DNA from: Desulfonauticus sp.
GTDB lineage: Bacteria; Desulfobacterota; Desulfovibrionia; Desulfovibrionales; Desulfonatronovibrionaceae
DNA length: 64,000 bases
Assembly (NCBI GenBank): GCA_030950395.1
Contig: JAUZRP010000040.1
Location: forward strand, 1-64,000
Direction of reading: 5' to 3'
The position numbers were made by a program, and so were the translations under genes. Positions 1 to 64,000 of the stretch are shown here, one piece after another (the stretch's first letter is position 1; each line of letters opens with the position of its first letter). The notes below the pieces were generated by a model. The model saw nothing but the letters and a program-made list of their open reading frames with translations, had not been told where the DNA came from and searched no databases.

Positions 1-420
1 AATCGGATTTATAATTCTGGTATGTCCAGGGGGAAGAAGGCAGATCTTTTAACAGGTATGGCCATTTTAGGTGGACTTATATCAGAAGAGGTTCCCTTGC
101 AATTGATTCAAAGGAGGAAAGATCTCATGATAGAAAGTGCAGCTTATGAAATAATAAAACAAGAAGGTATAAAAGAAGGCATTCAGCAGGGCATTCAACA
201 AGGCATTCAGCAGGGCATCCAGCAGGGCATGTGTCAGGGAATGTTAGAAGCAATAGAATTGGGACTAAAGTTAAAATTTGGTGTAAAAGGAGCTGCTCTT
301 TATACTAAGATAAATAAAATAAATGACTTAGTTAAGTTAAGGAGTATAAAAGGGGCCATAGAAGTGGCCAAAGATTTAGAGGAAATAGAAGAATTGTTGA
401 TGGAGCAGGGGAATAACTAA
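1..420 (+). CDS. Rpn/PD-(D/E)XK transposase-like nuclease, C-terminal part (partial)
   Basis: The reading frame is open from the first base of the window, so this is the 3' part of a gene that begins further left. The visible portion has an Rpn-type tail: a helical stretch (ISEEVPLQLI) followed by a run of five GIQQG-like units (about residues 60-79 from base 1). It ends with a charged helical region. Rpn proteins (recombination-promoting nucleases, formerly called transposases) usually end in such variable glycine/glutamine repeats; the PD-(D/E)XK catalytic part would lie outside the window. The family assignment rests on this tail only. A weak hairpin follows at 463-480. Such genes are usually accessory, which agrees with the Uma2-type gene close by. 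Confidence 0.6.
   Translation, partial: NRIYNSGMSRGKKADLLTGMAILGGLISEEVPLQLIQRRKDLMIESAAYEIIKQEGIKEGIQQGIQQGIQQGIQQGMCQGMLEAIELGLKLKFGVKGAALYTKINKINDLVKLRSIKGAIEVAKDLEEIEELLMEQGNN
178..237 (+). repeat. 12-bp tandem repeat inside the Rpn-like gene
   Basis: There are five 12-base units, each starting GGCAT. The first and third are identical (GGCATTCAGCAG), and the second, fourth and fifth carry 2-4 changes. The unit is a multiple of three, so it encodes a repeated Gly-Ile-Gln-Gln and can expand or contract without a frameshift. Confidence 0.9.
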
Positions 421-462
421 ACAAGGCTCAATATAATACTCAAGCTAACCAATAGGGATGCT

Positions 463-483
463 AGGGGGAGACAGACCCCTTTT
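463..483 (+). terminator. Hairpin after the Rpn-like gene (weak terminator or REP-like)
   Basis: AGGGG (463-467) pairs with CCCCT (476-480) around an 8-base loop and is followed by only three T. The short stem and poor T-tract make this a weak terminator. The G4...C4 form also resembles REP-type palindromes and the hairpin at 17984-18002. Confidence 0.4.
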
Positions 484-548
484 GAAATTTTTAGGTTTAG
501 GTAAGTGTCGCAGTATTAAACTTTTAAATTATTCGTAGGAGATTGGTA

Positions 549-914
549 ATGAAAAGAGTTTTTTTAGTTGACGATTCTAGTACAATTCTTATGAGTATGG
601 AGACTATTTTAAAAAAAGCTGGTTTTGCTGTGGACAAGGCCACAAATGGTAAAGAAGCTCTGGATAAACTTAAAAATGGCCCAAAACCAAATCTCATTAT
701 CACAGATTTAAATATGCCCCAAATGGACGGCATAACCTTAATAAAAGAGCTGAGAAAGCTTCCTGGTTATAAGTTTTTACCCATCTTAATTTTGACCACA
801 GAATCAGAACAGTCCAAAAAAATGGAAGGTAAAAAAGCAGGGGCAACAGGCTGGCTGGTAAAACCCGTAAAACCAAACGACTTATTGGCTGTGGTGAAAA
901 AACTTGTGCCCTAA
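549..914 (+). CDS. Single-domain response regulator (CheY-like receiver)
   Basis: This 121-residue protein consists of one receiver domain. Visible features are the acidic pair D8-D9, the phospho-acceptor D53 in the motif TDLNMP, the Thr/Ser switch position T83-T84 and the conserved K105 in VKPVKP. No output domain follows, so it should act by protein-protein contact, as CheY and similar stand-alone receivers do. The start is set at ATG 549 because AGGAG at 537-541 lies 7 bases upstream; a TTG at 543 is also in frame but too close. No histidine kinase is adjacent, so its partner is unknown. Confidence 0.85.
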   Translation: MKRVFLVDDSSTILMSMETILKKAGFAVDKATNGKEALDKLKNGPKPNLIITDLNMPQMDGITLIKELRKLPGYKFLPILILTTESEQSKKMEGKKAGATGWLVKPVKPNDLLAVVKKLVP

Positions 915-973
915 TTTTTATTTAGCGTGAAGAGTTAAAAAGGTTTAACATCTCGTTGAGATAGGGAGATAAG

Positions 974-1516
974 GTGCAGATTTTAAGAGAAAAGGTTTAT
1001 CCTTACTATACTTACGAGGACTATAGGCACTGGGAAGGTAGATGGGAGCTTATAAATGGCACAGCTTATGCTATGACTCCCATGCCTTCTTTAAAGCATC
1101 AGAGGGTGAGTAGTAAAATTGATTGGCAATTAAACGAGTTACTAAAAGAGTGTCCAAAGTGTCGGGCCTATTTGCCAGTGGATTGGAAAATAGACGAGAG
1201 CACAGTGGTGCAGCCAGACAATCTGGTGTTGTGTTATGATCCTGGCGATAGTCCTTACATAATCCAGGCTCCTATCTTAATTTTTGAGGTGTTATCTAAG
1301 TCTACGGCGTTTAAAGATTTACATGTAAAATATCATCTTTACGAGAGGGAAGGCGTTAAATATTACGTTCTTGTAAATTTGGAGACAAAAACTGCCAAGA
1401 TATACATGCTTAAAGATTATAAGTACGTAAAATTAGCAGAAGCAAGAGAAGAAAAGGTTGTTTTTGAACTTGATGGTTGTGAAATAGAATTTGATTTTGC
1501 CTTGATTTGGGAATAA
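974..1516 (+). CDS. Uma2-family (DUF820) putative PD-(D/E)XK endonuclease
   Basis: This 180-residue protein has the Uma2 layout. The N-terminal YTYEDY...WELINGTAYAMTP segment is followed by a VVQPDNLVL strand with the conserved Asp. Then comes the ILIFEVLSKST strand with the catalytic-type Glu, then KYHLYEREGVKYYVLVN. The family has a restriction-endonuclease-like fold; its biological role is unclear. The start is GTG 974, with GGGAGA about 6 bases upstream. It is probably part of the small accessory patch at the left edge together with the Rpn-like tail. Confidence 0.75.
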   Translation: MQILREKVYPYYTYEDYRHWEGRWELINGTAYAMTPMPSLKHQRVSSKIDWQLNELLKECPKCRAYLPVDWKIDESTVVQPDNLVLCYDPGDSPYIIQAPILIFEVLSKSTAFKDLHVKYHLYEREGVKYYVLVNLETKTAKIYMLKDYKYVKLAEAREEKVVFELDGCEIEFDFALIWE

Positions 1517-1625
1517 AAGTTTTTTGGTCTTAACAACGTTCTAGAAGTTTTTGTTTTCTAGTTAGTATCTATAGGTTATGGCTTTAGCAAACTGGGTGTT
1601 TTGGCCCTAAAATATAAATTTCTAA

Positions 1626-2969
1626 ATGCCTCACATATTTTCAGTTTCTGAACTTACCGAAAGCATAAAAAATGTTTTAGAGAGCAATTTCCCTTTTGTT
1701 TGGGTAAGAGGGCAGATTTCTAATTATTCCCCTGTTTCTTCTGGGCACGTTTATTTTACCTTAAAAGACGAGCAGGCTTGCTTAGAAGCGGTCTGGTTTC
1801 GGGGGAATCAGCGATTTTTTTCTGATCAGCAGGGTAAATCCTTAAAAGAGAGTTTAAAAGATGGTCAGGAAGTAATTTGTGCTGGCAGGTTAAACGTCTA
1901 TCCCCCTAGAGGTAGGTATCAGATTATTGTTGAGTTTATTCAAGAGGTTGGGGTTGGAGATTTATTTCTTGCCTTTGAAAAATTGAAGCAAAAGTTAAGC
2001 CAGGAAGGATTATTTTCTGAGAAATTCAAAAAAGAAATTCCTTTTAATCCCTCCAAAGTGGGCGTGATTACGGCCTTAAACTCAGCAGCTTTAAAAGATT
2101 TTTTAACTGTTTGCTCTCAATATGGACTGAGCAAAGAAATTATTATTTATCCTTCAAGCGTGCAGGGGGAAGAAAGTATTGGCCAATTGGTGCAAGCCAT
2201 TGAACGGGCCAATCAAGAGACAAAAGTTCAAGTGTTGGTTTTGATTAGAGGTGGTGGGTCCATAGAGGATTTGTGGTCTTTTAATACCGAAGAAGTGGCC
2301 AGAGCAATTTTTAGGTCTCAAATACCTGTGGTAACTGGCATTGGTCACGAAATAGATACTACTATTGCCGACTTGGTAGCAGACAAAAGGGCATCTACCC
2401 CCAGCCATGTGCCACAACTTTTGTGGGTTAAGCGAGATGAGTTGGTAAAAAATTTAACTAAAATGGAGCAAAATCTCTGGCTGGCCATAGATAATTTTTT
2501 GTTTAAAAAAGAAGTGTTGCTTCGGAACATAGAAAAAAATATTTCTTTTTTAAGTCCTACCCAAAAAATTGCTCAGGCCAGGGATAAATTAGTTCTTTGT
2601 CAATCCGAGTTAATTTCCAGATTTAAACTTTTTTTAAATCAAAAAGAGCAAAAATTGTTAGATTTAAAACAAACCTTACAGCTATCCTATAATTTAGATA
2701 GACTGAATTTAAAAGCCCAGCAACTAAAGCAATTAGAGAGTAAGTTAAGGCAAAACCTAACCAATTTTTTATCTGCCAGAGAAAATAAATTTCAACTACT
2801 TTTGCAACAAATAACGTCCTTAGATCCGTACTTGCCTTTGCAACGAGGCTATAGCATAGTAAGAGTCAGGCCCAACAACAAGATCGTAACTAGCACTAGG
2901 CAAATGTCCAAAGGCCTGGTAGTAGAAATTAGAGTAAAAGATGGCAGCAAAGAAGCAATTATTTTGTAA
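1626..2969 (+). CDS. xseA: Exodeoxyribonuclease VII large subunit
   Basis: The 447-residue length matches the family. An N-terminal OB-fold (WVRGQISNYSPVSSGHVYFT) is followed by the nuclease domain with VGVITALNSAA, the glycine-rich LIRGGGSIEDLW and GIGHEIDTTIAD. A long coiled-coil region and the C-terminal LQRGYSIV element complete it. With the small subunit XseB it degrades single-stranded DNA to oligonucleotides. No xseB is visible in the window. The gene end overlaps the next gene by 29 bases, suggesting co-transcription with the M23 peptidase. Confidence 0.95.
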   Translation: MPHIFSVSELTESIKNVLESNFPFVWVRGQISNYSPVSSGHVYFTLKDEQACLEAVWFRGNQRFFSDQQGKSLKESLKDGQEVICAGRLNVYPPRGRYQIIVEFIQEVGVGDLFLAFEKLKQKLSQEGLFSEKFKKEIPFNPSKVGVITALNSAALKDFLTVCSQYGLSKEIIIYPSSVQGEESIGQLVQAIERANQETKVQVLVLIRGGGSIEDLWSFNTEEVARAIFRSQIPVVTGIGHEIDTTIADLVADKRASTPSHVPQLLWVKRDELVKNLTKMEQNLWLAIDNFLFKKEVLLRNIEKNISFLSPTQKIAQARDKLVLCQSELISRFKLFLNQKEQKLLDLKQTLQLSYNLDRLNLKAQQLKQLESKLRQNLTNFLSARENKFQLLLQQITSLDPYLPLQRGYSIVRVRPNNKIVTSTRQMSKGLVVEIRVKDGSKEAIIL

Positions 2970-3792
2970 TCTGATATTTTTAACCTTATTTTGGCCTATT
3001 TTCGCTGAAGCAAAGGTAGTGGTAGATTGTCCCAGAGAGGTGTTTCAAGGAGACGCCTTTTGGGTAACGTTTTATTATTCTCCAGACGTTAGTTCTCTTT
3101 TGATTAATTATCGTCAAAAACGGATAAAAATTCCTCTTTTCTCCCAAGGCGTTACTAAAATTATCCTGGGCGCAAAGGTAAATGAGAAAAATAATCAAGT
3201 GATAAGGTATTTTTATCGGGAAAAGGGCAAGTTCAATTCAGGCAAGGTGCGTATTTTTATACAGTCTAAGCGTTTTCGGGTACAACGTTTGAGATTGCCC
3301 AAAAAAATGGTGTATTTTGATCTCCCCACTTTACGCAGGATAAGAAGAGAAAAAAAAGTGCTTAAACAGGTTTTGTCTAGGATTAGTCCTCATTTATTTT
3401 TAAATAAAATTTGTCGTCCTGTTTTTGGTAAGGTCCTAAGTCCATTTGGAGTAAAAAGGGTTTTGAACGGAGAGCCAAGGTCTTATCACCGAGGCGTTGA
3501 TTTTCGAGCTCCTTTAAATACTCCTATAAAGGCCTTTTCCAGAGGCAAAGTGGTTTTTAGAAAAGAGATGTTTTTTGGAGGTAAGACTGTAGTTTTGGAT
3601 CATGGGCTAGGCATTTATTCTTTATACATGCACTTAAATAAATTTAAGGTTCGGCTAAATGAATATGTAGATGCTGGAGAGACTGTAGGTCTGGCTGGTA
3701 AAACAGGCAGGGCCACTGGGCCTCATTTGCATTTTGCTCTTTTTGTGCTAGGAACTCCTGTAAATCCATTAAGTTTATTTCTTTCTAAGTAA
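2941..3792 (+). CDS. M23-family metallopeptidase (LytM domain), secreted
   Basis: This 283-residue protein has a signal peptide (MAAKKQLF...FWPIFAEAK, about 24 residues). A beta-rich N-terminal region is followed by a LytM/M23 domain in the last 100 residues. The zinc-binding H183-x3-D187 and the H262-L-H264 motif are intact, so it can be an active peptidoglycan endopeptidase rather than an EnvC-type degenerate protein. It acts in the periplasm. The start lies inside xseA, which implies translational coupling. Confidence 0.88.
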   Translation: MAAKKQLFCNLIFLTLFWPIFAEAKVVVDCPREVFQGDAFWVTFYYSPDVSSLLINYRQKRIKIPLFSQGVTKIILGAKVNEKNNQVIRYFYREKGKFNSGKVRIFIQSKRFRVQRLRLPKKMVYFDLPTLRRIRREKKVLKQVLSRISPHLFLNKICRPVFGKVLSPFGVKRVLNGEPRSYHRGVDFRAPLNTPIKAFSRGKVVFRKEMFFGGKTVVLDHGLGIYSLYMHLNKFKVRLNEYVDAGETVGLAGKTGRATGPHLHFALFVLGTPVNPLSLFLSK

Positions 3793-3825
3793 AAGTTTGC
3801 AGTTTGCTATTTATGAGGTTGTTGT

Positions 3826-4200
3826 ATGTTTGATAAATTCCGTCAGTTCAAAGATAAAACCACCTCCAGGTTATTGTTAGAATATTTGAATAAAAAAATT
3901 GAGCCCTATGGCCAGTGTCAAGAGGTGCGTTTTGATTCTAAGATCGGTCAGTTTGAACTTAAACTGCTTTTAAAAGGAGAAACAGAGCCTGTTGTAATAA
4001 GTGTTTTGGGATGTAAACTCATAGAAGATGGCCTTAACCACTATTTGGCCTTTGAAAAGATTTGTGTTTCTAAAAAATGGATGGAACTTTTGCTAAATAC
4101 TGTGCTTTTGCCAAAATATTTGGAGTCAAAGCAAATTGCCATTCCTTCAGAATATGTTTTGGTCCTAAAATTGGTAGGTCTTAAAAAGATTAATAAATAA
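3826..4200 (+). CDS. Hypothetical protein, 124 residues
   Basis: I do not recognise this protein. It is soluble, mixed alpha/beta, without signal peptide or cysteine motif, and looks like a small single domain (MFDKFRQFKDKT at the start, then KIGQFELKLLLKGE and an ISVLGCKLIEDG strand). It lies 33 bases after the M23 peptidase gene on the same strand and 80 bases before selB, so it may belong to the xseA operon. It has an ATG start, and codon use is like its neighbours. Confidence 0.6.
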   Translation: MFDKFRQFKDKTTSRLLLEYLNKKIEPYGQCQEVRFDSKIGQFELKLLLKGETEPVVISVLGCKLIEDGLNHYLAFEKICVSKKWMELLLNTVLLPKYLESKQIAIPSEYVLVLKLVGLKKINK

Positions 4201-4280
4201 AAAAATGGATTTAGGCTAATAAGTTATGGCCCTAATTTTCTCTTAGAGCAGAAAGAGATTCAAAAAGGAGCATTAAAAAC

Positions 4281-6188
4281 GTGTCTATTGTGATGGGAAC
4301 AGCTGGTCATATTGATCACGGCAAGACAACTTTGATTAAAGCCTTAACAGGTATAGATTGCGATCGGTTGGCTGAAGAAAAAAAAAGAGGTATTACTATA
4401 GAGTTAGGTTTTGCTTATCTTGATTTGCCAGATGGCACTAGAGTGAGTATTGTGGACGTGCCTGGCCATGAGAAGTTTGTAAAAAATATGGTGGCAGGAG
4501 CTGCAGGGATAGACTTTGTGCTCTTGGTGATAGCTGCTGACGAAGGCATTATGCCTCAGACTAAAGAGCACCTGGAGATATGTTCTTTATTAGGGATCTC
4601 TCAAGGTCTAGTGGTTTTGAGCAAAGTGGATCTCGTGGATCAGGATTGGCTGGAGATGGTCAAGGAAGACGTCAGGGCATATTTAAAAGATTCTTTTTTG
4701 CACGAGGCAGATATTATAAGTGTTTCAGCCACTACAGGGCAAGGACTAGAAGATTTAAAAAAGGCTATAAGCTTTCAAGTAAAGCAATTGGAAAAAAAAA
4801 CCAAGTCCGATCTGTTTCGCCTGCCTTTAGATAGAGTTTTTACTCTCCACGGTTATGGCACTGTAGTTACAGGGACCACTATTTCTGGAGATATAAAAGT
4901 GGGAGAGGAAGTTGAAGTTTATCCTAAAGAATTATTGGCAAAGGTTAGAAATATTCAGGTACATTCTACAACTCAACAGATAGCAAAGGCGGGGCAAAGG
5001 ACTGCCCTCAACTTGCAGGGGATTGATAAAGATAAGTTGGATAGAGGGGATGTTTTGGCTAGACCCAAAACTTTATTTCCAGCAAAGGTCTGGACAGTTC
5101 GTTTACAGTATTTATCCTCTGCTGGCAGACCGTTAAAGCACAGGACAGAGGTGCATTTTCATCACGGTTCAAAAGAAGTTTTGGCCAGAGTGTATTTTTT
5201 AGAAAAGGATGAATTAGAGCCAGGAGAAACCATCCTTGCTCAAATCAAGTTTCCTGAGCATATGGTGGGAGTGTTTGGTGATAGGTTTGTTATCAGATCT
5301 TTTTCTCCTTTACAAACTATAGGGGGTGGGGTTGTTTTGGATCCTATGGCCGAGCACTTAAAGCGACGTTCTTGTGATTTGACGTATTTCAGACAATTAG
5401 AAAAGTTAAAACCCAGCGACTTGGTTGTAAACGTGTTAAAGAGAAAAGGAACTCCTGGGCTAAGTTTTGATAAACTAATTGTCCTTACCAATCTGGATTC
5501 AAAATTATTACAAAAAGAGCTGCAGGCTTTAACTTCTAGGCAAGAAATATTTTTGCTTTCCAAAGACCTCAGAGAATATGTCCCTAATGATTTTATACAC
5601 ACAAAGGGACAGGAATTGTTGGACTTTTTAAACAAATTTCACCAAAAAAATCCCTTTTTAGAAGGCATAAGTAAGGGAGAAGTCTTTTCTAATTGGGGCA
5701 AAGAGTTAGAGCCTCGTTATGTAAGTTTTGTTTTGGAAAAGCTAAAAAAACAAGGGAAAATTATTGAAGATAATCAATTTGTAAGGCTAAAAAGCCACAA
5801 AGTGGTGGTTTTGGGCGAGCAAAAGGTTTTGTTAGATAAGATCTTAAAAATGCTCCAAAAAGCAGGACTTACTCCCCCCAGTCTAAAGGAAATAGGTACA
5901 CGTCTCAATTTGGAGGTCAAGCAAATACAGATTTTGCTTGGAATATTGGAAAGAGAGCATAAAGTGATAAAAGTAAATGAACAGTTTTATGTTTTTGCTT
6001 CAAAGATTTCTGAATTACAACATAAACTTCAAACTTTTTTGGCCCAACATAAAGAACTTACTTTGGCTGATTTTAAGCAATTAACAGGACTCTCTAGAAA
6101 ATACTCTATCCCGTTATTAGAATTTTTTGACCGTGAGAAATTGACTATGCGTGTTGGAGATAAAAGAGTTTTGCGAAAAAAAATATAA
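4281..6188 (+). CDS. selB: Selenocysteine-specific translation elongation factor SelB
   Basis: This is a 635-residue translational GTPase. P-loop GHIDHGKT lies at about 9-16, G2 region RGITIELGF near 37-44, DVPGH at 59-63 and SKVD at 114-117. EF-Tu-like domains II/III follow. A C-terminal winged-helix region of roughly 250 residues is the SelB feature that binds the SECIS RNA. It delivers Sec-tRNA to UGA codons. The start is GTG 4281 with AAGGAG at 4265-4270. selA, selD and tRNA-Sec are not in the window. Its presence implies selenoproteins elsewhere, plausibly formate dehydrogenases given fdhE/fdhD. Confidence 0.95.
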
Positions 6189-6260
6189 GCTCACTTAAAA
6201 ATAGACTTAAAAATAGTCCAGGGTAGGCCGTGAATTTAATTTTTGACCTGTTAAAAACAA

Positions 6261-6289
6261 AAAAGACGTGTCTGGACACGTCTTTTTTT
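6261..6289. terminator. Bidirectional terminator between selB and tRNA-His
   Basis: AGACGTGTC and GACACGTCT form a 9-bp perfect stem with a 2-base loop. It is flanked by A-rich sequence on the left and seven T on the right. It can end both selB (plus strand) and the tRNA-His transcript (minus strand). Confidence 0.85.
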
Positions 6290-6295
6290 ACTTGC

Positions 6296-6372
6296 TGGGG
6301 TGAGTGACAGGACTTGAACCTGCGACCACCTGGGCCACAACCAGGGGCTCTACCACCTGAGCTACACTCACC
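6296..6372 (-). tRNA. tRNA-His (GTG)
   Basis: The reverse strand folds into a full cloverleaf. The acceptor stem is GTGAGTG/CACTCAC, with the extra G(-1) facing C73 that marks tRNA-His. The anticodon stem CCTGG/CCAGG carries anticodon GTG, and the T-arm is GCAGG/CCTGT. The 3' CCA is encoded in the gene. Confidence 0.95.
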
Positions 6373-6834
6373 ACCCATGGAAAGATATATTCTATAAACC
6401 AAGTTCCTGCATTGGTCAAGAAAAAAATTATTGATTGCCAGATGAAGTATCAACAGAGTGGCTATTAGTAAAAGATAGGTCAGGTTTGGGACGATTTTTT
6501 GAAATGTAATCTGGTGTTTTTGAGAAAAGTTTGTGTTTTTATCTTTATTCATACGTAGTGGGGAAAATCTATGTTTCTTAGTTAACGGGGTGTGTGACTT
6601 TTTTAAAATTAAGAGTCTAATAAAAAGTTTAATGAAAATGATGCTTGAATTAATTTGTTTTTTTGATTAAGATTTTAAAAATTTTTTAGTTAGGCTGGCA
6701 AATCTAAATGGTAAGTGGTATAAGATAATTAGTTAAATTTTTTAGACAAGATAGGAAAGTGTTTTGCTGGTAGTAGAGAAAAACTGTTTGCTTAAAATTA
6801 GCTAAAAATCCCAATCACAATGGAGGAAAAATTT
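6373..6834. other. AT-rich intergenic region upstream of the CBS-domain gene
   Basis: This stretch is about 460 bases without a convincing gene. The left end would contain the promoter of tRNA-His on the minus strand. A candidate plus-strand promoter lies at 6645-6673 (TTGAAT, 17-base spacer, TAAGAT), about 160 bases upstream of the CBS gene; it is only a sequence match. I see no RNA gene or repeat here. Confidence 0.4.
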
Positions 6835-7515
6835 ATGTTGGTTAAGGATTGGATGACAAAATTACCTATTAATCTTCAGGAAGATGCCACAGTAGTAGAT
6901 GCAGCTGAGATAATGTTCAAAAATAACATTCGTCAATTGCCCGTAACGGATGCCAATGGAAAATTAGTAGGCATTATTTCTGATAGGGATGTTCGAGATG
7001 CTCTGCCCTCAAAATATCTACCTGGAGATACCCTTTTGGAAGAAGGAGGGCTTTTTAACTTGAAAGTTAAAGATATAATGAGCATTGATCCTATTGTTAC
7101 TTATCCAGAAGAAACAGTGGAAAATGTAGCTCATACTTTACAAACTTATAAAATAGGCGGTTTGCCAGTGGTAGATGCAAATAACAATTTAATTGGCATT
7201 ATCACAGAGGTAGATGTTTTTAAATACCTTTGTCGAGTAACAGGGATTATGATGCCGGGTATTCAGCTAATTTTTCATCTGCCAGACACACCAGGGGCTA
7301 CAATAGATCTGTTAACCACTTTAAGAGGTAAAAAGGTTCGTTTAACAAGCGTTTTAACATCCTATGAAAATATAGAGCAGGGCTATAGAAAGGTTTCCAT
7401 TCACATTCAGGATGCTGGGGGAAGTTCTTTGGAGGAGCTTGTAGAAGCCTTAAAACAAAATTATGATTTGAGGTATTACGTAAAAGATGGCAAAGCAGTA
7501 AAGGTTAAAGATTAA
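6835..7515 (+). CDS. Tandem CBS-domain protein with C-terminal ACT-like domain (AcuB-like)
   Basis: The N-terminal half holds two CBS motifs: VKDWMTK...ADGV-like LVGIISDRDVRDA (about 2-60) and VKDIMSIDPIV...NLIGIITEVDVFKYL (about 70-130). The last 80 residues look like an ACT domain (FHLPDTPGATIDLLTTLR). This CBS-CBS-ACT order is that of AcuB-type proteins, which are thought to sense adenine nucleotides or other small ligands; the actual ligand here is unknown. The start is ATG 6835, with GGAGGA at 6822-6827 placed 7 bases upstream. An upstream ATG at 6820 overlaps that binding site and is unlikely to be used. Confidence 0.85.
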   Translation: MLVKDWMTKLPINLQEDATVVDAAEIMFKNNIRQLPVTDANGKLVGIISDRDVRDALPSKYLPGDTLLEEGGLFNLKVKDIMSIDPIVTYPEETVENVAHTLQTYKIGGLPVVDANNNLIGIITEVDVFKYLCRVTGIMMPGIQLIFHLPDTPGATIDLLTTLRGKKVRLTSVLTSYENIEQGYRKVSIHIQDAGGSSLEELVEALKQNYDLRYYVKDGKAVKVKD

Positions 7516-7542
7516 AGTTTTAAGTTTTAGGCAAATAAAAAA

Positions 7543-7573
7543 GGCTCTAAGTTGGACTTAGAGCCTTTTTTTA
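7543..7573. terminator. Terminator between the CBS gene and tRNA-Pro
   Basis: GGCTCTAAGT and ACTTAGAGCC form a 10-bp stem with a 3-base loop at 7543-7565. It is followed by seven T and preceded by six A, so it can work from either side. Confidence 0.9.
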
Positions 7574-7580
7574 TTTACTC

Positions 7581-7657
7581 TGGTCGGGATGAGAGGATTT
7601 GAACCTCCGACCCCTTGAACCCCATTCAAGTGCGCTCCCAGACTGCGCCACATCCCG
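7581..7657 (-). tRNA. tRNA-Pro (GGG)
   Basis: The reverse strand gives a cloverleaf with acceptor stem CGGGATG/CATCCCG, anticodon stem CTTGA/TCAAG with anticodon GGG, and T-arm CGGAGG/CCTC-type. The C1-G72 start is typical of tRNA-Pro. CCA is encoded. Confidence 0.95.
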
Positions 7658-7812
7658 ATTAAACAGCCTTTCTATTCAAAAAGAGTTTGTCTGTCAATCA
7701 TATTTTTAAGCAAGTTAAATCCTCTGGACAAGTTTAGTGGCAGTTGGAGTAAGTAGGGGCAAGATGCGCTGTAAATGTTTTGTTTGCTAAATCACGCAGG
7801 TCAGGTTTAGGT

Positions 7813-8748
7813 TTAAGGTTTTGGCAAGAGGTTATGTGTTTGCAAGAAGTTGTGAAGCTGAATAGCAGCTTGGATCGTACGGGGGCCTGGTCGGGAAAAT
7901 TTTTTTTCTGAAACAATAAAGACCAAACCTTTTTGAACGCATTTTAGGTGAGCAAATACGCTGCGTTTACTGGGAGGAATAATATTTTTGTTCATAGGAC
8001 CTTTTTGGATGATGTAAACATCAGGATTTAAAGAAAGCAAGGTCTCTTCACTAATTCTGACCAGTCTTTTGGGAGCGTTTATCACATTTATTCCTCCTGC
8101 TTGATAAATAATATCTGAGACAATAGAATTTTGTCCTGCACTAAGTAAATTGGGATAGCGTACTTCAAAAAATATTCTTGGTCTTTGGGATAAAGGTATA
8201 TTTTGGGTATGTAAGTTACGTAAAGTAAGGGCATAGTGTTTAACTAGCAATTGGGCTTGATGGTATTTACCTGTGAGGAGGCCTATTTTTTGAATGGTCT
8301 GAAAAAGGGTTTGAAAATTTGTAGGATTAAATACTGCTATGGGGATATGATATTTTTTGAGATGAGCTAAGGGCAATAGGCTGTGTCTGGCTTTGCCCAT
8401 TTGAAGGATTAAATCTGGTTTTAAACTTAAAATAATTTCCAGGTTGGGACGCATATGAGTGCCGATAGATGGTATGGAGCTTTTCCATTCTTTTTGGTCT
8501 TGTCTGGTCCAACCAACGATATGCTGTTTTAACTTAAGAGCTAACAAAATATCCGTAATGCCCCCGTATAAACTAACTATTCTTGTAGCTGGCCTGCTTA
8601 AAGATATTTTTTGCCCCAGATCATCTGTTATAGTCAGCGAAGCAGCATATCCTGCTTGAAATAAACAAAGAATTAGAAAATTACAAAATAGGAAAGGCAA
8701 TAGGGTGTTTTTTTTGAGGATGAGTGGATACAATAAACTTTGTCTCAT
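7813..8748 (-). CDS. ABC transporter substrate-binding protein (cobalamin/Fe-chelate type)
   Basis: This 311-residue protein has a signal peptide (a hydrophobic core LPFLFCNFLILCLF ending in AGYAA). It is followed by the Fe3+/cobalamin periplasmic-binding fold: ITDDLGQKISLSRPATRIVSL, then LALKLKQHIVGW, LSLKPDLIL and a C-terminal AAIQLHNFL. It should bind a metal chelate or corrinoid in the periplasm. ATG 8748 is backed by GGAGG 6 bases upstream. The gene starts inside the upstream ATPase gene (68-base overlap), so the two are translated together. No permease gene is adjacent. Confidence 0.85.
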   Translation of the reverse strand: MRQSLLYPLILKKNTLLPFLFCNFLILCLFQAGYAASLTITDDLGQKISLSRPATRIVSLYGGITDILLALKLKQHIVGWTRQDQKEWKSSIPSIGTHMRPNLEIILSLKPDLILQMGKARHSLLPLAHLKKYHIPIAVFNPTNFQTLFQTIQKIGLLTGKYHQAQLLVKHYALTLRNLHTQNIPLSQRPRIFFEVRYPNLLSAGQNSIVSDIIYQAGGINVINAPKRLVRISEETLLSLNPDVYIIQKGPMNKNIIPPSKRSVFAHLKCVQKGLVFIVSEKKFSRPGPRTIQAAIQLHNFLQTHNLLPKP

Positions 8749-9451
8749 AGACTTCCTCCAATATCTCTTGAGTAAACACTTGTGATGGAGACCCTTGGGC
8801 CAGAATACGTCCTTTTTTTAGAAAAATAAAGTAATTACTAATGCTGGCTGCCAGGTTAAGATCGTGCAAAGACAAAATAATCCCTTTGCCTTGATTGGCC
8901 AGTTGCTGGATTGTGCCTAGCAATTCTTTTATTATTTTTGGATCTAAATTGGAAGTTATTTCATCAAACAGGTAAATTAAGGTATTTTGAATAAGAGTTT
9001 TTGTAAATAAAATTTTTCTTTGCTCACCTCCAGAAAGTAAAGGCATAAGCTTTTCTAAAAACGCAGTTAAATTGTGGATTTTAGCTAGCTCTATGACCTG
9101 TTGTTTATCTTCAGGGCTATAACTGGAAAGAAAATTTAGGTAAGGTAATTTGCCTGTTAGCAAATAGTTAAAAGTTGTGAGATAAGGTAGGCTTAAATTT
9201 TGTTGTGTAAAAGATATAATTCTAGCCCTTTTTGAACTTGTAATTGCAGAAAGAGGGCAGCCTTGAACAAGGATTTGACCTGAAATTGGTTTTAAAAAAC
9301 CATTTAGACACAAGAGCAAGCTGGTTTTGCCACTGCCATTGGGACCCAAAATACCAATAATTTGACCAGAGCTTAAAGCAAAGGAAATGTCCTGAAGAAT
9401 AGGCTTTGAGCCATACTTAAAATTTAATTGGTGCACACGTAATAATTCCAT
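8681..9451 (-). CDS. ABC transporter ATP-binding protein (FecE/BtuD/HmuV type)
   Basis: This is a 256-residue nucleotide-binding subunit. Walker A is GPNGSGKT (about 35-42), the Q-loop is FTQQNLSLP, the signature is LSGGEQRK (about 139-146), Walker B is LIYLFDEIT and the H-loop is LSLHDLN. It is closest to iron-siderophore/heme/cobalamin importer ATPases. It is the first gene of the minus-strand pair and overlaps the substrate-binding gene. The expected membrane subunit is not upstream (a FadL-type gene is divergent there) nor downstream. Confidence 0.9.
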   Translation of the reverse strand: MELLRVHQLNFKYGSKPILQDISFALSSGQIIGILGPNGSGKTSLLLCLNGFLKPISGQILVQGCPLSAITSSKRARIISFTQQNLSLPYLTTFNYLLTGKLPYLNFLSSYSPEDKQQVIELAKIHNLTAFLEKLMPLLSGGEQRKILFTKTLIQNTLIYLFDEITSNLDPKIIKELLGTIQQLANQGKGIILSLHDLNLAASISNYFIFLKKGRILAQGSPSQVFTQEILEEVYETKFIVSTHPQKKHPIAFPIL

Positions 9452-9686
9452 AATAAAGAATTAGTTAGAGGCCAAAACAGGGACAAAAAGGTTTTTTTTG
9501 ATTTTAATCTGAAGATTTTCCCAATAATCACTCCTGAAGAGACTATATTAGGATATTTGGTTAAAAAAGTAAATTTTTAGTAATTATTAAAAAAAATAAA
9601 AACAACTTGAATTTTTTTAATTTTTTTTGTTAGACTTTAAAGTTCTAGTATCTATTTGGACAAATTTTTGAAGAAAAGGAGTGGGT

Positions 9687-10919
9687 ATGAAAAAAGTTTT
9701 GAGTTTAGTGTTGATTTTGGTTTTGGTTATGGCAAGTGTTGCTTATGGGGCTGGTTTTGCCTTGTATGAGTGGAGCGCTAGAGGTAATGCCTTGGGTGGC
9801 ACATTGGTGGGAAGGGCTGACGATCCCTCTGCAGTGGCCTATAATCCTGCAGGCATTACCCAGCTTAAAGGTACTCATGCGTTAGCCGGTATGACTGCTA
9901 TTGCTCCTGATGTCAGTGTAGAAATTGACGGTCAAGGCAAAACTAGTACCAAAAACAACTGGTATTTTCCCCTTCATGCCTATGTGGTGACGCAGTTAAA
10001 TGACAGGTACTGGCTTGGCATTGGTGAATACACGCGGTTTGGTTTGGGCACAGACTTTCCTTCTAACTGGCCAGGTAGGTTTAATGCTTATTTTGCAGAA
10101 ATTAAGTCCTATTCTATTGCTCCTTGTCTGGCAATGAAGTTGACAGACAAACTATCTTTGGCTTTTGGTCTGGAAGGTATGTATTTTGATTTTACTAAGA
10201 AAAAGAAAACAGATCTTACGCCAATACCTTCAGAGATGGATACAAAGATACACGGAGATAGTTTTGGTTATGGCTTTAATGTGTCTTTACATTACGTGCC
10301 TTTTGATTGGCTAAAGATAGGTTTTGTTTATAGAAGTCAGATAGAGCAGTCCCTGAAGGGCAGGGCCACGTTTGAGAAACCAGCAGTTACACCTGCTACT
10401 TATTTTAACGATACGGGGGTGTCAGGAGACATTACCTTGCCAGATTCTTACACCTTGGGGATAGTTGTCTATCCTAATAAAAAACTTAGTTTTGAGGCTG
10501 ATGTGGTTTATACTAGATGGAGCAGTTATGATAAGCTTGTTATTACTTATGATGATGATCTCATGCCCCCTAATAATATCACTCAGACTGTATCAAAAAA
10601 AGATTGGAAAGATGTGTGGCGTTTTCAACTGGGACTGGAGTATCAGGTTGATCCTCATTGGACGGCCAGAGTCAGTTATATTTACGACCAAACACCAATA
10701 CCGGATGAGCACATTGATTATATGCTTCCTGCCAACAATCGGCACTTATTTGGAGTAGGGGCAGGTTATAAAATGGGGCAGTGGCAATTGGATTTTTCTT
10801 ATAATTATTTAATTTATGAAAATAGAGACGTTGATCGCAATTCTGATGGAGTGCTGCCTGGAAGTATTACAGACGGTAGGGCTCATCTAATAGGCATTAG
10901 CCTTGGTTATAGCTTTTAA
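9687..10919 (+). CDS. FadL/OmpP1/TodX-family outer membrane transport protein
   Basis: This is a 410-residue outer-membrane beta-barrel. It has a signal peptide (MKKVLSLVLILVLVMASVAYG) and then the FadL-type N-terminal plug, GFALYEWSARGNALGG...DDPSAVAYNPAGIT. Alternating amphipathic strands end in a C-terminal aromatic residue (LGYSF). The family moves hydrophobic compounds such as fatty acids across the outer membrane; the substrate cannot be told. ATG 9687 is favoured over an in-frame GTG at 9681, because AAAGGAG (9675-9681) lies directly upstream. A strong terminator follows. Confidence 0.9.
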   Translation: MKKVLSLVLILVLVMASVAYGAGFALYEWSARGNALGGTLVGRADDPSAVAYNPAGITQLKGTHALAGMTAIAPDVSVEIDGQGKTSTKNNWYFPLHAYVVTQLNDRYWLGIGEYTRFGLGTDFPSNWPGRFNAYFAEIKSYSIAPCLAMKLTDKLSLAFGLEGMYFDFTKKKKTDLTPIPSEMDTKIHGDSFGYGFNVSLHYVPFDWLKIGFVYRSQIEQSLKGRATFEKPAVTPATYFNDTGVSGDITLPDSYTLGIVVYPNKKLSFEADVVYTRWSSYDKLVITYDDDLMPPNNITQTVSKKDWKDVWRFQLGLEYQVDPHWTARVSYIYDQTPIPDEHIDYMLPANNRHLFGVGAGYKMGQWQLDFSYNYLIYENRDVDRNSDGVLPGSITDGRAHLIGISLGYSF

Positions 10920-10934
10920 GGTTTTTGGCTGAGT

Positions 10935-10970
10935 GGTTCCTGCAATAAAATTGCAGGAACCGATTTTTTT
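10935..10970. terminator. Terminator between the FadL-type gene and purM
   Basis: A 12-bp perfect stem (GGTTCCTGCAAT at 10935-10946 with ATTGCAGGAACC at 10950-10961) and a 3-base loop are followed by a run of seven T. The convergent purM ends at 10969, so the hairpin can serve both genes. Confidence 0.9.
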
Positions 10971-12015
10971 AAAAATGTATCTGTACCCTTTCTTCTCCTG
11001 TTTGGGCTTTGGAGATCTGCCCAATTTCCCACGTGTCAATTTTTTGGGCTTGTAAGCGCAAGATAATTTCTTCTTTTACATCAGGGTGCGCAACCAAAAT
11101 AAATCCTATACCGCAGTTAAAAATATTGGCCATTTCTTCCCAACTAAGTTTTCCTGTCTCTTGTATCCACGTAAAAACAGGTAGTTTGGGAAAGCTATTA
11201 AAGTTGATTTCAGCTTTTAAGCCTTGAGGCAGAATACGAGGGATGTTGTCGTAAAATCCACCACCTGTAATGTGAACCATTCCTTTTATTTCTAATTCTC
11301 GCAATACGTTTAATACAGGTTGGACGTAGATTCTGGTGGGTTCTAAAAGCACTTCCCGAACTGTTTGATTGGTCCCCGGGAAAATGTCTTCTTTTTTGAG
11401 TTCGCTTTGGGCCAATAATTTTCTTACCAGAGAAAAGCCATTGGAGTGCAAGCCAGAAGAAGCAAGCCCCAGTAACACATCACCGACTCTAATTTGTGAT
11501 CCATCTATTATTTTATCAAATTCTACTATCCCCACGCAAAAACCAGACAAATCATACTCTCCTGGGGCATAAAAGTCTGGCATTTCTGCTGTTTCTCCTC
11601 CGAGCAACACACAACCAGCTTCTTTGCAACCACGCACGATGCCTTCCAGCACCTGCTCGGCTTGCTCAAGACATAATTTGCCTGTGGCAAAGTAATCTAA
11701 AAAAAACAAAGGCCTTGCCCCTTGCACCAATACGTCGTTAACACTCATAGCTACCAGGTCAATGCCTATGGTGTGGTGAGTATCAAATAAAAAAGCCAGT
11801 TTTAATTTAGTGCCAACTCCATCCGTGGAGGCCACTAAAACAGGTTGTTTAAGGTTGGCAGCATCTAATTTAAAAAGTCCACTAAAACTGCCCAAATCTG
11901 TGAGTACACTACTGTTAAAAGTAGAAACAACCTTTTCTTTTATCCGGTTAACAAATTGATTCCCCGCTTTTATATCTACGCCTGCAGTTTTATAAGCTAA
12001 CAACCTGTCTTGCAT
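10969..12015 (-). CDS. purM: Phosphoribosylformylglycinamidine cyclo-ligase (AIR synthetase)
   Basis: The protein has 348 residues, the usual family length. It catalyses the ATP-dependent ring closure that gives aminoimidazole ribotide, the fifth step of purine synthesis. Visible signatures are YKTAGVDIKAGN, STDGVGTKLKLA (about 64-75), GGETAEMPDFY (about 140), the SSGLHSNGFSLVR loop and ITGGGFYDNIPRILP. ATG 12015 has AGGAGG about 6 bases upstream. It is a single gene transcribed away from a small secreted-protein gene. Confidence 0.97.
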   Translation of the reverse strand: MQDRLLAYKTAGVDIKAGNQFVNRIKEKVVSTFNSSVLTDLGSFSGLFKLDAANLKQPVLVASTDGVGTKLKLAFLFDTHHTIGIDLVAMSVNDVLVQGARPLFFLDYFATGKLCLEQAEQVLEGIVRGCKEAGCVLLGGETAEMPDFYAPGEYDLSGFCVGIVEFDKIIDGSQIRVGDVLLGLASSGLHSNGFSLVRKLLAQSELKKEDIFPGTNQTVREVLLEPTRIYVQPVLNVLRELEIKGMVHITGGGFYDNIPRILPQGLKAEINFNSFPKLPVFTWIQETGKLSWEEMANIFNCGIGFILVAHPDVKEEIILRLQAQKIDTWEIGQISKAQTGEERVQIHF

Positions 12016-12135
12016 TTAAACCTCCTGGCCTAAATTTTGCTATCTAAACAAGTGCTTATTTTACACGAACCTCTCAAAAAGATAAAGATAAAAAATTGCT
12101 TAATTGAAACTGGTTAAAAACAAGGGGACTTGGGT

Positions 12136-12360
12136 ATGAAATGGGGAAAATACTTTTTTATCGTCGTGGTGATTAGCTGTTTAGCCGTGGCAGAAAATGT
12201 ATGTTCTAAGGACATTACTATTCAGGACAATGCAACCGCTATTAGCATTACCGTAGAAAGCAACTTGCCAGCAGATGTTTCCAACTCTAACAGTACGTTA
12301 AAGGTAGAAATTTATCCTCAGATCAATATATCTGATCAGCCTAAAAGAAATTTTCCTTGA
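12136..12360 (+). CDS. Small secreted hypothetical protein (74 residues)
   Basis: I do not recognise this protein. A clear signal peptide (MKWGKYFFIVVVISCLAVAENVCS) precedes a Ser/Thr/Asn-rich mature region of about 50 residues. No cysteines remain after the predicted cleavage. ATG 12136 is preferred over an in-frame TTG at 12130 because AAGGGG (12122-12127) is 8 bases upstream. It stands alone between divergent purM and the convergent radical SAM gene. Confidence 0.55.
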   Translation: MKWGKYFFIVVVISCLAVAENVCSKDITIQDNATAISITVESNLPADVSNSNSTLKVEIYPQINISDQPKRNFP

Positions 12361-12381
12361 TAGTGTTAGATAAAAATAGGG

Positions 12382-13635
12382 CTAATCTCCAAGATAAGGG
12401 TTAAAGTAGCCAAAATTTATCCAAGGACAGGCTTTTTTTATTCTGGTCATAAAGTTTTTAAGTCCAAAACAGGGTGATGTTTCGTCTGGATACAGGTTGA
12501 GATAGATCTGAGGATCAAGATTTAAATTACGGAGCTGAATAAAATCTAGTTTGGTATCGCTTATTAAGTCTATAAGAGCTGTTATTTCTTGCTCTGTATC
12601 GCTCAAACCAGGAAAATAGAGGTAGTTTAGTGATACAAATAAACTGTTTTTCTTGGCTTCTAAAATGCTTTCAATTACTTGCTTAAATTTATATTTAGGC
12701 CGATAATAGGTTTTGTAAATTGTTTTTCTGGCAGAATTTAGACTTACTCGAATAGAGTTTAATCCTGCTTTAGCGAGAGGTTCTATTGCCTGAGGAAAGC
12801 TAGCATTGGTGTTGATGTTGATAGTTCCTTTGCCGTGTTGTTGGCGAAATAATTGGATAGATTTTAAGATATTTTTCCAGCCAGTCAAAGGCTCTCCCTC
12901 GCATCCCTGGCCAAAAGAATAGATGGGATTTTTAGCCCTTTGGGCATGGATAGACATTACCTCTGCGATTTCCTGGGGACTGGGGGTAAAGGTAATTCTG
13001 TTTTGAGTGGCACAAAAGCCACTTGTGTTAGGTTGATAAGAAATACAGCCCACACATCTGGCATTACAGGTTTGGGCAGTGGGTAGAGGGGCTTCAAATC
13101 TGCCTAGAGCCAAGTTTTTGGCTGCAGGGCAATTGTAAGTAAGGGCACAATTAGATAGGTGAGAAAGCAATCTATTTTGAGGAAATTTTTGTAAGAGTTG
13201 TTTTAGGCCTTTAACGATTTGAGCTTGCTTTATGCCAGTAAACACCTGACGTTTATCTTGATCTACTTGAAGAGCACTTACCCAAAACTTACCATGGAGA
13301 TAGCCCACGGCTCCATAAGCAAATAACGGCAAAGCTGGAGGATTGTCTGCTTCTACATAGGCAGCATGACCCGTCAGTGTATATCCAGGAGCTACAAAGG
13401 CAGCTATGGCAAGTTCGTCTAAGACTTCTATAGCGCCTGTGTCTGGATCTAGACCAATGGCCTTCCTTTGAGGTAGGAGATAAAAAGTGCTTTCTAAAGG
13501 AAGCTCTATTAATTCATCTGGTCTGGGCAAGGTCCATTGCTGACCTTTTCTGACCAACATCAAAAGATGAGGGTGGTCATAGATATTGCCCTTTGCGTCT
13601 GCAAACACTAAATGTGGTATTTTTTTTGAGGCCAT
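12382..13635 (-). CDS. Radical SAM protein of unknown function
   Basis: This 417-residue protein has a non-cluster N-terminal domain of about 185 residues and then a radical SAM core. The iron-sulfur motif is C190-x3-C194-x2-C197 (CNARCVGC), followed by GQGCEGEPL, ININTNAS and IRVSLNSARK strands. The cysteines at 163 and 169 (SNCALTYNC) might bind a second cluster. The substrate is unknown. ATG 13635 has AGGAG upstream. It lies after rplM-rpsI but is separated from them by a strong terminator. Confidence 0.8.
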   Translation of the reverse strand: MASKKIPHLVFADAKGNIYDHPHLLMLVRKGQQWTLPRPDELIELPLESTFYLLPQRKAIGLDPDTGAIEVLDELAIAAFVAPGYTLTGHAAYVEADNPPALPLFAYGAVGYLHGKFWVSALQVDQDKRQVFTGIKQAQIVKGLKQLLQKFPQNRLLSHLSNCALTYNCPAAKNLALGRFEAPLPTAQTCNARCVGCISYQPNTSGFCATQNRITFTPSPQEIAEVMSIHAQRAKNPIYSFGQGCEGEPLTGWKNILKSIQLFRQQHGKGTININTNASFPQAIEPLAKAGLNSIRVSLNSARKTIYKTYYRPKYKFKQVIESILEAKKNSLFVSLNYLYFPGLSDTEQEITALIDLISDTKLDFIQLRNLNLDPQIYLNLYPDETSPCFGLKNFMTRIKKACPWINFGYFNPYLGD

Positions 13636-13654
13636 AAAACGTCTCCTAAAAAAA

Positions 13655-13696
13655 GAAAAGGACAGTTTTCCACGTAACCAGAAAACTGTCCTTTTC
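13655..13696 (-). terminator. Terminator after rpsI
   Basis: A 16-bp perfect stem (13655-13670 with 13681-13696) and a 10-base loop lie between rpsI and the radical SAM gene. On the minus strand it is followed by a T-rich stretch. It would separate the ribosomal-protein transcript from the downstream gene. Confidence 0.88.
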
Positions 13697-13725
13697 TAAA
13701 AGGGGAGGTGAAGATGAAAAAGTTT

Positions 13726-14130
13726 TTAACGTTTGGAGTACTGGAATCTTGCTCTCGCGCCTCTTTGACCGTACTTTTTCCTTTCTTTGGCCCTTGGATC
13801 ACGAGTCAAGAAACCTGCTTTTTTCAGAATTGGTCTTAGTTCTGGAGAGTATTCCAATAAAGCCCGACTAATGCCATGTCTTATAGCCTCAGCCTGACCG
13901 CCAATTCCACCACCCTGAACGTTAATTTTGATATCAAATTTGTCTTCTAATTTTACCAATTTTAAGGGTTGTTTGATAATCATCTGTAAAGTTGGTCTGG
14001 GAAAATAATCTTCCAATTGTCTGCCATTGACGATAATCTGACCACTACCTTTATACAGTCTTGTTCTGGCTACTGAAGTTTTCCTTCTACCTGTTCCATA
14101 GAAAAAATCTGTACTCATCATGCACTCCAT
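13726..14130 (-). CDS. rpsI: 30S ribosomal protein S9
   Basis: The protein has 134 residues. It carries the S9 hallmarks [41 protein letters not shown] and the basic C-terminal tail ending [16 protein letters not shown], which reaches the P-site. rplM lies 4 bases upstream, the conserved L13-S9 pair. A translation start four residues further in (MSTDFFYG) is also possible. Confidence 0.97.
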
Positions 14131-14134
14131 GAAC

Positions 14135-14563
14135 TTAAATTTCTAGTGGTTGAGGCTGTTGAGCCACGTGAGGATGTTCACCCCCTCTATAAACTTTTAA
14201 CTTTTTTAAGAGTTTTCTCCCCAGCCTGTTTTTAGGAAGCATGCCTTTTACTGCCTTTAGAATAACGTCTTCTGGTTTATCTTGTAGAAGTTGTTGCAAA
14301 CTCTTACTGCGAATCCCCCCAGGATAGCCGGTGTGCCAATAATATTTTTTCTGTTCTAATTTTCTACCAGTAACGTGAATCTTTTCTGCATTGACTACAA
14401 TAATAAAATCACCGCAATCCAAATGGGGAGTGAACTCTGGCTTATGTTTTCCACGGAGCCTTTTGGCAATCTCTGAGGCCAGACGACCCAAGGTCTTGCC
14501 TGTAGCATCTACAACAAACCAATTGCGACTAATTTCCTGTGGTTTTGCACTATAGGTTTTCAT
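14135..14563 (-). CDS. rplM: 50S ribosomal protein L13
   Basis: The protein has 142 residues with the L13 signatures [39 protein letters not shown] and [12 protein letters not shown], plus [17 protein letters not shown]. It is the first gene of the rplM-rpsI operon, with AGGAG upstream of ATG 14563. A good housekeeping promoter lies 30-60 bases upstream (14595-14623). Confidence 0.97.
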
Positions 14564-14594
14564 TTTTGTCCCTCTCCTTAAACTGAAGAAGGAT

Positions 14595-14623
14595 TATTTA
14601 GAGGCTTTAAAAAAAAATGTCAA
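14595..14623 (-). promoter_or_regulatory. Sigma-70-type promoter for rplM-rpsI
   Basis: On the minus strand, TTGACA (14623-14618), a 17-base spacer and TAAATA (14600-14595) stand just before rplM. A perfect -35 box and good spacing make this a convincing candidate. Confidence 0.7.
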
Positions 14624-14922
14624 CATTTTTTTATAAAATTTCAGTTTTTGGGTGAAGGCTTTATTTTGTTTTGTTCTGTCCACCTGCTGATTGTTTTTTT
14701 TTACTCTTTTCAAGGTGTTAAAATTCATTTGCTCCAATAACTTCTCTTCTTTGTTCGTTATTACTTTTTTTTTGATTTTTTTATTAATTTTCGTCAGAAA
14801 AATTTCTGGTTTTACTCTGTTTAGCCAGGTCTTAATTTAATCTGTTTTTAGGGTAAGAAAAACTTGCTTAGTTGAGGAAATTGGCGTAAAGAGATTTGTT
14901 TCAAAAAATACGCACGTTTCCT
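14624..14922. other. Divergent intergenic region between rplM and rpsB
   Basis: This is about 300 bases of T-rich sequence with no gene. The plus-strand promoter candidate for rpsB is at 14864-14892. I see nothing else with clear structure. Confidence 0.5.
14864..14892 (+). promoter_or_regulatory. Candidate promoter for rpsB-tsf
   Basis: TTGCTT (14864-14869), a 17-base spacer and TAAAGA (14887-14892) stand about 100 bases before the rpsB start, leaving room for a structured leader. Confidence 0.5.
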
Positions 14923-14990
14923 AAAACCCTTGGGTGCTTCTTTACCACTAAGAAGTGGGTTTTGGAAACGGAGGAAAAAACCCAAGGAGG
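14923..14990 (+). promoter_or_regulatory. Possible S2 autoregulatory leader with sequestered ribosome binding site
   Basis: CCTTGGGT (14928-14935) is fully complementary to ACCCAAGG (14980-14987), which includes the first half of the rpsB Shine-Dalgarno AAGGAGG (14984-14990). Between the arms, CCACT-AAGA-AGTGG (14945-14958) makes a second hairpin. An alternative pairing AAAACCC (14923-14929) with GGGTTTT (14957-14963) would break both. Ribosomal protein S2 controls its own mRNA in other bacteria; that this leader does so here is inference. Confidence 0.5.
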
Positions 14991-14995
14991 TATGT

Positions 14996-15784
14996 ATGGC
15001 TTACGTTACAATGAAACAGTTATTAGAGACTGGTGTTCACTTTGGACATCAGACCAAGCGTTGGAACCCCAAGATGAAACCTTACATCTTTGGGGCCAGA
15101 AAAGGCATTCATATTATTGATCTCCAGCAGACCGTCAAACTATTTCAGATTGCCCATGACTTTATCGTGGATGAGGTGGCAAAAGGCAAAACAGTTTTGT
15201 TTGTTGGAACCAAAAGGCAGGCCAAAGATATTATTAAAGAAGAAGCAGAGCGTTGCCAGATGCCTTATGTTATTCACAGGTGGCTGGGTGGAACTCTTAC
15301 CAATTTTCAAACTATTCAAAAAAGTGTAGAAAGGTTAAAACAATTGGAAGCCATGTTTGAAGATGGCTCTATTGAGAAGTTTCCCAAAAAAGAAATCATA
15401 AAAAAACAAAGGACCTTGGATAAGCTTAATCGCAATATTGGTGGCATTAAAGACATGGAAGATTTGCCAGGAGTTGTTTTTATTGTGGATCCCAAAAATG
15501 AAGAAATTGCTGTTAAAGAATGTCTGAAGTTGGGTATTCCCACAGTAGCTATTGTAGATACCAATTGTGATCCCGATGTTATTGACTATGTTATCCCTGG
15601 TAATGATGATGCTATTAGGGCTATTAAACTTTTTGTGTCTAATATTGCAGATGCTTGTTTGCAGGGTATAGCCAAAAGGGACGAATTAGAACAACAAGAG
15701 GTAGAGACCCAAACCAAGTCAGAGCAAGAGGGTTCTGCTTCTAATTTTAACGATAACAGTGAAGAGAATAAGGAGGAAGAATAG
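14996..15784 (+). CDS. rpsB: 30S ribosomal protein S2
   Basis: The protein has 262 residues. S2 signatures include [54 protein letters not shown] and [12 protein letters not shown], followed by an acidic, low-complexity C-terminal tail. ATG 14996 has AAGGAGG 5 bases upstream; an in-frame upstream extension (from 14930) overlaps the leader hairpin and is not coding. It begins the run rpsB-tsf-pyrH-frr-uppS-cdsA-dxr-rseP. Confidence 0.97.
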
Positions 15785-15785
15785 A

Positions 15786-16388
15786 ATGGCAGTAACTGCA
15801 GCTATGGTTAAAGAGCTCAGAGAAAAAACTGGCGCAGGCATGATGGACTGCAAAAAGGCTTTAGAAGCCAGTGGTGGAGACCCAGAAAAGGCCATTGCCT
15901 GGTTAAGGGAAAAGGGACTGGCCAAAGCTCAAAAACGAGCAGGCAAGAGCACTGCAGAAGGCTGGATTGGTTCTTATATTCATTCCAATGGCAAGATAGG
16001 TGTCATGGTGGAAGTAAAGTGCGAAACAGATTTCGTAGCCAAGAGTGATACATTTCAGCAGCTTGCCAAAGATTTGGCCATGCAAATAGCTGCTGCCAAT
16101 CCTATTTGTTTAAAACCAGAAGATCTTCCTCAAGACCTTTTAGAAAAAGAAAAGGAAATTTATCTTAGGCAGGCCAAAGAGGAGGGCAAGCCAGATCACA
16201 TTGCAGAAAAAATCGTAGAGGGTCGTCTGAAGAAATATTATAAAGAAGTGTGTTTGTTGGAGCAGCCTTTTATTAAAGATGATTCTAAGACTGTAGCCGA
16301 CTTAATTAACGAAGCAGTCATTGCTCTTGGAGAGAATATTCAAATAGGGCGATTTGTGCGTTTGAGTCTGGGTGATGAAGAGAAATAA
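15786..16388 (+). CDS. tsf: Elongation factor Ts
   Basis: The 200-residue protein is the short form of EF-Ts, with an N-terminal UBA-like part (MVKELREKTGAGMMDCKKAL) and the EF-Tu-contacting core motif KVEVKCETDFVAKSD-like (here VEVKCETDFVAKSD, about 76-89). It acts as the nucleotide exchange factor for EF-Tu. ATG 15786 follows rpsB by one base, with AAGGAGG overlapping the end of rpsB. Confidence 0.97.
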   Translation: MAVTAAMVKELREKTGAGMMDCKKALEASGGDPEKAIAWLREKGLAKAQKRAGKSTAEGWIGSYIHSNGKIGVMVEVKCETDFVAKSDTFQQLAKDLAMQIAAANPICLKPEDLPQDLLEKEKEIYLRQAKEEGKPDHIAEKIVEGRLKKYYKEVCLLEQPFIKDDSKTVADLINEAVIALGENIQIGRFVRLSLGDEEK

Positions 16389-16455
16389 AAATTAAAAGCA
16401 TGTGATGGGCTGTTCGCTGGGTTAGTTGGATTAGATTTGCTTTAGCAATAGCGTT

Positions 16456-16505
16456 TATGCTTATAAGGGGCGTTTGGTTACGCCCTTTATAAGCATAAAA
16501 TTTTG
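16456..16505 (+). terminator. Terminator after tsf
   Basis: A 17-bp stem with one G-U pair (16456-16472 with 16481-16497) and an 8-base loop is followed by AAATTTT. It lies 68 bases after tsf and may divide rpsB-tsf from pyrH onward. Confidence 0.75.
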
Positions 16506-16530
16506 GTTGTACGTTGAACTTTATTAAGAG

Positions 16531-16570
16531 TTAAGCGTTAAGATTTAAGAATTTAAGTCTTAACGCTTAA
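16531..16570. repeat. Perfect 13-bp inverted repeat upstream of pyrH
   Basis: TTAAGCGTTAAGA (16531-16543) is exactly complementary to TCTTAACGCTTAA (16558-16570) across a 14-base AT-rich loop. No T-run follows, so it is not a normal terminator. It may be a stabilising or regulatory hairpin in the pyrH leader, or a palindromic repeat element. Confidence 0.6.
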
Positions 16571-16591
16571 TGCTTATAAATTGTTGGCTAA

Positions 16592-17335
<744 letters not shown>

Positions 17336-17421
17336 TCTTAGGCGCTAAATTTCAGATTTTTTTTATACCTAGTAAGGCTTAACTCTTAAGGCTAAGATAG
17401 AGTTTATGCGAGGAGGTAGTT

Positions 17422-17976
17422 ATGGATAAGGTGTTCAAAGATGGCCAAAAAAAGATGGACAAAGCTATAGCTGTGTTGGAAAAGGAATTGAATAAATTAA
17501 GGACGGGTCGTGCTTCTACGTCCCTGGTAGAAAATTTAAAAGTAGATTATTATGGCACTCCTACTCCCTTAAATCAACTTGCTTCTATTTCTATCCCGGA
17601 TAGCAGGACCATCACTATTCAGCCCTGGGATAAGGGGGCGTTTTCTGCTATAGAAAAGACTATTCAGACTTCAGATTTGGGCCTAAATCCTGTAAACGAT
17701 GGGAAAATTATACGGATTAGTTTGCCCCCTCTTACAGAGGAGAGAAGAAAAGAATTGACTAAAGTGGCCAAAAAGTATGGAGAAGAAGCAAAAGTAGCCA
17801 TTAGAAACATCAGGCGAGAGATGAACGAAAGCTTAAAAAAGATGAAAAATAATAAAGAAATTACAGAAGACGAATTCCATAGAGCTCAGGAAAAAGTGCA
17901 AAAAATAACAGACGAGTACATTTCCAAAGTAGATAAGATTATTGCTGACAAAGAAAAAGAAATAATGGAGCTTTAA
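17422..17976 (+). CDS. frr: Ribosome recycling factor
   Basis: The protein has 184 residues, the standard length. Family motifs are [20 protein letters not shown] (about 25-45), [14 protein letters not shown] and [18 protein letters not shown], with the two long helices of domain I. With EF-G it splits post-termination ribosomes. AGGAGG lies 7 bases before ATG 17422. Confidence 0.97.
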
Positions 17977-17983
17977 AAAGGAT

Positions 17984-18002
17984 ATGGGGGCACTGTCCCC
18001 AT
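17984..18002. repeat. Short G-rich/C-rich hairpin between frr and uppS
   Basis: ATGGGG (17984-17989) pairs with CCCCAT (17997-18002) around GCACTGT. The GGGG-CACTGT-CCCC form is like REP-type palindromes found scattered in many genomes and resembles the hairpin at 463-480. No T-run follows. Confidence 0.5.
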
Positions 18003-18037
18003 GATGTTTGGGCTGATATTTTGGGTAAGAAAATATT

Positions 18038-18751
18038 ATGAATCAATCCAAAGAGCTACTCCCTGCTCACCTGGCCATTATTATGGATGGCAATGGAAGG
18101 TGGGCTCAAAAACACGGTCTGACCAGAACTGAGGGACATAGAGAAGGCGTTAAAAGAGTTAAAGACATTATTACCCATTGTCGCAAACTTGGTATTCCTT
18201 ATCTTACTCTTTATGTCTTTTCTAGAGAAAACTGGAAGAGACCCAAAGAGGAAGTGCAAACTCTTTTTGACCTTTTGCGTACTTATGTGCTTCAGGAATG
18301 TCCAAATCTAAAAAAGCAGGATATAAAATTAAATATTTTAGGTGAGCTTTCAGAATTGCCTCTGGTTACTAGAAAAGCTATTGAGTTTGTAGTGGGGCAG
18401 ACCAAAAATTGCCGACAAATGACTTTAAATTTGGCGCTTAGCTATTCAGGTCAGGAAGAGATTATTCGAGCGGTAAAACAGATTATAAAGGAAGGACTTT
18501 CTCCTTCGAAAATAGATATATCTTTGTTTAAACAATATCTTTACACTGCAGGACAGCCTGATCCTGATTTTATCATTAGGACCAGTGGAGAGATTCGCAT
18601 TTCAAATTTTTTGATTTTTCAGGCAGCTTATGCTGAATTATACTTTACTCCGATTCTTTGGCCAGACTTTACTCCTCAAGAATTAGACAAGGCTTTGGAA
18701 GATTTTCGTCACAGAGAAAGAAGATTTGGAGCAGTGCCTTCATGTCTTTAG
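18038..18751 (+). CDS. uppS: Isoprenyl transferase (undecaprenyl diphosphate synthase)
   Basis: The protein has 237 residues. It shows the cis-prenyltransferase motifs HLAIIMDGNGRWA (about 11-23, catalytic D17), the LTLYVFSRENWKRP region, LSYSGQEEI and the C-terminal DFIIRTSGEIRISNFL and FTPILWPDF. It makes the C55 carrier for peptidoglycan and O-antigen at the membrane. It overlaps cdsA by 10 bases. Confidence 0.96.
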   Translation: MNQSKELLPAHLAIIMDGNGRWAQKHGLTRTEGHREGVKRVKDIITHCRKLGIPYLTLYVFSRENWKRPKEEVQTLFDLLRTYVLQECPNLKKQDIKLNILGELSELPLVTRKAIEFVVGQTKNCRQMTLNLALSYSGQEEIIRAVKQIIKEGLSPSKIDISLFKQYLYTAGQPDPDFIIRTSGEIRISNFLIFQAAYAELYFTPILWPDFTPQELDKALEDFRHRERRFGAVPSCL

Positions 18752-19551
18752 AAAAGCTTAGCTCCCATAAAAAACGTTTACTTACAGCAGGGGTGGTTTT
18801 GCCAGCTCTGGCTTTTGTTATTTGGAAAAAAGGGGTGTGGATTACCCTGAGTCTTTTACTGTTAGTTGGGCTTGGTCTGTTTGAGTTTTATAATTTTTTT
18901 TGGCAGGAAAAAAAATATCTTATTTTAAAGTTGCTGGGGATTGTTTTAGGTTTTGTGTGTATTTTGGTTCCTTATTCTTGGGGAAAAAATTATTTTCCTT
19001 TACCTGAACTTGCTTTGCTTTGGATCTGTGCTTTGAGTTTTTTGTTTAGTTTTGGTTTGTTAAAAGATCGCTTTTCTTTTTTAGACTTTTCTATCCTTTT
19101 TTTCTCTTTTTTTTACCTTCCTGTAAACTTAAAAATTTTTCAAAAATTAAACTCCATAGAAATCATTTTAGTGTTTGGTGCTGCCTTTGTTTCAGATACA
19201 GCTGCTTATTATTTGGGAACTTTATGGGGAAAACAAAAAATTTGGTCATCAGTTAGTCCTAAGAAGACCTGGCTTGGCAGTGGGGGCGGTCTTTTGGCCT
19301 GCATTTTGACTACAGTTTTTTTTGGTAGTGTCTGGGGGCACAAAAGTTTGGGCTGGTATGTATTGTTAGGAACTAGTCTTGGCATTGCTGCTCAGCTGGG
19401 AGATTTTTTTGAATCTGCTTTAAAAAGAAAATATGGTGTGAAGGATTCTGGCAAACTGCTTCCTGGGCATGGAGGAATTTTGGATCGCATAGATTCTTTG
19501 CTTTTTGTTTTACCTGTTTATTATGCCTTTAGTTTTTTTAGGTTGTTTTAA
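18742..19551 (+). CDS. cdsA: Phosphatidate cytidylyltransferase
   Basis: The protein has 269 residues and about 7-8 hydrophobic segments. The C-terminal CDP-diglyceride synthetase signature is complete (SLGIAAQLGDFFESALKR then KDSGKLLPGHGGILDRIDSL). It makes CDP-diacylglycerol for phospholipid synthesis in the inner membrane. ATG 18742 lies within the end of uppS, and the upstream in-frame extension is the uppS overlap. Confidence 0.95.
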   Translation: MSLEKLSSHKKRLLTAGVVLPALAFVIWKKGVWITLSLLLLVGLGLFEFYNFFWQEKKYLILKLLGIVLGFVCILVPYSWGKNYFPLPELALLWICALSFLFSFGLLKDRFSFLDFSILFFSFFYLPVNLKIFQKLNSIEIILVFGAAFVSDTAAYYLGTLWGKQKIWSSVSPKKTWLGSGGGLLACILTTVFFGSVWGHKSLGWYVLLGTSLGIAAQLGDFFESALKRKYGVKDSGKLLPGHGGILDRIDSLLFVLPVYYAFSFFRLF

Positions 19552-20757
19552 ATGCAATATATTTCGTCCCTGGATTTAAAAAACACGTCTTTTCCCAGGA
19601 GCCTAACCATTTTGGGCTCCACCGGATCTATTGGCAGAAGTTGTTTAAATGTAATTGCCAGACATACGGATAAGTTTAAGGTTATTGCCTTAGCTGGAGC
19701 CAGAAATGTAGAACTTCTGACCAAACAAGCTTTACAGTTTCGGCCTAGATATCTTGGTGTATTGGCCAGAGATGATGCCTTGAGATTAAAGCAACTTTTG
19801 CCTGCTTCCTACAGTCCTAAAATCCTTTGGGGAGAGAAAGGGTACAGCGAATTAGCCAGTTTACCTGAAGCAGAGTTTGTGCTTTCCGCTATTGCTGGTA
19901 GTGCAGGGCTATTGCCTACGTTTAGCGCCGCTAAGGCCGGCAAATGTATCTTGCTAGCGAACAAGGAGTCTATTGTTTTGGGTGGACATATTTTACGGAG
20001 TTTACTTTCTCAAACCAGGGCAGTTATCTTACCTGTAGATTCAGAGCACAATGCGATTTTTCAGGCTTTAGGGGCCAAAAATAGGTCTGATGTAAAAAAA
20101 ATTATTTTAACGGCTTCAGGCGGTCCTTTTTATGCTAAAAGCATTCAAGAATTAAAAGAAGTAACTCCCAAGCAAGCTCTAAAACATCCCAATTGGTCTA
20201 TGGGCAGTAAAATTTCCATAGATTCTGCTACCTTAATGAATAAGGGATTGGAAATAATAGAAGCCTGTTATTTGTTTGGATTGGATTTAAACCAGGTGGA
20301 GGTGGCTATTCATCCTCAAAGCGTTATTCATTCTTTAGTAGAGTTTATTGACGGATCTCATCTGGCTCAGATGGGGATTGCTGACATGCAGGTGGCTATT
20401 TCGTATTGTCTTGCTTATCCCTATCGTCTTGATTTGTCTTACCTAACGCCTTTTAATATTTTTGAATACAGTGCACTTAATTTTTATCCACCTGACGAAA
20501 AAAAATTTCCCTGTCTTAAACTGGCCAAAGAAGCTTTTTATAGGGGGCCATCTTTTTGTATAGCTTTAAATGTAGCTAATGAGGTGGCAGTGGAGATGTT
20601 TTTGGAGGGGAAAATTAGGTTTTTAGATATTGCAGAAGTGGTGGCCAGAGTGTTAGATAGACATGCGGGTTGTAAAGTGGAGACAGAGAAAGATATTTTG
20701 AACCTGCAACAAGACGTGCAGAACTTAACCTTAAATATAGTAGAGCAATTAAAATGA
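19552..20757 (+). CDS. dxr: 1-deoxy-D-xylulose-5-phosphate reductoisomerase
   Basis: The protein has 401 residues. It has the NADPH-binding GSTGSIG (about 22-28), LANKESIVLGG, PVDSEHNAIFQ, the catalytic-loop region HPNWSMGSKISIDSATLMNKGLE and a C-terminal four-helix region. It is the committed step of the non-mevalonate isoprenoid pathway, feeding the neighbouring uppS. The start codon follows the cdsA stop directly, and the end overlaps rseP by 4 bases. Confidence 0.97.
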   Translation: MQYISSLDLKNTSFPRSLTILGSTGSIGRSCLNVIARHTDKFKVIALAGARNVELLTKQALQFRPRYLGVLARDDALRLKQLLPASYSPKILWGEKGYSELASLPEAEFVLSAIAGSAGLLPTFSAAKAGKCILLANKESIVLGGHILRSLLSQTRAVILPVDSEHNAIFQALGAKNRSDVKKIILTASGGPFYAKSIQELKEVTPKQALKHPNWSMGSKISIDSATLMNKGLEIIEACYLFGLDLNQVEVAIHPQSVIHSLVEFIDGSHLAQMGIADMQVAISYCLAYPYRLDLSYLTPFNIFEYSALNFYPPDEKKFPCLKLAKEAFYRGPSFCIALNVANEVAVEMFLEGKIRFLDIAEVVARVLDRHAGCKVETEKDILNLQQDVQNLTLNIVEQLK

Positions 20758-21818
20758 ATGGAATTTTAGCCATTATTTTTGTTTTGGGCCTTTTGATTTT
20801 TTTTCATGAGCTGGGTCATTTTTTAGTGGCCAGAGTGTTTAAAATAGGGGTGTCTATTTTTTCTTTAGGTTTTGGGCCTAAATTGGTGGGATTTTCCGGA
20901 AATAAGACCGAATATCGGCTTTCTGCCATCCCTTTAGGAGGCTATGTGAAATTGGTGGGCGAAAAGCCAGATGAAGAAATAAAACCGCCTTTTACAGAAG
21001 AAGAAAGTTTTTCTGGACGCCCTGCCTGGCAAAAATTGCTTGTAGTGGGGGCAGGACCTATTTTTAATTTTTTATTAGCCTGGTTTATTTTTTGGGGATT
21101 ATTTTTTGTCCAGGGTAAGGTTTATCTTTTGCCAAGCATTGGCAAGGTGTTAAAGGATTCTCCAGCGTATGAAGCAGGTTTGAAACCAGGAGATCTTATT
21201 TTGGAGGTAAACCATAAACCCATAAAAACGTGGTCAGAATTGGTTAAAATCGTTCAACACAGTCAGGGAAAGACTCTAGTAATGCTGGTGCAACGGAAAA
21301 ATACGAGTTTTTCTGTAACGGTAAAACCAAAACTCAGAGTTGTAAAAAACATTTTTGGAGAGGCCGTAAAAGTTCCTCAGGTGGGTATAGTTGCTGCCAA
21401 TGACTTTTTTACTCAAAAGGTTGATGTGTTGGATGCAGCTATTGAGGGATGGAAGCACACTTTAGATCTAATCAAACTTACTTGGATGGGGATTGTAAAA
21501 CTCATAGAAAGAATTTTACCTCTGAATACTATTGGTGGTCCTCTTACTATAGCCAAAATTGTTACAGAGCAAGCTAGGTATGGTTGGGTCAATCTTTTAA
21601 ATTTGGTAGCTGTGTTGAGCATCAACTTGGGGCTTTTGAATTTGCTTCCTATTCCTGTTTTAGATGGAGGGCACATTGTATTTTTTAGCCTAGAGATGCT
21701 CACAGGCAAAACTCCAAGTGAAAGAGTGCAGGAAATAAGCACAAAAATCGGCTTAACTATCTTAATGTTAATTATGGCTTTGGCGGTTTATAATGACCTT
21801 ATGCGCTTGTTCAAATAA
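20754..21818 (+). CDS. rseP: Site-2 RIP metalloprotease RseP
   Basis: The protein has 354 residues. The zinc motif H18-E-L-G-H22 sits in the first membrane helix. One PDZ domain lies at about 120-190 (SPAYEAGLKPGDLILEVN), and the second metal motif is LPIPVLDGGHI near 300. There is one PDZ rather than the two of E. coli RseP, as common outside gammaproteobacteria. It cleaves membrane-bound anti-sigma factors or signal-peptide remnants. ATGA overlap with dxr. Confidence 0.94.
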   Translation: MNGILAIIFVLGLLIFFHELGHFLVARVFKIGVSIFSLGFGPKLVGFSGNKTEYRLSAIPLGGYVKLVGEKPDEEIKPPFTEEESFSGRPAWQKLLVVGAGPIFNFLLAWFIFWGLFFVQGKVYLLPSIGKVLKDSPAYEAGLKPGDLILEVNHKPIKTWSELVKIVQHSQGKTLVMLVQRKNTSFSVTVKPKLRVVKNIFGEAVKVPQVGIVAANDFFTQKVDVLDAAIEGWKHTLDLIKLTWMGIVKLIERILPLNTIGGPLTIAKIVTEQARYGWVNLLNLVAVLSINLGLLNLLPIPVLDGGHIVFFSLEMLTGKTPSERVQEISTKIGLTILMLIMALAVYNDLMRLFK

Positions 21819-22554
21819 AAAAATTCTCGTTATCAATGGAGTTGAAGATTATTTACAGATCGTTTTGGGGCAGGGTGAAGACCTTATTTGGTCCTGGCAG
21901 GTAAAAACTTGCCAGCAGGGAATGTTGTTTTTGGCCCCGCATCTGAAGTATTTATTTTCTACCCTGTCTATCACACCTGAAGAATTAGAAGGCATTGTAT
22001 TAGTAAGAGGACCTGGTTCTTTTACAGGGCTACGCCTTGTGTTTGCCCACGTTTATGGTCTTGCTTTGAGCCATAATATACCTGTAGGCGCTTTAGAATA
22101 TCTACCTCTTTTGGCCAAGAGCGTTCCTTTTAACAAACCAATTTGGGTCCTTACTTATTCCAGACAAAATGAAGTTTATATGCAAGGATTTGGGGCCAGC
22201 AAAATGCCCCTGACTTCACCAGAGGTTTTATCTGTGCAAATGGCCTTTGCGCGTTTGGATAGTTTGAAAAAACAGGATTTTTATCTAATAGGTAGTGCTC
22301 TTAGAAAAATAAAAGATGACAAATTAAAAGCTTTTCAAGTGTTAGACGATCTGTACGATAAACCCTTACCTGAAATTTTACTCAAAGAAGCCCAAATAAT
22401 CCAATTAGATACCAAGTTTCCTCAGCCCCTTTATCTCAGGAATTCCAATGCAGAGGACAACTTGCCCTACATTGTAAAACAAAAAGGTCTTAGCCTGGAT
22501 CAGGCAAAAAAAAAGATAAAGTCTGGCCTCAAGATAAGAACCCAATTTAACTAA
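21793..22554 (+). CDS. tsaB: TsaB-like tRNA threonylcarbamoyladenosine synthesis protein
   Basis: The protein has 253 residues. It is related to the ASKHA fold: LVINGVEDYLQIVL at the start, then the TsaB-type motif LVRGPGSFTGLRLVFAHVYG (about 75-95). The C-terminal half is divergent. TsaB is the scaffold partner of TsaD (encoded at 39991) in making t6A37 of tRNAs. The gene starts 26 bases inside rseP, so it is coupled to the preceding operon. The name rests on the central motif, with the N-terminus weakly conserved. Confidence 0.8.
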   Translation: MTLCACSNKKILVINGVEDYLQIVLGQGEDLIWSWQVKTCQQGMLFLAPHLKYLFSTLSITPEELEGIVLVRGPGSFTGLRLVFAHVYGLALSHNIPVGALEYLPLLAKSVPFNKPIWVLTYSRQNEVYMQGFGASKMPLTSPEVLSVQMAFARLDSLKKQDFYLIGSALRKIKDDKLKAFQVLDDLYDKPLPEILLKEAQIIQLDTKFPQPLYLRNSNAEDNLPYIVKQKGLSLDQAKKKIKSGLKIRTQFN

Positions 22555-22572
22555 GTCGTTTAAAGAAAAGTC

Positions 22573-22599
22573 TAAAGTTTTTTGGGCCATAACCGATAG
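22573..22599 (+). promoter_or_regulatory. Sigma-28 (FliA)-type flagellin promoter
   Basis: TAAAGTTT (22573-22580), exactly 11 bases, then ACCGATAG (22592-22599) match the flagellar consensus TAAAGTTT-N11-GCCGATAA in 14 of 16 positions. It lies 53 bases before the flagellin start. Confidence 0.85.
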
Positions 22600-22651
22600 A
22601 GAAAGTAAACAAAGGGCAAGGAAGCCCAAAAAAAATTCAAGGAGGAAGGTT

Positions 22652-23572
22652 ATGGCATTAGTAATTAATCACAACTTAATGGCTATGAATGCGGCCAGAA
22701 ACTTGACCCTGGCTTATAACCAGTTAAGCATTTCTACCAGAAGGTTGTCTTCTGGTTTAAGAGTGGGCACTGCAGCTGACGATGCTGCTGGTCTGGCCAT
22801 TAGAGAGCTTATGCGTTCTGACATTAGATCTTTAAATCAGGGCGTTAGAAACGCTAACGACGCTATCTCTCTTATCCAAACCGCTGATGGTGCTTTGCAA
22901 ACCATTGACGAAAAGTTAATTCGTATGAAAGAGTTGGCTGAACAGGCTGCAACCGGTACTTATACCTCTGACCAGCGTCTTATTATTGACTCTGAATATC
23001 AGGCTATGGCCTCAGAAATTACTCGAATCGCCAATGCTACTGATTTTAATGGTATTTACTTGCTAAATGGTAATTTGTCTGCCGCTGATGCTAATCCGGC
23101 TACTTGGGGTGATAATTATGATGGTTCTGGTTTAAATTCTAAAGGCCCCTTAAAAGTTCACTTTGGCACAGGTAATGACAGTGCAGAAGATTATTATTAC
23201 ATTGCTATAGGTACAGCCACGGCTTCTGCTTTTGGTTTGGGGAATAGTGCTGACCCAACTGCTGCTGGATATACTATTTCTACGCAAGAAGCAGCTTCAA
23301 AGGCTTTGACCGCTATTGATGCTGCTATTATTTCCAAAGATAGAATAAGAGCTAATTTGGGTGCTTTACAAAACAGGCTGGCAAGTACAGTTTCTAACGT
23401 GCAAATTCAGGCAGAAAACTTACAAGCTGCAGAATCTCGAATTTCTGACGTGGATGTGGCAACAGAAATGACTCAATTTGTGAGAAATCAGATCCTAACT
23501 CAATCTGCAGTAGCTATGTTGGCTCAGGCCAATTCTTTGCCCAGGATGGCTTTACAGCTTATCAGTGGATAA
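22652..23572 (+). CDS. fliC: Flagellin
   Basis: The protein has 306 residues. The N-terminal D0/D1 part (MALVINHNLMAMNAARN...LSSGLRVGTAADDAAGLAI) and the C-terminal part (AENLQAAESRISDVDVATEM...QANSLPRMALQLISG) are highly conserved. The middle variable region is short (about 90 residues). It polymerises into the filament. AAGGAGGAAGG precedes the ATG, a sigma-28 promoter lies upstream, and a terminator follows, so it is likely a single-gene transcript. fliD and fliS follow. Confidence 0.97.
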   Translation: MALVINHNLMAMNAARNLTLAYNQLSISTRRLSSGLRVGTAADDAAGLAIRELMRSDIRSLNQGVRNANDAISLIQTADGALQTIDEKLIRMKELAEQAATGTYTSDQRLIIDSEYQAMASEITRIANATDFNGIYLLNGNLSAADANPATWGDNYDGSGLNSKGPLKVHFGTGNDSAEDYYYIAIGTATASAFGLGNSADPTAAGYTISTQEAASKALTAIDAAIISKDRIRANLGALQNRLASTVSNVQIQAENLQAAESRISDVDVATEMTQFVRNQILTQSAVAMLAQANSLPRMALQLISG

Positions 23573-23612
23573 TAAATAACTGTGCTTTTTATGTCTATTT
23601 TTGCTGCTGCCA

Positions 23613-23641
23613 AAGGCCAGGCCCTGGGCTTGGCCTTTTTT
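23613..23641 (+). terminator. Terminator after flagellin
   Basis: AAGGCCA pairs with TGGCCTT, continued by an inner GCC/GGC pairing, at 23613-23637, followed by an unbroken T-run. Confidence 0.88.
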
Positions 23642-23683
23642 TATGGTATGTTTTTTGCTTGTTTGGTGAAATAGGGGACAAGT

Positions 23684-23712
23684 TTGCTCTTGAGCAAAGA
23701 TAATTTTATAAT
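23684..23712 (+). promoter_or_regulatory. Candidate promoter for fliD-fliS
   Basis: TTGCTC (23684-23689), a 17-base spacer and a perfect TATAAT (23707-23712) lie 20 bases upstream of fliD. The -35 box is poor. Confidence 0.45.
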
Positions 23713-23732
23713 AGCCCCAGGAGGGTTGGCCC

Positions 23733-25445
23733 ATGGCAGATGTAAGTGATTTAACCAATGATTATTTGATTTCAGGCCAGATTCACTTTACAGGCCTTGG
23801 TTCTGGCACTGATTTTGATAGTGTTATTCAAAAATTGGTAGAATTAGAAAAACAACAGCACGTTAAACCTTTGCAAGATCAACAGAAGAAGTATGAGGAT
23901 CAGATCAGTGCTATCCAAGACTTAAATACTGCCATGTTAAATTTGCAAAGCACTGTGGAAAGCATGGACACTATTAAAGAATTTTTTATAAAAAATGCGA
24001 CCTCTACTGATACGAGTGTATTAACAGCTACGGCCTCAAGTGAGGCTGCAGAAGGAACTCATACTATAGTAATTAATCAATTAGCTCAAAATGATGTTTT
24101 GATCAGTAAAAATTATTTTAGTTCAGAAGATAGTAGCATTAACGATACTGGAGCAGATGAAACTTTTTCTTATACCTATAATGGCAATACAGTTAGTTTG
24201 ACTATTCCTGATGGCACTACTTTATCTTCTTTTGTAAGTATGATCAACAATGATCCCAACAATCCCGGAGTAAAAGCCACTATTATTAAAAAAGCAGATG
24301 GGCAGTATTATTTTCAATTTTCCGGTTTGGATCTGGGCAGTGACTATGCCATAACTATTAATGAGGGTCCGAGCAGTTTTGATGCTGATAGCAGTGGTAC
24401 TGTGGATAACAGTGATTTTTCCAACACACAGGTGGCTCAAAATGCTCAGATACAGGTGGATGGATTTCCTGATGACGGGACCTGGATAGAAAGGAATACA
24501 AATACCATAGATGATGTTATCACAGGAGTAACTCTAAACTTAAAAAACACTGGTACCGTTCAAGTAACCATTAGCAACGATATAGATGCTATCAAAGAAA
24601 ATATTCATAATTTTGTAGATCAAGTAAATAAAGTTTTTGATTTAATAAAAGAACAAACTAAAATTACTAGTACAGCTGCTGGCACTCAAGGTTCTGTTTT
24701 AACTGGCAATTACGGAGTGCAAATTGTTCAACAGCGATTAAAATCTTTATTGGCTAGAGCAGGGATTGGGTTTGACAGAGATCTTGATCCTTATCCCTCT
24801 CTTTCTAACATAGGCATTACCACAGATGCAGATCAGGGTTCGCCCACTTTTGGAGAGTTAAAAATAGATGAAGCAAAGCTGGATGAAGCTCTTCAGACCA
24901 ATCCACAAGCAGTGGCAGAAATTTTTAGCGCAGATTACGTGCCTGTTACCTCTTCTAATGATTTTAAATACTATTCTCTTATTCAAGGCGTAACTAAAGC
25001 TGGGGAATACGACGTAGAATATGAGGTAAGTGGCGGCACTATCGTCTCTGCTACTATTGATGGCCAGAGTGCAAGTGTTGATGGAAATATAATTACCTCT
25101 CTTGAGGGTGACTCCAAAGGTTTGGCTATTCAGGTGGATAATTTAACAGATGGTACCTATACGGGCACCATTCGTTTAAAGTATGGTAAGGTGCTGGAAT
25201 TAAGAGACGAATTGGACAAGTTAACTGATAGTTATGATGGAACTTTGCACATCATAGAAGATAATTATAATGATATTGTTAAGGATTTGGATAAAAAAAT
25301 TTCCTGGGAAGAGGATAGAATTGCCCAGTACGAGCGGACCTTACGAGATAGATTTGCTAGATTAGAGACTGTGTTAGGATATTACAATTCTTTAAATACG
25401 CAACTTACATCTCAAATAGCTTCTTTACAAGGTAATAGCAAATAA
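23733..25445 (+). CDS. fliD: Flagellar hook-associated protein 2 (filament cap)
   Basis: The protein has 570 residues. The N-terminal FliD region (FTGLGSGTDFDSVIQKLVELEKQQ) and the C-terminal coiled coil (DKLTDSYDGTLHIIEDNYNDIV...LNTQLTSQIASL) are typical. The middle repeats and beta domains are rich in Ser/Thr/Asp. It caps the filament and guides flagellin assembly. CAGGAGGG lies before ATG 23733. fliS follows 38 bases after it. Confidence 0.95.
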   Translation: MADVSDLTNDYLISGQIHFTGLGSGTDFDSVIQKLVELEKQQHVKPLQDQQKKYEDQISAIQDLNTAMLNLQSTVESMDTIKEFFIKNATSTDTSVLTATASSEAAEGTHTIVINQLAQNDVLISKNYFSSEDSSINDTGADETFSYTYNGNTVSLTIPDGTTLSSFVSMINNDPNNPGVKATIIKKADGQYYFQFSGLDLGSDYAITINEGPSSFDADSSGTVDNSDFSNTQVAQNAQIQVDGFPDDGTWIERNTNTIDDVITGVTLNLKNTGTVQVTISNDIDAIKENIHNFVDQVNKVFDLIKEQTKITSTAAGTQGSVLTGNYGVQIVQQRLKSLLARAGIGFDRDLDPYPSLSNIGITTDADQGSPTFGELKIDEAKLDEALQTNPQAVAEIFSADYVPVTSSNDFKYYSLIQGVTKAGEYDVEYEVSGGTIVSATIDGQSASVDGNIITSLEGDSKGLAIQVDNLTDGTYTGTIRLKYGKVLELRDELDKLTDSYDGTLHIIEDNYNDIVKDLDKKISWEEDRIAQYERTLRDRFARLETVLGYYNSLNTQLTSQIASLQGNSK

Positions 25446-25483
25446 GATTTAGGTAATTATATTAATACAGGAGGTGATTGGCA

Positions 25484-25852
25484 ATGCAGGCGGTGCAGGC
25501 TTATTTAAGTACAGAGGTAAATACTGCCAGCAGGGGTGATTTGGTGGTGCTTATTTTTGAGGCAGCTATTAAATACTTAAAGCAAGCCAAAGAAAAAATA
25601 AAAGAAAAAGATTATGCCCAAAAAGGCATTTTGATTTCCAAGGCTCTGGATTGTATAGCCGAGTTAGATGAGAGTTTAAACATGGAAAAAGGCGGTGAGA
25701 TTGCAAAGAACTTGCATGCCCTTTATTTTTATTGCCAAACTAGGCTGTTAGCTGCTAATTTACACATGGACACCAAAAAAATAGATGAAGTTATTGGGAT
25801 TTTAGAACAAATAGGCTTAGCATTTGCAGAGATAACTAAAAAGGCCAGTTAA
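25484..25852 (+). CDS. fliS: Flagellar export chaperone FliS
   Basis: The 122-residue all-helical protein shows FliS motifs (AYLSTEVNTASRGDLVVLIFEAAIKYL and LNMEKGGEIAKNLHALYFYCQTRL). It binds the flagellin C-terminus and prevents early polymerisation. ATG 25484 is chosen over an in-frame TTG 25478, because AGGAGG at 25469-25474 is 9 bases from the ATG. It is the last gene of the flagellin cluster. Confidence 0.93.
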   Translation: MQAVQAYLSTEVNTASRGDLVVLIFEAAIKYLKQAKEKIKEKDYAQKGILISKALDCIAELDESLNMEKGGEIAKNLHALYFYCQTRLLAANLHMDTKKIDEVIGILEQIGLAFAEITKKAS

Positions 25853-25860
25853 ACGTGTTT

Positions 25861-25990
25861 GAAAAAATTATTTTAAAAATTTGTGTTTTGGGTTAAAAGT
25901 GTTACATCCTAACCATCTTTGCACATTGAAAATTTTAAATTATTAAAAATAACTATCCAACAATTTAACATTTATTTTTGTAATTTGTAA
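25861..25990. repeat. Diverged copy of the AT-rich intergenic element (copy A)
   Basis: The block AATTTGTGTTTTGG (25878-25891) is identical to 34690-34703 and is followed by the related GTTAAAAGTGT...CTAACCA, as in copy B. The left end GAAAAAATTATTTTAAA (25861-25877) is identical to 47462-47478 of copy D. The right boundary is unclear and no clean terminal inverted repeats are seen. Confidence 0.5.
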
Positions 25991-26003
25991 ACAGTTTTTG
26001 TTA

Positions 26004-26774
26004 ATGTTTGCTTTTACTTTAAAGAAGATTATAGCGAGATTATTTTTCCCCCTTCCTCTTGCTCTAGAAAGTATTATTTTGGGCTGGTGGTTGGCCAGAA
26101 AGGATAGATTTGTATCTCTGGGGAGAAGTTTGATCGTATTTGGCTGTGTTTTTTTGTATCTAGCTAGCAGTTCGCCGTTTGTTGATCAGTTTTTGTATCC
26201 TTTTGAGCATCTTTATTTGCCTGTACAAAAATTTCAGCAAGGAGTTTCTTATATTGTAGTGTTGGGCGGGGGGCACGTGAGCGAATCTGTTTTGCCACCA
26301 AATGCTCAACTAAATGCCTGGACTTTGGCCAGAGTTATAGAAAGTGTTCGTCTCAGAAAAATGTTTCCTGAGTCCAAAATTATTTATTCTGGAGGTAGGA
26401 TTAATTTTTTTGATAAAAAAAGTAATGCGGAAGTAATGAAACAAGTGGCCTTGATGTTGGGTGTGCCAGAAAAAGATATTTTTTTAGAAAATCGTTCTCT
26501 GGATACTAGAGATGAGGTAATATTTTTAAAACCCATGTTGCAGGGAAAGAAGTTTATTTTAGTTACTTCAGCCTCTCATATGCCACGGGCTGTGGCCTTG
26601 TTTAAAAAAGAAGGCTTACAGCCTATTCCCTCCCCAAGTTCTTATCTCAGTAAAAAAACGTCTCATTACCTCTGGTGGTCCTATTTTCCTTCCTTTTCAG
26701 GGCTCCATAAAAGTGAGCGACTTTGCTATGAATTGTTGGGGTTGGCCTGGGCAAAAATTAACGGTGCTATTTGA
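26004..26774 (+). CDS. ElyC/SanA/YdcF-type DUF218 membrane protein
   Basis: The protein has about 256 residues. Two N-terminal membrane segments (LPLALESIILGWWLA and LIVFGCVFLYLASSS) are followed by the DUF218 domain: YIVVLGGG, AWTLARVIESVRLRK, ESKIIYSGG, NRSLDTRDEV and FILVTSASHMPRA. ElyC-type proteins affect envelope biogenesis, perhaps handling of the lipid carrier. The start is uncertain: ATG 26004, or TTG 25998 just upstream, with no good ribosome binding site. The neighbouring tRNA-Thr is on the opposite strand. Confidence 0.8.
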   Translation: MFAFTLKKIIARLFFPLPLALESIILGWWLARKDRFVSLGRSLIVFGCVFLYLASSSPFVDQFLYPFEHLYLPVQKFQQGVSYIVVLGGGHVSESVLPPNAQLNAWTLARVIESVRLRKMFPESKIIYSGGRINFFDKKSNAEVMKQVALMLGVPEKDIFLENRSLDTRDEVIFLKPMLQGKKFILVTSASHMPRAVALFKKEGLQPIPSPSSYLSKKTSHYLWWSYFPSFSGLHKSERLCYELLGLAWAKINGAI

Positions 26775-26779
26775 AATGT

Positions 26780-26855
<76 letters not shown>

Positions 26856-26920
26856 AATGAACTAAAGCCTATTTATATCAAGGCCTAGATAGAGGTCAAG
26901 ATTTTTTGACAAATTGAGCT

Positions 26921-28201
26921 TTAGGTCTGCCTGTGATCTATTATTCTTTTACTTTTGCCAAAAGAACGAGGAAGCTCGCCGTGGGATAAGATTTCTACTT
27001 TACAGCTTACTAATATTTTGGATTTGATTTGTTGTTCTATGGCTTTAGAAAGATGTTCTGGGATTTTGGTGTCTTTTTTTATCTCTACTTTGAGGGTCAT
27101 CTGATCTAAGCCCTGATTTCTGGTGAGCTGGATTTGGTATTCTGAGCTTAATTCTGGAAATTGTTCCAAAATATTTACTAGCTGGCTAGGATAGATGTTT
27201 ACCCCTCTGAAAATAAACATGTCATCAGATCGGCCAAAAATTTTGTCATGCCGCGGTAGATTTAGACCGCAGGCACATTTACCTGGTATTAAGCGGGTTA
27301 AATCTCTAGTCCTGTATCTAATCAGAGGCACAGCTTCTTTACATAAGGTCGTGACTACCATCTCTCCCACTTGTCCTTCTTCTACAGGTTTTAGAGTATT
27401 GGGATCTATGATTTCTATAATAAAAATGTCGGCCCAATAGTGGATCCCTGTGTGGGCTTGACATTCTAAACCAGTGCCTGGACCATATAGCTCGGTTAGT
27501 CCTGGGATATCAAAGCTATCTTCTAAACCTAAGGCATCTTCTATGTATTGACGCATTTTGGGAGTATGGGGCTCTGCTCCAAAAATAGCTTTTTTTAGAG
27601 CTATTTTGTTTTTTAGATTGTGTTGGTTTACCTGTTCGGCCAGAAGTAAAGCCATAGATGCAGTGGAGCACAGACAAGTGGCTTTTAAATCTGTTAAAAT
27701 CTGAAGTTGCAGTTCTAAATTTCCAGGACCTACAGGCAGAGCCATTGCTCCAAAGTGTTCGCAACCCAATTGGAAACCTGCCCCAGCGGTCCAAAGACCA
27801 TAGCCCACAGCTATTTGAACCCTGTCCAGAGTAGATAAACCTGCCAATTCAAAACATCTAGCCAGCATAGTTTTCCAGATATTGATGTCTTTTTTTGTGT
27901 ACGCCAGTACTTTGCGTTTGCCTGTAGTGCCCGAGGAGGTGTGAACCCGTACTACTTCGCTTTCTGAGACAGCCAACAGAGGAAAAGGATAACCTTCGCG
28001 CAGGTCATCAACAGTAGTGAAAGGAAGATATTGTAAATCTTTAAGAGTTTTTATATCTTCTGGGTTTACGCCAGCTTCTTTTAATTTTTTTCTGTACTGA
28101 GGACATCCCTTAGAAGCATGGTGAATGGTCCACCTTAGACCATTTAATTGTAAGTCTATGGTTTCTTCTTCTGTTAATTCTGGAATAAAACGATATTGCA
28201 T
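26921..28201 (-). CDS. paaK: Phenylacetate-CoA ligase family protein
   Basis: The 426-residue AMP-forming ligase has the ATP-binding motif VHTSSGTTGKRKVLAYT (about 91-107), then LTELYGPGTGLECQ and MVVTTLCKEAVPLIRYRTRDL. The C-terminal swivel domain has DDMFIFRGVNIYPSQ. It activates an aryl acetate to its CoA thioester; in sulfate reducers such genes are common and often go with indolepyruvate oxidoreductase, but none is adjacent here. The substrate is therefore unproven. Single gene, ATG 28201. Confidence 0.9.
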   Translation of the reverse strand: MQYRFIPELTEEETIDLQLNGLRWTIHHASKGCPQYRKKLKEAGVNPEDIKTLKDLQYLPFTTVDDLREGYPFPLLAVSESEVVRVHTSSGTTGKRKVLAYTKKDINIWKTMLARCFELAGLSTLDRVQIAVGYGLWTAGAGFQLGCEHFGAMALPVGPGNLELQLQILTDLKATCLCSTASMALLLAEQVNQHNLKNKIALKKAIFGAEPHTPKMRQYIEDALGLEDSFDIPGLTELYGPGTGLECQAHTGIHYWADIFIIEIIDPNTLKPVEEGQVGEMVVTTLCKEAVPLIRYRTRDLTRLIPGKCACGLNLPRHDKIFGRSDDMFIFRGVNIYPSQLVNILEQFPELSSEYQIQLTRNQGLDQMTLKVEIKKDTKIPEHLSKAIEQQIKSKILVSCKVEILSHGELPRSFGKSKRIIDHRQT

Positions 28202-28366
28202 GTAGGTTCTCCACTATTTTTTTGTTGTCAAAATTTGATTTTTAAGTAATTTCAAAACCATAGCCTAAGTGATTGTTTTTTTCAACCAGTTTGATTTTGG
28301 GTTTCAGAGGGATGGTTGAACTGGTTATTAATCATCACTTTTAAATTTTATTTTGGAGAATAAAAA

Positions 28367-29134
28367 GTGGACAACTGTTTGGCTATGTTCGTTTTTATCT
28401 TGGGTACGTGTTTGGGGAGTTTTTATAACGTGTGTATAGTGCGTTACTTGAAGGGGGAATCTGTTTTTTGGCCAGGTTCTCACTGCCCTGTTTGTAAGCA
28501 CAGGCTTAGTTGGTGGGAAAATATTCCTTTGCTTAGTTTTTTGCTTTTAAGAGGAAAATGTTCTAGGTGTAAGGCAAAAATTAGTTGGCTTTATCCGTGT
28601 GTCGAACTGATTGCAGGTATATTAACTTTGGCCCTGTACTGGAAGTTTGGGATGGGGTTAGAATTTTTTCTTTACACCATATTATTTGGAATTTTAATTG
28701 TAGCTAGTTTTATTGATTTACAGAGTTTTATTTTACCAGATAGGCTTACTTTGTCTGGGGGGATTTTGGCCTTAGGATTTTCTTTTTGGTTGCCAGTGGG
28801 ACCAAAAATGGGATTTTTAGGAGCTGGAAGTGGTTTTTTAGTTTTTTGGAGTATTCAAAAGGGTTATAAGTGGCTGAAAGGTCAAGAAGGGCTAGGTGGA
28901 GGAGATGTCAAATTAATGATTATGCTGGGAGCCATGGTCGGACTTTCTGGTTTACCTGTCCTAATTTTTGCTTCAGCTGTTTTTGCCCTGTTGGGAAGTG
29001 TTTTCTTTTGGTTGCAAGGAAAGACAATTCAGGCTAAGACTCCTATACCGTATGGTCCATTTTTGAGTTTGGCTGCCATTTTATACGTTTTGGCTGGAGA
29101 TGTGGCTTTGGATTTATTTCATAAAATTTTATAA
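28367..29134 (+). CDS. pilD: Type IV prepilin peptidase (A24 family)
   Basis: The 255-residue polytopic membrane protein carries the two zinc-ribbon CxxC pairs, C40-C43 (CPVC) and C65-C68 (CSRC). It has the two catalytic aspartates in IDLQSFILPD and GGGDVKLM. It cleaves and N-methylates prepilins, and fits the pilT/pilU and pilMNOPQ genes elsewhere in the window. GTG start 28367, with TTTTGGAGAA upstream. The end overlaps the open frame of fdhE, whose likely start is 25 bases after it. Confidence 0.92.
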   Translation: MDNCLAMFVFILGTCLGSFYNVCIVRYLKGESVFWPGSHCPVCKHRLSWWENIPLLSFLLLRGKCSRCKAKISWLYPCVELIAGILTLALYWKFGMGLEFFLYTILFGILIVASFIDLQSFILPDRLTLSGGILALGFSFWLPVGPKMGFLGAGSGFLVFWSIQKGYKWLKGQEGLGGGDVKLMIMLGAMVGLSGLPVLIFASAVFALLGSVFFWLQGKTIQAKTPIPYGPFLSLAAILYVLAGDVALDLFHKIL

Positions 29135-29159
29135 CCCTGTAGCTAAAGGAGTTTTTACA

Positions 29160-30020
29160 GTGCTAGCGCAAAAGATAGAAAAAAAAATTGCCGAAATAGA
29201 GGACAAAAATATTTTTCCTCCAGAATTAGTCAATTTTATAAAAGGAGTAAGTCTTATTCAGGCCAAGTATTTTGAGATTGAAGACTTAGATCCGTTAAAT
29301 ATCTCCAAAGAAACTATTGAAGATAATTTTGCCAAAGGCAAACCTATTTTAGAGCGGAAAAATTTTCCTTTGCCTTTGGATAAGGTAAAATCTTTGCTTA
29401 CAGAGTTGTTGGATTTTATCCTTGCCAACGAACAACTTAAAGACCCGGGCCGGGTGCTGGCAAACGATTTGGAGAAAGAAGATTTTTTTTATAAAAGTGT
29501 GCAAAAGTTTTTGGAGCAGGATGACGCTTTTTTTCGGGTGTATGGGGAAAAATTGGAGCAAAGTCCCAGGCTTTTGAGTTGTGTGGTTCAAAGCAGCATT
29601 GCTCCTTTTGCGGTTTCTATTACTAAGCAGTTTTTATCCTTGATTCCAGATGCTGAATACTCGTTTGGTCATTGTCCTGTATGTGGTAGTTTGCCTTTAA
29701 TCAGTGCCTTAGAAGACAAAGCTGGCACACGTAAAAACTATTGTTCTTTTTGTCTTTTTGCTTATAAAGTGCCAAGGTTGCAATGTGTTTTTTGTGGAGA
29801 AGAATATAAAAAAGACCATACCTATTTTTATGCTAAGCAACTTCCTGGATATAGAGTAGATACTTGTGATAAGTGTAAAAAATACATTAAAACCATAGAT
29901 TTTAGAAAAATGGATAAGTTTATTTTGCCCATGTTAGACGATTTTATTTCTTTTCCTTTAGACGTGAAGGCAAGAAAAGAAGGATATCTACGTCCTACTT
30001 TAAGTTTTTGGGGATTTTAA
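29160..30020 (+). CDS. fdhE: Formate dehydrogenase accessory protein FdhE
   Basis: The 286-residue protein has a helical N-terminal half and a rubredoxin-like C-terminal half with four CxxC pairs (HCPVCG, YCSFC, QCVFCG, TCDKCK), as in FdhE. It binds formate dehydrogenase during maturation, probably on the cytoplasmic side before Tat export. GTG 29160 is preferred as start because AAAGGA at 29145-29150 lies 9 bases upstream. It is followed by fdhD after 13 bases, and by mobA. Confidence 0.92.
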   Translation: MLAQKIEKKIAEIEDKNIFPPELVNFIKGVSLIQAKYFEIEDLDPLNISKETIEDNFAKGKPILERKNFPLPLDKVKSLLTELLDFILANEQLKDPGRVLANDLEKEDFFYKSVQKFLEQDDAFFRVYGEKLEQSPRLLSCVVQSSIAPFAVSITKQFLSLIPDAEYSFGHCPVCGSLPLISALEDKAGTRKNYCSFCLFAYKVPRLQCVFCGEEYKKDHTYFYAKQLPGYRVDTCDKCKKYIKTIDFRKMDKFILPMLDDFISFPLDVKARKEGYLRPTLSFWGF

Positions 30021-30033
30021 TTTTATTTTAGAT

Positions 30034-30729
30034 ATGTTACAAAAAGTATCTTGTAAGAAATATTTTCAACATAAGTTTGAAGTAGTGGTGGACACCATTG
30101 CTATAGAAAGAGAAATAGAGATTTGTTTTCAGGATGTGGTTTATAAATTATACTCAAGTCCTTATGAACTGGAAGCTTTAGTTTTGGGTTATGCCAAGTT
30201 GGAGTTATTGCAGGCAGGATGTGTGCCTGTTATTTATAAGCAAAAGGGATATAAATTTTGGGTAGGGCAGGAAAAAAAGTTCAAGCTCCAAGATTGTCAA
30301 CAAGAACCTTCCATAGATATAAAAGGGCAAGACATTTTGTGGTTAGAGGAAAAGTTTATGGCCAAAAAGGGCTTATGGGATAGCACAGGGTGTTTTCATA
30401 GAGCAGCTGTGTGGATGGAAGAGCAAAGACAATTTGTCTTTGAAGTCGAAGATATCGCGCGACATAATTGTATCGATAGGATTATGGGCTTGAGTTTACT
30501 ACAGAGTAAAGAACTTAGTGGGGGTATGTTGTTTGTTTCTGCCCGAATAACCAGTTCTTTATTAAAAAAAATAATAAAAACAGGATTAAAAGTAGTCATC
30601 TCTAGATCCGCAGTTACCAGTGGGGCTTTGGACCTGGCCATAAAAAACCAGATTACTTTAATTGGTTTTGCCAGAGGGGGAAGATTTTCTGTGTTTAATC
30701 TGAGCAAAGGAGCAGGTGAGTTTGGCTAA
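30034..30729 (+). CDS. fdhD: Formate dehydrogenase sulfurtransferase FdhD (short, atypical)
   Basis: The protein has 231 residues, shorter than the usual 260-280. FdhD features are SSPYELEALVLGYAKLE, the EVEDIARHNCIDRIMG core, LFVSARITSSLLKKIIKTG and VISRSAVTSGALDLA. FdhD passes sulfur from a cysteine desulfurase to the molybdenum/tungsten-bis-MGD cofactor of formate dehydrogenase. The canonical CGxCG loop is not seen; a single Cys lies in WDSTGCFHRA (about residue 125). Between fdhE and mobA in a tight operon; it overlaps mobA by 14 bases. Confidence 0.88.
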   Translation: MLQKVSCKKYFQHKFEVVVDTIAIEREIEICFQDVVYKLYSSPYELEALVLGYAKLELLQAGCVPVIYKQKGYKFWVGQEKKFKLQDCQQEPSIDIKGQDILWLEEKFMAKKGLWDSTGCFHRAAVWMEEQRQFVFEVEDIARHNCIDRIMGLSLLQSKELSGGMLFVSARITSSLLKKIIKTGLKVVISRSAVTSGALDLAIKNQITLIGFARGGRFSVFNLSKGAGEFG

Positions 30730-31312
30730 GGAAGAATTGGTTGGAGCAGTTTTAGCAGGGGGGAAGAGCTCTCGGCTGGGAGTGGATAAGACTTCCTTGG
30801 TTTTTAAACAAAAAACTTTTTTAGCGAGAAGCGTTTTTTTGTTAAAAAAGGTGGTGTCTGAAGTTTATGTGTTGGGAAAATCTCCAGATATTTGTGGGCT
30901 AGATGGGGTCTTTTGGCTTGAAGACGAATTTGAAGATATTGGACCTATAGCTGGCATCTATACAGGCTTGAAAAAAATTGCTAAACCTTTATTAGTTATT
31001 TCTTGTGATTTACCGTTTTTAGATGATGCCACCTTAAATTGTTTGAAAGAGGTACGTGATAAACGTCGTACAGAAGAAGTGATGACAACGTTTGTTCATC
31101 CTAAGACGGGTTTTATAGAGTCCCTGGTTGCGATTTATGAGCCAGAATCCCTGATTTATCTGGAAGTGTCTATACAAAAAGGAATTTTTAAATTAAGCAA
31201 AGCCATTCCCGAAGAAAAGAGAATTCAAATACCCTGGACAGGAGATAGAAAGGTATTTTTTAACATAAATTATCCTCAGGATTTAGAGGTGCTAGGTGAA
31301 GAGGTTTATTAG
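30716..31312 (+). CDS. mobA: Molybdenum cofactor guanylyltransferase
   Basis: The 198-residue nucleotidyltransferase has AVLAGGKSSRLGVDKTSLVF (about 11-30, the GGxSxRxGxDK motif) and VISCDLPFLD. It attaches GMP to molybdopterin to form the MGD cofactor needed by formate dehydrogenase, which agrees with fdhE-fdhD upstream. GTG start 30716 within the end of fdhD. It overlaps the next gene by 17 bases. Confidence 0.9.
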   Translation: MSLAKEELVGAVLAGGKSSRLGVDKTSLVFKQKTFLARSVFLLKKVVSEVYVLGKSPDICGLDGVFWLEDEFEDIGPIAGIYTGLKKIAKPLLVISCDLPFLDDATLNCLKEVRDKRRTEEVMTTFVHPKTGFIESLVAIYEPESLIYLEVSIQKGIFKLSKAIPEEKRIQIPWTGDRKVFFNINYPQDLEVLGEEVY

Positions 31313-31850
31313 CTTTTGGGCAGTATTATTGGGGTTGAGTTTGAATTTCTCTCTGGCAGGCACAATATATTATTATTGTGATAAGAATGGAGTGTTTCAT
31401 TTCACAGACCTGCCAGATTCTCACTTGTATAGACCTTTTAGGATTTTTAAAGACCATAGGTGGGATTTAGGGAAGCTGAATAAATTGATTAAAATTTATA
31501 GCCGTAAATATGATCTAGATCCAGCTTTAGTAAAGGCTGTTATTAAAGTGGAATCTAATTTTGAAGTGGAAGCTGTGTCACCTGCTGGGGCTAAAGGCCT
31601 TATGCAAATTATGCCAACCACTCAGAAAGACTTAAACTTGGAGACGCCTTTTGATCCAGAGGCCAATATAGAAGCAGGCATAAAGTATTTGCGACTGCTT
31701 TTGGATAAGTTTCACTCCCTGCCCTTAGCTTTGGCTGCTTATAATGCTGGACCTGCTAATGTTCAAAAATATGGAGGCATTCCGCCTTTTCAAGAAACAA
31801 AGAGATACGTTCAGAAAGTGTTAGTTACTTATCAGGAGCTAAAAAAGTAA
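31296..31850 (+). CDS. Lytic transglycosylase (SLT domain) with N-terminal DUF4124-like segment
   Basis: The 184-residue protein has a signal peptide (FISFWAVLLGLSLNFSLAG) and then the DUF4124-like motif YYYCDKNGVFHFTDLP. The SLT domain follows, with catalytic Glu in IKVESNF, then GAKGLMQIMP, ANIEAGIKYL and ALAAYNAGP. It cuts peptidoglycan in the periplasm. GTG start lies within mobA, so translation is coupled even though the functions differ. pgsA follows directly. Confidence 0.9.
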   Translation: MKRFISFWAVLLGLSLNFSLAGTIYYYCDKNGVFHFTDLPDSHLYRPFRIFKDHRWDLGKLNKLIKIYSRKYDLDPALVKAVIKVESNFEVEAVSPAGAKGLMQIMPTTQKDLNLETPFDPEANIEAGIKYLRLLLDKFHSLPLALAAYNAGPANVQKYGGIPPFQETKRYVQKVLVTYQELKK

Positions 31851-32390
31851 ATGTTTAATTGGGCCAATAAAATAACTTTTTTTAGAATTGCTTGTGTGCC
31901 TCTTGTTGTGGTTTTGTTGTATTTTCCAGGTAAAATAACCTGTTTACTAGCTATGGGTATATTTATTTTAGCTGCTTTATCCGACTTATTAGATGGTTTT
32001 GTGGCCAGAAGATACAATTTGGTCACCAACATGGGACGATTTTTAGATCCGCTTGCTGATAAATTATTAATCATGGCAGCTTTGATTATGCTTTCTTATT
32101 TACATTGGTTAGAAGTCTGGATAGTTATTGCTATAGTTGAGCGAGAAATTATGGTCACGGGTTTACGCTCTATTGCTATGGATAAAGGTGTGGTCATTGC
32201 TGCTGATAAGTATGGTAAATTAAAGACAATTTTTCAGATTTTAGCCCTATGTCCTTTAATTTTGCATTATCCCTGGTTTGGGTTGGATCCGAGACCTTTA
32301 GGCCTTGTATTGATTTATATCGCCCTATTTTTAACTTTATTTTCGGGGTTAAATTATGTTTATAAATTTTATAAAAGCGTGTTAAAGTAA
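31851..32390 (+). CDS. pgsA: CDP-diacylglycerol-glycerol-3-phosphate 3-phosphatidyltransferase
   Basis: The 179-residue protein has several membrane segments and the complete CDP-alcohol phosphatidyltransferase motif D-G-x2-A-R-x8-G-x3-D-x3-D (DGFVARRYNL...GRFLDPLADK, about 47-69). It makes phosphatidylglycerol phosphate from CDP-diacylglycerol (product of CdsA). ATG 31851 follows the transglycosylase stop directly. Confidence 0.93.
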   Translation: MFNWANKITFFRIACVPLVVVLLYFPGKITCLLAMGIFILAALSDLLDGFVARRYNLVTNMGRFLDPLADKLLIMAALIMLSYLHWLEVWIVIAIVEREIMVTGLRSIAMDKGVVIAADKYGKLKTIFQILALCPLILHYPWFGLDPRPLGLVLIYIALFLTLFSGLNYVYKFYKSVLK

Positions 32391-32404
32391 AGGAGAGGTA
32401 TAGT

Positions 32405-33490
32405 ATGGCCCAGATAGATGCTTTTTTTAAAATGATGCATGAAATAGGGGGATCTGATTTACATTTGACATCTGGTTCTCAACCTATAGTGCGTTTGCAT
32501 GGGGAATTGCAAAGAGTAAAGTATAAAGTTTTGGACACATTAGAGTTAAAGAGGTTGCTTTACGAAATTACCCCTGAAGATAAAATTAAAAAGTTTGAGG
32601 AAACAGGGGATATAGATTTTGCTTACGAAGTACCAGGACTTGCTAGGTATAGGGCCAATTATTTTAAACATCTTCACGGTATTGGAGCTGTTTTTAGAGA
32701 AATACCTACAAAAATTTGGACTATTGATGACCTGGGTTTGCCTCCTGTTCTAAAGAAACTTATGATGCTTCCCAAAGGTCTTATAGTAGTCACAGGTCCA
32801 ACTGGTAGTGGTAAATCTACTACTTTGGCTGCTATGGTAGATTATGCCAATAAGACACGTAAAGATCACATTTTGACTATAGAAGATCCAGTAGAATTTG
32901 TGCATAAACCTATTAAGTGTTTGATTAATCAAAGAGAGGTAGGGCGAGATACACAGTCTTTTGCCACAGCCTTAAAAGGCGCTTTGCGTGAAGATCCAGA
33001 CATTATTCTGGTAGGTGAAATGCGAGATTTAGAAACCATAAGTTTAGCTCTTGAAGCGGCTGAAACGGGTCATTTAGTTCTGGCAACTTTGCATACTATT
33101 TCTGCTCCTAAAACAATAGACAGGATTATAGAAGTATTTCCAGGAGACATTCAACCTCAGATTAGAACGAGTTTATCGGAAAGTTTGCGGGCAGTTGTGT
33201 CACAGGTTTTGTTTAAACGTATAGATAAGCCAGGCAGGGTGGCTGCTGTAGAGATTTTAATTGCTACCCCTGCAGTAAGAAATTTGATCAGAGAAAATAA
33301 GACGTTTCAAATTAATTCAGTAATAGAAACAGGGAAAAGGTACGGTATGCAAAGTTTAGATGATGCCATTATGGGCTTATTAAAACAACGTATAATTAGT
33401 CCAAAGGATGCGTTTACAAAGGCAGTAAATAAGGCAAAATTTAAAGAATTCTTAGCTGATGTAGATTTGGACGACATTACAGAGGTGTAA
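32405..33490 (+). CDS. pilT: Type IV pilus retraction ATPase PilT
   Basis: The 361-residue hexameric ATPase has Walker A GPTGSGKST (about 131-139), the Asp box TIEDPVEF, Walker B IILVGEMRD, the His box and the PilT-type C-terminal motif PAVRNLIRE. It powers pilus retraction and twitching motility at the inner membrane. AAAGGAGAGG precedes ATG 32405. The pilU-like gene follows after 3 bases. Confidence 0.92.
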   Translation: MAQIDAFFKMMHEIGGSDLHLTSGSQPIVRLHGELQRVKYKVLDTLELKRLLYEITPEDKIKKFEETGDIDFAYEVPGLARYRANYFKHLHGIGAVFREIPTKIWTIDDLGLPPVLKKLMMLPKGLIVVTGPTGSGKSTTLAAMVDYANKTRKDHILTIEDPVEFVHKPIKCLINQREVGRDTQSFATALKGALREDPDIILVGEMRDLETISLALEAAETGHLVLATLHTISAPKTIDRIIEVFPGDIQPQIRTSLSESLRAVVSQVLFKRIDKPGRVAAVEILIATPAVRNLIRENKTFQINSVIETGKRYGMQSLDDAIMGLLKQRIISPKDAFTKAVNKAKFKEFLADVDLDDITEV

Positions 33491-33493
33491 TTT

Positions 33494-34639
33494 ATGTTAA
33501 AATCATATTTAGATTATATTCTTTTAAAGGTTTTAGAAAGAGAACCAGACTTGTCTGACATTATTTTTACTTCTAATGTTCCTATCAAAGTGACTGTTTT
33601 TGGTGAAATTAAAACTTTGGAAATAGAGGGGATTAAATCTTTAACTCCTTTTCAAATAGAATCAATTGCTATGACTATGATGGGCTTGCATTCCAAATTA
33701 TATAAAGATTTGAGAATTACAGGCGCCTGTGATTTTGCCTATATTTTATCTAAGGTAGCCCGTTTTAGGGTGAATGTTTTTTACCAAAAAGGTTCTTTAG
33801 CTATTGTTATGCGTAAACTTTCGCCCAAGATTCCCTCTATTGATGAGTTACGTTGGCCAGAGGTCTTTAAAATTATGGCTCGAGAGCGTTTTGGTTTGGC
33901 CCTGGTAACAGGGCCCACAGGAACAGGTAAGTCAACTTCTTTGGCTGCTGTAATAAACGAAATAAATGAGAATTATACCAAACACATTATTACTCTAGAG
34001 GATCCTATAGAATTTTATCATCCTCATAAAAAAAGTGTAATTAATCAAAGAGAAATGGGGATGGATTTCCACTCTTTTTCTGAAGGGCTACGTTCAGCTT
34101 TGCGTCAAGCGCCCAATGTAATATTGGTAGGTGAAATTCGGGATAAAGACACTATAAGAACTGCCTTGGAAGCGGCAGAAACAGGGCATTTGGTACTGGG
34201 CACTCTTCATACCAGTGATGCTGGCCAAACTGTAAATCGTATTACAGGTTTTTTTAGTTTTGAAGAGGAAAAATTGATTCGAGCAAGATTGGCTGAAAGT
34301 TTAAAATTCGTGGTTTCTCAGAGGATTATGCCTAGAATTGGTGGAGGAAGAATTGTTGCTTTTGAAGTAATGATAAAAAACCTTAGAATAAGAGATTTGA
34401 TTTTAAATGGAGAAAAGGGAGATAAAACATTTTATAATGTAATTTCCGAAAGTGAAGGTTACGGCATGTTTACTTTTGATCAGTGTTTGGCTTCCTATTT
34501 TGAGAAAGGCTTGATTACAGAAGCTACTGCTTTGCAATACTGCACTGAGCGTTCCAGATTAAAAATGATGCTAGATAAAATTAAGGCCAAGAAAGGAGAA
34601 AAATTGTCAGAAATAGAGGGCTTGGAATTAGATATTTAG
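33494..34639 (+). CDS. pilU: PilT-family ATPase, PilU-like
   Basis: The 381-residue protein is a second retraction-type ATPase: Walker A GPTGTGKST (about 141-149), LEDPIEFYHPH, Walker B VILVGEIRD and LGTLHTSDAGQTVNRI. The PilT AIRNLI element is replaced by LRIRDLI. The N-terminus is more divergent than the first copy, as for PilU, which helps PilT under load. Same operon as pilT. Assignment to PilU rather than a second PilT is inference. Confidence 0.8.
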   Translation: MLKSYLDYILLKVLEREPDLSDIIFTSNVPIKVTVFGEIKTLEIEGIKSLTPFQIESIAMTMMGLHSKLYKDLRITGACDFAYILSKVARFRVNVFYQKGSLAIVMRKLSPKIPSIDELRWPEVFKIMARERFGLALVTGPTGTGKSTSLAAVINEINENYTKHIITLEDPIEFYHPHKKSVINQREMGMDFHSFSEGLRSALRQAPNVILVGEIRDKDTIRTALEAAETGHLVLGTLHTSDAGQTVNRITGFFSFEEEKLIRARLAESLKFVVSQRIMPRIGGGRIVAFEVMIKNLRIRDLILNGEKGDKTFYNVISESEGYGMFTFDQCLASYFEKGLITEATALQYCTERSRLKMMLDKIKAKKGEKLSEIEGLELDI

Positions 34640-34671
34640 AGGAGATTGTACCTCAAAATAGACTAAAAGAG

Positions 34672-34794
34672 GTAACTGCCAAAACACAAAATTTGTGTTT
34701 TGGCAGTTAAAGTGTCAAATTCTAACCAGATTAAATTATTGAAAACAGAACTTGTTATATATAGTATATATAGCTACTGTAAATAATTTTTGCA
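34672..34794. repeat. AT-rich intergenic element, copy B
   Basis: It shares ordered blocks with copy C: GTAACTGC, TTGTGTTTT (34693-34701), TCAAATTCTAACCA (34715-34728), TTAAATTATTGAAAA (34731-34745), GAACTTGT (34748-34755) and TAATTTTTGCA (34784-34794). It contains an 18-bp palindrome at its left end (34673-34709). It lies between pilU and the next gene. Confidence 0.75.
34673..34709. terminator. Long palindrome after pilU (possible terminator)
   Basis: Arms of 18 bases (34673-34690 and 34692-34709) are perfectly complementary with a single A in the middle. No T-run follows on either strand, so classical termination is uncertain. In RNA it would make a very stable hairpin downstream of pilU. 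Confidence 0.45.
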
Positions 34795-34893
34795 ATTGAA
34801 TCTTTAAAAACACTTTTTTGGGGAAAGTGGTCAAGTTGGTAAATATATTATAATAATTTTGGCAGGTAATTTTTATAAAAAAGGGTTTATCTT

Positions 34894-35487
34894 ATGAAAA
34901 TAGAGTGTAAAAATTGTGGCAAAGAAATAGTGATTCCTGATGAAAAGGTAAAGGATGTCACCAAGTTCGTCGTTACCTGTCCCAAGTGCTCTGCTCGCAC
35001 TCTGGTTGATAAGACTAAAATATCTAATCAATTAGAGCAAAGTTTGTTGCCTGAAACTGAAATTAAAGTCGAGTACGAACCAGACAATATTCCTTTGGGA
35101 CAGAAAGCTGCTTTTTTGTTTTTATTTGATCCAAATCTCTCGACAGAGGTAAAAGAATTTTTAGAAAAACACAATTATTTTGTACGTGATGTACAAGATG
35201 TTAAAGAAGGTTTAGCTCGTTTTGAATTGAATAATTATGAGCTTGTTTTGTTAGAAGAGAGCAAAGAGAGTTTGATTTTAATTAAAGAGATCAATCAATG
35301 GCAACTTTTAAAAAGAAGAAATACAAATGTTATTGTTTTGGGTGATAAATATAAAGATTTTGATCAAAAATCTGCATTTTTGTGGGGCGTTAATTTTTAT
35401 TTAAATAAGAAAAGTGGCAATTTGAGCGAAAAATTAGAGCAGTGTTTTTTTAAATATGAAAAGTATTTAGAACATTGGAAGATATAA
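34894..35487 (+). CDS. Zinc-ribbon plus degenerate receiver-domain protein
   Basis: The 197-residue protein begins with an MJ0042-type zinc ribbon (C-x2-C at IECKNCGK and C-x2-C at VTCPKCSA, residues about 4-33). From about 68 on it follows the receiver fold: AAFLFLFDPNLSTEVKEFLEKH, YFVRDVQDVKEGL, then NYELVLLEES where the phospho-acceptor Asp is replaced by Glu. The acidic pair is also incomplete, so it is likely not phosphorylated. Nearby pilus genes suggest, but do not prove, a role in surface motility. ATG 34894; weak ribosome binding site. Confidence 0.65.
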   Translation: MKIECKNCGKEIVIPDEKVKDVTKFVVTCPKCSARTLVDKTKISNQLEQSLLPETEIKVEYEPDNIPLGQKAAFLFLFDPNLSTEVKEFLEKHNYFVRDVQDVKEGLARFELNNYELVLLEESKESLILIKEINQWQLLKRRNTNVIVLGDKYKDFDQKSAFLWGVNFYLNKKSGNLSEKLEQCFFKYEKYLEHWKI

Positions 35488-35521
35488 AACATAGTTAAAT
35501 ATTAACGTTAATGTGATAATT

Positions 35522-35788
35522 ATGGTCAAGAAAGTTTTACAAGCAAAATTAAAAAATTGTCTGGAAACCATTTTAGAGTTTGAAAATACGTTGTTATTTT
35601 ATAGTAAAAGCAGTGTTACTAATTTTTCTGAGGAAATAAATTTTCTTAAAAATTCTTTAAAAAAATTAGAAGAGATTGAATTTGACGATAAAGATTTGGA
35701 GAGAATAGAAAAAATTACTTTAAAGTTTTTAGCAGAGATCAAAGAGCTGGTAAGACAAAAAATAATTATCAAAACAGCTGTTCAATAA
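35522..35788 (+). CDS. Hypothetical small helical protein
   Basis: I do not recognise this 88-residue protein. It is highly charged and predicted to be alpha-helical throughout (EINFLKNSLKKLEEIE and KFLAEIKELVRQK), with no membrane segment. ATG 35522 or GTG 35513 could be the start; neither has a clear ribosome binding site. Its gene follows the zinc-ribbon/receiver gene by about 30 bases and may be co-transcribed with it. Confidence 0.5.
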   Translation: MVKKVLQAKLKNCLETILEFENTLLFYSKSSVTNFSEEINFLKNSLKKLEEIEFDDKDLERIEKITLKFLAEIKELVRQKIIIKTAVQ

Positions 35789-35823
35789 AAATCAGACAGA
35801 ATAGAAAACTTTGTTTGACGTAA

Positions 35824-35951
35824 CTGCAAAATCCCATTGTGTTTTTGATTAAATTATCAAATTGTAACCAACTTAAATTGTTGAAAAAATATCGTTGAAC
35901 TTGTAATCTGTTGCGTTACTTGACAATTAACTGCTTAAAATAATTTTGCAG
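35824..35951. repeat. AT-rich intergenic element with terminal inverted repeats, copy C
   Basis: The element is bounded by CTGCAAAAT (35824-35832) and its exact inverse ATTTTGCAG (35943-35951), giving a 128-bp unit. It shares six ordered blocks with copy B. With copy D (reverse) it shares TTTTTGATTAAATT.TCAA (35842-35860), CGTTGAAC.TGTA (35893-35905) and TTAAAATAATTTT (35935-35947). No open reading frame lies inside. Confidence 0.8.
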
Positions 35952-36154
35952 GTGGATTTTATAAATTTTATAAAGGGTACTTGTGAGAATATAGAGAGAT
36001 AAGATTATACGTCTAAAATGTTATTTGGTTGTTAGTTTATTTATGTGTTAAAATATTTTTTTATTTTTTTGTATAAATTTTGGAAAGTTGAAAACAATGG
36101 TTATAAAGATAGATAACAAATTGGAAGTTAAAGTTAAAATAGAGTATTAAATTT
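35952..36154. other. AT-rich stretch between copy C and the ftsB-like gene
   Basis: About 200 bases, very AT-rich, without a gene, clear hairpin or convincing promoter that I can support. Confidence 0.4.
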
Positions 36155-36427
36155 ATGAAAAAAATTTTTATTTTTTGTCTTTTAGTCATAAATTTATTTT
36201 TAGTTTATAAGATAATTTTTTCTAAATTTAACTATAAAATCTACTTTGATTTAAAAAACAAATTAGCTCAAGATAGGCTAAAAATAATATCTCTTAAGCA
36301 GGAAAATGCAAAAATTTCTAAACAAATATTAGATTTGAGAAATAATAAACAATACATTAAATTTGTTATTCGAAAGAAATTAAATTATATTAAACCTGGA
36401 GAAATGTTATATTTACTTAAGCGTTAG
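36155..36427 (+). CDS. ftsB: FtsB/DivIC-family septum formation protein
   Basis: The 90-residue protein has the bitopic FtsB/DivIC layout: a short cytoplasmic N-terminus, one membrane helix (IFIFCLLVINLFLVYKII, about 4-21) and a coiled coil (LKNKLAQDRLKIISLKQENAKI). It ends with the conserved KKLNYIKPGEMLYLL. FtsB joins FtsL and FtsQ in the divisome. The gene name is by architecture and the C-terminal motif; the sequence is lysine-rich and divergent. It is followed by the TPR gene. Confidence 0.75.
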   Translation: MKKIFIFCLLVINLFLVYKIIFSKFNYKIYFDLKNKLAQDRLKIISLKQENAKISKQILDLRNNKQYIKFVIRKKLNYIKPGEMLYLLKR

Positions 36428-36450
36428 GATAAAGCAAGGAGTTTTGCTAT

Positions 36451-37353
36451 ATGGGAGATGAAAAGAAAATTTTGCAAGAAGCTTTAAAATTAGATCCTAG
36501 TTCTAAAATTTATCTTGTTTTAGCCAATCTTTACCTTCAAGATAGGCAATTTGAGGAGGCAAGAAATGTTTTAGAGCAGGGGTTAAAATTTTATCCTGAT
36601 TCTATAGATACAATTTTAACTCTTTTAACTGTGTATAAAGAAATAGGTGAATTGAATAAAGCTTCTGACTTGGTTAATTCTATTTTATCGAGGTTGATGA
36701 AAAATAACTGTTTTTGGGAGATACTTGCTGAGAAAAATGGTTTAACAGAATTGCCTGTTTTGTTGTTGCGTGTGGTCTTTGAACGTAAAGATTTGGATTG
36801 GAACAAGGTATTAATTTCTGGGATAAAAAATGTGCTAGGAGAAAGCTGGGATGATTATGAAGAAGTAGTAGAAGATTTAGACTTTGATCAGCGTGTTATT
36901 ACTCCCTCTTTAGGAGAGGTATTATTTGCTCAGGGAGAATACGAAAAAGCCAGAGATGTTTTTGAAAAATTAAAACAAAATGCGCTTACAGACAGTGAAA
37001 AGCAGAAGTGGCAGGATAAAATTGAGGAGATAAACCAGATACTTACTCGTGAGTCCCGAGATTTAGATGCTGAAACTGTGCCGTCTGCATCAGGCAAAGA
37101 GGAAAATAAGCAAGTTGCTTTGGACAAACCAGATGATTACACTGCAGAAGTTATAGAGACAACAGAGACTCAAGAATTAAACATTTCAAAGGAAAAGGTT
37201 TTAGCAAAGGAGAGTTACTTTCAAGAAAGCACAGAAGATAATAGTCAAGACCGAGATAGTAAAGGTGATTTGCCATCATCTGAAAAATCAGAAGAAGATG
37301 AAGTGGTTGAACTTTTGGAAGAGTTGGCCTTGGTTTTGGAAAATAGATCTTAG
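36451..37353 (+). CDS. TPR-repeat protein
   Basis: The 300-residue soluble protein has tetratricopeptide-like helices in two blocks (about 1-75 with LANLYLQDRQFEEARNVLEQ, and about 145-185 with GEVLFAQGEYEKARDVFEKL). An acidic, Ser/Glu-rich, probably disordered tail follows (about 200-290). It has no signal peptide. Function unknown. AAGGAG lies 10 bases before ATG 36451. Its stop codon overlaps that of the converging gene (37350). Confidence 0.7.
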   Translation: MGDEKKILQEALKLDPSSKIYLVLANLYLQDRQFEEARNVLEQGLKFYPDSIDTILTLLTVYKEIGELNKASDLVNSILSRLMKNNCFWEILAEKNGLTELPVLLLRVVFERKDLDWNKVLISGIKNVLGESWDDYEEVVEDLDFDQRVITPSLGEVLFAQGEYEKARDVFEKLKQNALTDSEKQKWQDKIEEINQILTRESRDLDAETVPSASGKEENKQVALDKPDDYTAEVIETTETQELNISKEKVLAKESYFQESTEDNSQDRDSKGDLPSSEKSEEDEVVELLEELALVLENRS

Positions 37354-37583
37354 GTAGAAGATTGGTTTTGCTCTTGGTTTTGAAGTTGAGCTTCTAGTTC
37401 TTTTAATCTTTCTAGAAGTTGACTCTTTTCTTGCTCCAGGGCCTTTATTTTGTTATTGGTTTTAGCTCTAAATATAGCTAGTTCGTTTTGTTTGGCCAGA
37501 AGCAAGTTCTGTTTTTTTACATAAACAAAGCCAACTATCCAAAAAGAAATTATTATGAGTATTAGAACAAAATAAAATATCAT
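37350..37583 (-). CDS. Small membrane-anchored coiled-coil protein
   Basis: I do not recognise this 77-residue protein. It has one N-terminal membrane helix (FYFVLILIIISFWIVGFVYV) and a coiled coil (KIKALEQEKSQLLERLKELEAQLQ), ending in a Gln/Ser tail. It overlaps the upstream gene by 4 bases, so the two are a translationally coupled pair with the same layout. Probable topology is N-terminus in the periplasm or short cytoplasmic end with the coil in the cytoplasm. Confidence 0.6.
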   Translation of the reverse strand: MIFYFVLILIIISFWIVGFVYVKKQNLLLAKQNELAIFRAKTNNKIKALEQEKSQLLERLKELEAQLQNQEQNQSST

Positions 37584-38038
37584 AGCAGTGACAGTGAATT
37601 TTTCCTTACTTTTTCTTTAATAGATAAGGCTGTTTTTTCGTCAATTATATCCAAAAGCACCAGAGTATCAAATACAGACAAATTAGTTGCTGTTTTTTGA
37701 ACGTATTCTTCAGCTCTTTTTATTTCTTCGGGCGGAACTAGATTGTGTTTTTTTATGTAAGTTAATGGATCGGTGATTTTGTCCTCTTCTTCTGCTGCTT
37801 TTTGTTGTTTGGTTTGTTCGAGAAATTTTTTATGACTTAACTGTAGTTCTAATTCGTTAATTTTTTTCTGGATTTCCTCTATTTCTTTTTTTAACGTATT
37901 GTATGTGTTAGTTAAGGATGATTTTTCTTGAGCTATGGCTGCTACTTGTTTTTGATAACGAGCATTTAGATAGGCAATGAGGATGCTGTCTAAAATTGCA
38001 ATGACGAGAATGATTATAAGGTAGGCTATGAGCTCCAT
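37580..38038 (-). CDS. Membrane-anchored coiled-coil protein, 152 residues
   Basis: I do not recognise this protein. It has an N-terminal membrane helix (LIAYLIIILVIAILDSILIAYL), a coiled coil of about 50 residues and a C-terminal domain of about 65 residues with DPLTYIKKHNLVPPEEIKRAEEYV and FDTLVLLDIIDEKTAL. The last part resembles the helical MshEN/GSPII_E-like or helix-hairpin modules seen in secretion proteins, but this is only an impression. Paired with the smaller coiled-coil protein downstream. Confidence 0.6.
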   Translation of the reverse strand: MELIAYLIIILVIAILDSILIAYLNARYQKQVAAIAQEKSSLTNTYNTLKKEIEEIQKKINELELQLSHKKFLEQTKQQKAAEEEDKITDPLTYIKKHNLVPPEEIKRAEEYVQKTATNLSVFDTLVLLDIIDEKTALSIKEKVRKNSLSLL

Positions 38039-38229
38039 GACCTAGCTTTTAGCCTTTATAAAAATAAAATTCAATCCCTAATCTGGGTCATTTTTATATA
38101 AATTTTTTTATAAAAAATGGTTTTTAGGACGAGTTTTTAGAGTTTAGGCGTTTTTGATAGAATACTAATTTTCAAGTGGGTTAAAATTTTGCTGTTAAGA
38201 TTTTAATTTTTTTAGGAGGAACAAAAGGT

Positions 38230-38949
38230 ATGGGGAAAAAATTGCTAGTGTTGTTAGTCTTTGGGGTATTTTTAACAAGTTGTGCTGTAGGGAGAAAAGC
38301 TAAAGAATTTTATAGACAATATATTTATCCTAAGACCACAGTTAATTTAAAAGAAAAACCAGAAATTAATGTGTGTGTGGATAGGTTTGCTTCTTATTTA
38401 ACAGAAACAGATGGTAGGTTAGAAAATTTACTTGAGGATCTGAATGTGCAGGAAACTTTGCCTGGGGATATGTGGGCAGAGAGTATGTTTAAAAAATATC
38501 CATGGTTAACGGCTATAGAGGTGGTAAGCCATTCAGGAGAAAATATTTTTCAATATCCCAAAGGAGTGGACATAAAACAGTTAAAATTTTCTCAATTATG
38601 GTCTAAAGCAGGGAATCTTGGTCAGATAAACTTTCAAGTGTGTTCGTCGCCTTTAGGGCCTGAGTTTGTTCTTTATAAAAAAATTTGGACCAGTAAGGCA
38701 AACTTATTGTTAATAGTTCATTTTGATGTTAATTTGTTTTTTAAAAGAACAGAATGTACTAAATCTATAGAGATTTTTGTGTCCAATAGGTGTATTTGGC
38801 CTAAGTCAAATAGATTAAAAGGTGTAAATTGGGATGCTTTGTTACAAGAACGTACCTATGGACGTTTGGATAAAGATGGTAAAATGTGGTGGTGGTTGGG
38901 AAGGAAGATTGGTGATAAGTGGCTTATTTATGCCTATTTATGCAGCTAA
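38230..38949 (+). CDS. Lipoprotein of unknown function
   Basis: The 239-residue protein has a lipoprotein signal peptide ([18 protein letters not shown], lipid Cys at 18). The rest is alpha/beta with [31 protein letters not shown], a pattern that recalls extracellular sensor (Cache-like) domains. The match is weak and there is no signalling output domain. TAGGAGG lies 11 bases upstream of ATG 38230. fbp follows after 23 bases. Confidence 0.65.
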
Positions 38950-38972
38950 TCAATCAAGAAAAGGGAGAGAGT

Positions 38973-39965
38973 ATGATGCGTCAGGTGACTGTAATTGAAC
39001 ATTTACTTTTACACCAAAAAGAAAATCCTTTGGCCACAGGTAATTTTACCCGGTTGCTAAATGAGTTAATTTTGGCTGCAAAGATTATTTCCAGAGCAGT
39101 GAACAAAGCTGGTCTTATGAATGTGTTGGGGGAGACGGGAGAAATTAACGTTCAGGGAGAGCAAGTTCAAAAATTAGATGAGCTAGCTAATCGGGTGCTG
39201 ATTCATCGTTTGCAACGGGCTGGAGTGTTGTGTGCTATGGCCTCAGAAGAAAATGCAGATCTTATTGATGTTCCGGATCAATACGGAAAAGGCAAATATT
39301 TTTTGGTATTTGATCCTTTGGATGGCTCCAGCAATATTGATGCAAACGTAAGTATAGGCACGATTTTTTCTATTTACAGAGTAAAAGATCCTGAACGGGC
39401 TACTTTGAGTGAACTTTTACAAAAGGGGGAAGAGCAAGTAGCTGCTGGGTATTTTTTGTATGGTTCTTCAACTATGTTAGTTTATACTACAGGCGATGGT
39501 GTGCACGGTTTTACTTTGGACCCAAGTGTTGGGGAATTTTTACTGTCTCATCCTAATATAAAAATACCTAAAAGTGGTAAAATTTACTCGGTAAATGAAG
39601 GTTATTCAGCTTTTTGGGACGAACAAACTAGAAAGACGATAGAGATTTTTAAAACTGCTTCAGAAAAAACTTATAGCCTCCGTTACATAGGTTCGCTGGT
39701 AGCAGATTTTCACAGAACTTTGCTGTATGGAGGCATTTTTATGTATCCTAAAGATAGCCGCGATCCTAAAAAAACTCATGGTAAATTGCGTCTGCTTTAC
39801 GAAGCCAACCCTATGGCTTTTATTGTGGAGCAGGCTGGTGGAATGGCTATAGATGGTAGCAGGCGGATTTTGTCTATTCAGCCTGAAGATCTTCATCAAC
39901 GAGTGCCTCTTTTTATTGGTTCAAGTAAAGAAGTGCAAAAGGTGGCTGAAATATATCAAAATTAG
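38973..39965 (+). CDS. fbp: Fructose-1,6-bisphosphatase, class 1
   Basis: The 330-residue protein has the class 1 signatures: ASEENADL (metal Glu), [45 protein letters not shown], the [17 protein letters not shown] region and [19 protein letters not shown]. It is the gluconeogenic phosphatase. ATG 38973 (or 38976) is set by AAGGGAGAG just upstream; the in-frame extension from 38919 is the end of the lipoprotein gene. Confidence 0.96.
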
Positions 39966-39990
39966 TATGTAAATTGGACCTGGATTAAAA

Positions 39991-41052
39991 ATGTTAACTC
40001 TTGGAATAGAAACTTCCTGCGACGAAACAGGGTTAGCTTTAGTGGAGGGGGGAAAAGTTGTAGCTGAAGTTTTGGCCAGTCAGGCAGATATGCACGCTGT
40101 TTTTGGTGGGGTGGTGCCAGAACTTGCCTCTAGAGAACACTTAAAAGTATTACCAGGATTATTAAATTTGCTTTTAGAAAAAAGTGGTTGCAAGATTAGG
40201 GACATTGAACTGGTGGCTGTAACTCGAGGACCTGGTTTGTTGGCCAGTTTGCTTATTGGGTTGGGCTTTGCAAAAGGGGTGAGTTTGGGGCTCAATGTAA
40301 ACCTTATAGGGATAAATCATCTTTACGCCCATTTATTGGTGGCTAATCTGGAGCAAAAATTAGAATTTCCCTGTTTAGGTCTTTTAGTTTCTGGAGGACA
40401 TACGCATCTTTATTTGTTAAAATCTTTTTGGGAAATAGAATTGTTGGGAAAAACTTTAGATGACGCTATAGGTGAAGCTTTTGATAAAGTAGCTAAAATG
40501 ATAAATTTGCCATATCCTGGAGGAGTATTTATTGATAGACTGGCGACAAAAGGTGTAGTGGATAAATCTTTGTTCCCCAGACCATATATTGATAATACTA
40601 ATTTGGATTTTAGTTTTAGTGGGATAAAAACAGCAGTGGCCAATTTTTTGGCCCAAAACCGGCATCTCATTTTTTCTAAAGAACCAGATGTAGGAAAATT
40701 GGAGGAGTTAGCTCCTCAAGAACTAAAAAATATGTGTGCTTCTTTTAGTTATGCCCTGGTAGAGAGTTTGAAAATTAAAGTTGCCAGGTCCTTAAATCGA
40801 TTGACAGTAAAAGGTATAGTGGTGGCAGGGGGAGTTGCTTGTAATTCTTTTTTGCGCAAGGCTTTTGGAGATTTTAGCCAAGGACATAATATCAAGTGTT
40901 GGATCCCATCTCCTGATCTGTGCTCTGATAATGGAGTGATGGTGGCTTATTTGGGAGAAATTCTGGGAGAAAAAGGTCTTAGACATGATTTAGATTTGGA
41001 GGCAATCCCAAGGGGGAGGCCAATTCCCTGGGATTATATCTCTGCAGAATAA
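39991..41052 (+). CDS. tsaD: tRNA N6-adenosine threonylcarbamoyltransferase TsaD
   Basis: The 353-residue ASKHA-fold protein has LGIETSCDETGLALVE at the start, RGPGLLASLLIGLGFAKG, the metal-binding GINHLYAHLL (His pair), LVSGGHTHLYL, DDAIGEAFDKVAKM and VAGGVACNSFLR. It transfers threonylcarbamoyl to A37 of ANN-decoding tRNAs with TsaB (encoded at 21793) and TsaE (not seen here). Confidence 0.97.
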   Translation: MLTLGIETSCDETGLALVEGGKVVAEVLASQADMHAVFGGVVPELASREHLKVLPGLLNLLLEKSGCKIRDIELVAVTRGPGLLASLLIGLGFAKGVSLGLNVNLIGINHLYAHLLVANLEQKLEFPCLGLLVSGGHTHLYLLKSFWEIELLGKTLDDAIGEAFDKVAKMINLPYPGGVFIDRLATKGVVDKSLFPRPYIDNTNLDFSFSGIKTAVANFLAQNRHLIFSKEPDVGKLEELAPQELKNMCASFSYALVESLKIKVARSLNRLTVKGIVVAGGVACNSFLRKAFGDFSQGHNIKCWIPSPDLCSDNGVMVAYLGEILGEKGLRHDLDLEAIPRGRPIPWDYISAE

Positions 41053-41121
41053 GGTAAGTGCAGAGAATATTGTTTAAAATAATTTTTGCTGTTGGTTCTT
41101 AATTGTAGCTAGTTTGTAGTT

Positions 41122-42405
41122 ATGGAGGCAAGGTTGGATTTTTTGGACAAGCTTATTTCTGTAGGTATTGCGATAAATAGTGTAGTGGACTTAGAAGAGC
41201 TTTTGGATTTGATCTTGCAAAAGGCTAGGGATTTGAGTGGTGCGGATGCGGGTTCTATTTATCTGGTAAAAGATAAAGAATTGGTCTTTTTTGCTGCCCA
41301 GAATGATACTTTAGAAAAAAGGTTAGGAAAAGAAGAGGTAAAAAATCTTTTTAGAAATTTTTCTCTTTCTTTAGATAAATCTAGTGTGGCTGGTTATGTT
41401 GCCGTAACAGGAGAAGTATTAAATATAGAAAATGTGTATGAAAATAGTCAACATGATTTTTGGGCTCATAAGCAATGGGATAGGGCCAATAATTATCGTT
41501 CTAAATCTATGTTGGTCTTTCCTTTAACAACTCCAAAACAGGAAGTTGTAGGAGTAATCCAGCTTATAAACGCAAAAGAAAATGGCCAGATAGTTCCATT
41601 TAAACAATCTTTTGTTAATATAATGCCTTATTTTGCTGCTCAGGCTGCAGTTGCTATTGTAAATGCCAGGTTGTATCACGAAGTAGAAGCATCTCATCTG
41701 GATACTGTATTTCGTCTTGGAGTAGCTGCTGAATATAGGGATAAAGAGACTGCCTTTCACATTAAGCGCGTGGCCAAAATGGCAGTGGTCTTTGGACAAG
41801 AATTGGGGTTTTCCAAACAGGCCTTGCACAACTTGTATTGGTCTGTGGCTATGCACGATGTAGGTAAACTGGGGGTCCCTGATAGTATCTTAAATAAGCC
41901 TGGTCCCTTGACTGACCAGGAGCGAGCAATTATGCAACAACATACTCTTATTGGCGGGTATATTTTAAGAAATGCGAGATCAGAGCTCTTGCAAGATGCT
42001 CAAATAGTGGCTTTAACCCATCATGAGAAATATGACGGCACAGGTTATCCTGCTCAGCTAAAAGGGGAAAGCATTCCTTTAATAGGTAGAATTGCAGGTA
42101 TAGTTGATGTATTTGATGCTTTGAGCTCGGTCAGAGTTTATAAACCTCCTTTTTCAGAAGAGAAAGTTAGAAAGATCATGTTGGAAGGAAAAGGTACTCA
42201 TTTTGATCCAGATCTAATCGACATTTTGCTAGAAAATTGGGATAAATTCTGGGATATTAGACAAAAATATCAGGATGGCCAAAAAATTTCTGAAAAACAT
42301 TGGGTGCCCCAAAGGTTATGTTGGGAAGAGCTCTGGCAAGAGATTAAGCAAAATCAGGCTAACTGGACCCCAAAAGTAAAAAATAGTGATCTGGTTAAGT
42401 GGTAG
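41122..42405 (+). CDS. GAF plus HD-GYP domain phosphodiesterase
   Basis: The 427-residue protein has an N-terminal GAF sensor domain (about 15-185, ADAGSIYLVKD...MLVFPLTTPKQEVVGVIQLIN) and a C-terminal HD-GYP domain. The domain has HIKRVAKMA, the HD pair in MHDVGKLGVPDSIL, and the complete HHEKYDGTGYP motif with GRIAGIVDVFDALSS. It is predicted to hydrolyse cyclic di-GMP in response to a ligand or redox signal bound by GAF. This could link to the pilus and flagellum. ATG 41122 has no strong ribosome binding site. Confidence 0.9.
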   Translation: MEARLDFLDKLISVGIAINSVVDLEELLDLILQKARDLSGADAGSIYLVKDKELVFFAAQNDTLEKRLGKEEVKNLFRNFSLSLDKSSVAGYVAVTGEVLNIENVYENSQHDFWAHKQWDRANNYRSKSMLVFPLTTPKQEVVGVIQLINAKENGQIVPFKQSFVNIMPYFAAQAAVAIVNARLYHEVEASHLDTVFRLGVAAEYRDKETAFHIKRVAKMAVVFGQELGFSKQALHNLYWSVAMHDVGKLGVPDSILNKPGPLTDQERAIMQQHTLIGGYILRNARSELLQDAQIVALTHHEKYDGTGYPAQLKGESIPLIGRIAGIVDVFDALSSVRVYKPPFSEEKVRKIMLEGKGTHFDPDLIDILLENWDKFWDIRQKYQDGQKISEKHWVPQRLCWEELWQEIKQNQANWTPKVKNSDLVKW

Positions 42406-42475
42406 TTGTTTGTTTACGATATTTTAATTAGCTATTTTTGCTTTTTGTCTTATTCTAACAGGGGGATGGTTTCTC

Positions 42476-42504
42476 TTGACATATTAGTTTAGGGTAAATA
42501 AACT
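42476..42504 (+). promoter_or_regulatory. Sigma-70-type promoter for trxA-trxB
   Basis: TTGACA (42476-42481), a 17-base spacer and TAAACT (42499-42504) stand 46 bases before trxA. Confidence 0.7.
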
Positions 42505-42550
42505 TAATTTTTAAACTGTAAACCAGTAAAAACCAAAAAAGGAGAGAAAA

Positions 42551-42871
42551 ATGGCAGGTCAAGTGAGTGATAGCAATTTTGAAACAGAGGTTTTAAAAAG
42601 TGAAATTCCTGTGTTAGTAGATTTTTGGGCCCCATGGTGTGGACCATGTAGAGCAATTGCACCTGTAATAGACGAGCTGGCCAATGAGTATGCTGGTCAG
42701 GTGAAAATTGTGAAAATGAATGTGGATGAAAATACTGTTATTCCTGGCAAGTATGGGATCAGGGCTATTCCTACTTTGATTTTGTTCAAAGATGGTCAAG
42801 TAATTGAGCAAGTAACAGGGGCGGTGTCCAAAAGTAGTCTTAAAAATATGATCGAGAGCAAGGTTTTATAA
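42551..42871 (+). CDS. trxA: Thioredoxin
   Basis: The 106-residue protein has the redox motif WAPWCGPCR (C30-G-P-C33), the buried D25 and the cis-Pro loop GIRAIPTLILF. It reduces protein disulfides and is recycled by the thioredoxin reductase encoded one base downstream. AAAGGAGAG lies 7 bases before ATG 42551. Confidence 0.97.
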   Translation: MAGQVSDSNFETEVLKSEIPVLVDFWAPWCGPCRAIAPVIDELANEYAGQVKIVKMNVDENTVIPGKYGIRAIPTLILFKDGQVIEQVTGAVSKSSLKNMIESKVL

Positions 42872-42872
42872 C

Positions 42873-43799
42873 ATGAAAAAATACGATGCTGTTATTATTG
42901 GCAGTGGGCCTGCAGGCCTGACTGCCGCTTTATACCTTTTGCGCGCCAGACGAAAAGTTTTGATTATAGAAAAATTGACTCCGGGTGGTCAGGTGTTGCT
43001 TACAGAAAGGATAGAAAATTATCCCGGATTTCCTGAGGGTATTGCTGGATTTGAATTAGTAGATGCTTTTGTCAAACAGGTGGAGGGGTATGCTCCTGAA
43101 AAACTTACGGGAGAAGTTCGGGAGATTAAAGTGGGTCAAACTGACCACGTGGTCCAGTTGACAGACGAACAAGAAATAAAAGCCAGGGTGATTATTATTG
43201 CCAGTGGAGCAAGATGGAGGCGTCTTGGGGCCCCGGGTGAGGTAGAGTTTACAGGAAAGGGCGTGTCTTATTGTGCTGTGTGTGATGGAAATTTTTTTAA
43301 GGATCAAGTGGTTGTTTGCATTGGCGGTGGAGATACTGCTCTGGAAGAATCTCTTTATCTGGCTAAAATTGCTAAAAAAGTGTATCTTATTCACAGAAGA
43401 GATAAGTTTAGAGGCACAAAGATTTATCAGGAAAAGGTGTTTGCTCATCCTAAGATAGAAATCATCTGGGATAGTGTGGTAAAAGAATTTAAGGGTCAGG
43501 ATTTTTTGTCTGCTGTTCGGATCAAAAACTTAAAGACAGGCGAAGAGCAGGATTTGAGCGTGAATGGAGCCTTTGTTTTTGTGGGAATGGATCCTAATAC
43601 AGATTTTGTGCCCCCACAGATAAAACTTGATGCGCGTGGTTTTATTGTAACTAATGACGAAATGAGAACAGAGGTTCCTGGCATTTTTGCTGCTGGAGAT
43701 GTACGGGTCAAGTCTTGTAGGCAGGTGGCCACAGCTGTTGGGGATGGGGCTTGTGCAGGGTATAATGCTTCTATTTATCTGGAACAATTAAATGAATAA
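42873..43799 (+). CDS. trxB: Thioredoxin-disulfide reductase
   Basis: The 308-residue protein has FAD motif IIGSGPAGLTAALYLLRA (about 8-25), the active-site C134-A-V-C137 and NAD(P)H motif CIGGGDTALEESLYLA. It ends in the FAD motif GIFAAGDVR. It is co-transcribed with trxA; it overlaps bamD by 8 bases. The NAD(P)H loop ends in IHRRDKFRGTK, as in NADPH-dependent enzymes. Confidence 0.96.
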   Translation: MKKYDAVIIGSGPAGLTAALYLLRARRKVLIIEKLTPGGQVLLTERIENYPGFPEGIAGFELVDAFVKQVEGYAPEKLTGEVREIKVGQTDHVVQLTDEQEIKARVIIIASGARWRRLGAPGEVEFTGKGVSYCAVCDGNFFKDQVVVCIGGGDTALEESLYLAKIAKKVYLIHRRDKFRGTKIYQEKVFAHPKIEIIWDSVVKEFKGQDFLSAVRIKNLKTGEEQDLSVNGAFVFVGMDPNTDFVPPQIKLDARGFIVTNDEMRTEVPGIFAAGDVRVKSCRQVATAVGDGACAGYNASIYLEQLNE

Positions 43800-44520
43800 G
43801 TTTAGACTTAAAATTTTAGTTTTGATTTTGTGTTTTTGTCTTTCTGGATGTGGGGTAATAGATTATTTCTTTTTAAAGCCGCCAGAAGATACTGCTCAGG
43901 AATTAGCTGAAGCAGGTTATGAGGCCCTTCAACAAAAAAATTATGATGCAGCCATTGAATATTTTTCCAAACTAAAAGATCGTTATCCCTTTTCTCCTTA
44001 TACTCCAAAAGCCGAAGTGAGTTTAGGGGATGCTTATTTTCTAAATGGGGACTATAAAGCTGCCGTGGAAGTGTATAAAGAATTTGAATCTCTTCATCCC
44101 CGTCATGAGGCTATCCCTTATGTGCTTTTTAAAATAGGCCTGGCAGATTTTAAACAGTTTGAGACAGTGGATAAGCCTTATACCTCGGTTAAGGAGGCTT
44201 TGTCTTATTTTAGGAGACTCATAGAAACTTATCCTCAAAGTAAATATAGTATTTTGGCGAAAAAATACCTAAGAAAATGCCGTTTGCTTATGGCAGAACA
44301 CGAACTTTTTGTGGCCGATTTTTACTTTAAAACAGAACGCTATTTAGCTGCCTGGAAACGGTATTCTTATGTGGAAAAAAATTATTCAGATCTTCCAGAA
44401 GTATTAGATTACGTTAAAGTGCGAAAAGATTTGGCTTATCTAAAGTATCAGGAGCAAAGAGGAGAAAAAATCAGAGAAAAAGAACAGGGGTCGTGGAAAG
44501 AATGGTTTGATTGGTTGTAA
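43792..44520 (+). CDS. bamD: Outer membrane assembly lipoprotein BamD (YfiO/ComL)
   Basis: The 242-residue protein has a lipobox signal (LILCFCLSGC, lipid Cys at 20) and then TPR-like repeats: AEAGYEALQQKNYDAAIEYF, AEVSLGDAYFLNGDYKAAVEVY and a helical C-terminal part with YLRKCRLLMAEHELFVADFYF. The last motif is typical of BamD. It works with BamA to insert outer-membrane proteins. Its gene overlaps the end of trxB. Confidence 0.92.
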   Translation: MNKFRLKILVLILCFCLSGCGVIDYFFLKPPEDTAQELAEAGYEALQQKNYDAAIEYFSKLKDRYPFSPYTPKAEVSLGDAYFLNGDYKAAVEVYKEFESLHPRHEAIPYVLFKIGLADFKQFETVDKPYTSVKEALSYFRRLIETYPQSKYSILAKKYLRKCRLLMAEHELFVADFYFKTERYLAAWKRYSYVEKNYSDLPEVLDYVKVRKDLAYLKYQEQRGEKIREKEQGSWKEWFDWL

Positions 44521-44632
44521 ATGTTTTGTAAGTAAACTGGAGAACTTTGAGTTTAGCACAAAATGTATATTCTGGTCCTCTCCCCCCTCTTAATTTAATA
44601 TTTCTTAAGGATCTTAAATAAAGGACATTCCC

Positions 44633-45421
44633 ATGTGGGAAGATTTTTTTGAACAGCATGTAATACAGGATGAGTTGTTAGCTAAAGCCTACTCTAAAAC
44701 AGATCCTAGACAACGGAGTTTTTTTAAATCTCAGATTGCAGATTTAATAAATTTTTATAATTTATCTTTTTGGACAAAAAAAAAAGAACAAATTTTTTTC
44801 CCCAACACCATTCTTACTATTCAACATTCTCTTCAAGATAAAGTTTTATGTTTGATTTATCCTGAATTTTTGGCAGCCAATCAAATATTGGCCCTGCTTA
44901 TCCCCTTTTTGTGTTTTGGCCTAAAGAGAGTCGGGGTGATTTTTGTAGGAAAAATAAATTTTGTCAGACGCTATTATTTGCTGACTGCTTTAGAGTTGGC
45001 TGGTATATCTTATTTGGCCTGTACCTCTATTCAGGAAACCAAAAAATTTATTTTTAGCGAGCAAATAAAGAATGTGTATTTATTTGGTTTTGGGCCGAGA
45101 AAAAAGGTTTTTGCAGGAGTGGATTATGTCTGGCAGGTGCCTGAATTGAAAAAAGGAATTATTTTAGAGACAAATGACCTAGATAAGCAGGAAGTTTTTG
45201 GATCCCATCCCCATTTTACGTTTTCTTTTGTCCAAGATTTAAAAGAATTAGAATTAAAAATAAAAAAAGAACTTTTTGACCTTATTATCGGAGCAGAGGA
45301 GTTATATCCCGGTAGTTTGGTCCTTGGGAAAGGCAAAGAAACCAGTTGGATTTGGCCTGGAGTTGAGAGGTTGCTTCCCTGGAATGTGAGTATGGTTTTA
45401 GGGGGTAAGAATTGTCAGTAG
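44633..45421 (+). CDS. Unknown protein, 262 residues, upstream of an EF-G gene
   Basis: I do not recognise this protein. It has no signal peptide and is alpha/beta. The stretch NQILALLIPFLCFGLKRVGVIFVGK...RRYYLLTALELAGISYLACTSIQETKKFI resembles the nucleotide-binding half of histidinol dehydrogenase or acyl-CoA-reductase-like proteins. No catalytic motif is visible, and this likeness is only a guess. Its end overlaps the EF-G gene by 10 bases, so the two are coupled. Confidence 0.55.
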   Translation: MWEDFFEQHVIQDELLAKAYSKTDPRQRSFFKSQIADLINFYNLSFWTKKKEQIFFPNTILTIQHSLQDKVLCLIYPEFLAANQILALLIPFLCFGLKRVGVIFVGKINFVRRYYLLTALELAGISYLACTSIQETKKFIFSEQIKNVYLFGFGPRKKVFAGVDYVWQVPELKKGIILETNDLDKQEVFGSHPHFTFSFVQDLKELELKIKKELFDLIIGAEELYPGSLVLGKGKETSWIWPGVERLLPWNVSMVLGGKNCQ

Positions 45422-47451
45422 GTCAAGATAAATATTTACAGCAAATCCGCAATATAGGCATTATTGCTCATATTGATGCTGGCAAAACAACATTAACTGA
45501 AAGAATTCTTTTTTATTCCCAAAAGATTCATCGTATGGGAGAGGTGCACGAAGGTACAGCCACCATGGATTATTTACCTCAAGAACAAGAACGAGGTATA
45601 ACCATAACCTCTGCCTGTACAACTTTGGAATGGAACAAGAACACGCTTAATCTGATAGATACTCCTGGACATGTAGATTTTACCATAGAAGTGGAGAGAG
45701 CTCTTCGAGTGTTAGACGGTGTGGTGGCTGTGTTTTGCGGGGTTGGCGGGGTAGAGCCCCAAAGTGAGACTGTGTGGCGTCAATCTGAACATTATAAAAT
45801 CCCTAAATTGGCCTTTATAAATAAGATGGATAGGCCTGGAGCTGATTTTGATGTTGTTTTAAATGCTATGCGCAAAAAGTTACAGGCCAATCCTGTAGTG
45901 GTTCAAGCCCCTCTTGGCAGCGGGGATGAATTGCGAGGAATATTGGATATTTTACGAAAAAGAAAACTTGTTTTTCATCAAGAAACTCAAGGCAAGACTT
46001 TTGACGTCCTTGCTCTGTTACCAGAAGAGCAGACAATAGTGGATAGATATAGAGCAGATCTTTTAGAAAAATTGGCTGATTTTGACGAAGTCATTTTGGA
46101 AAAATATCTTCAAGGAGAGGAGATACCTTTAGCTCACCTAAAAATGGTTTTGCGGAGGCTCACTCTGGCTGGAAAAGTGGTTCCGGTTTTAGGTGGATCA
46201 GCTCTAAAAAATGTTGGGATCCAACCTGTTTTGGATGCAGTGGTGGATTTTTTGCCTTCTCCTCTAGACGTTCCTCAATTGGAGGGAAAATGTCCTCTTA
46301 CAGGAAAGAAAAAATTTTTCCCCATATCAAGTAGATCCCCTTTGTCTGCTTTGGTCTTTAAAATCAGCCTGGAAACAGGAAGAAGATTGGTTTTAGTACG
46401 GATTTATTCTGGGAGTATAAAACCAGGAGACGTGGTTTATAATGTTAGCCAGCAAAAGCAGGAAAAAATTGCCAGAATGTTTAAATTGCATGCCAATAGA
46501 AAGGAAAAACTAGATCAAGCTAGAGCAGGAGAAATCGTGGCTTTGGCTGGTTTAAAGTTTGCCAAAACAGGCGATACCCTATGTCAACCAGAAGACCCTA
46601 TTTTGTTAGAAAAGATAGAAGAATATAAGCCCGTTATTTCTCTGGCCTTAGAGCCCCAAAACGCATCTGAAGAAGAAAAAATGGCTGAAGTATTGGAAAG
46701 GTTTTTGCAGGAAGATCCTACTTTAAAGATGGGAAGAGACGAAAATACAGGACAATTTATTCTTTCTGGCATGGGTGAATTACACCTGGAAGTTGTTTTA
46801 AATAGGATGAACAAAGAATACGGTCTTCAGTTTAGAGCAGGCAAGCCTCAGGTAATTTACTTAGAAACCATCACCCAAAAGGCAGAAGCTGAAGCAGATT
46901 TTACGAAGGTGCTGGGAGATAAATTGCATGCTGGATGGGTGAGGTTGAGTATAGCTCCTGTAGGTAGAGGACAAGGGATAGATGTAAAATTTGCTCTGGA
47001 TAAGACGAAATTTGACGAAAAGATTTTAGAGAGTGTAGTTCAGAGTATTAACGACAGTTTAAGTACAGGCCCTATAAAAGGCTATCCTGTTTGTGATGTT
47101 CAGGTAGTGGTAGAAGAATTGAGAACTCAAGAAGGAAGTAGTGAGATTGGCTTTAGAATGGCAGCTATTCAGGCTTTAAAATTGGCTTTAGAAAAGGCTA
47201 AGCCTGTTTTATTAGAACCTCTTATGTGGCTTGAAATCTATACCCCAGAAGAATTTTTAGGCGAATGTATTCACTTAATAAATAGTAAAAAAGGTAAAAT
47301 AGAGGCTATATCAGAAAAAGTAGGAGTCAAGGTGATTCAAAGTATAGCTCCGTTGGAAAACTTATTTGGCTTTTCCACTGCCCTTCGCTCTGCAACTCAA
47401 GGACGAGCTAATGTTACAATGAGGTTCTATAAATTTGATAAGTTATCCTAA
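45412..47451 (+). CDS. fusA: Elongation factor G (second-type EF-G)
   Basis: The 679-residue translational GTPase has P-loop AHIDAGKT (about 19-26), RGITITSACTTLEW, DTPGHVDFTIEVERALRVLDG and NKMDRPGADF. Domain II-V follow with GMGELHLEVVLNRM and QGRANVTMRF at the end. It is not in a str operon (rpsL/rpsG/tuf) here and parts are divergent, so it may be the EF-G2 paralogue found in many Deltaproteobacteria. The start is TTG 45412 with a GGGGG site at 45401-45405. Confidence 0.9.
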   Translation: MSVGQDKYLQQIRNIGIIAHIDAGKTTLTERILFYSQKIHRMGEVHEGTATMDYLPQEQERGITITSACTTLEWNKNTLNLIDTPGHVDFTIEVERALRVLDGVVAVFCGVGGVEPQSETVWRQSEHYKIPKLAFINKMDRPGADFDVVLNAMRKKLQANPVVVQAPLGSGDELRGILDILRKRKLVFHQETQGKTFDVLALLPEEQTIVDRYRADLLEKLADFDEVILEKYLQGEEIPLAHLKMVLRRLTLAGKVVPVLGGSALKNVGIQPVLDAVVDFLPSPLDVPQLEGKCPLTGKKKFFPISSRSPLSALVFKISLETGRRLVLVRIYSGSIKPGDVVYNVSQQKQEKIARMFKLHANRKEKLDQARAGEIVALAGLKFAKTGDTLCQPEDPILLEKIEEYKPVISLALEPQNASEEEKMAEVLERFLQEDPTLKMGRDENTGQFILSGMGELHLEVVLNRMNKEYGLQFRAGKPQVIYLETITQKAEAEADFTKVLGDKLHAGWVRLSIAPVGRGQGIDVKFALDKTKFDEKILESVVQSINDSLSTGPIKGYPVCDVQVVVEELRTQEGSSEIGFRMAAIQALKLALEKAKPVLLEPLMWLEIYTPEEFLGECIHLINSKKGKIEAISEKVGVKVIQSIAPLENLFGFSTALRSATQGRANVTMRFYKFDKLS

Positions 47452-47455
47452 AGCT

Positions 47456-47577
47456 CCAACTGAAAAAATTATTTTAAATAGTTAACTACACGTTCAACGA
47501 AAAAATAAAAAAATAATAATTTAAATTAGTAACTTGACAATTTAATCAAAAAAAACAAGATAGGGTTTTGCAGTTGC
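47456..47577. repeat. AT-rich intergenic element with terminal inverted repeats, copy D (reverse)
   Basis: The copy is in the reverse orientation and bounded by CAACTGAAAA (47458-47467 region) and TTTTGCAGTTG (47566-47576). The reverse complement shares TTTTTGATTAAATT.TCAA, CGTTGAAC.TGTA (12 of 13) and TTAAAATAATTTT (13 of 13) with copy C. It lies immediately after the EF-G gene. Confidence 0.75.
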
Positions 47578-47800
47578 ATCTTTAAAAGATTTTTTTTAGA
47601 CTTAGCAATAAAAATTTTTTTAATTATCTTACCTGTAAAATAGAGAATTAAATACTTAACATTAATTGGGATAAGAAGAGTAGATCCTCTTAGATTTAAT
47701 AAAATTGAAAAACAGTTGCTAAAAATTAAATTTTGGCTTATTAATTATATAAAATTGTTTTTACGGGAGTTTTGATTGACCCTAAAAGGAGGAGGTAAGT
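47578..47800. other. AT-rich stretch between copy D and uspA
   Basis: About 220 bases with no gene. It will contain the uspA promoter, which I cannot place. No hairpin of note. Confidence 0.4.
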
Positions 47801-48241
47801 ATGGTTACAATGAAGAAAATTCTTTGTGCAGTAGATTTTTCAGATATTAGTCCAAAGGTTGCTGAATATGCCAAAACTTTGGCTCAGGCCTTTGACGGAG
47901 ATGTAGTAGCGTTATATGTAGCGCCTGCTCTAACTCAGTATGTAGGATTTCATATCCCTGCTGGCTCTATAGAAAGTTTTGTAGGAGAGATCGTATCTGG
48001 AGCAGAAAAAACTATGGACGTATTTGTGGAAGAAAATTTTGAAAATATTACAGCCAAAGGCGTAGTTTGTACTGGAGATGCAGCAGAAGAGATTGTTAAT
48101 TTTGCTCAGAAGGAAGGTGTGGACATTATAGTCATGGGAACGCATGGCCGAAAGGGAATTGATAGACTTTTATTTGGTTCTGTGGCTGAAAAAGTGGTAA
48201 AGACGTCCAAAATTCCTGTTCTTACTGTTCGTCCTGATTAG
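47801..48241 (+). CDS. Universal stress protein (UspA family)
   Basis: The 146-residue protein has the Usp fold: KKILCAVDFSDISPKVAEYAKTLA at the start, EEIVNFAQKEGVDIIVMGTHGR, and the ATP-binding motif G-x2-G-x9-G-S in GTHGRKGIDRLLFGSVAEKV. It should therefore be of the ATP-binding type. AAAGGAGGAGG lies 8 bases before ATG 47801. Single gene; the role is in stress survival, with no specific target known. Confidence 0.93.
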   Translation: MVTMKKILCAVDFSDISPKVAEYAKTLAQAFDGDVVALYVAPALTQYVGFHIPAGSIESFVGEIVSGAEKTMDVFVEENFENITAKGVVCTGDAAEEIVNFAQKEGVDIIVMGTHGRKGIDRLLFGSVAEKVVKTSKIPVLTVRPD

Positions 48242-48503
48242 GATAAATGTAGTAAAAATTCATAGCAAGAGTAAGAATTTGTGTGGGGACTGCGTGTTAG
48301 AATAATTAGATGTTGAAAGTGGGCAGAGATATTTTTTAGAGGCGAAAATCAATTATAAGTGTAAGTCAGATCGTAAATAGTTGTAAATTTTTTCGTGTTG
48401 AGATGTGGGGGTAAATATTTAGATCCCAGGCTCTAAAATGTTTTGAGGCATTAGATTTGAGTAGAAACCGCCTAGATTTTTTAATAAGGGAGATTTTATT
48501 ATT

Positions 48504-49532
48504 GTGTTTGGCAAGAAGATTAGTGTTGGTCTGGATTTAGGCGATAGATGGATTAAATTGGTTGCTTTGACTAAATCAGGTAGTAGCATTTCCCTTTTTC
48601 GAGTGGGTCGTTTTTTGGTTTCTAATCAGGATAAAAAAGATGATCTGGCAGGGAAACTAAAATTATTTTTTCAGACAATGGATTTAAAGCGTGTTAAAGT
48701 TATTAGTTCTGTTGGACAATCCGTTATAATAAAGAGAGTAACTTTTCAAGCTGGAGATGAAGAAGAATTAGGAGAAGTTGTTTCTCAACAAGCAAAAGAG
48801 CACATCCCTTTTGACATTCAAGATATCATCTTAGATTATCACATCATAAGTAAAATAGAGGATAAAAAAGAGTTTGAAGTCTATTTAGTTGCTTGTAAGA
48901 AGGAATATATAAATGCTCGTGTGAAGTTATTTGAAAAGGCTGGTCTAAATATTACGTGTTTGGATGTAGATGTGTTTGCTTTTGTAAATGCTTTTGAGTT
49001 TAATTATCCTAGAGAATCCAAAAAAGCAGTATATTTGTTGGATATAGGGGAGAAGCGTAGTTTTTTTGGTTTGTATTATAGAGGAGATCTAATCGCTTTT
49101 AGAGATCTGGATTTTGGGGGATCTAAGTTGACAGGTGTAATCGCTTCAACTTTAAATATATCTTTTGAAGAAGCTGAACAGGTAAAAATGAATAAAGATA
49201 TAGGATTAAGTTTGGAACAGGAAAAAGATGTTCTTCAGAGGTTAGAGTCTGAGGTGCAAAGTTGGGTTTTAGAATTAAAGAAAATGGTGAGTTTTTATAA
49301 AACTACGTACCCTCCAGCTAAAGATGTTTCTACCTTGTTTTTGGCTGGGGGGTGTTCTTTTGCTTTGAGCCAAAAAGATCTGTTTGCAGATGCGTTTGAC
49401 GTATCTGTAGAATATTTAGATCCGTGGTTTAATATAAAAAAAGAAGTTAAATCTTTTGATTATAGTTATTTAAAAGCAGTTAAAACTCAAATGGTAACAG
49501 CTACAGGTCTTGCTTTGCGAGGATTAATTTAG
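48504..49532 (+). CDS. pilM: Type IV pilus assembly protein PilM
   Basis: The 342-residue actin-like cytoplasmic protein has VGLDLGDRWIKLVAL at the start, QAKEHIPFDIQDIILDYHII, LLDIGEKRSFFGLY and LFLAGGCSFALS. It binds the N-terminus of PilN and links the ATPases to the inner-membrane complex. It is the first gene of pilMNOPQ. GTG start 48504 with AAGGGAG about 9 bases upstream. Confidence 0.93.
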   Translation: MFGKKISVGLDLGDRWIKLVALTKSGSSISLFRVGRFLVSNQDKKDDLAGKLKLFFQTMDLKRVKVISSVGQSVIIKRVTFQAGDEEELGEVVSQQAKEHIPFDIQDIILDYHIISKIEDKKEFEVYLVACKKEYINARVKLFEKAGLNITCLDVDVFAFVNAFEFNYPRESKKAVYLLDIGEKRSFFGLYYRGDLIAFRDLDFGGSKLTGVIASTLNISFEEAEQVKMNKDIGLSLEQEKDVLQRLESEVQSWVLELKKMVSFYKTTYPPAKDVSTLFLAGGCSFALSQKDLFADAFDVSVEYLDPWFNIKKEVKSFDYSYLKAVKTQMVTATGLALRGLI

Positions 49533-50083
49533 TGTTTAGGGTTAATCTATTACAAATCAAAAAAAAGAAAAAATTTGCCTTTATAAAATTAGATTTTTGG
49601 GTTTTTATTGTAGTTTTTGTTTGCAGTGTAGGGATTAGTCTTGGAGTCTGGATGTTGATGGAGAAGAACATTACGGTCTTAGAAAATATTAAAAACAAAA
49701 AATTATCTCAATATAATTCTTTACAAAAAAAAATTTATAAAGTTAAAAATTTAGAAAAAACTATAAAAGAATTGCAAAATAGAATAGCTGTAATTAAAAA
49801 GATCAGGCAAAAACAAAATTTACCTATTATTTATATTGACGAAATTGTCTCTGCCATTCCTGAAAATAAGTTGTGGTTTACTTTTTTTGACCTTTCAAGT
49901 GGTGGTAAGGTAAACTTGAGAGGTATTGCTTTGGATAATCAGGCTTTGGCCTTTTATATCGACAGATTAAAAAAAGCAGCTCACGTAAAGCAGGTGGAGA
50001 TTTTGCTGACCAATAGAAAAAGAGTAGGCAAGTACGAGTTTGTGGAATTTAATTGTGTAGTTAATATGGGGAAAAAGTCTTAA
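49532..50083 (+). CDS. pilN: Type IV pilus assembly protein PilN
   Basis: The 183-residue protein starts with the PilN-type motif FRVNLLQIKKK, which docks into PilM. It has one membrane helix (FWVFIVVFVCSVGISLGVWML) and a periplasmic coiled coil and alpha/beta domain. GTG start overlaps the pilM stop by one base. It forms a complex with PilO in the inner membrane. Confidence 0.9.
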   Translation: MFRVNLLQIKKKKKFAFIKLDFWVFIVVFVCSVGISLGVWMLMEKNITVLENIKNKKLSQYNSLQKKIYKVKNLEKTIKELQNRIAVIKKIRQKQNLPIIYIDEIVSAIPENKLWFTFFDLSSGGKVNLRGIALDNQALAFYIDRLKKAAHVKQVEILLTNRKRVGKYEFVEFNCVVNMGKKS

Positions 50084-50086
50084 CCG

Positions 50087-50710
50087 ATGGATAATATTCT
50101 AGAGTTGCTAAAAAAATTTTTTTCCCTGTCCCTAAAGAAACGATGTTTAATTTATGGGGGAATAGTGCTCGTTTTTGTGGGGTTAGTTGGTTATTTTGGG
50201 GTGTATTCTTCTTATGAAAAACAGGTAGAACTCTCCAAGCAGATCCAAAATTTAGAAAAAAATATAGCCAAGCTTAGGGTAACTGCATCTAGATTAAAGA
50301 AAGTTCAAAAAGATAGAGATTCTTATCAAAAACAATTTATTTTAGCCAAGACTTTGCTACCAGAAGATGCTAGAGCACTGGAAAAGCTTTTAGCGTCTTT
50401 TGAAAAAAAAGGTATAGAAAAAGGTATAGAGTTTATGTATTTTAGGCCTCTTGGTGAGACCAAATATGATTTTTATGCAGCCAGACAGGTGCAAATTCGG
50501 GTATTAGGTTCTTTTCATAATATTGTTAGCTACTTAGATGGATTGACGAGCTTGCCTCGATTGGTGAGTTTACAACATATTAAATTCCTCCCTCAGGGTA
50601 GTCAAAATGGGATAAGTCACGTTTTAGCAGATTGTAATTTACAAGTTTATAGAGCATTAACAGAGGCTGAAATGGCCGCTAAAAAACGCGGTAAAAAAAA
50701 GAAGCGATAA
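50087..50710 (+). CDS. pilO: Type IV pilus assembly protein PilO
   Basis: The 207-residue protein has a membrane helix (IYGGIVLVFVGLVGYFGVYSSY), a coiled coil (VELSKQIQNLEKNIAKLRVTAS) and the PilO core (LLPEDARALEKLLASFEKKGIEKG...VRVLGSFHNIVSYLD-type). The C-terminus is basic (KKRGKKKKR). It pairs with PilN. A gap of 165 bases precedes pilP. Confidence 0.9.
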   Translation: MDNILELLKKFFSLSLKKRCLIYGGIVLVFVGLVGYFGVYSSYEKQVELSKQIQNLEKNIAKLRVTASRLKKVQKDRDSYQKQFILAKTLLPEDARALEKLLASFEKKGIEKGIEFMYFRPLGETKYDFYAARQVQIRVLGSFHNIVSYLDGLTSLPRLVSLQHIKFLPQGSQNGISHVLADCNLQVYRALTEAEMAAKKRGKKKKR

Positions 50711-50875
50711 TGTTAGGTTAGTTTACAAAGTAGATTGAGATTAATGGAGAGGTTAGATCTGACAGACATTTAGTAATGGGAGGAAGTGTTTGGTTTTCTA
50801 AAGAAAACTATCGTTGGATTAGTGTTTATTTCTTAAATATCTACAAAAAAAATCTAGCTCATAGGCCTTAGTTAA

Positions 50876-51442
50876 ATGGGGAAGATGGATAATTTTATTG
50901 GAAGTGTAAATTTTAATTGGTTGGGGATTATTAGAAAGTTGTGGAGTGTTTTTTTTATTAGTTGTATTGTTTGGAATTATTTTTGTCTGGCAGGGGGCTT
51001 GGTGTGGGCTAAAAGTGGAAAGGCAGAACCTGTTTTACAGTCAACTAACTTACCTGACTGGTTAAAACCTCCTGTTTATCATTATGATCCGAAAGGTAAA
51101 GTGGACCCTTTTGTCCCTTTTGTAGATAGGGTGAACAGAGCTTTTAATAGGTCCCAAAAGAGACATTTAACTCCTTTAGAAAGAATTGATGTTACTCAGT
51201 TGAGGTTAGAAGGCATCTTGTGGTCATCTGATCCTCATTTAACTCGAGCAGTAGTAGAATTGCCGGATGGAAAGTGTTTTATTCTAAAACAGGGCACTGT
51301 TGTGGGGCAAAACGATGGTAGAGTGATAAAAATTACTCCAGATAAAGTTATTGTAAAGGAAAAGGTTATGGACATTTTTGGAAATTTAAAGAACAGAGAA
51401 GTCATATTAAAACTTCACTCCAAACAAGGAGAAGAAGGATGA
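50876..51442 (+). CDS. pilP: Type IV pilus assembly lipoprotein-like protein PilP
   Basis: The 188-residue protein has an N-terminal membrane or signal segment (WSVFFISCIVWNYFCLAGGLVW). The PilP motif YDPKGKVDPFVPF (about 65-77) and the beta-sandwich LERIDVTQLRLEGILWS...GKCFILKQGTVVGQNDGRV follow. No clear lipobox is visible at the expected place. It bridges PilN/PilO and the secretin PilQ. The 4-base overlap with pilQ shows coupling. Confidence 0.88.
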   Translation: MGKMDNFIGSVNFNWLGIIRKLWSVFFISCIVWNYFCLAGGLVWAKSGKAEPVLQSTNLPDWLKPPVYHYDPKGKVDPFVPFVDRVNRAFNRSQKRHLTPLERIDVTQLRLEGILWSSDPHLTRAVVELPDGKCFILKQGTVVGQNDGRVIKITPDKVIVKEKVMDIFGNLKNREVILKLHSKQGEEG

Positions 51443-53577
51443 GAAGGCTGGTAATTTGGGTCTTTGTTTTGAGTTTGCTTGGGGGATGTGCTTATCAGAA
51501 GAAAACAGTTTCTAATTTATCTTCACAGGTAGAGGCTGTTTCTGTTGAGAAAAAAGAAAAGGCTTTTATAAAACTCGTTTCTCAAAAAAATGGTGTAGTT
51601 ATTGATATCCCCAATATATTTAATGTAGATGTAGATTATTTTATGCAGGATAAAGAATTTGTCTTCTATTTTAGTCCATATTATCCAAAAGTTGGTTTGC
51701 CAACTCCAGAAGGAATTGTTCAAAAAATATTTTATCTTCCGTCTAATGGTACAAAGGCCAAAAGTTTGCACATCGTTTTAAAACAACCATGTCAGTTTCT
51801 TGTCTCTAAAAATGAGTCTAAACAAAATTTACATATAATGTTTGTTCCTAGAACAGAAAATAAGCCTTTAGAGCTAAAAAGATATAGTCAGCAGGAGATA
51901 AATAAGATTGAGTTTTTTAAAAATAAAAAAGGGAATTTAATTGTTTTATTTAATACTAATCAAGTATTAGATGTGTTACCTTTAGCCTCTAAAGCAGGTC
52001 AGATGGAGTTAGAACTGCGAGGAATAAATGTTTCGCCTGAGTATGAAAAGATATTTGTTTTGGATAAGTTTAACACCCAAATTAAAAAGGTGTTTTTTCA
52101 AAATAAGGGAAAAGATTTAGATCTAAAATTGTTAACTTTGTCCAAGGTTCCTTTTTATGTGGATATTATTCAAGGTAAGTCTGCTTTGGTTTTTCTTACT
52201 TCTGACAATTTTAAGCTGGCTAATCTCTCTAAGCCAAAAAAAACAGTAAACGCTACAAAAGTAGAGGAAGAGACAGAAGAGAACATTCCAGAGTTAAATA
52301 CTATTTTGCCGGGTATGAAAAAACACTATACAGGTAAAAAGATCTCTATAAACTTACAGGATGCAGACGTGGAACATGTTATACGACTGATACTGTCTAT
52401 CACTAATTATAATGTGATTATCGATGATGACGTGCAGGGTAAAATCTCTCTGGATCTAAAAAATATTCCCTGGGATCAAGCCCTTGATTTGGTTTTGTTA
52501 CAGAAAAATTTAGGTATGGTAAAACAGGGCAATATTATACGCATTGCCACTCAAGCTAAGTTGCGTCAAGAAAGAGAAGCCATAAGAAGGGCCAGAGAAG
52601 AGGCCAAGCAGGCCAGGGAAAGTATGAAACAGCTTGCCCCTTTAAAAAGAGAGTATATTCAGATAAATTATTCAACAGTTGCAGATATTGCCTCTAAAGT
52701 AAAGCAGTTTTTGTCTAATAGAGGTAAAGTCACAGCAGACGAACGCACCAATCAATTGATTGTAGAAGATACAGAAGACAATCTGAAAATTATTAATGGA
52801 GTGATAAAACGACTGGACAGGCCAGAAAAACAGGTCTTGATAGAAGCTAGGATTGTATATGTGACCGATGAATTTACTAGGTCCTTGGGGCTAAAGTGGG
52901 GGCCCCTTAAGTATGCGCCAGGACAATATACTGGAAATTATATCTATAAATATTATAACGATGATACAAATACAAATTATTCCAAATATGATTTGTCAGG
53001 ACAGGTAAATTTACCTCCATCAGATAATTCTCCTTTGTCTCAACTACAAGGTTCAGTTGCTTTTTTGAGTGGAAAAGATTTATTTACTCTGGATGCAGAA
53101 TTAAAATTGGCTGAGACTCAAAATTTAGCCAAAACCGTATCTACGCCCAGAATCGTTACTCTAAATAATCAGGCGGCAGAGATTACTCAAGGTTCTAAGA
53201 TTGCAGTACAAACAGAATCTTCTAGTGGGGGTACCACTGTAGAATACAAAGATGCTGTGTTAAAATTAAAAGTAACCCCTCATATAACTCCAGATAAAAA
53301 AATAATTTTGTCTTTGGATATTTCAGATGATACCCCTAAAGGGGAAAACGGAGATATCGAGACTAAAACTGTTAAGACTAAATTAGTAGTAGCAGATGGA
53401 GAGACCATTGTGCTTGGTGGAGTGAGGAAGATTACTACTAACAACAACCAGAATAGGGTTCCTGGATTGCATAAAATACCTATTTTAGGCTGGCTGTTTA
53501 AAGATGATTATAAGAGCGTTAGCAAGCAGGAATTATTAATTTTTATTAGACCAAAGATTTTGGAAAATAGGTTTTAA
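51439..53577 (+). CDS. pilQ: Type IV pilus secretin PilQ (with lipobox)
   Basis: The 712-residue protein has a lipoprotein-type signal (IWVFVLSLLGGC, Cys 17). The N-terminal AMIN-like part is followed by an STN/N1 region (SINLQDADVEHVIRLILSI...IPWDQALDLVLLQK, about 300-360). The secretin domain has ARIVYVTDEFTRSLGLKWG, STPRIVTLNNQAAEI and the C-terminal VPGLHKIPILGWLFK. It forms the outer-membrane channel through which the pilus passes. Last gene of pilMNOPQ. Confidence 0.93.
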   Translation: MRRLVIWVFVLSLLGGCAYQKKTVSNLSSQVEAVSVEKKEKAFIKLVSQKNGVVIDIPNIFNVDVDYFMQDKEFVFYFSPYYPKVGLPTPEGIVQKIFYLPSNGTKAKSLHIVLKQPCQFLVSKNESKQNLHIMFVPRTENKPLELKRYSQQEINKIEFFKNKKGNLIVLFNTNQVLDVLPLASKAGQMELELRGINVSPEYEKIFVLDKFNTQIKKVFFQNKGKDLDLKLLTLSKVPFYVDIIQGKSALVFLTSDNFKLANLSKPKKTVNATKVEEETEENIPELNTILPGMKKHYTGKKISINLQDADVEHVIRLILSITNYNVIIDDDVQGKISLDLKNIPWDQALDLVLLQKNLGMVKQGNIIRIATQAKLRQEREAIRRAREEAKQARESMKQLAPLKREYIQINYSTVADIASKVKQFLSNRGKVTADERTNQLIVEDTEDNLKIINGVIKRLDRPEKQVLIEARIVYVTDEFTRSLGLKWGPLKYAPGQYTGNYIYKYYNDDTNTNYSKYDLSGQVNLPPSDNSPLSQLQGSVAFLSGKDLFTLDAELKLAETQNLAKTVSTPRIVTLNNQAAEITQGSKIAVQTESSSGGTTVEYKDAVLKLKVTPHITPDKKIILSLDISDDTPKGENGDIETKTVKTKLVVADGETIVLGGVRKITTNNNQNRVPGLHKIPILGWLFKDDYKSVSKQELLIFIRPKILENRF

Positions 53578-53578
53578 G

Positions 53579-54679
53579 ATGCAACAATTTATACGTAAAC
53601 ATTTACTTGCTTTTAAGGCCTATGAACCAGGTCTGAGTATAGAGGAAATCCAAGCTAAATATAATCTAGGTAAAATTATCAAACTGGCTAGCAATGAAAA
53701 TCCTTTGGGCACATCTCCCTGTGTGATACAGGTGTTAAAAAATTATCTGCCCTATGCCTTTAGATATCCTAGAGAAGGAAATGTGGCCTTAAAAAAAGAA
53801 TTGGCCAAGTTTTTAAGCGTCCCAGAGGCCAATATCGTTATTGGCAATGGTTCGGATGAAATTATAGATCTTTTGATACGCCTTTTAGTAGAGCCAGGTG
53901 AAAATAGTATTTTAACTTTTCGTCCTTGTTTTAGTATTTATAAAACTCAGGCCCGCGTACATAAAGCTACTTTGAAGCAGGTTCCTTTAAATAAAGATTT
54001 TTCTTTTAATTTAGACGAGTTACTAAATCAGATTGATGCTACAACCAGGCTAATTTTTATTACCAATCCAGATAATCCCTCTGGATATGCCGTTGAAAAG
54101 CAGGTTTTACAAGACTTTGCCCAGGAGCTCCCTCCAGGATGTTTTTTGGTTATAGATGAAGCGTATATTGATTTTGCCGATCCTCTGGAGCATTATTCTT
54201 TTATTCAGGAATTTTCAGCTTATCCTCAGGTAATTTTTTTACGAACGTTTTCCAAATTATTTGGTCTAGCTGGATTGCGTTTGGGATATGCCGTGTTAAA
54301 TGAGGATCTGGCAGATTATTTCTGGCGAATACGTTTGCCTTTTAGTGTAAATATTTTGGCCGAAAAAGCAGGTCTTGCTGCTTTGCAAGATACGTTTTTT
54401 TATCAGGAAACCAGAAGGGTTGTTTTAGAGGGAAGAAAATTTTTAAGTACAAAACTTCAAGAATTAGGCTGTGAAGTATTTCCCTCTCAAGCTAATTTTA
54501 TTTTATTTAAGCCCCCAATTGAGGCCAAAGACGTGTTTGATTATTTGTTAAAAAAAGGGCTTATTATTAGACGGCTTACCTCTTATGGACTTCCAGATTT
54601 TTTGCGAGTTAGTGTGGGCACAGAAGAAGAAAATAAGATTTTTCTAACTTATTTGCAGGAGATTTTAGGTGACAGATGA
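53579..54679 (+). CDS. hisC: Histidinol-phosphate aminotransferase
   Basis: The 366-residue fold-type I PLP enzyme has LASNENPLGTSP, RYPREGN, GNGSDEIIDLLIRLL, ITNPDNPSGYAV and VIDEAYIDFADP. The PLP-lysine is in RTFSKLFGLAGLRLGYA. It converts imidazole-acetol phosphate to histidinol phosphate; related activities on aromatic amino acids are possible. The gene starts 1 base after pilQ and overlaps cmk by 11 bases. Confidence 0.9.
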   Translation: MQQFIRKHLLAFKAYEPGLSIEEIQAKYNLGKIIKLASNENPLGTSPCVIQVLKNYLPYAFRYPREGNVALKKELAKFLSVPEANIVIGNGSDEIIDLLIRLLVEPGENSILTFRPCFSIYKTQARVHKATLKQVPLNKDFSFNLDELLNQIDATTRLIFITNPDNPSGYAVEKQVLQDFAQELPPGCFLVIDEAYIDFADPLEHYSFIQEFSAYPQVIFLRTFSKLFGLAGLRLGYAVLNEDLADYFWRIRLPFSVNILAEKAGLAALQDTFFYQETRRVVLEGRKFLSTKLQELGCEVFPSQANFILFKPPIEAKDVFDYLLKKGLIIRRLTSYGLPDFLRVSVGTEEENKIFLTYLQEILGDR

Positions 54680-55340
54680 TCGTCTGCTTATCACTATAGA
54701 TGGGCCTGCTGGAGTGGGGAAGACCACTTTAGCCAAAAAATTGGCTTCTTATTTAAACATTGCTTATCTGGATACTGGGGCTATGTTTAGAGGATTAGCT
54801 TATTGCCTGGGAAAGACCAGTCTTAATTGGACAGAGAATGAGTTAGAACAGCGTTTGGCAGGGCTTAGCTTTGATTTGATTGTTAGGGATGGTAATTTTG
54901 TCTTAACCTTAAATCAAAAGGTGTTGGGAGATGAGATTAGGAGTGAAGAAATTGGTTTTTTAGCTTCAACTTTGGGGACCAAACCTGTTATTCGAAATTT
55001 TTTAAAACAAGAACAAAGAAAAATAGGGGCAAAGTATCCTCTGGTGGCCGAAGGTAGGGATATGGGATCTTGCGTGTTTCCTGATGCTAGATATAAATTT
55101 TTTTTAGATGCAGATGTTAGTGTGAGGGCCAAAAGACGGGTTTTGCAATTGGAAGAAAAGGGAATGCAAGTTGATTTTAAAAGTATTTTAGATGCCCTGC
55201 GAAAAAGGGATTTTCAAGATAGAAACAGAAAAATAGCTCCTTTAAAACCAGCTAAAGATGCTGTTATTATTGATACCACGCATTTGAGTGCGGAGGAAGT
55301 TTTTGATATTTTAAAAAATAAGATAACTAGAGGGAGCTAA
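54669..55340 (+). CDS. cmk: Cytidylate kinase
   Basis: The 223-residue P-loop kinase has ITIDGPAGVGKTTLAKKLA (about 8-26), YLDTGAMFRGLAY, AEGRDMGSCVFPDARYKFFLDA and RDFQDRNRKIAPLKPAKDA. It phosphorylates CMP/dCMP. GTG start 54669 inside hisC. It is followed without gap by the oxidoreductase gene. Confidence 0.95.
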   Translation: MTDDRLLITIDGPAGVGKTTLAKKLASYLNIAYLDTGAMFRGLAYCLGKTSLNWTENELEQRLAGLSFDLIVRDGNFVLTLNQKVLGDEIRSEEIGFLASTLGTKPVIRNFLKQEQRKIGAKYPLVAEGRDMGSCVFPDARYKFFLDADVSVRAKRRVLQLEEKGMQVDFKSILDALRKRDFQDRNRKIAPLKPAKDAVIIDTTHLSAEEVFDILKNKITRGS

Positions 55341-56315
55341 ATGAAAAGGTTATCTCTTGGTATTATTGGAGTGGGACATCTGGGAGAAATCCATACCAGA
55401 TTGGCCAAGCAAATTGATCTGGTTCAGCTAATAGGCATATACGATACCAATTTAAAACGGGCTGAAGAAATATCTAAAAAATACGAGGTAAGTTTGTTTC
55501 GTTCTTTAGAAGAACTTTTGGATAAAGTAGAAGCTGTGTCTATTGTAGTGCCTACGGAAAGTCATTTTGAAGTGGCTAAACTTGCCCTTGAAAAGAACAA
55601 ACACGTATTTATTGAAAAACCCATTACTTCTTCTAGTGAGCAAGCAGAGCAGTTAATAAAAATTGCTAAGGAAAAAAGGCTTAAAATTCAGGTGGGACAC
55701 ATAGAGAGGTTTAATCCTGCGTTTTTGGCTTTAAAGGCATTTGAGCTAGAACCTTTGTTTATTGAAGGACATCGTTTAAGTAAATTTAATCCGCGGGGCA
55801 CGGATGTTAGCGTGATTTTTGATTTAATGATTCACGATATTGATCTAGTGTTACAACTAGTTCCTTACCCCATAAAATCGATAGATGCCTGTGGAGTAAA
55901 AGTGGTTTCTGAGAGTGAAGACATTGCCAATGCCAGGATAGTGTTTGAAAATGGAAGTGTAGCTAATTTGACAGCTAGTAGAATTTCTTTAAAGGACATG
56001 CGAAAGTTGAGGCTTTTTCAAAGACATTCTTATATTTCCATTGATTTTTTAAATAAAAAAACAGAGCTTTTTATTTTAAAAGATGGGAATAATGTGCCTG
56101 AAGGGGGCATACCTTTTCAGATTGGCCCAGAAGATAATCGAAAAGAAATCGTGTATTTTTCTCCAGCAGGTGGGGACATCAACCCTTTGAAAGAAGAACT
56201 TTTTTTATTTGCCAAAGCCGTTTTAGAAGACCGAAAAGTTCCTGTAGATGCGGAGCAGGGTCTAAAAAATCTTAAAGTAGCAGAGCAAATTGTAGAACAG
56301 TTGCGCCATCCATAA
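55341..56315 (+). CDS. Gfo/Idh/MocA-family oxidoreductase
   Basis: The 324-residue protein has an N-terminal Rossmann fold (LGIIGVGHLGEIHTRLA), VPTESHFEVAKLALEKNKHVFIEKPI (with the family EKP motif, about 95) and a C-terminal alpha/beta domain with FDLMIHDIDLVL. Similar proteins next to lipid A or cmk genes in sulfate reducers are thought to be nucleotide-sugar dehydrogenases, but the substrate cannot be told from sequence. ATG directly follows the cmk stop. Confidence 0.85.
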   Translation: MKRLSLGIIGVGHLGEIHTRLAKQIDLVQLIGIYDTNLKRAEEISKKYEVSLFRSLEELLDKVEAVSIVVPTESHFEVAKLALEKNKHVFIEKPITSSSEQAEQLIKIAKEKRLKIQVGHIERFNPAFLALKAFELEPLFIEGHRLSKFNPRGTDVSVIFDLMIHDIDLVLQLVPYPIKSIDACGVKVVSESEDIANARIVFENGSVANLTASRISLKDMRKLRLFQRHSYISIDFLNKKTELFILKDGNNVPEGGIPFQIGPEDNRKEIVYFSPAGGDINPLKEELFLFAKAVLEDRKVPVDAEQGLKNLKVAEQIVEQLRHP

Positions 56316-56342
56316 CTTATTAAAGTTAAAAATTTCATTTGT

Positions 56343-57260
56343 ATGTCTTTTGATTTTCTTATTTATACTTTTCCTGTTTCTGGGGTTACAACAAATCTGT
56401 TGTATCCACCATTTATTATGTTTGTAATTTCTCTATTTACCTCTACTGCTGGCGTTTCTGGAGCTTTTGCTTTACTTCCTTTGCAAATAAGTGTGTTTGG
56501 ATATACTTCTCCTGGAGTAAGTGCTACAAATTTTGTCTATAATATAGTAGCTATTCCAGCAGGGGTTATAAAGTACATAAAAGATAGATTATTGTCTAAG
56601 TCTCTTTTAATTTTGTTAATTGTTGGCACTACACCTGGAATATTTTTAGGTTATTACATTAGGGTGATTTATCTGCTTGATCCTGCCAAATTCAAGATTT
56701 TTGTAGGTTGCGTTTTGCTTTATCTTGGGGCACGTGTTTTTCAAAGTGGCTTAGTTGAATATAGAAAAAGAATTTTTGTTTCTCTCCAGAAAAGCACATG
56801 TTCTGCTATCCAACAAGAACGCATGGGTTTTTTAAAAACTACTATCTTTTTAGATAGCGGAGAAAAGGTTTCTTTTTCAAATGTAACCGTTTTTATACCA
56901 GCTTTTATAAGCGGGATTATAGGGGGAGCTTATGGTATTGGAGGTGGGGCCATAATGTCTCCCTTTTGTATTGCTGTGTTGGGGTTGCCTGTTTATGTGG
57001 TTGCAGGAGCTACCCTTGCCTCTACCTGGACCAGCTCTCTGATTTCTGTGCTTATTTACGCTTTTGGACCTCTGGTAGGTCATAATCTTCAAACTTCTCC
57101 TGATTGGCAGCTTGGGTTGCTTTTTGGTCTTGGTGGTATGGGTGGCATTTATATAGGAGCAAGGTTGCAAAAAATTATTCGTCCTTTTATTATAAAGGTA
57201 ATTTTAGGTTTGGTTGTTTTAAGTGTTGCTTTAAAATATCTAGTTTTTTCCTTGATTTAA
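56343..57260 (+). CDS. TauE/SafE-family permease (sulfite/sulfonate exporter type)
   Basis: The 305-residue polytopic membrane protein has about eight helices. It has the duplicated family pattern: [20 protein letters not shown] near the N-terminus and [22 protein letters not shown] in the second half (glycine-rich). A soluble loop sits in the middle. The family transports sulfite, sulfoacetate, or similar anions; in a sulfate reducer this may matter, but the substrate is inferred. It converges on uvrB, with a 4-base overlap of the two ends. Confidence 0.85.
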
Positions 57261-59251
57261 GTTACTTCTAGCAAGACTTTTTTAAGATAAACAATTTCAT
57301 CTCTTAGTTTTGCTGCCTCTTCAAATTCTAGGTTTTTGGCACAATTTTTCATTTGTTTTTCTAATTTTTTTATTTCTTTTTCCAGTTTGTGTGGGGGTAG
57401 CATGTAGGGGTTGGAGATTTTAGATGAAGACTTTGTTTTTGATGTTTGTTTTTTTCCTAAATTAACCAGAGGGTGCTTTTTGTGTTTTTTTATGGTTATA
57501 GGTGTTTTGTTATATTTTTGGTTGAATTCCAATTGCATTGTGCGGCGTCTTTTGGTTTCTTTTATGGCCTGCTCCATGGCCGGAGTGATTTTATCCGCGT
57601 ACATTATAACCTTTCCTTCCAGATTGCGGGCCGCTCTACCAAATATTTGGATTAAAGATCTTGCAGAGCGCAAAAAACCTTCTTTATCCGCATCTAGGAT
57701 AATAATTAGAGCTACTTCCGGTAAATCTAGGCCTTCTCTGAGAAGGTTTATGCCAATTAGGATGTCAAATTCATCTTGCCTTAGGCCTTGAATTAAATTT
57801 ATCCTTTCTAGAGTGTCTATTTCTGAATGCATGTATTTGGCCTTTAGGCCCCTTTCTGCTAAAAATTCACTTAGATCTTCGGCCAATCTTTTGGTCAGAG
57901 TGGTAATTAAGACTTTTTGTTTTTTTTCTACCCGTTGCACGCATTCTGAGATAAGATCAGGAATTTGATTATGAGTAGGCCGCACTTCTACCTCAGGATC
58001 CACTAGATAAGTGGGTCTAATAATTTGCTCTACAATATGAGGTTTTGATCTTTGGACCTCCCAGTCTCCTGGAGTGGCAGATACGTAGATACACTGATTG
58101 ACAGCTTTTAAAAATTCTTCAAAGTTTAACGGCCTATTATCTAGAGCTGAGGGTAAGCGAAAGCCAAAGTCCACAAGAGTCTGTTTGCGGGCCCTATCTC
58201 CATTGTACATTCCTCTAATTTGAGGTATGGTAATATGGGATTCATCTATAAATAAAATAAAATCGTGAGGGAAATAATTTAATAAACAGGCAGGAGGTTC
58301 TCCTGGTGCTCTGCCGTCTAGGTGTCTGGAATAATTTTCTATGCCTTTACAATACCCTAATTCTTCTATCATTTCTAGGTCGAATAGGGTCCTTTGCTCT
58401 AGACGTTTTGCTTCTATTAGTTTGTTTTGACTGTGAAAGTATTGTAAACGTTCAAATAGTTCTTTGCGGATGTCATCCATTGCCCGTTTTAGATTGTCGC
58501 GATCAGACACATAATGGCTGGCAGGAAAAATAATGGTTTTTTTTAGGCGTTGTTTAACTTCTCCACTTAGGGGATCCACTTGATTTATGCTTTCAATTTC
58601 GTCTCCAAAAAATTCTATGCGTAACGAACTATGCTCCATGTAAGCAGGTATGATTTCTAATACGTCTCCTCTTATTCTAAACGTGCCCCGTTTTAGATCG
58701 TATTCGTTCCTTTCGTATTGAATTTCTATTAGGCGTTGAATTATATTTTCCATAGATACCATTTGTCCCTGGTGTAAAGGAATAATGAGTTTGGCATAGT
58801 ATTCAGGTGAACCAAGTCCATAAATGCAGGAAACAGAGGAAACAATAATGACGTCCCTTCTAGTGAGCAGGGCGTGAGTAGCCGCATGTCTTAATTTATC
58901 TATTTCTTCGTTAATGGAAGAATCTTTTTCTATGTAAAGGTCTTGATGTGGCAGATAGGCTTCTGGCTGATAATAATCATAATAGCTTACAAAATATTCC
59001 ACTGCGTTTTCTGGAAAGAGGGATTTAAATTCTGAATAGAGCTGTGCGGCTAAGGTTTTGTTAGGTGCAATGATTAAGGTAGGGCGGTTCACCCGGTAAA
59101 TTATATTGGCCATGGTAAAGGTTTTGCCAGAGCCTGTTACTCCAAGTAATAACTGATCTTTTACGCCTTTTTCTAAATTTTTGGCTATAAAATCAATGGC
59201 CTTAGGTTGATCTCCTCTTGGTTTATAGGAGCTTTTTAATTTAAATTTCAT
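57257..59251 (-). CDS. uvrB: UvrABC excinuclease subunit UvrB
   Basis: The protein is about 664 residues. It has Walker [16 protein letters not shown] (about 37-51), the beta-hairpin region [21 protein letters not shown], helicase motifs with [17 protein letters not shown] and [13 protein letters not shown]. The C-terminal UVR motif is [23 protein letters not shown]. It verifies damage loaded by UvrA. ATG 59251 gives the usual N-terminus; an in-frame TTG at 59269 is less likely. Confidence 0.96.
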
Positions 59252-59359
59252 AACTATTCCAATGTCCAAAAATAAATTACCAATTTGGCAAATGTTTGGC
59301 TAAAAATTTTATTTTGTCAAATAGGTGTTTTTGGGTTAGATTCCAAGTTGGGGGCTTAA

Positions 59360-59698
59360 ATGAGAAAAAGGATAAATTTTCAAGATTTGGAAAAAGCAAA
59401 AAATATCTTTCAGTTAGGGGATAAGGCTTGTATTCAAGAAATTAAACAGCGTTATTATGCCTTGTTAAAAAAATGGCATCCAGATAAGTGTTCCCAATCC
59501 AAGACTAAAGCTCTAGAAATGACTCAAAAGATTGTAGAGGCTTACAAATTATTGATAGCTTATTGTGAGCAATATGCCATACCTTTAAACAAACAGGAAA
59601 TAAAAGAAGATTTTTTAGATCCAGAAGAGTGGTGGCGTCAAAGATTTGGAGAGGATCCTTTATGGGGGACAGCAAAGGATATCAAAGCTAAAAAATAA
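59360..59698 (+). CDS. Small J-domain (DnaJ-like) protein
   Basis: The 112-residue protein has a J-domain covering most of its length: NFQDLEKAKNIFQLGDKACIQEIKQRYYALLKKWHPDKC with the HPD motif (about 41-43), then AYKLLIAYCEQY. No zinc-finger or C-terminal substrate domain follows. The J-domain should stimulate a DnaK-type Hsp70. The C-terminal acidic/aromatic tail (DPEEWWRQRFGEDPLWGT) resembles tails seen in small J-proteins of sulfate reducers. Single gene. Confidence 0.85.
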   Translation: MRKRINFQDLEKAKNIFQLGDKACIQEIKQRYYALLKKWHPDKCSQSKTKALEMTQKIVEAYKLLIAYCEQYAIPLNKQEIKEDFLDPEEWWRQRFGEDPLWGTAKDIKAKK

Positions 59699-59740
59699 AA
59701 TTTTTTAGCCAGTAAAGTAGGGGGGAGTTAGGAAGGATAC

Positions 59741-60850
59741 TTAGTTTTTAGCAAATAGTTTCTGGTAGATGTGATAGGTATTTTGATAAAAATGTTGCTC
59801 TGTAAGACGGGTTTTAAAAGTATTTTGTTCTTTTTGAAGGATGGATAGTAAAAAATTTTTATCCAGGCATTGTTGAATTTTTTGGGCTAGTTGAAGAGGG
59901 TTGTTGGGTTCAACCAGAGCCTCTTTAGGAAGGATATCTGGCAAGACTCCTACTTTTGTGCCAATAACAGGGATATTACAGGCCATCATTTCCAGTCCCG
60001 CTCTAATAATAGTTTCTGAATACAAAGATGCAATTACCCCCAGATCCAGGGCATTGATATAATTTTTGGGGTTAGATACTTTTCCCGTAATTATAGAAAT
60101 ATGGCTTAGATTATACTTTTTTAGCCAGTTCTTGATAGTGTTTTCATGCAGAGCAGTGCTAAAACCTATTAACACAAGGCGCAGGTGATGAAGTTTTTGT
60201 TTGTGATAGAGATGGGCTATGGCCTGAATGAGTTGTTTTTGTCCCTTTACCCTGTCAAATCTCCCTAATAATCCCACACCAAAACAATTTTTATCCCAAT
60301 TTAATTTAGCTCTTAGATGTTGTCTTGCCTCTGGATCTGGATAAAAACGTCTTGTATCAACTCCTCCCAATACTAAGTGTAGTTTGGATTTTGGTGTTTT
60401 AAAGGATTGTTCAAAATGTTTAAACATTCTGGTATTGGTGGTGATGACGGCATCTGCTATTTTATTGTGTAACCAGAGATTAAAAATGTTTTTTTTAGGC
60501 AGTCTTTGATCTCCTCTTGTCCTAACCAATTTAAAGGAATGTATTTTTTTTAATAACCCAAATAGAATAAAGCTTTCTCCTCTGTGGCAATTAATCAGGT
60601 CTGGTTTAAAATCAGAGACGAGCTTGTGCAGAGAGTAGAGAGTGTTTAAAACTGTCAGAGGATTGTTGCTAGTTAAGGGTAGGGTTCGGTAAGGCAGATG
60701 GCTTTGTTGAACTTTGCTTAAAGTTTGGGTATGGGGTAAGCAGAGCATAAGGACCTCATGGCCGTGTCTAGACAGAAGTTCCCCTAAAAATAAGCCGTAC
60801 CAGGCAGTGGCATTGAACCAGCGAACATTTATGACTTGAATAATACGCAT
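59741..60850 (-). CDS. Glycosyltransferase, GT4 family
   Basis: The protein has about 369 residues and GT-B fold. The N-terminus is MRIIQVINVRWFNATAWYGLFLGELLSRHGHEV, then FKPDLINCHRGESFILFGLL. The C-terminal donor domain has GVGLLGRFDRVKGQKQLIQAI and the E-x7-E region around SLYSETIIRAGLEMMACNIPVIGTKVGVLPDIL. It probably adds a sugar during LPS or glycan synthesis. ATG 60850 fits the family; GTG 60874 would extend it. The start codon overlaps that of the divergent GT2 gene. Confidence 0.85.
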   Translation of the reverse strand: MRIIQVINVRWFNATAWYGLFLGELLSRHGHEVLMLCLPHTQTLSKVQQSHLPYRTLPLTSNNPLTVLNTLYSLHKLVSDFKPDLINCHRGESFILFGLLKKIHSFKLVRTRGDQRLPKKNIFNLWLHNKIADAVITTNTRMFKHFEQSFKTPKSKLHLVLGGVDTRRFYPDPEARQHLRAKLNWDKNCFGVGLLGRFDRVKGQKQLIQAIAHLYHKQKLHHLRLVLIGFSTALHENTIKNWLKKYNLSHISIITGKVSNPKNYINALDLGVIASLYSETIIRAGLEMMACNIPVIGTKVGVLPDILPKEALVEPNNPLQLAQKIQQCLDKNFLLSILQKEQNTFKTRLTEQHFYQNTYHIYQKLFAKN

Positions 60851-61673
60851 GTTAGTTTCTGTAATAATCCCCACTTACAATCGGGCTAAGTTTCTTGGTC
60901 AGGCTATTGAGTCTGTGCTCAAGCAGACATATACCTGTTTAGAGCTTATTGTCGTAGATGATGGCTCAACAGACAGAACCTGGCAAATAGTAAAACATTT
61001 TTCTGATAAACGGATTAAGTATTTTTATCAAGAAAATAAAGGAGTGGCTTGGGCTAGAAATTGGGGTGTAAAAGTGTCTCGAGGCGAATTTATTGCTTTT
61101 TTGGATTCTGATGACTTCTGGTTGCCGCAAAAATTAGAGAAACAACTTAGATTTTTGCAGGAAACTGATTTTTTGCTGGTTCAGTGTTTGGAAAAATGGT
61201 TTAGACGGGGAAAATTTGTTAATCAAAAAAGAAAACATCTTATGCCTGCTGGTTGGTTTTGGGAAAAGGCTCTGGAGATGTGTTTAATTGGACCTTCCTG
61301 TGTACTTTTGAAAAGACAGGTGTTAGATAAGGTAGGAGTTTTTGATGAAACTTTTCCTGCCTGTGAAGATTATGAATTGTGGTTAAGGGTGCTTTTAGAC
61401 TATCCTGTGGGGCTTGTGCCCGAAGCTCTAGTCGTAAAAAGAGGGGGACATGGAGATCAGCTGTCTAGAAGTATATTGGGATTGGATCTTTACAGAATCT
61501 ATGCTCTGTTGAAAATTAGAACAAAAATAACTGATCCCTGTTTGCTTTCCAAATTGGATACAGTGTTGACACATAAAGCAAGTTGTTATGTGCAGGGTTG
61601 TTTAAAAAGAGGCAAATGGGAGGAAGCTCTCAGAATAAAAGAATTATTACCCTTTAGGATAAATAATGAATAA
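60849..61673 (+). CDS. Glycosyltransferase, GT2 family
   Basis: The 274-residue protein has the GT-A motifs VSVIIPTYNRAKFLGQAIESVLKQTY, LELIVVDDGSTDRTWQI, NKGVAWARNWGV and FLDSDDFW (DxD-type). A C-terminal accepting region with VGVFDETFPACEDYELWLRV follows. It uses a nucleotide-sugar donor. The ATG overlaps the start of the divergent GT4 gene within CATG, and no good ribosome binding site precedes it. Confidence 0.88.
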   Translation: MLVSVIIPTYNRAKFLGQAIESVLKQTYTCLELIVVDDGSTDRTWQIVKHFSDKRIKYFYQENKGVAWARNWGVKVSRGEFIAFLDSDDFWLPQKLEKQLRFLQETDFLLVQCLEKWFRRGKFVNQKRKHLMPAGWFWEKALEMCLIGPSCVLLKRQVLDKVGVFDETFPACEDYELWLRVLLDYPVGLVPEALVVKRGGHGDQLSRSILGLDLYRIYALLKIRTKITDPCLLSKLDTVLTHKASCYVQGCLKRGKWEEALRIKELLPFRINNE

Positions 61674-61678
61674 AAATT

Positions 61679-62038
61679 CTAAAAAAACTCTTTTTTTATC
61701 ACTGCTTCAGTTTTTATTTTTTCTAAAAGTTCGCTTAAAACAGAGGTTACGTGTTCTCTAATGTCTCCAGCCACTACGATAAACAATAGATCATCTCCTG
61801 GTTTAAATAGGCCTTCTTTAGCTTCCACAATTATTTTAAAAATACCAGGACGTTGTTCAAATTGTTTGACCAGTTGCGCTATTTTGGGATAATCTACTTT
61901 TACTTCTAATTGAGAAACAGGATTTTTGTTCTGTCTTGACCAGGCACGCACCACTCCATTGTGGATTAGGATCATGCCTACTTGTTCTGTAAATCCTGGT
62001 GCTGTTTTTAATTGGGCTATGGCTTGAGATATGTCCAT
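61679..62038 (-). CDS. MoaE-like molybdopterin synthase large-subunit family protein
   Basis: The 119-residue protein resembles MoaE: IHNGVVRAWSRQ (an early HNGVVR-like segment), the VAGDIREHVTSVLSELLEKIKTEAVIKKEFF end. MoaE makes molybdopterin with MoaD. The classical catalytic Lys/Arg pattern (VPIWKKE) is here AVIKKEFF, so activity is uncertain. It lies downstream of dsrC, separated by a terminator, on the same strand. Confidence 0.65.
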   Translation of the reverse strand: MDISQAIAQLKTAPGFTEQVGMILIHNGVVRAWSRQNKNPVSQLEVKVDYPKIAQLVKQFEQRPGIFKIIVEAKEGLFKPGDDLLFIVVAGDIREHVTSVLSELLEKIKTEAVIKKEFF

Positions 62039-62075
62039 TGCTTATTTTGAGAAATTAAGCTTATATAAATAAAAA

Positions 62076-62100
62076 AAAGGCGGATTAAATCCGCCTTTTG
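62076..62100 (-). terminator. Terminator after dsrC
   Basis: AAAGGCGGAT and ATCCGCCTTT form a stem with a 2-3-base loop just downstream of dsrC on the minus strand. The T-run on that strand (A-run at 62069-62077 on the plus strand) makes a good terminator. Confidence 0.85.
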
Positions 62101-62111
62101 TGGATAATATC

Positions 62112-62429
62112 TTATACACAACCAGTAGGTTTGGGCAAACCAGCCATTTTACAGGCTCCCTTACCAGGTCCAGATGGAAACAATTCGTAGATTTGTTTGA
62201 GTTTAAAGCCAGTTACCTTGGACAAAATTCTAACCATGGGAGCAATACCATTCTTTTTGTAGTAGTCTTGCAAGAACTCGATTACCTTTCTATGGTCATC
62301 TGTGAGTTCTTTAATACCTTCCTGGTCTTTTACGTATTCTACCCACTCTTCACACCAGTCTTCGAATCTTTGTAAGAAACCATCTTCGTCAACTTCAAAT
62401 TTTTTACCTTTAAATTCTACAACAGCCAT
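62112..62429 (-). CDS. dsrC: DsrC, dissimilatory sulfite reductase-associated sulfur carrier
   Basis: The 105-residue protein has the full DsrC pattern: VDEDGFLQRFEDWCEEWVEYV, LTDDHRKVIEFLQDYY, KNGIAPMVRILSK and the flexible tail GPGKGACKMAGLPKPTGCV. Both cysteines, C93 and C104 (the Cys-x10-Cys pair), are present. They carry the sulfur of sulfite reduction as a trisulfide between DsrAB and the DsrMKJOP complex. The AGGAGG is 7 bases before the ATG. Typical of sulfate/sulfite reducers. Confidence 0.97.
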   Translation of the reverse strand: MAVVEFKGKKFEVDEDGFLQRFEDWCEEWVEYVKDQEGIKELTDDHRKVIEFLQDYYKKNGIAPMVRILSKVTGFKLKQIYELFPSGPGKGACKMAGLPKPTGCV

Positions 62430-62499
62430 TTTTAACCTCCTTAAAATACTTATTTTTTGGTTGACTCTATACTAAAAGAGCCTTTCCTCTATTAATGCC

Positions 62500-62538
62500 T
62501 GACTTAGTTTCCTAAAATAAGATATTATTTTTTGTCAA
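62500..62538 (-). promoter_or_regulatory. Candidate promoter of dsrC
   Basis: On the minus strand, TTGACA at 62538-62533 has a suitable distance to AT-rich sequence that could serve as -10, about 105 bases before the dsrC start. The -10 is not clear, so this is only a lead. Confidence 0.35.
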
Positions 62539-62545
62539 TGTTTTT

Positions 62546-64000
62546 TTAAAAAAGATTAACCTGATTGTTTTTTTTTATATCTATTAGAGCTTTTTGAGCA
62601 AAGTCAAGAGTTGGATCAAGTTCAAGAGCTTGTTGTAAAAAAAGAGCAGCCTGAAGATTGTGACCTAAATTTTTGTAGCACATTCCAATATTGGCCAGAT
62701 CTATGGCAGATCCTTTGTCTAATTTTAGGGCTTGTTTAAAATAAATTAGAGCTTGCTCGTATTTTTTTTGTTTGAACAGAGCCACTCCTAGCAGATTGTG
62801 ATATTCTTTCACCTCTGGACTTAAAGCTATCGCTTCTTTTAAAATTGGGGGGATTTGGGACCAGTTTTTTGTTAAACTCAAGCTATAAGCAAGATAAAAT
62901 AAACTTAGAGCTCGTTCTTCTCTGGGAGAGGGCAAGATGCAGGCTTGTTGAAAAAATTTTTTAGCTTCTTGGAGTTGGGATGACCTTAGGTAAATCAATC
63001 CTTTGAAAAAGGGTATAAAATATTTATCTGGATAAATTTGGGCTATGACCTCTAATTTTTTTAAAGCTAACTTAGGTTCTTCATTTTCTGCTATGCTGCG
63101 GCCAATAAATAATCCCAAACAAGCGGCCTTAGTGCGTTCTCGAAATTTTAGTCCTGGGATGATGTTGTAGTTGGCAGGGATTTGTAATTTGGGATGGGTA
63201 ATGTCTATAGAAAGGGATAAAAAACCTTTGGTTTGTAATTTAGAACTTAATAATTTTAGTTCTTCGTAAATGTCGTCTTGTTCTATAGTAGGGAGTTGGT
63301 TAAGGTTTACAGTATTTCCTTGAATAATCCATTTTAATTCCTCTAATGTATTATATTTGGACAAACCAGAGGGTTCATAACTGCTTTTTGTTTCAAAATC
63401 CCCGGCCAATTGAGCTACCTCGGTTAAAGCTCTAATGGCTGCTTTAGCAGGTGAAGTAGCGGTACCGGCTGTAAAGACAATTTCACTTTTATGGGGAAAA
63501 GTTTTAGGATCGTAGGCTAAAGCAGCTATGGTAGGCACAGGAAAATCAAGGGAAAAGTCTTTGAGCCAGACTTTTATGCCGTTATTGATAAATTTGGTCC
63601 AGAGTTGTTTTAAAATAGGATCATTAAAACTGGCAGGATTTAGAGTTGGAACTATTTTTTTTTCATCTTCTATAATAGCACAAACGTGCCTTTCAATTAA
63701 TTCACAAAGTCCTTGCAAAATAGACTCTTCATAACTGTTGCCAGCAGAGGAGCCGTTGTATTCGTTTAAGAGCTTAAACCAATTAAAAGGCAGATAGATA
63801 GTTGTTTCTGTATTTATGTCTAAGGAGGGCACAAATTTCCACTGGACCAGATCAAGTAGAGTGATGGCCTGCTCTTGGTTTAGATCTTCCTGTACGGATC
63901 TTAAGATTTCTTCTACGGGTAAAACTTCAGGAAACTTTTTTTTCGCGTCTGTGTACGTTAAAAGTTCAAAATTATAATTCTGTTCAAAATAAAAAAAACT
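62546..64000 (-). CDS. YcaO-domain protein with C-terminal TPR repeats (partial)
   Basis: The frame is open to the window end, so the 5' part is missing. Visible from there: a YcaO core with NGSSAGNSYEESILQGLCELIERH, VFTAGTATSPAKAAIRALTEVAQ and DITHP. The first is the ATP-binding E-rich motif, with three Glu. About 190 C-terminal residues hold TPR repeats (YHNLLGVALFKQKKYEQALIYF, AIDLANIGMCYKNLGHNLQAALFL). YcaO enzymes phosphorylate amide oxygens to form azolines or thioamides. No TfuA or peptide precursor is seen. It is directly upstream of dsrC on the same strand. Confidence 0.85.
   Translation of the reverse strand, partial: SFFYFEQNYNFELLTYTDAKKKFPEVLPVEEILRSVQEDLNQEQAITLLDLVQWKFVPSLDINTETTIYLPFNWFKLLNEYNGSSAGNSYEESILQGLCELIERHVCAIIEDEKKIVPTLNPASFNDPILKQLWTKFINNGIKVWLKDFSLDFPVPTIAALAYDPKTFPHKSEIVFTAGTATSPAKAAIRALTEVAQLAGDFETKSSYEPSGLSKYNTLEELKWIIQGNTVNLNQLPTIEQDDIYEELKLLSSKLQTKGFLSLSIDITHPKLQIPANYNIIPGLKFRERTKAACLGLFIGRSIAENEEPKLALKKLEVIAQIYPDKYFIPFFKGLIYLRSSQLQEAKKFFQQACILPSPREERALSLFYLAYSLSLTKNWSQIPPILKEAIALSPEVKEYHNLLGVALFKQKKYEQALIYFKQALKLDKGSAIDLANIGMCYKNLGHNLQAALFLQQALELDPTLDFAQKALIDIKKNNQVNLF

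Follow-up and report, generated by a model that had tools for sequence, protein, structure and literature searches.

A MITE family in Desulfonauticus sp. and a candidate IS1182-like partner

Prokaryotic MITEs such as Correia elements, ERIC and MITEAba12 are small, non-coding, intergenic sequences with terminal inverted repeats and target-site duplications, which can be nested in one another and reach dozens to hundreds of copies per genome (PMC10969869). The elements described there resemble in these respects the repeats that we characterize here from a 64,000-nucleotide stretch of Desulfonauticus sp. DNA (the window), and differ from them in their ends and partner; the review mentions neither IS1182 nor Desulfo- organisms. 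REP sequences, which RAYT transposases move, and derivatives of IS200-IS605 are also intergenic, present in many copies and equipped with a terminal hairpin at one end, but the family here has genuine inverted repeats at its ends, duplicates 6 bp of its target and has a putative DDE partner. IS200/IS605 elements are not known to make duplications, and ERIC and Correia sequences are not known to be related to the present family.

The IS1182 family (NF033551; IS1272, ISPse1) has a related DDE transposase and a length of 1.65-1.93 kb (PMC5678879, PMC3281130), compared with 1.86-1.90 kb for the ISs considered below. IS1272 inserts without a duplication, taking the place of an inverted repeat (PMC5678879), and ISPse1 makes a 4-bp duplication (PMC3281130), whereas the duplication of the MITEs described here is 6 bp. 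The literature searched, with subscription journals outside the search, yielded no report of Desulfovibrionales MITEs and none of an IS1182-derived MITE. What we describe is a new family of an already known kind of element, the family itself not being found in that literature. It adds a well-supported MITE lineage for sulfate-reducing bacteria, with a likely link to a little-studied IS1182-like transposase.

Copies in the window and in the source genome

The preliminary description of the window had reported repeated intergenic elements with terminal inverted repeats and had read them as MITE-like and non-autonomous. We searched for such elements with nhmmer and with two models, namely R1, a sequence-only model trained on 27 copies of the source genome (G000; 2.2 Mb, 172 contigs), and R2, which was built from four genomes. 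Other G codes denote relatives' genomes in the comparison set. The following features were obtained in the window:

34669..34802, + strand: MITE copy A, full length (R1 E 5.3e-18; nhmmer 59.2 bits)
35817..35958, + strand: MITE copy B, full length (R1 E 1.2e-21; nhmmer 80.5 bits)
47453..47580, - strand: MITE copy C, full length (R1 E 1.4e-19; nhmmer 67.2 bits)
41068..41097, + strand: probable right-end MITE fragment, not full length (R1 model positions 100-129, E 0.0048 in the window)
25875..25980, + strand: candidate D, a possible decayed core without recognisable ends (R2 E 0.0044; nhmmer 10.9 bits)

Copies A, B and C, recovered by both R1 and nhmmer (nhmmer E values within the window from 2.5e-17 to 6.4e-24), bear out the repeats reported earlier. 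Copy B is ~12 bp longer than the family consensus, and copy C lies in the gap that separates EF-G2 from Usp, immediately after the stop codon of EF-G2. With 63% A+T in the window, similarity among AT-rich intergenic sequences might arise by chance. However, in Markov-1 randomisations of the window totalling 1.92 Mb, nhmmer scores did not exceed 11.1 bits, compared with 59-80 bits for the three copies, and the terminal pattern GAYNYAACTGCAAAAN, with one mismatch allowed, matched the source genome 117 times versus 7 times for the reversed control. These results refute chance similarity for copies A, B and C, and as an account of the repeats its probability is close to nil.

Candidate D can be explained by chance. 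The preliminary description had counted it as a diverged copy (25861-25990), but it is not among the R1 matches in the window up to E=10, and its similarity is confined to the core: 10.9 bits over model positions 20-76, against 11.1 bits for the best score in random sequence and 6.3 bits for the best of 500 shuffles of D, and, with R2, E=0.0044 over model positions 19-120. An ORF-internal stretch (53958-54056) outscores it with R2 (E=0.0014). The ends previously quoted for D differ from those of the element. Its membership in the family is doubtful, and D would at best represent a remnant core without ends.

Further copies are dispersed through the source genome, which clearly goes against the refuting condition set in the preliminary description, a genome without any. 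With copy B as blastn query, at least 40 matching places were found, down to E 1e-19, and R1 gave at least 128 matches at E<=1 and at least 113 at E<1e-3 with 150 candidates scored, some of the 113 being halves of a single copy that is split in two. A search of the plasmid collection did not reveal the element.

From 73 full-length source-genome copies we derived a 130-bp consensus, GATGTAACTGCAAAAGCCCAAAATTTGCGTTTTTGATTAAATTGTCAAATTGTAACTAGCTTAAATTATTGAAAAAATTTTCTTGTTAAACTTGTATCTAACTGCTTAAAATAATTTTTGCAGTTGGATC. The element has the ends GAYGTAACTGCAAAA...TTTTTGCAGTTGGATC, outside of which conservation falls sharply from ~1.2 to 0.2 bits per base. Its terminal inverted repeats are imperfect and ~15 bp long (GAYGTAACTGCAAAA / GATCCAACTGCAAAA), extending beyond the 9 bp given earlier. 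The element is short, MITEs being under ~600 bp, and has no transposase gene: 97 of 106 copies, taken from stretches around copies and not as a genome-wide sample, overlap predicted ORFs by <10%. The median identity of the 73 copies to the consensus is 0.83, with A/T positions kept at 0.88 and G/C positions at 0.66, a difference consistent with decay in which mutation is biased toward A and T.

The left end of copy A (34670-34709) contains an unusual, nearly perfect 17-bp palindrome, AACTGCCAAAACACAAA/TTTGTGTTTTGGCAGTT, of which the consensus has a weak version only. It resembles what an inverted duplication of the terminal repeat would leave.

Target duplications, nested insertions and gene context

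In the source genome, 6-bp flanks on the two sides of the copies are identical at 0.59 of positions versus 0.47 in shuffled flank pairs (z 6.6). Exact 6-bp duplications border 15 of the 73 copies, where ~0.9 (0.87) would be expected by chance, and a 7-bp exact flank match is present at 6 of 73. Among younger copies in G005, 6-bp flank identity is 0.94 versus 0.50 (z 9.5), with a peak at 6 only, and an exact duplication was found for 13 of 18 copies versus 0.97 expected. The consensus of the duplicated target is TTWWAA. By eye, 6-bp duplications were also recognised in other genera, at single copies in G054 (TCACAA) and G003 (ATCCTT) and at two adjacent copies in G018 (GAGATA and ATTATA). The flanks of A, B and C match at 3 or 4 of 6 bases, so that it is the family as a whole, not the window copies, that supports the claim of a duplication.

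Three insertions are located within older MITE copies, all with the same core TTTTAA duplicated and with the host element resuming on both sides. One insert (G000:C13:43611-43788), ~180 bp long, is a different element whose ends, GATGTAATTGCAAAAT / GATTCAGTTGCAAAAT, are similar to those of the MITE; it may represent a second MITE family on which the same group of transposases acts. A comparison of gene order further showed that the orthologous gap between EF-G2 and Usp is ~90 bp long and element-free in two congeners, versus 349 bp with copy C here; gene order was compared instead of DNA-level empty sites because the congeners are too distant (EF-G2 64-68% identical). The duplications, nested insertions and element-free site, together with the dispersed copies, sharp borders, inverted repeats and intergenic position, and with the IS1182-like transposon with the same ends described below, support the earlier reading of a MITE-like non-autonomous element.

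Paired neighbouring MITE copies were observed at G000:C105:133113-133338 and G000:C13:47487-47748, with an apparent shared target duplication between them.

The copies with context data lie between 64 codirectional, 25 divergent and 10 convergent gene pairs, a distribution close to the shares of intergenic bases in these classes (5928, 2389 and 1305, respectively). Between codirectional genes, 29 copies have the same and 35 the opposite orientation, without preference. This placement fits insertion anywhere followed by loss of gene-breaking copies, and the context gives no indication of a function coupled to transcription. An IHF site in the element was considered and rejected, with 0 of 73 copies versus 1.8 expected by chance.

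These data bear on the possibility that the repeats are a structured RNA or a host regulatory element, conserved in place and immobile. Such an element could account for a length and core retained across genera and for a right-end hairpin whose pairing survives changes on both sides, but Rfam was searched without a match, no consensus RNA fold was found among the source-genome copies, orientation relative to genes is unbiased, and a model search of the other two genomes of the source genus detected no element. Copies nested in one another likewise speak against immobility, and the target-site duplications refute this reading as the sole explanation; we regard it as very improbable. Transposition can explain the ~113 AT-rich intergenic repeats per genome, and a regulatory reading needs further evidence.

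An IS1182-like transposase as candidate partner

We consider it very likely that the repeats are MITEs spread in trans by a DDE transposase, most probably an IS1182-like one. According to this model, the ~130-bp non-coding MITEs with their ~15-bp terminal inverted repeats would be unable to move alone, and the transposase would act in trans on their ends. It would cut AT-rich TTWWAA targets with a 6-bp stagger, which would leave 6-bp direct repeats. The enzyme would most likely be the IS1182-like transposase of ~1.86-1.90 kb ISs with the same ends.

Candidate transposases were sought as DDE_Tnp_1 proteins in six genomes and then with a profile of two homologues (from G000 and G008) over 247 Desulfovibrionales genomes; the profile search found relatives in few of the 247, and one in G015 was added later. 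The source-genome transposase (C136:31734-33446) lies within a 1.88-kb unit, no other copy of that IS being recognisable there. At one end of the unit, GATCCAACTGCAAAAA is identical to the MITE right end; GACCCCGTTGCAAAA, at the opposite end, matches less well. The frame is broken by an in-frame TAA near its start; the homologue in G008, which is 62% identical, has an open frame and is bounded by GACTTTACTGCAAAAAGTCC and GAGTCAACTGCAAAAAGTCC. Given this TAA in the sole IS copy and a mean identity of 83% between the MITEs and their consensus, we infer that activity of the family has probably ceased in the source genome.

For both transposases, the best NCBIfam match is IS1182 (NF033551, E 1e-53 to 3e-60), with scores of 179.8 and 204.8 bits that lie below the 270-bit family cut-off, which is why we name them "IS1182-like" only. 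DDE and DUF772 domains are present, with PF13751 and PF01609 in both proteins and PF05598 in that of G008.

A CTGCAAAAAGTC-type end motif was found at nine of nine IS1182-like loci of the order (eight exact, one with a mismatch at a contig end), several of these loci having one end found only; where both ends were found, the IS is ~1.9 kb long (1.86-1.90 kb). The motif was detected at none of eight other DDE_Tnp_1 loci and at none of seven distant relatives from the phylum. Three of the latter seven, from other families of the phylum, have ends like GATGNNCTCGTAAAAA, a recognisable variant of GATGNNCTGCAAAAA, and may be accompanied by separate MITE families.

The MITEs might instead be moved by a different transposase, the IS1182-like ISs being merely similar-ended. 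The source-genome, G006 and G008 ISs show no clear 6-bp duplication at their flanks, whereas the MITEs have one of 6 bp, and several MITE-bearing genomes lack such a transposase. This latter gap is the main weakness of the partner assignment: none was found in the G005, G018 and G054 assemblies, which hold good MITEs, and the partner there is therefore missing, lost or different. A different mover is nevertheless unlikely given the distribution of the end motif between IS1182-like and other DDE_Tnp_1 loci, and given that the MITE and IS of G006 have 23 of 25 right-end bases in common and that the right end of the G000 MITE matches the G008 IS end at 75% over 44 bp. With an IS1182-like transposase as the mover, some relatives of IS1182 would seem to generate 6-bp duplications of the ordinary kind, in contrast to IS1272.

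An IS1634-family transposase at C49 was rejected as partner because its ends do not match, and the orphan terminal repeats of the source genome at which an autonomous partner was sought (18 stretches, ten proteins) yielded no transposase.

Distribution among Desulfovibrionales

Run on the 247 Desulfovibrionales genomes at a threshold of E<=1e-4, R2 matched 17 genomes from 7 genera and 2 families, mostly over the whole model; 13 of the 17 lie outside its training set. Per-genome copy counts from this survey are lower bounds, with at most 13 candidates scored in each genome. Copies outside the training genomes retain the length of the element and, in many cases, a core resembling TATAACTCTTTGATTTT. 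In G054, five copies score almost alike, which suggests recent activity; the related families of G005 and G054 both appear young.

At the right end, a hairpin is formed in G005, G008 and G018 by an inverted copy of the repeat (GCCTGCAAAAAGGGACTTTTTGCAGGC), while in G000 this inner repeat copy is degenerate. Two outer hairpin pairs change on both sides together between genomes, mainly in one split, that of G000 versus the rest. These elements may form an order-wide MITE lineage that keeps its length, a one-sided terminal hairpin and a TATAACTCTTTGATTTT-like core across two families while IS partners come and go. In that case selection may act on the interior itself, for instance because the transposase or a host protein recognises a site in it. 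This is a tentative idea, to which we give a modest chance of being correct.

Finally, G006 contains two inverted pairs of terminal repeats with spacings of just 36 and 44 bp (G006:C1:386565-386600 and C4:248703-248746, respectively), which are possibly minimal, hairpin-only derivatives of the element.
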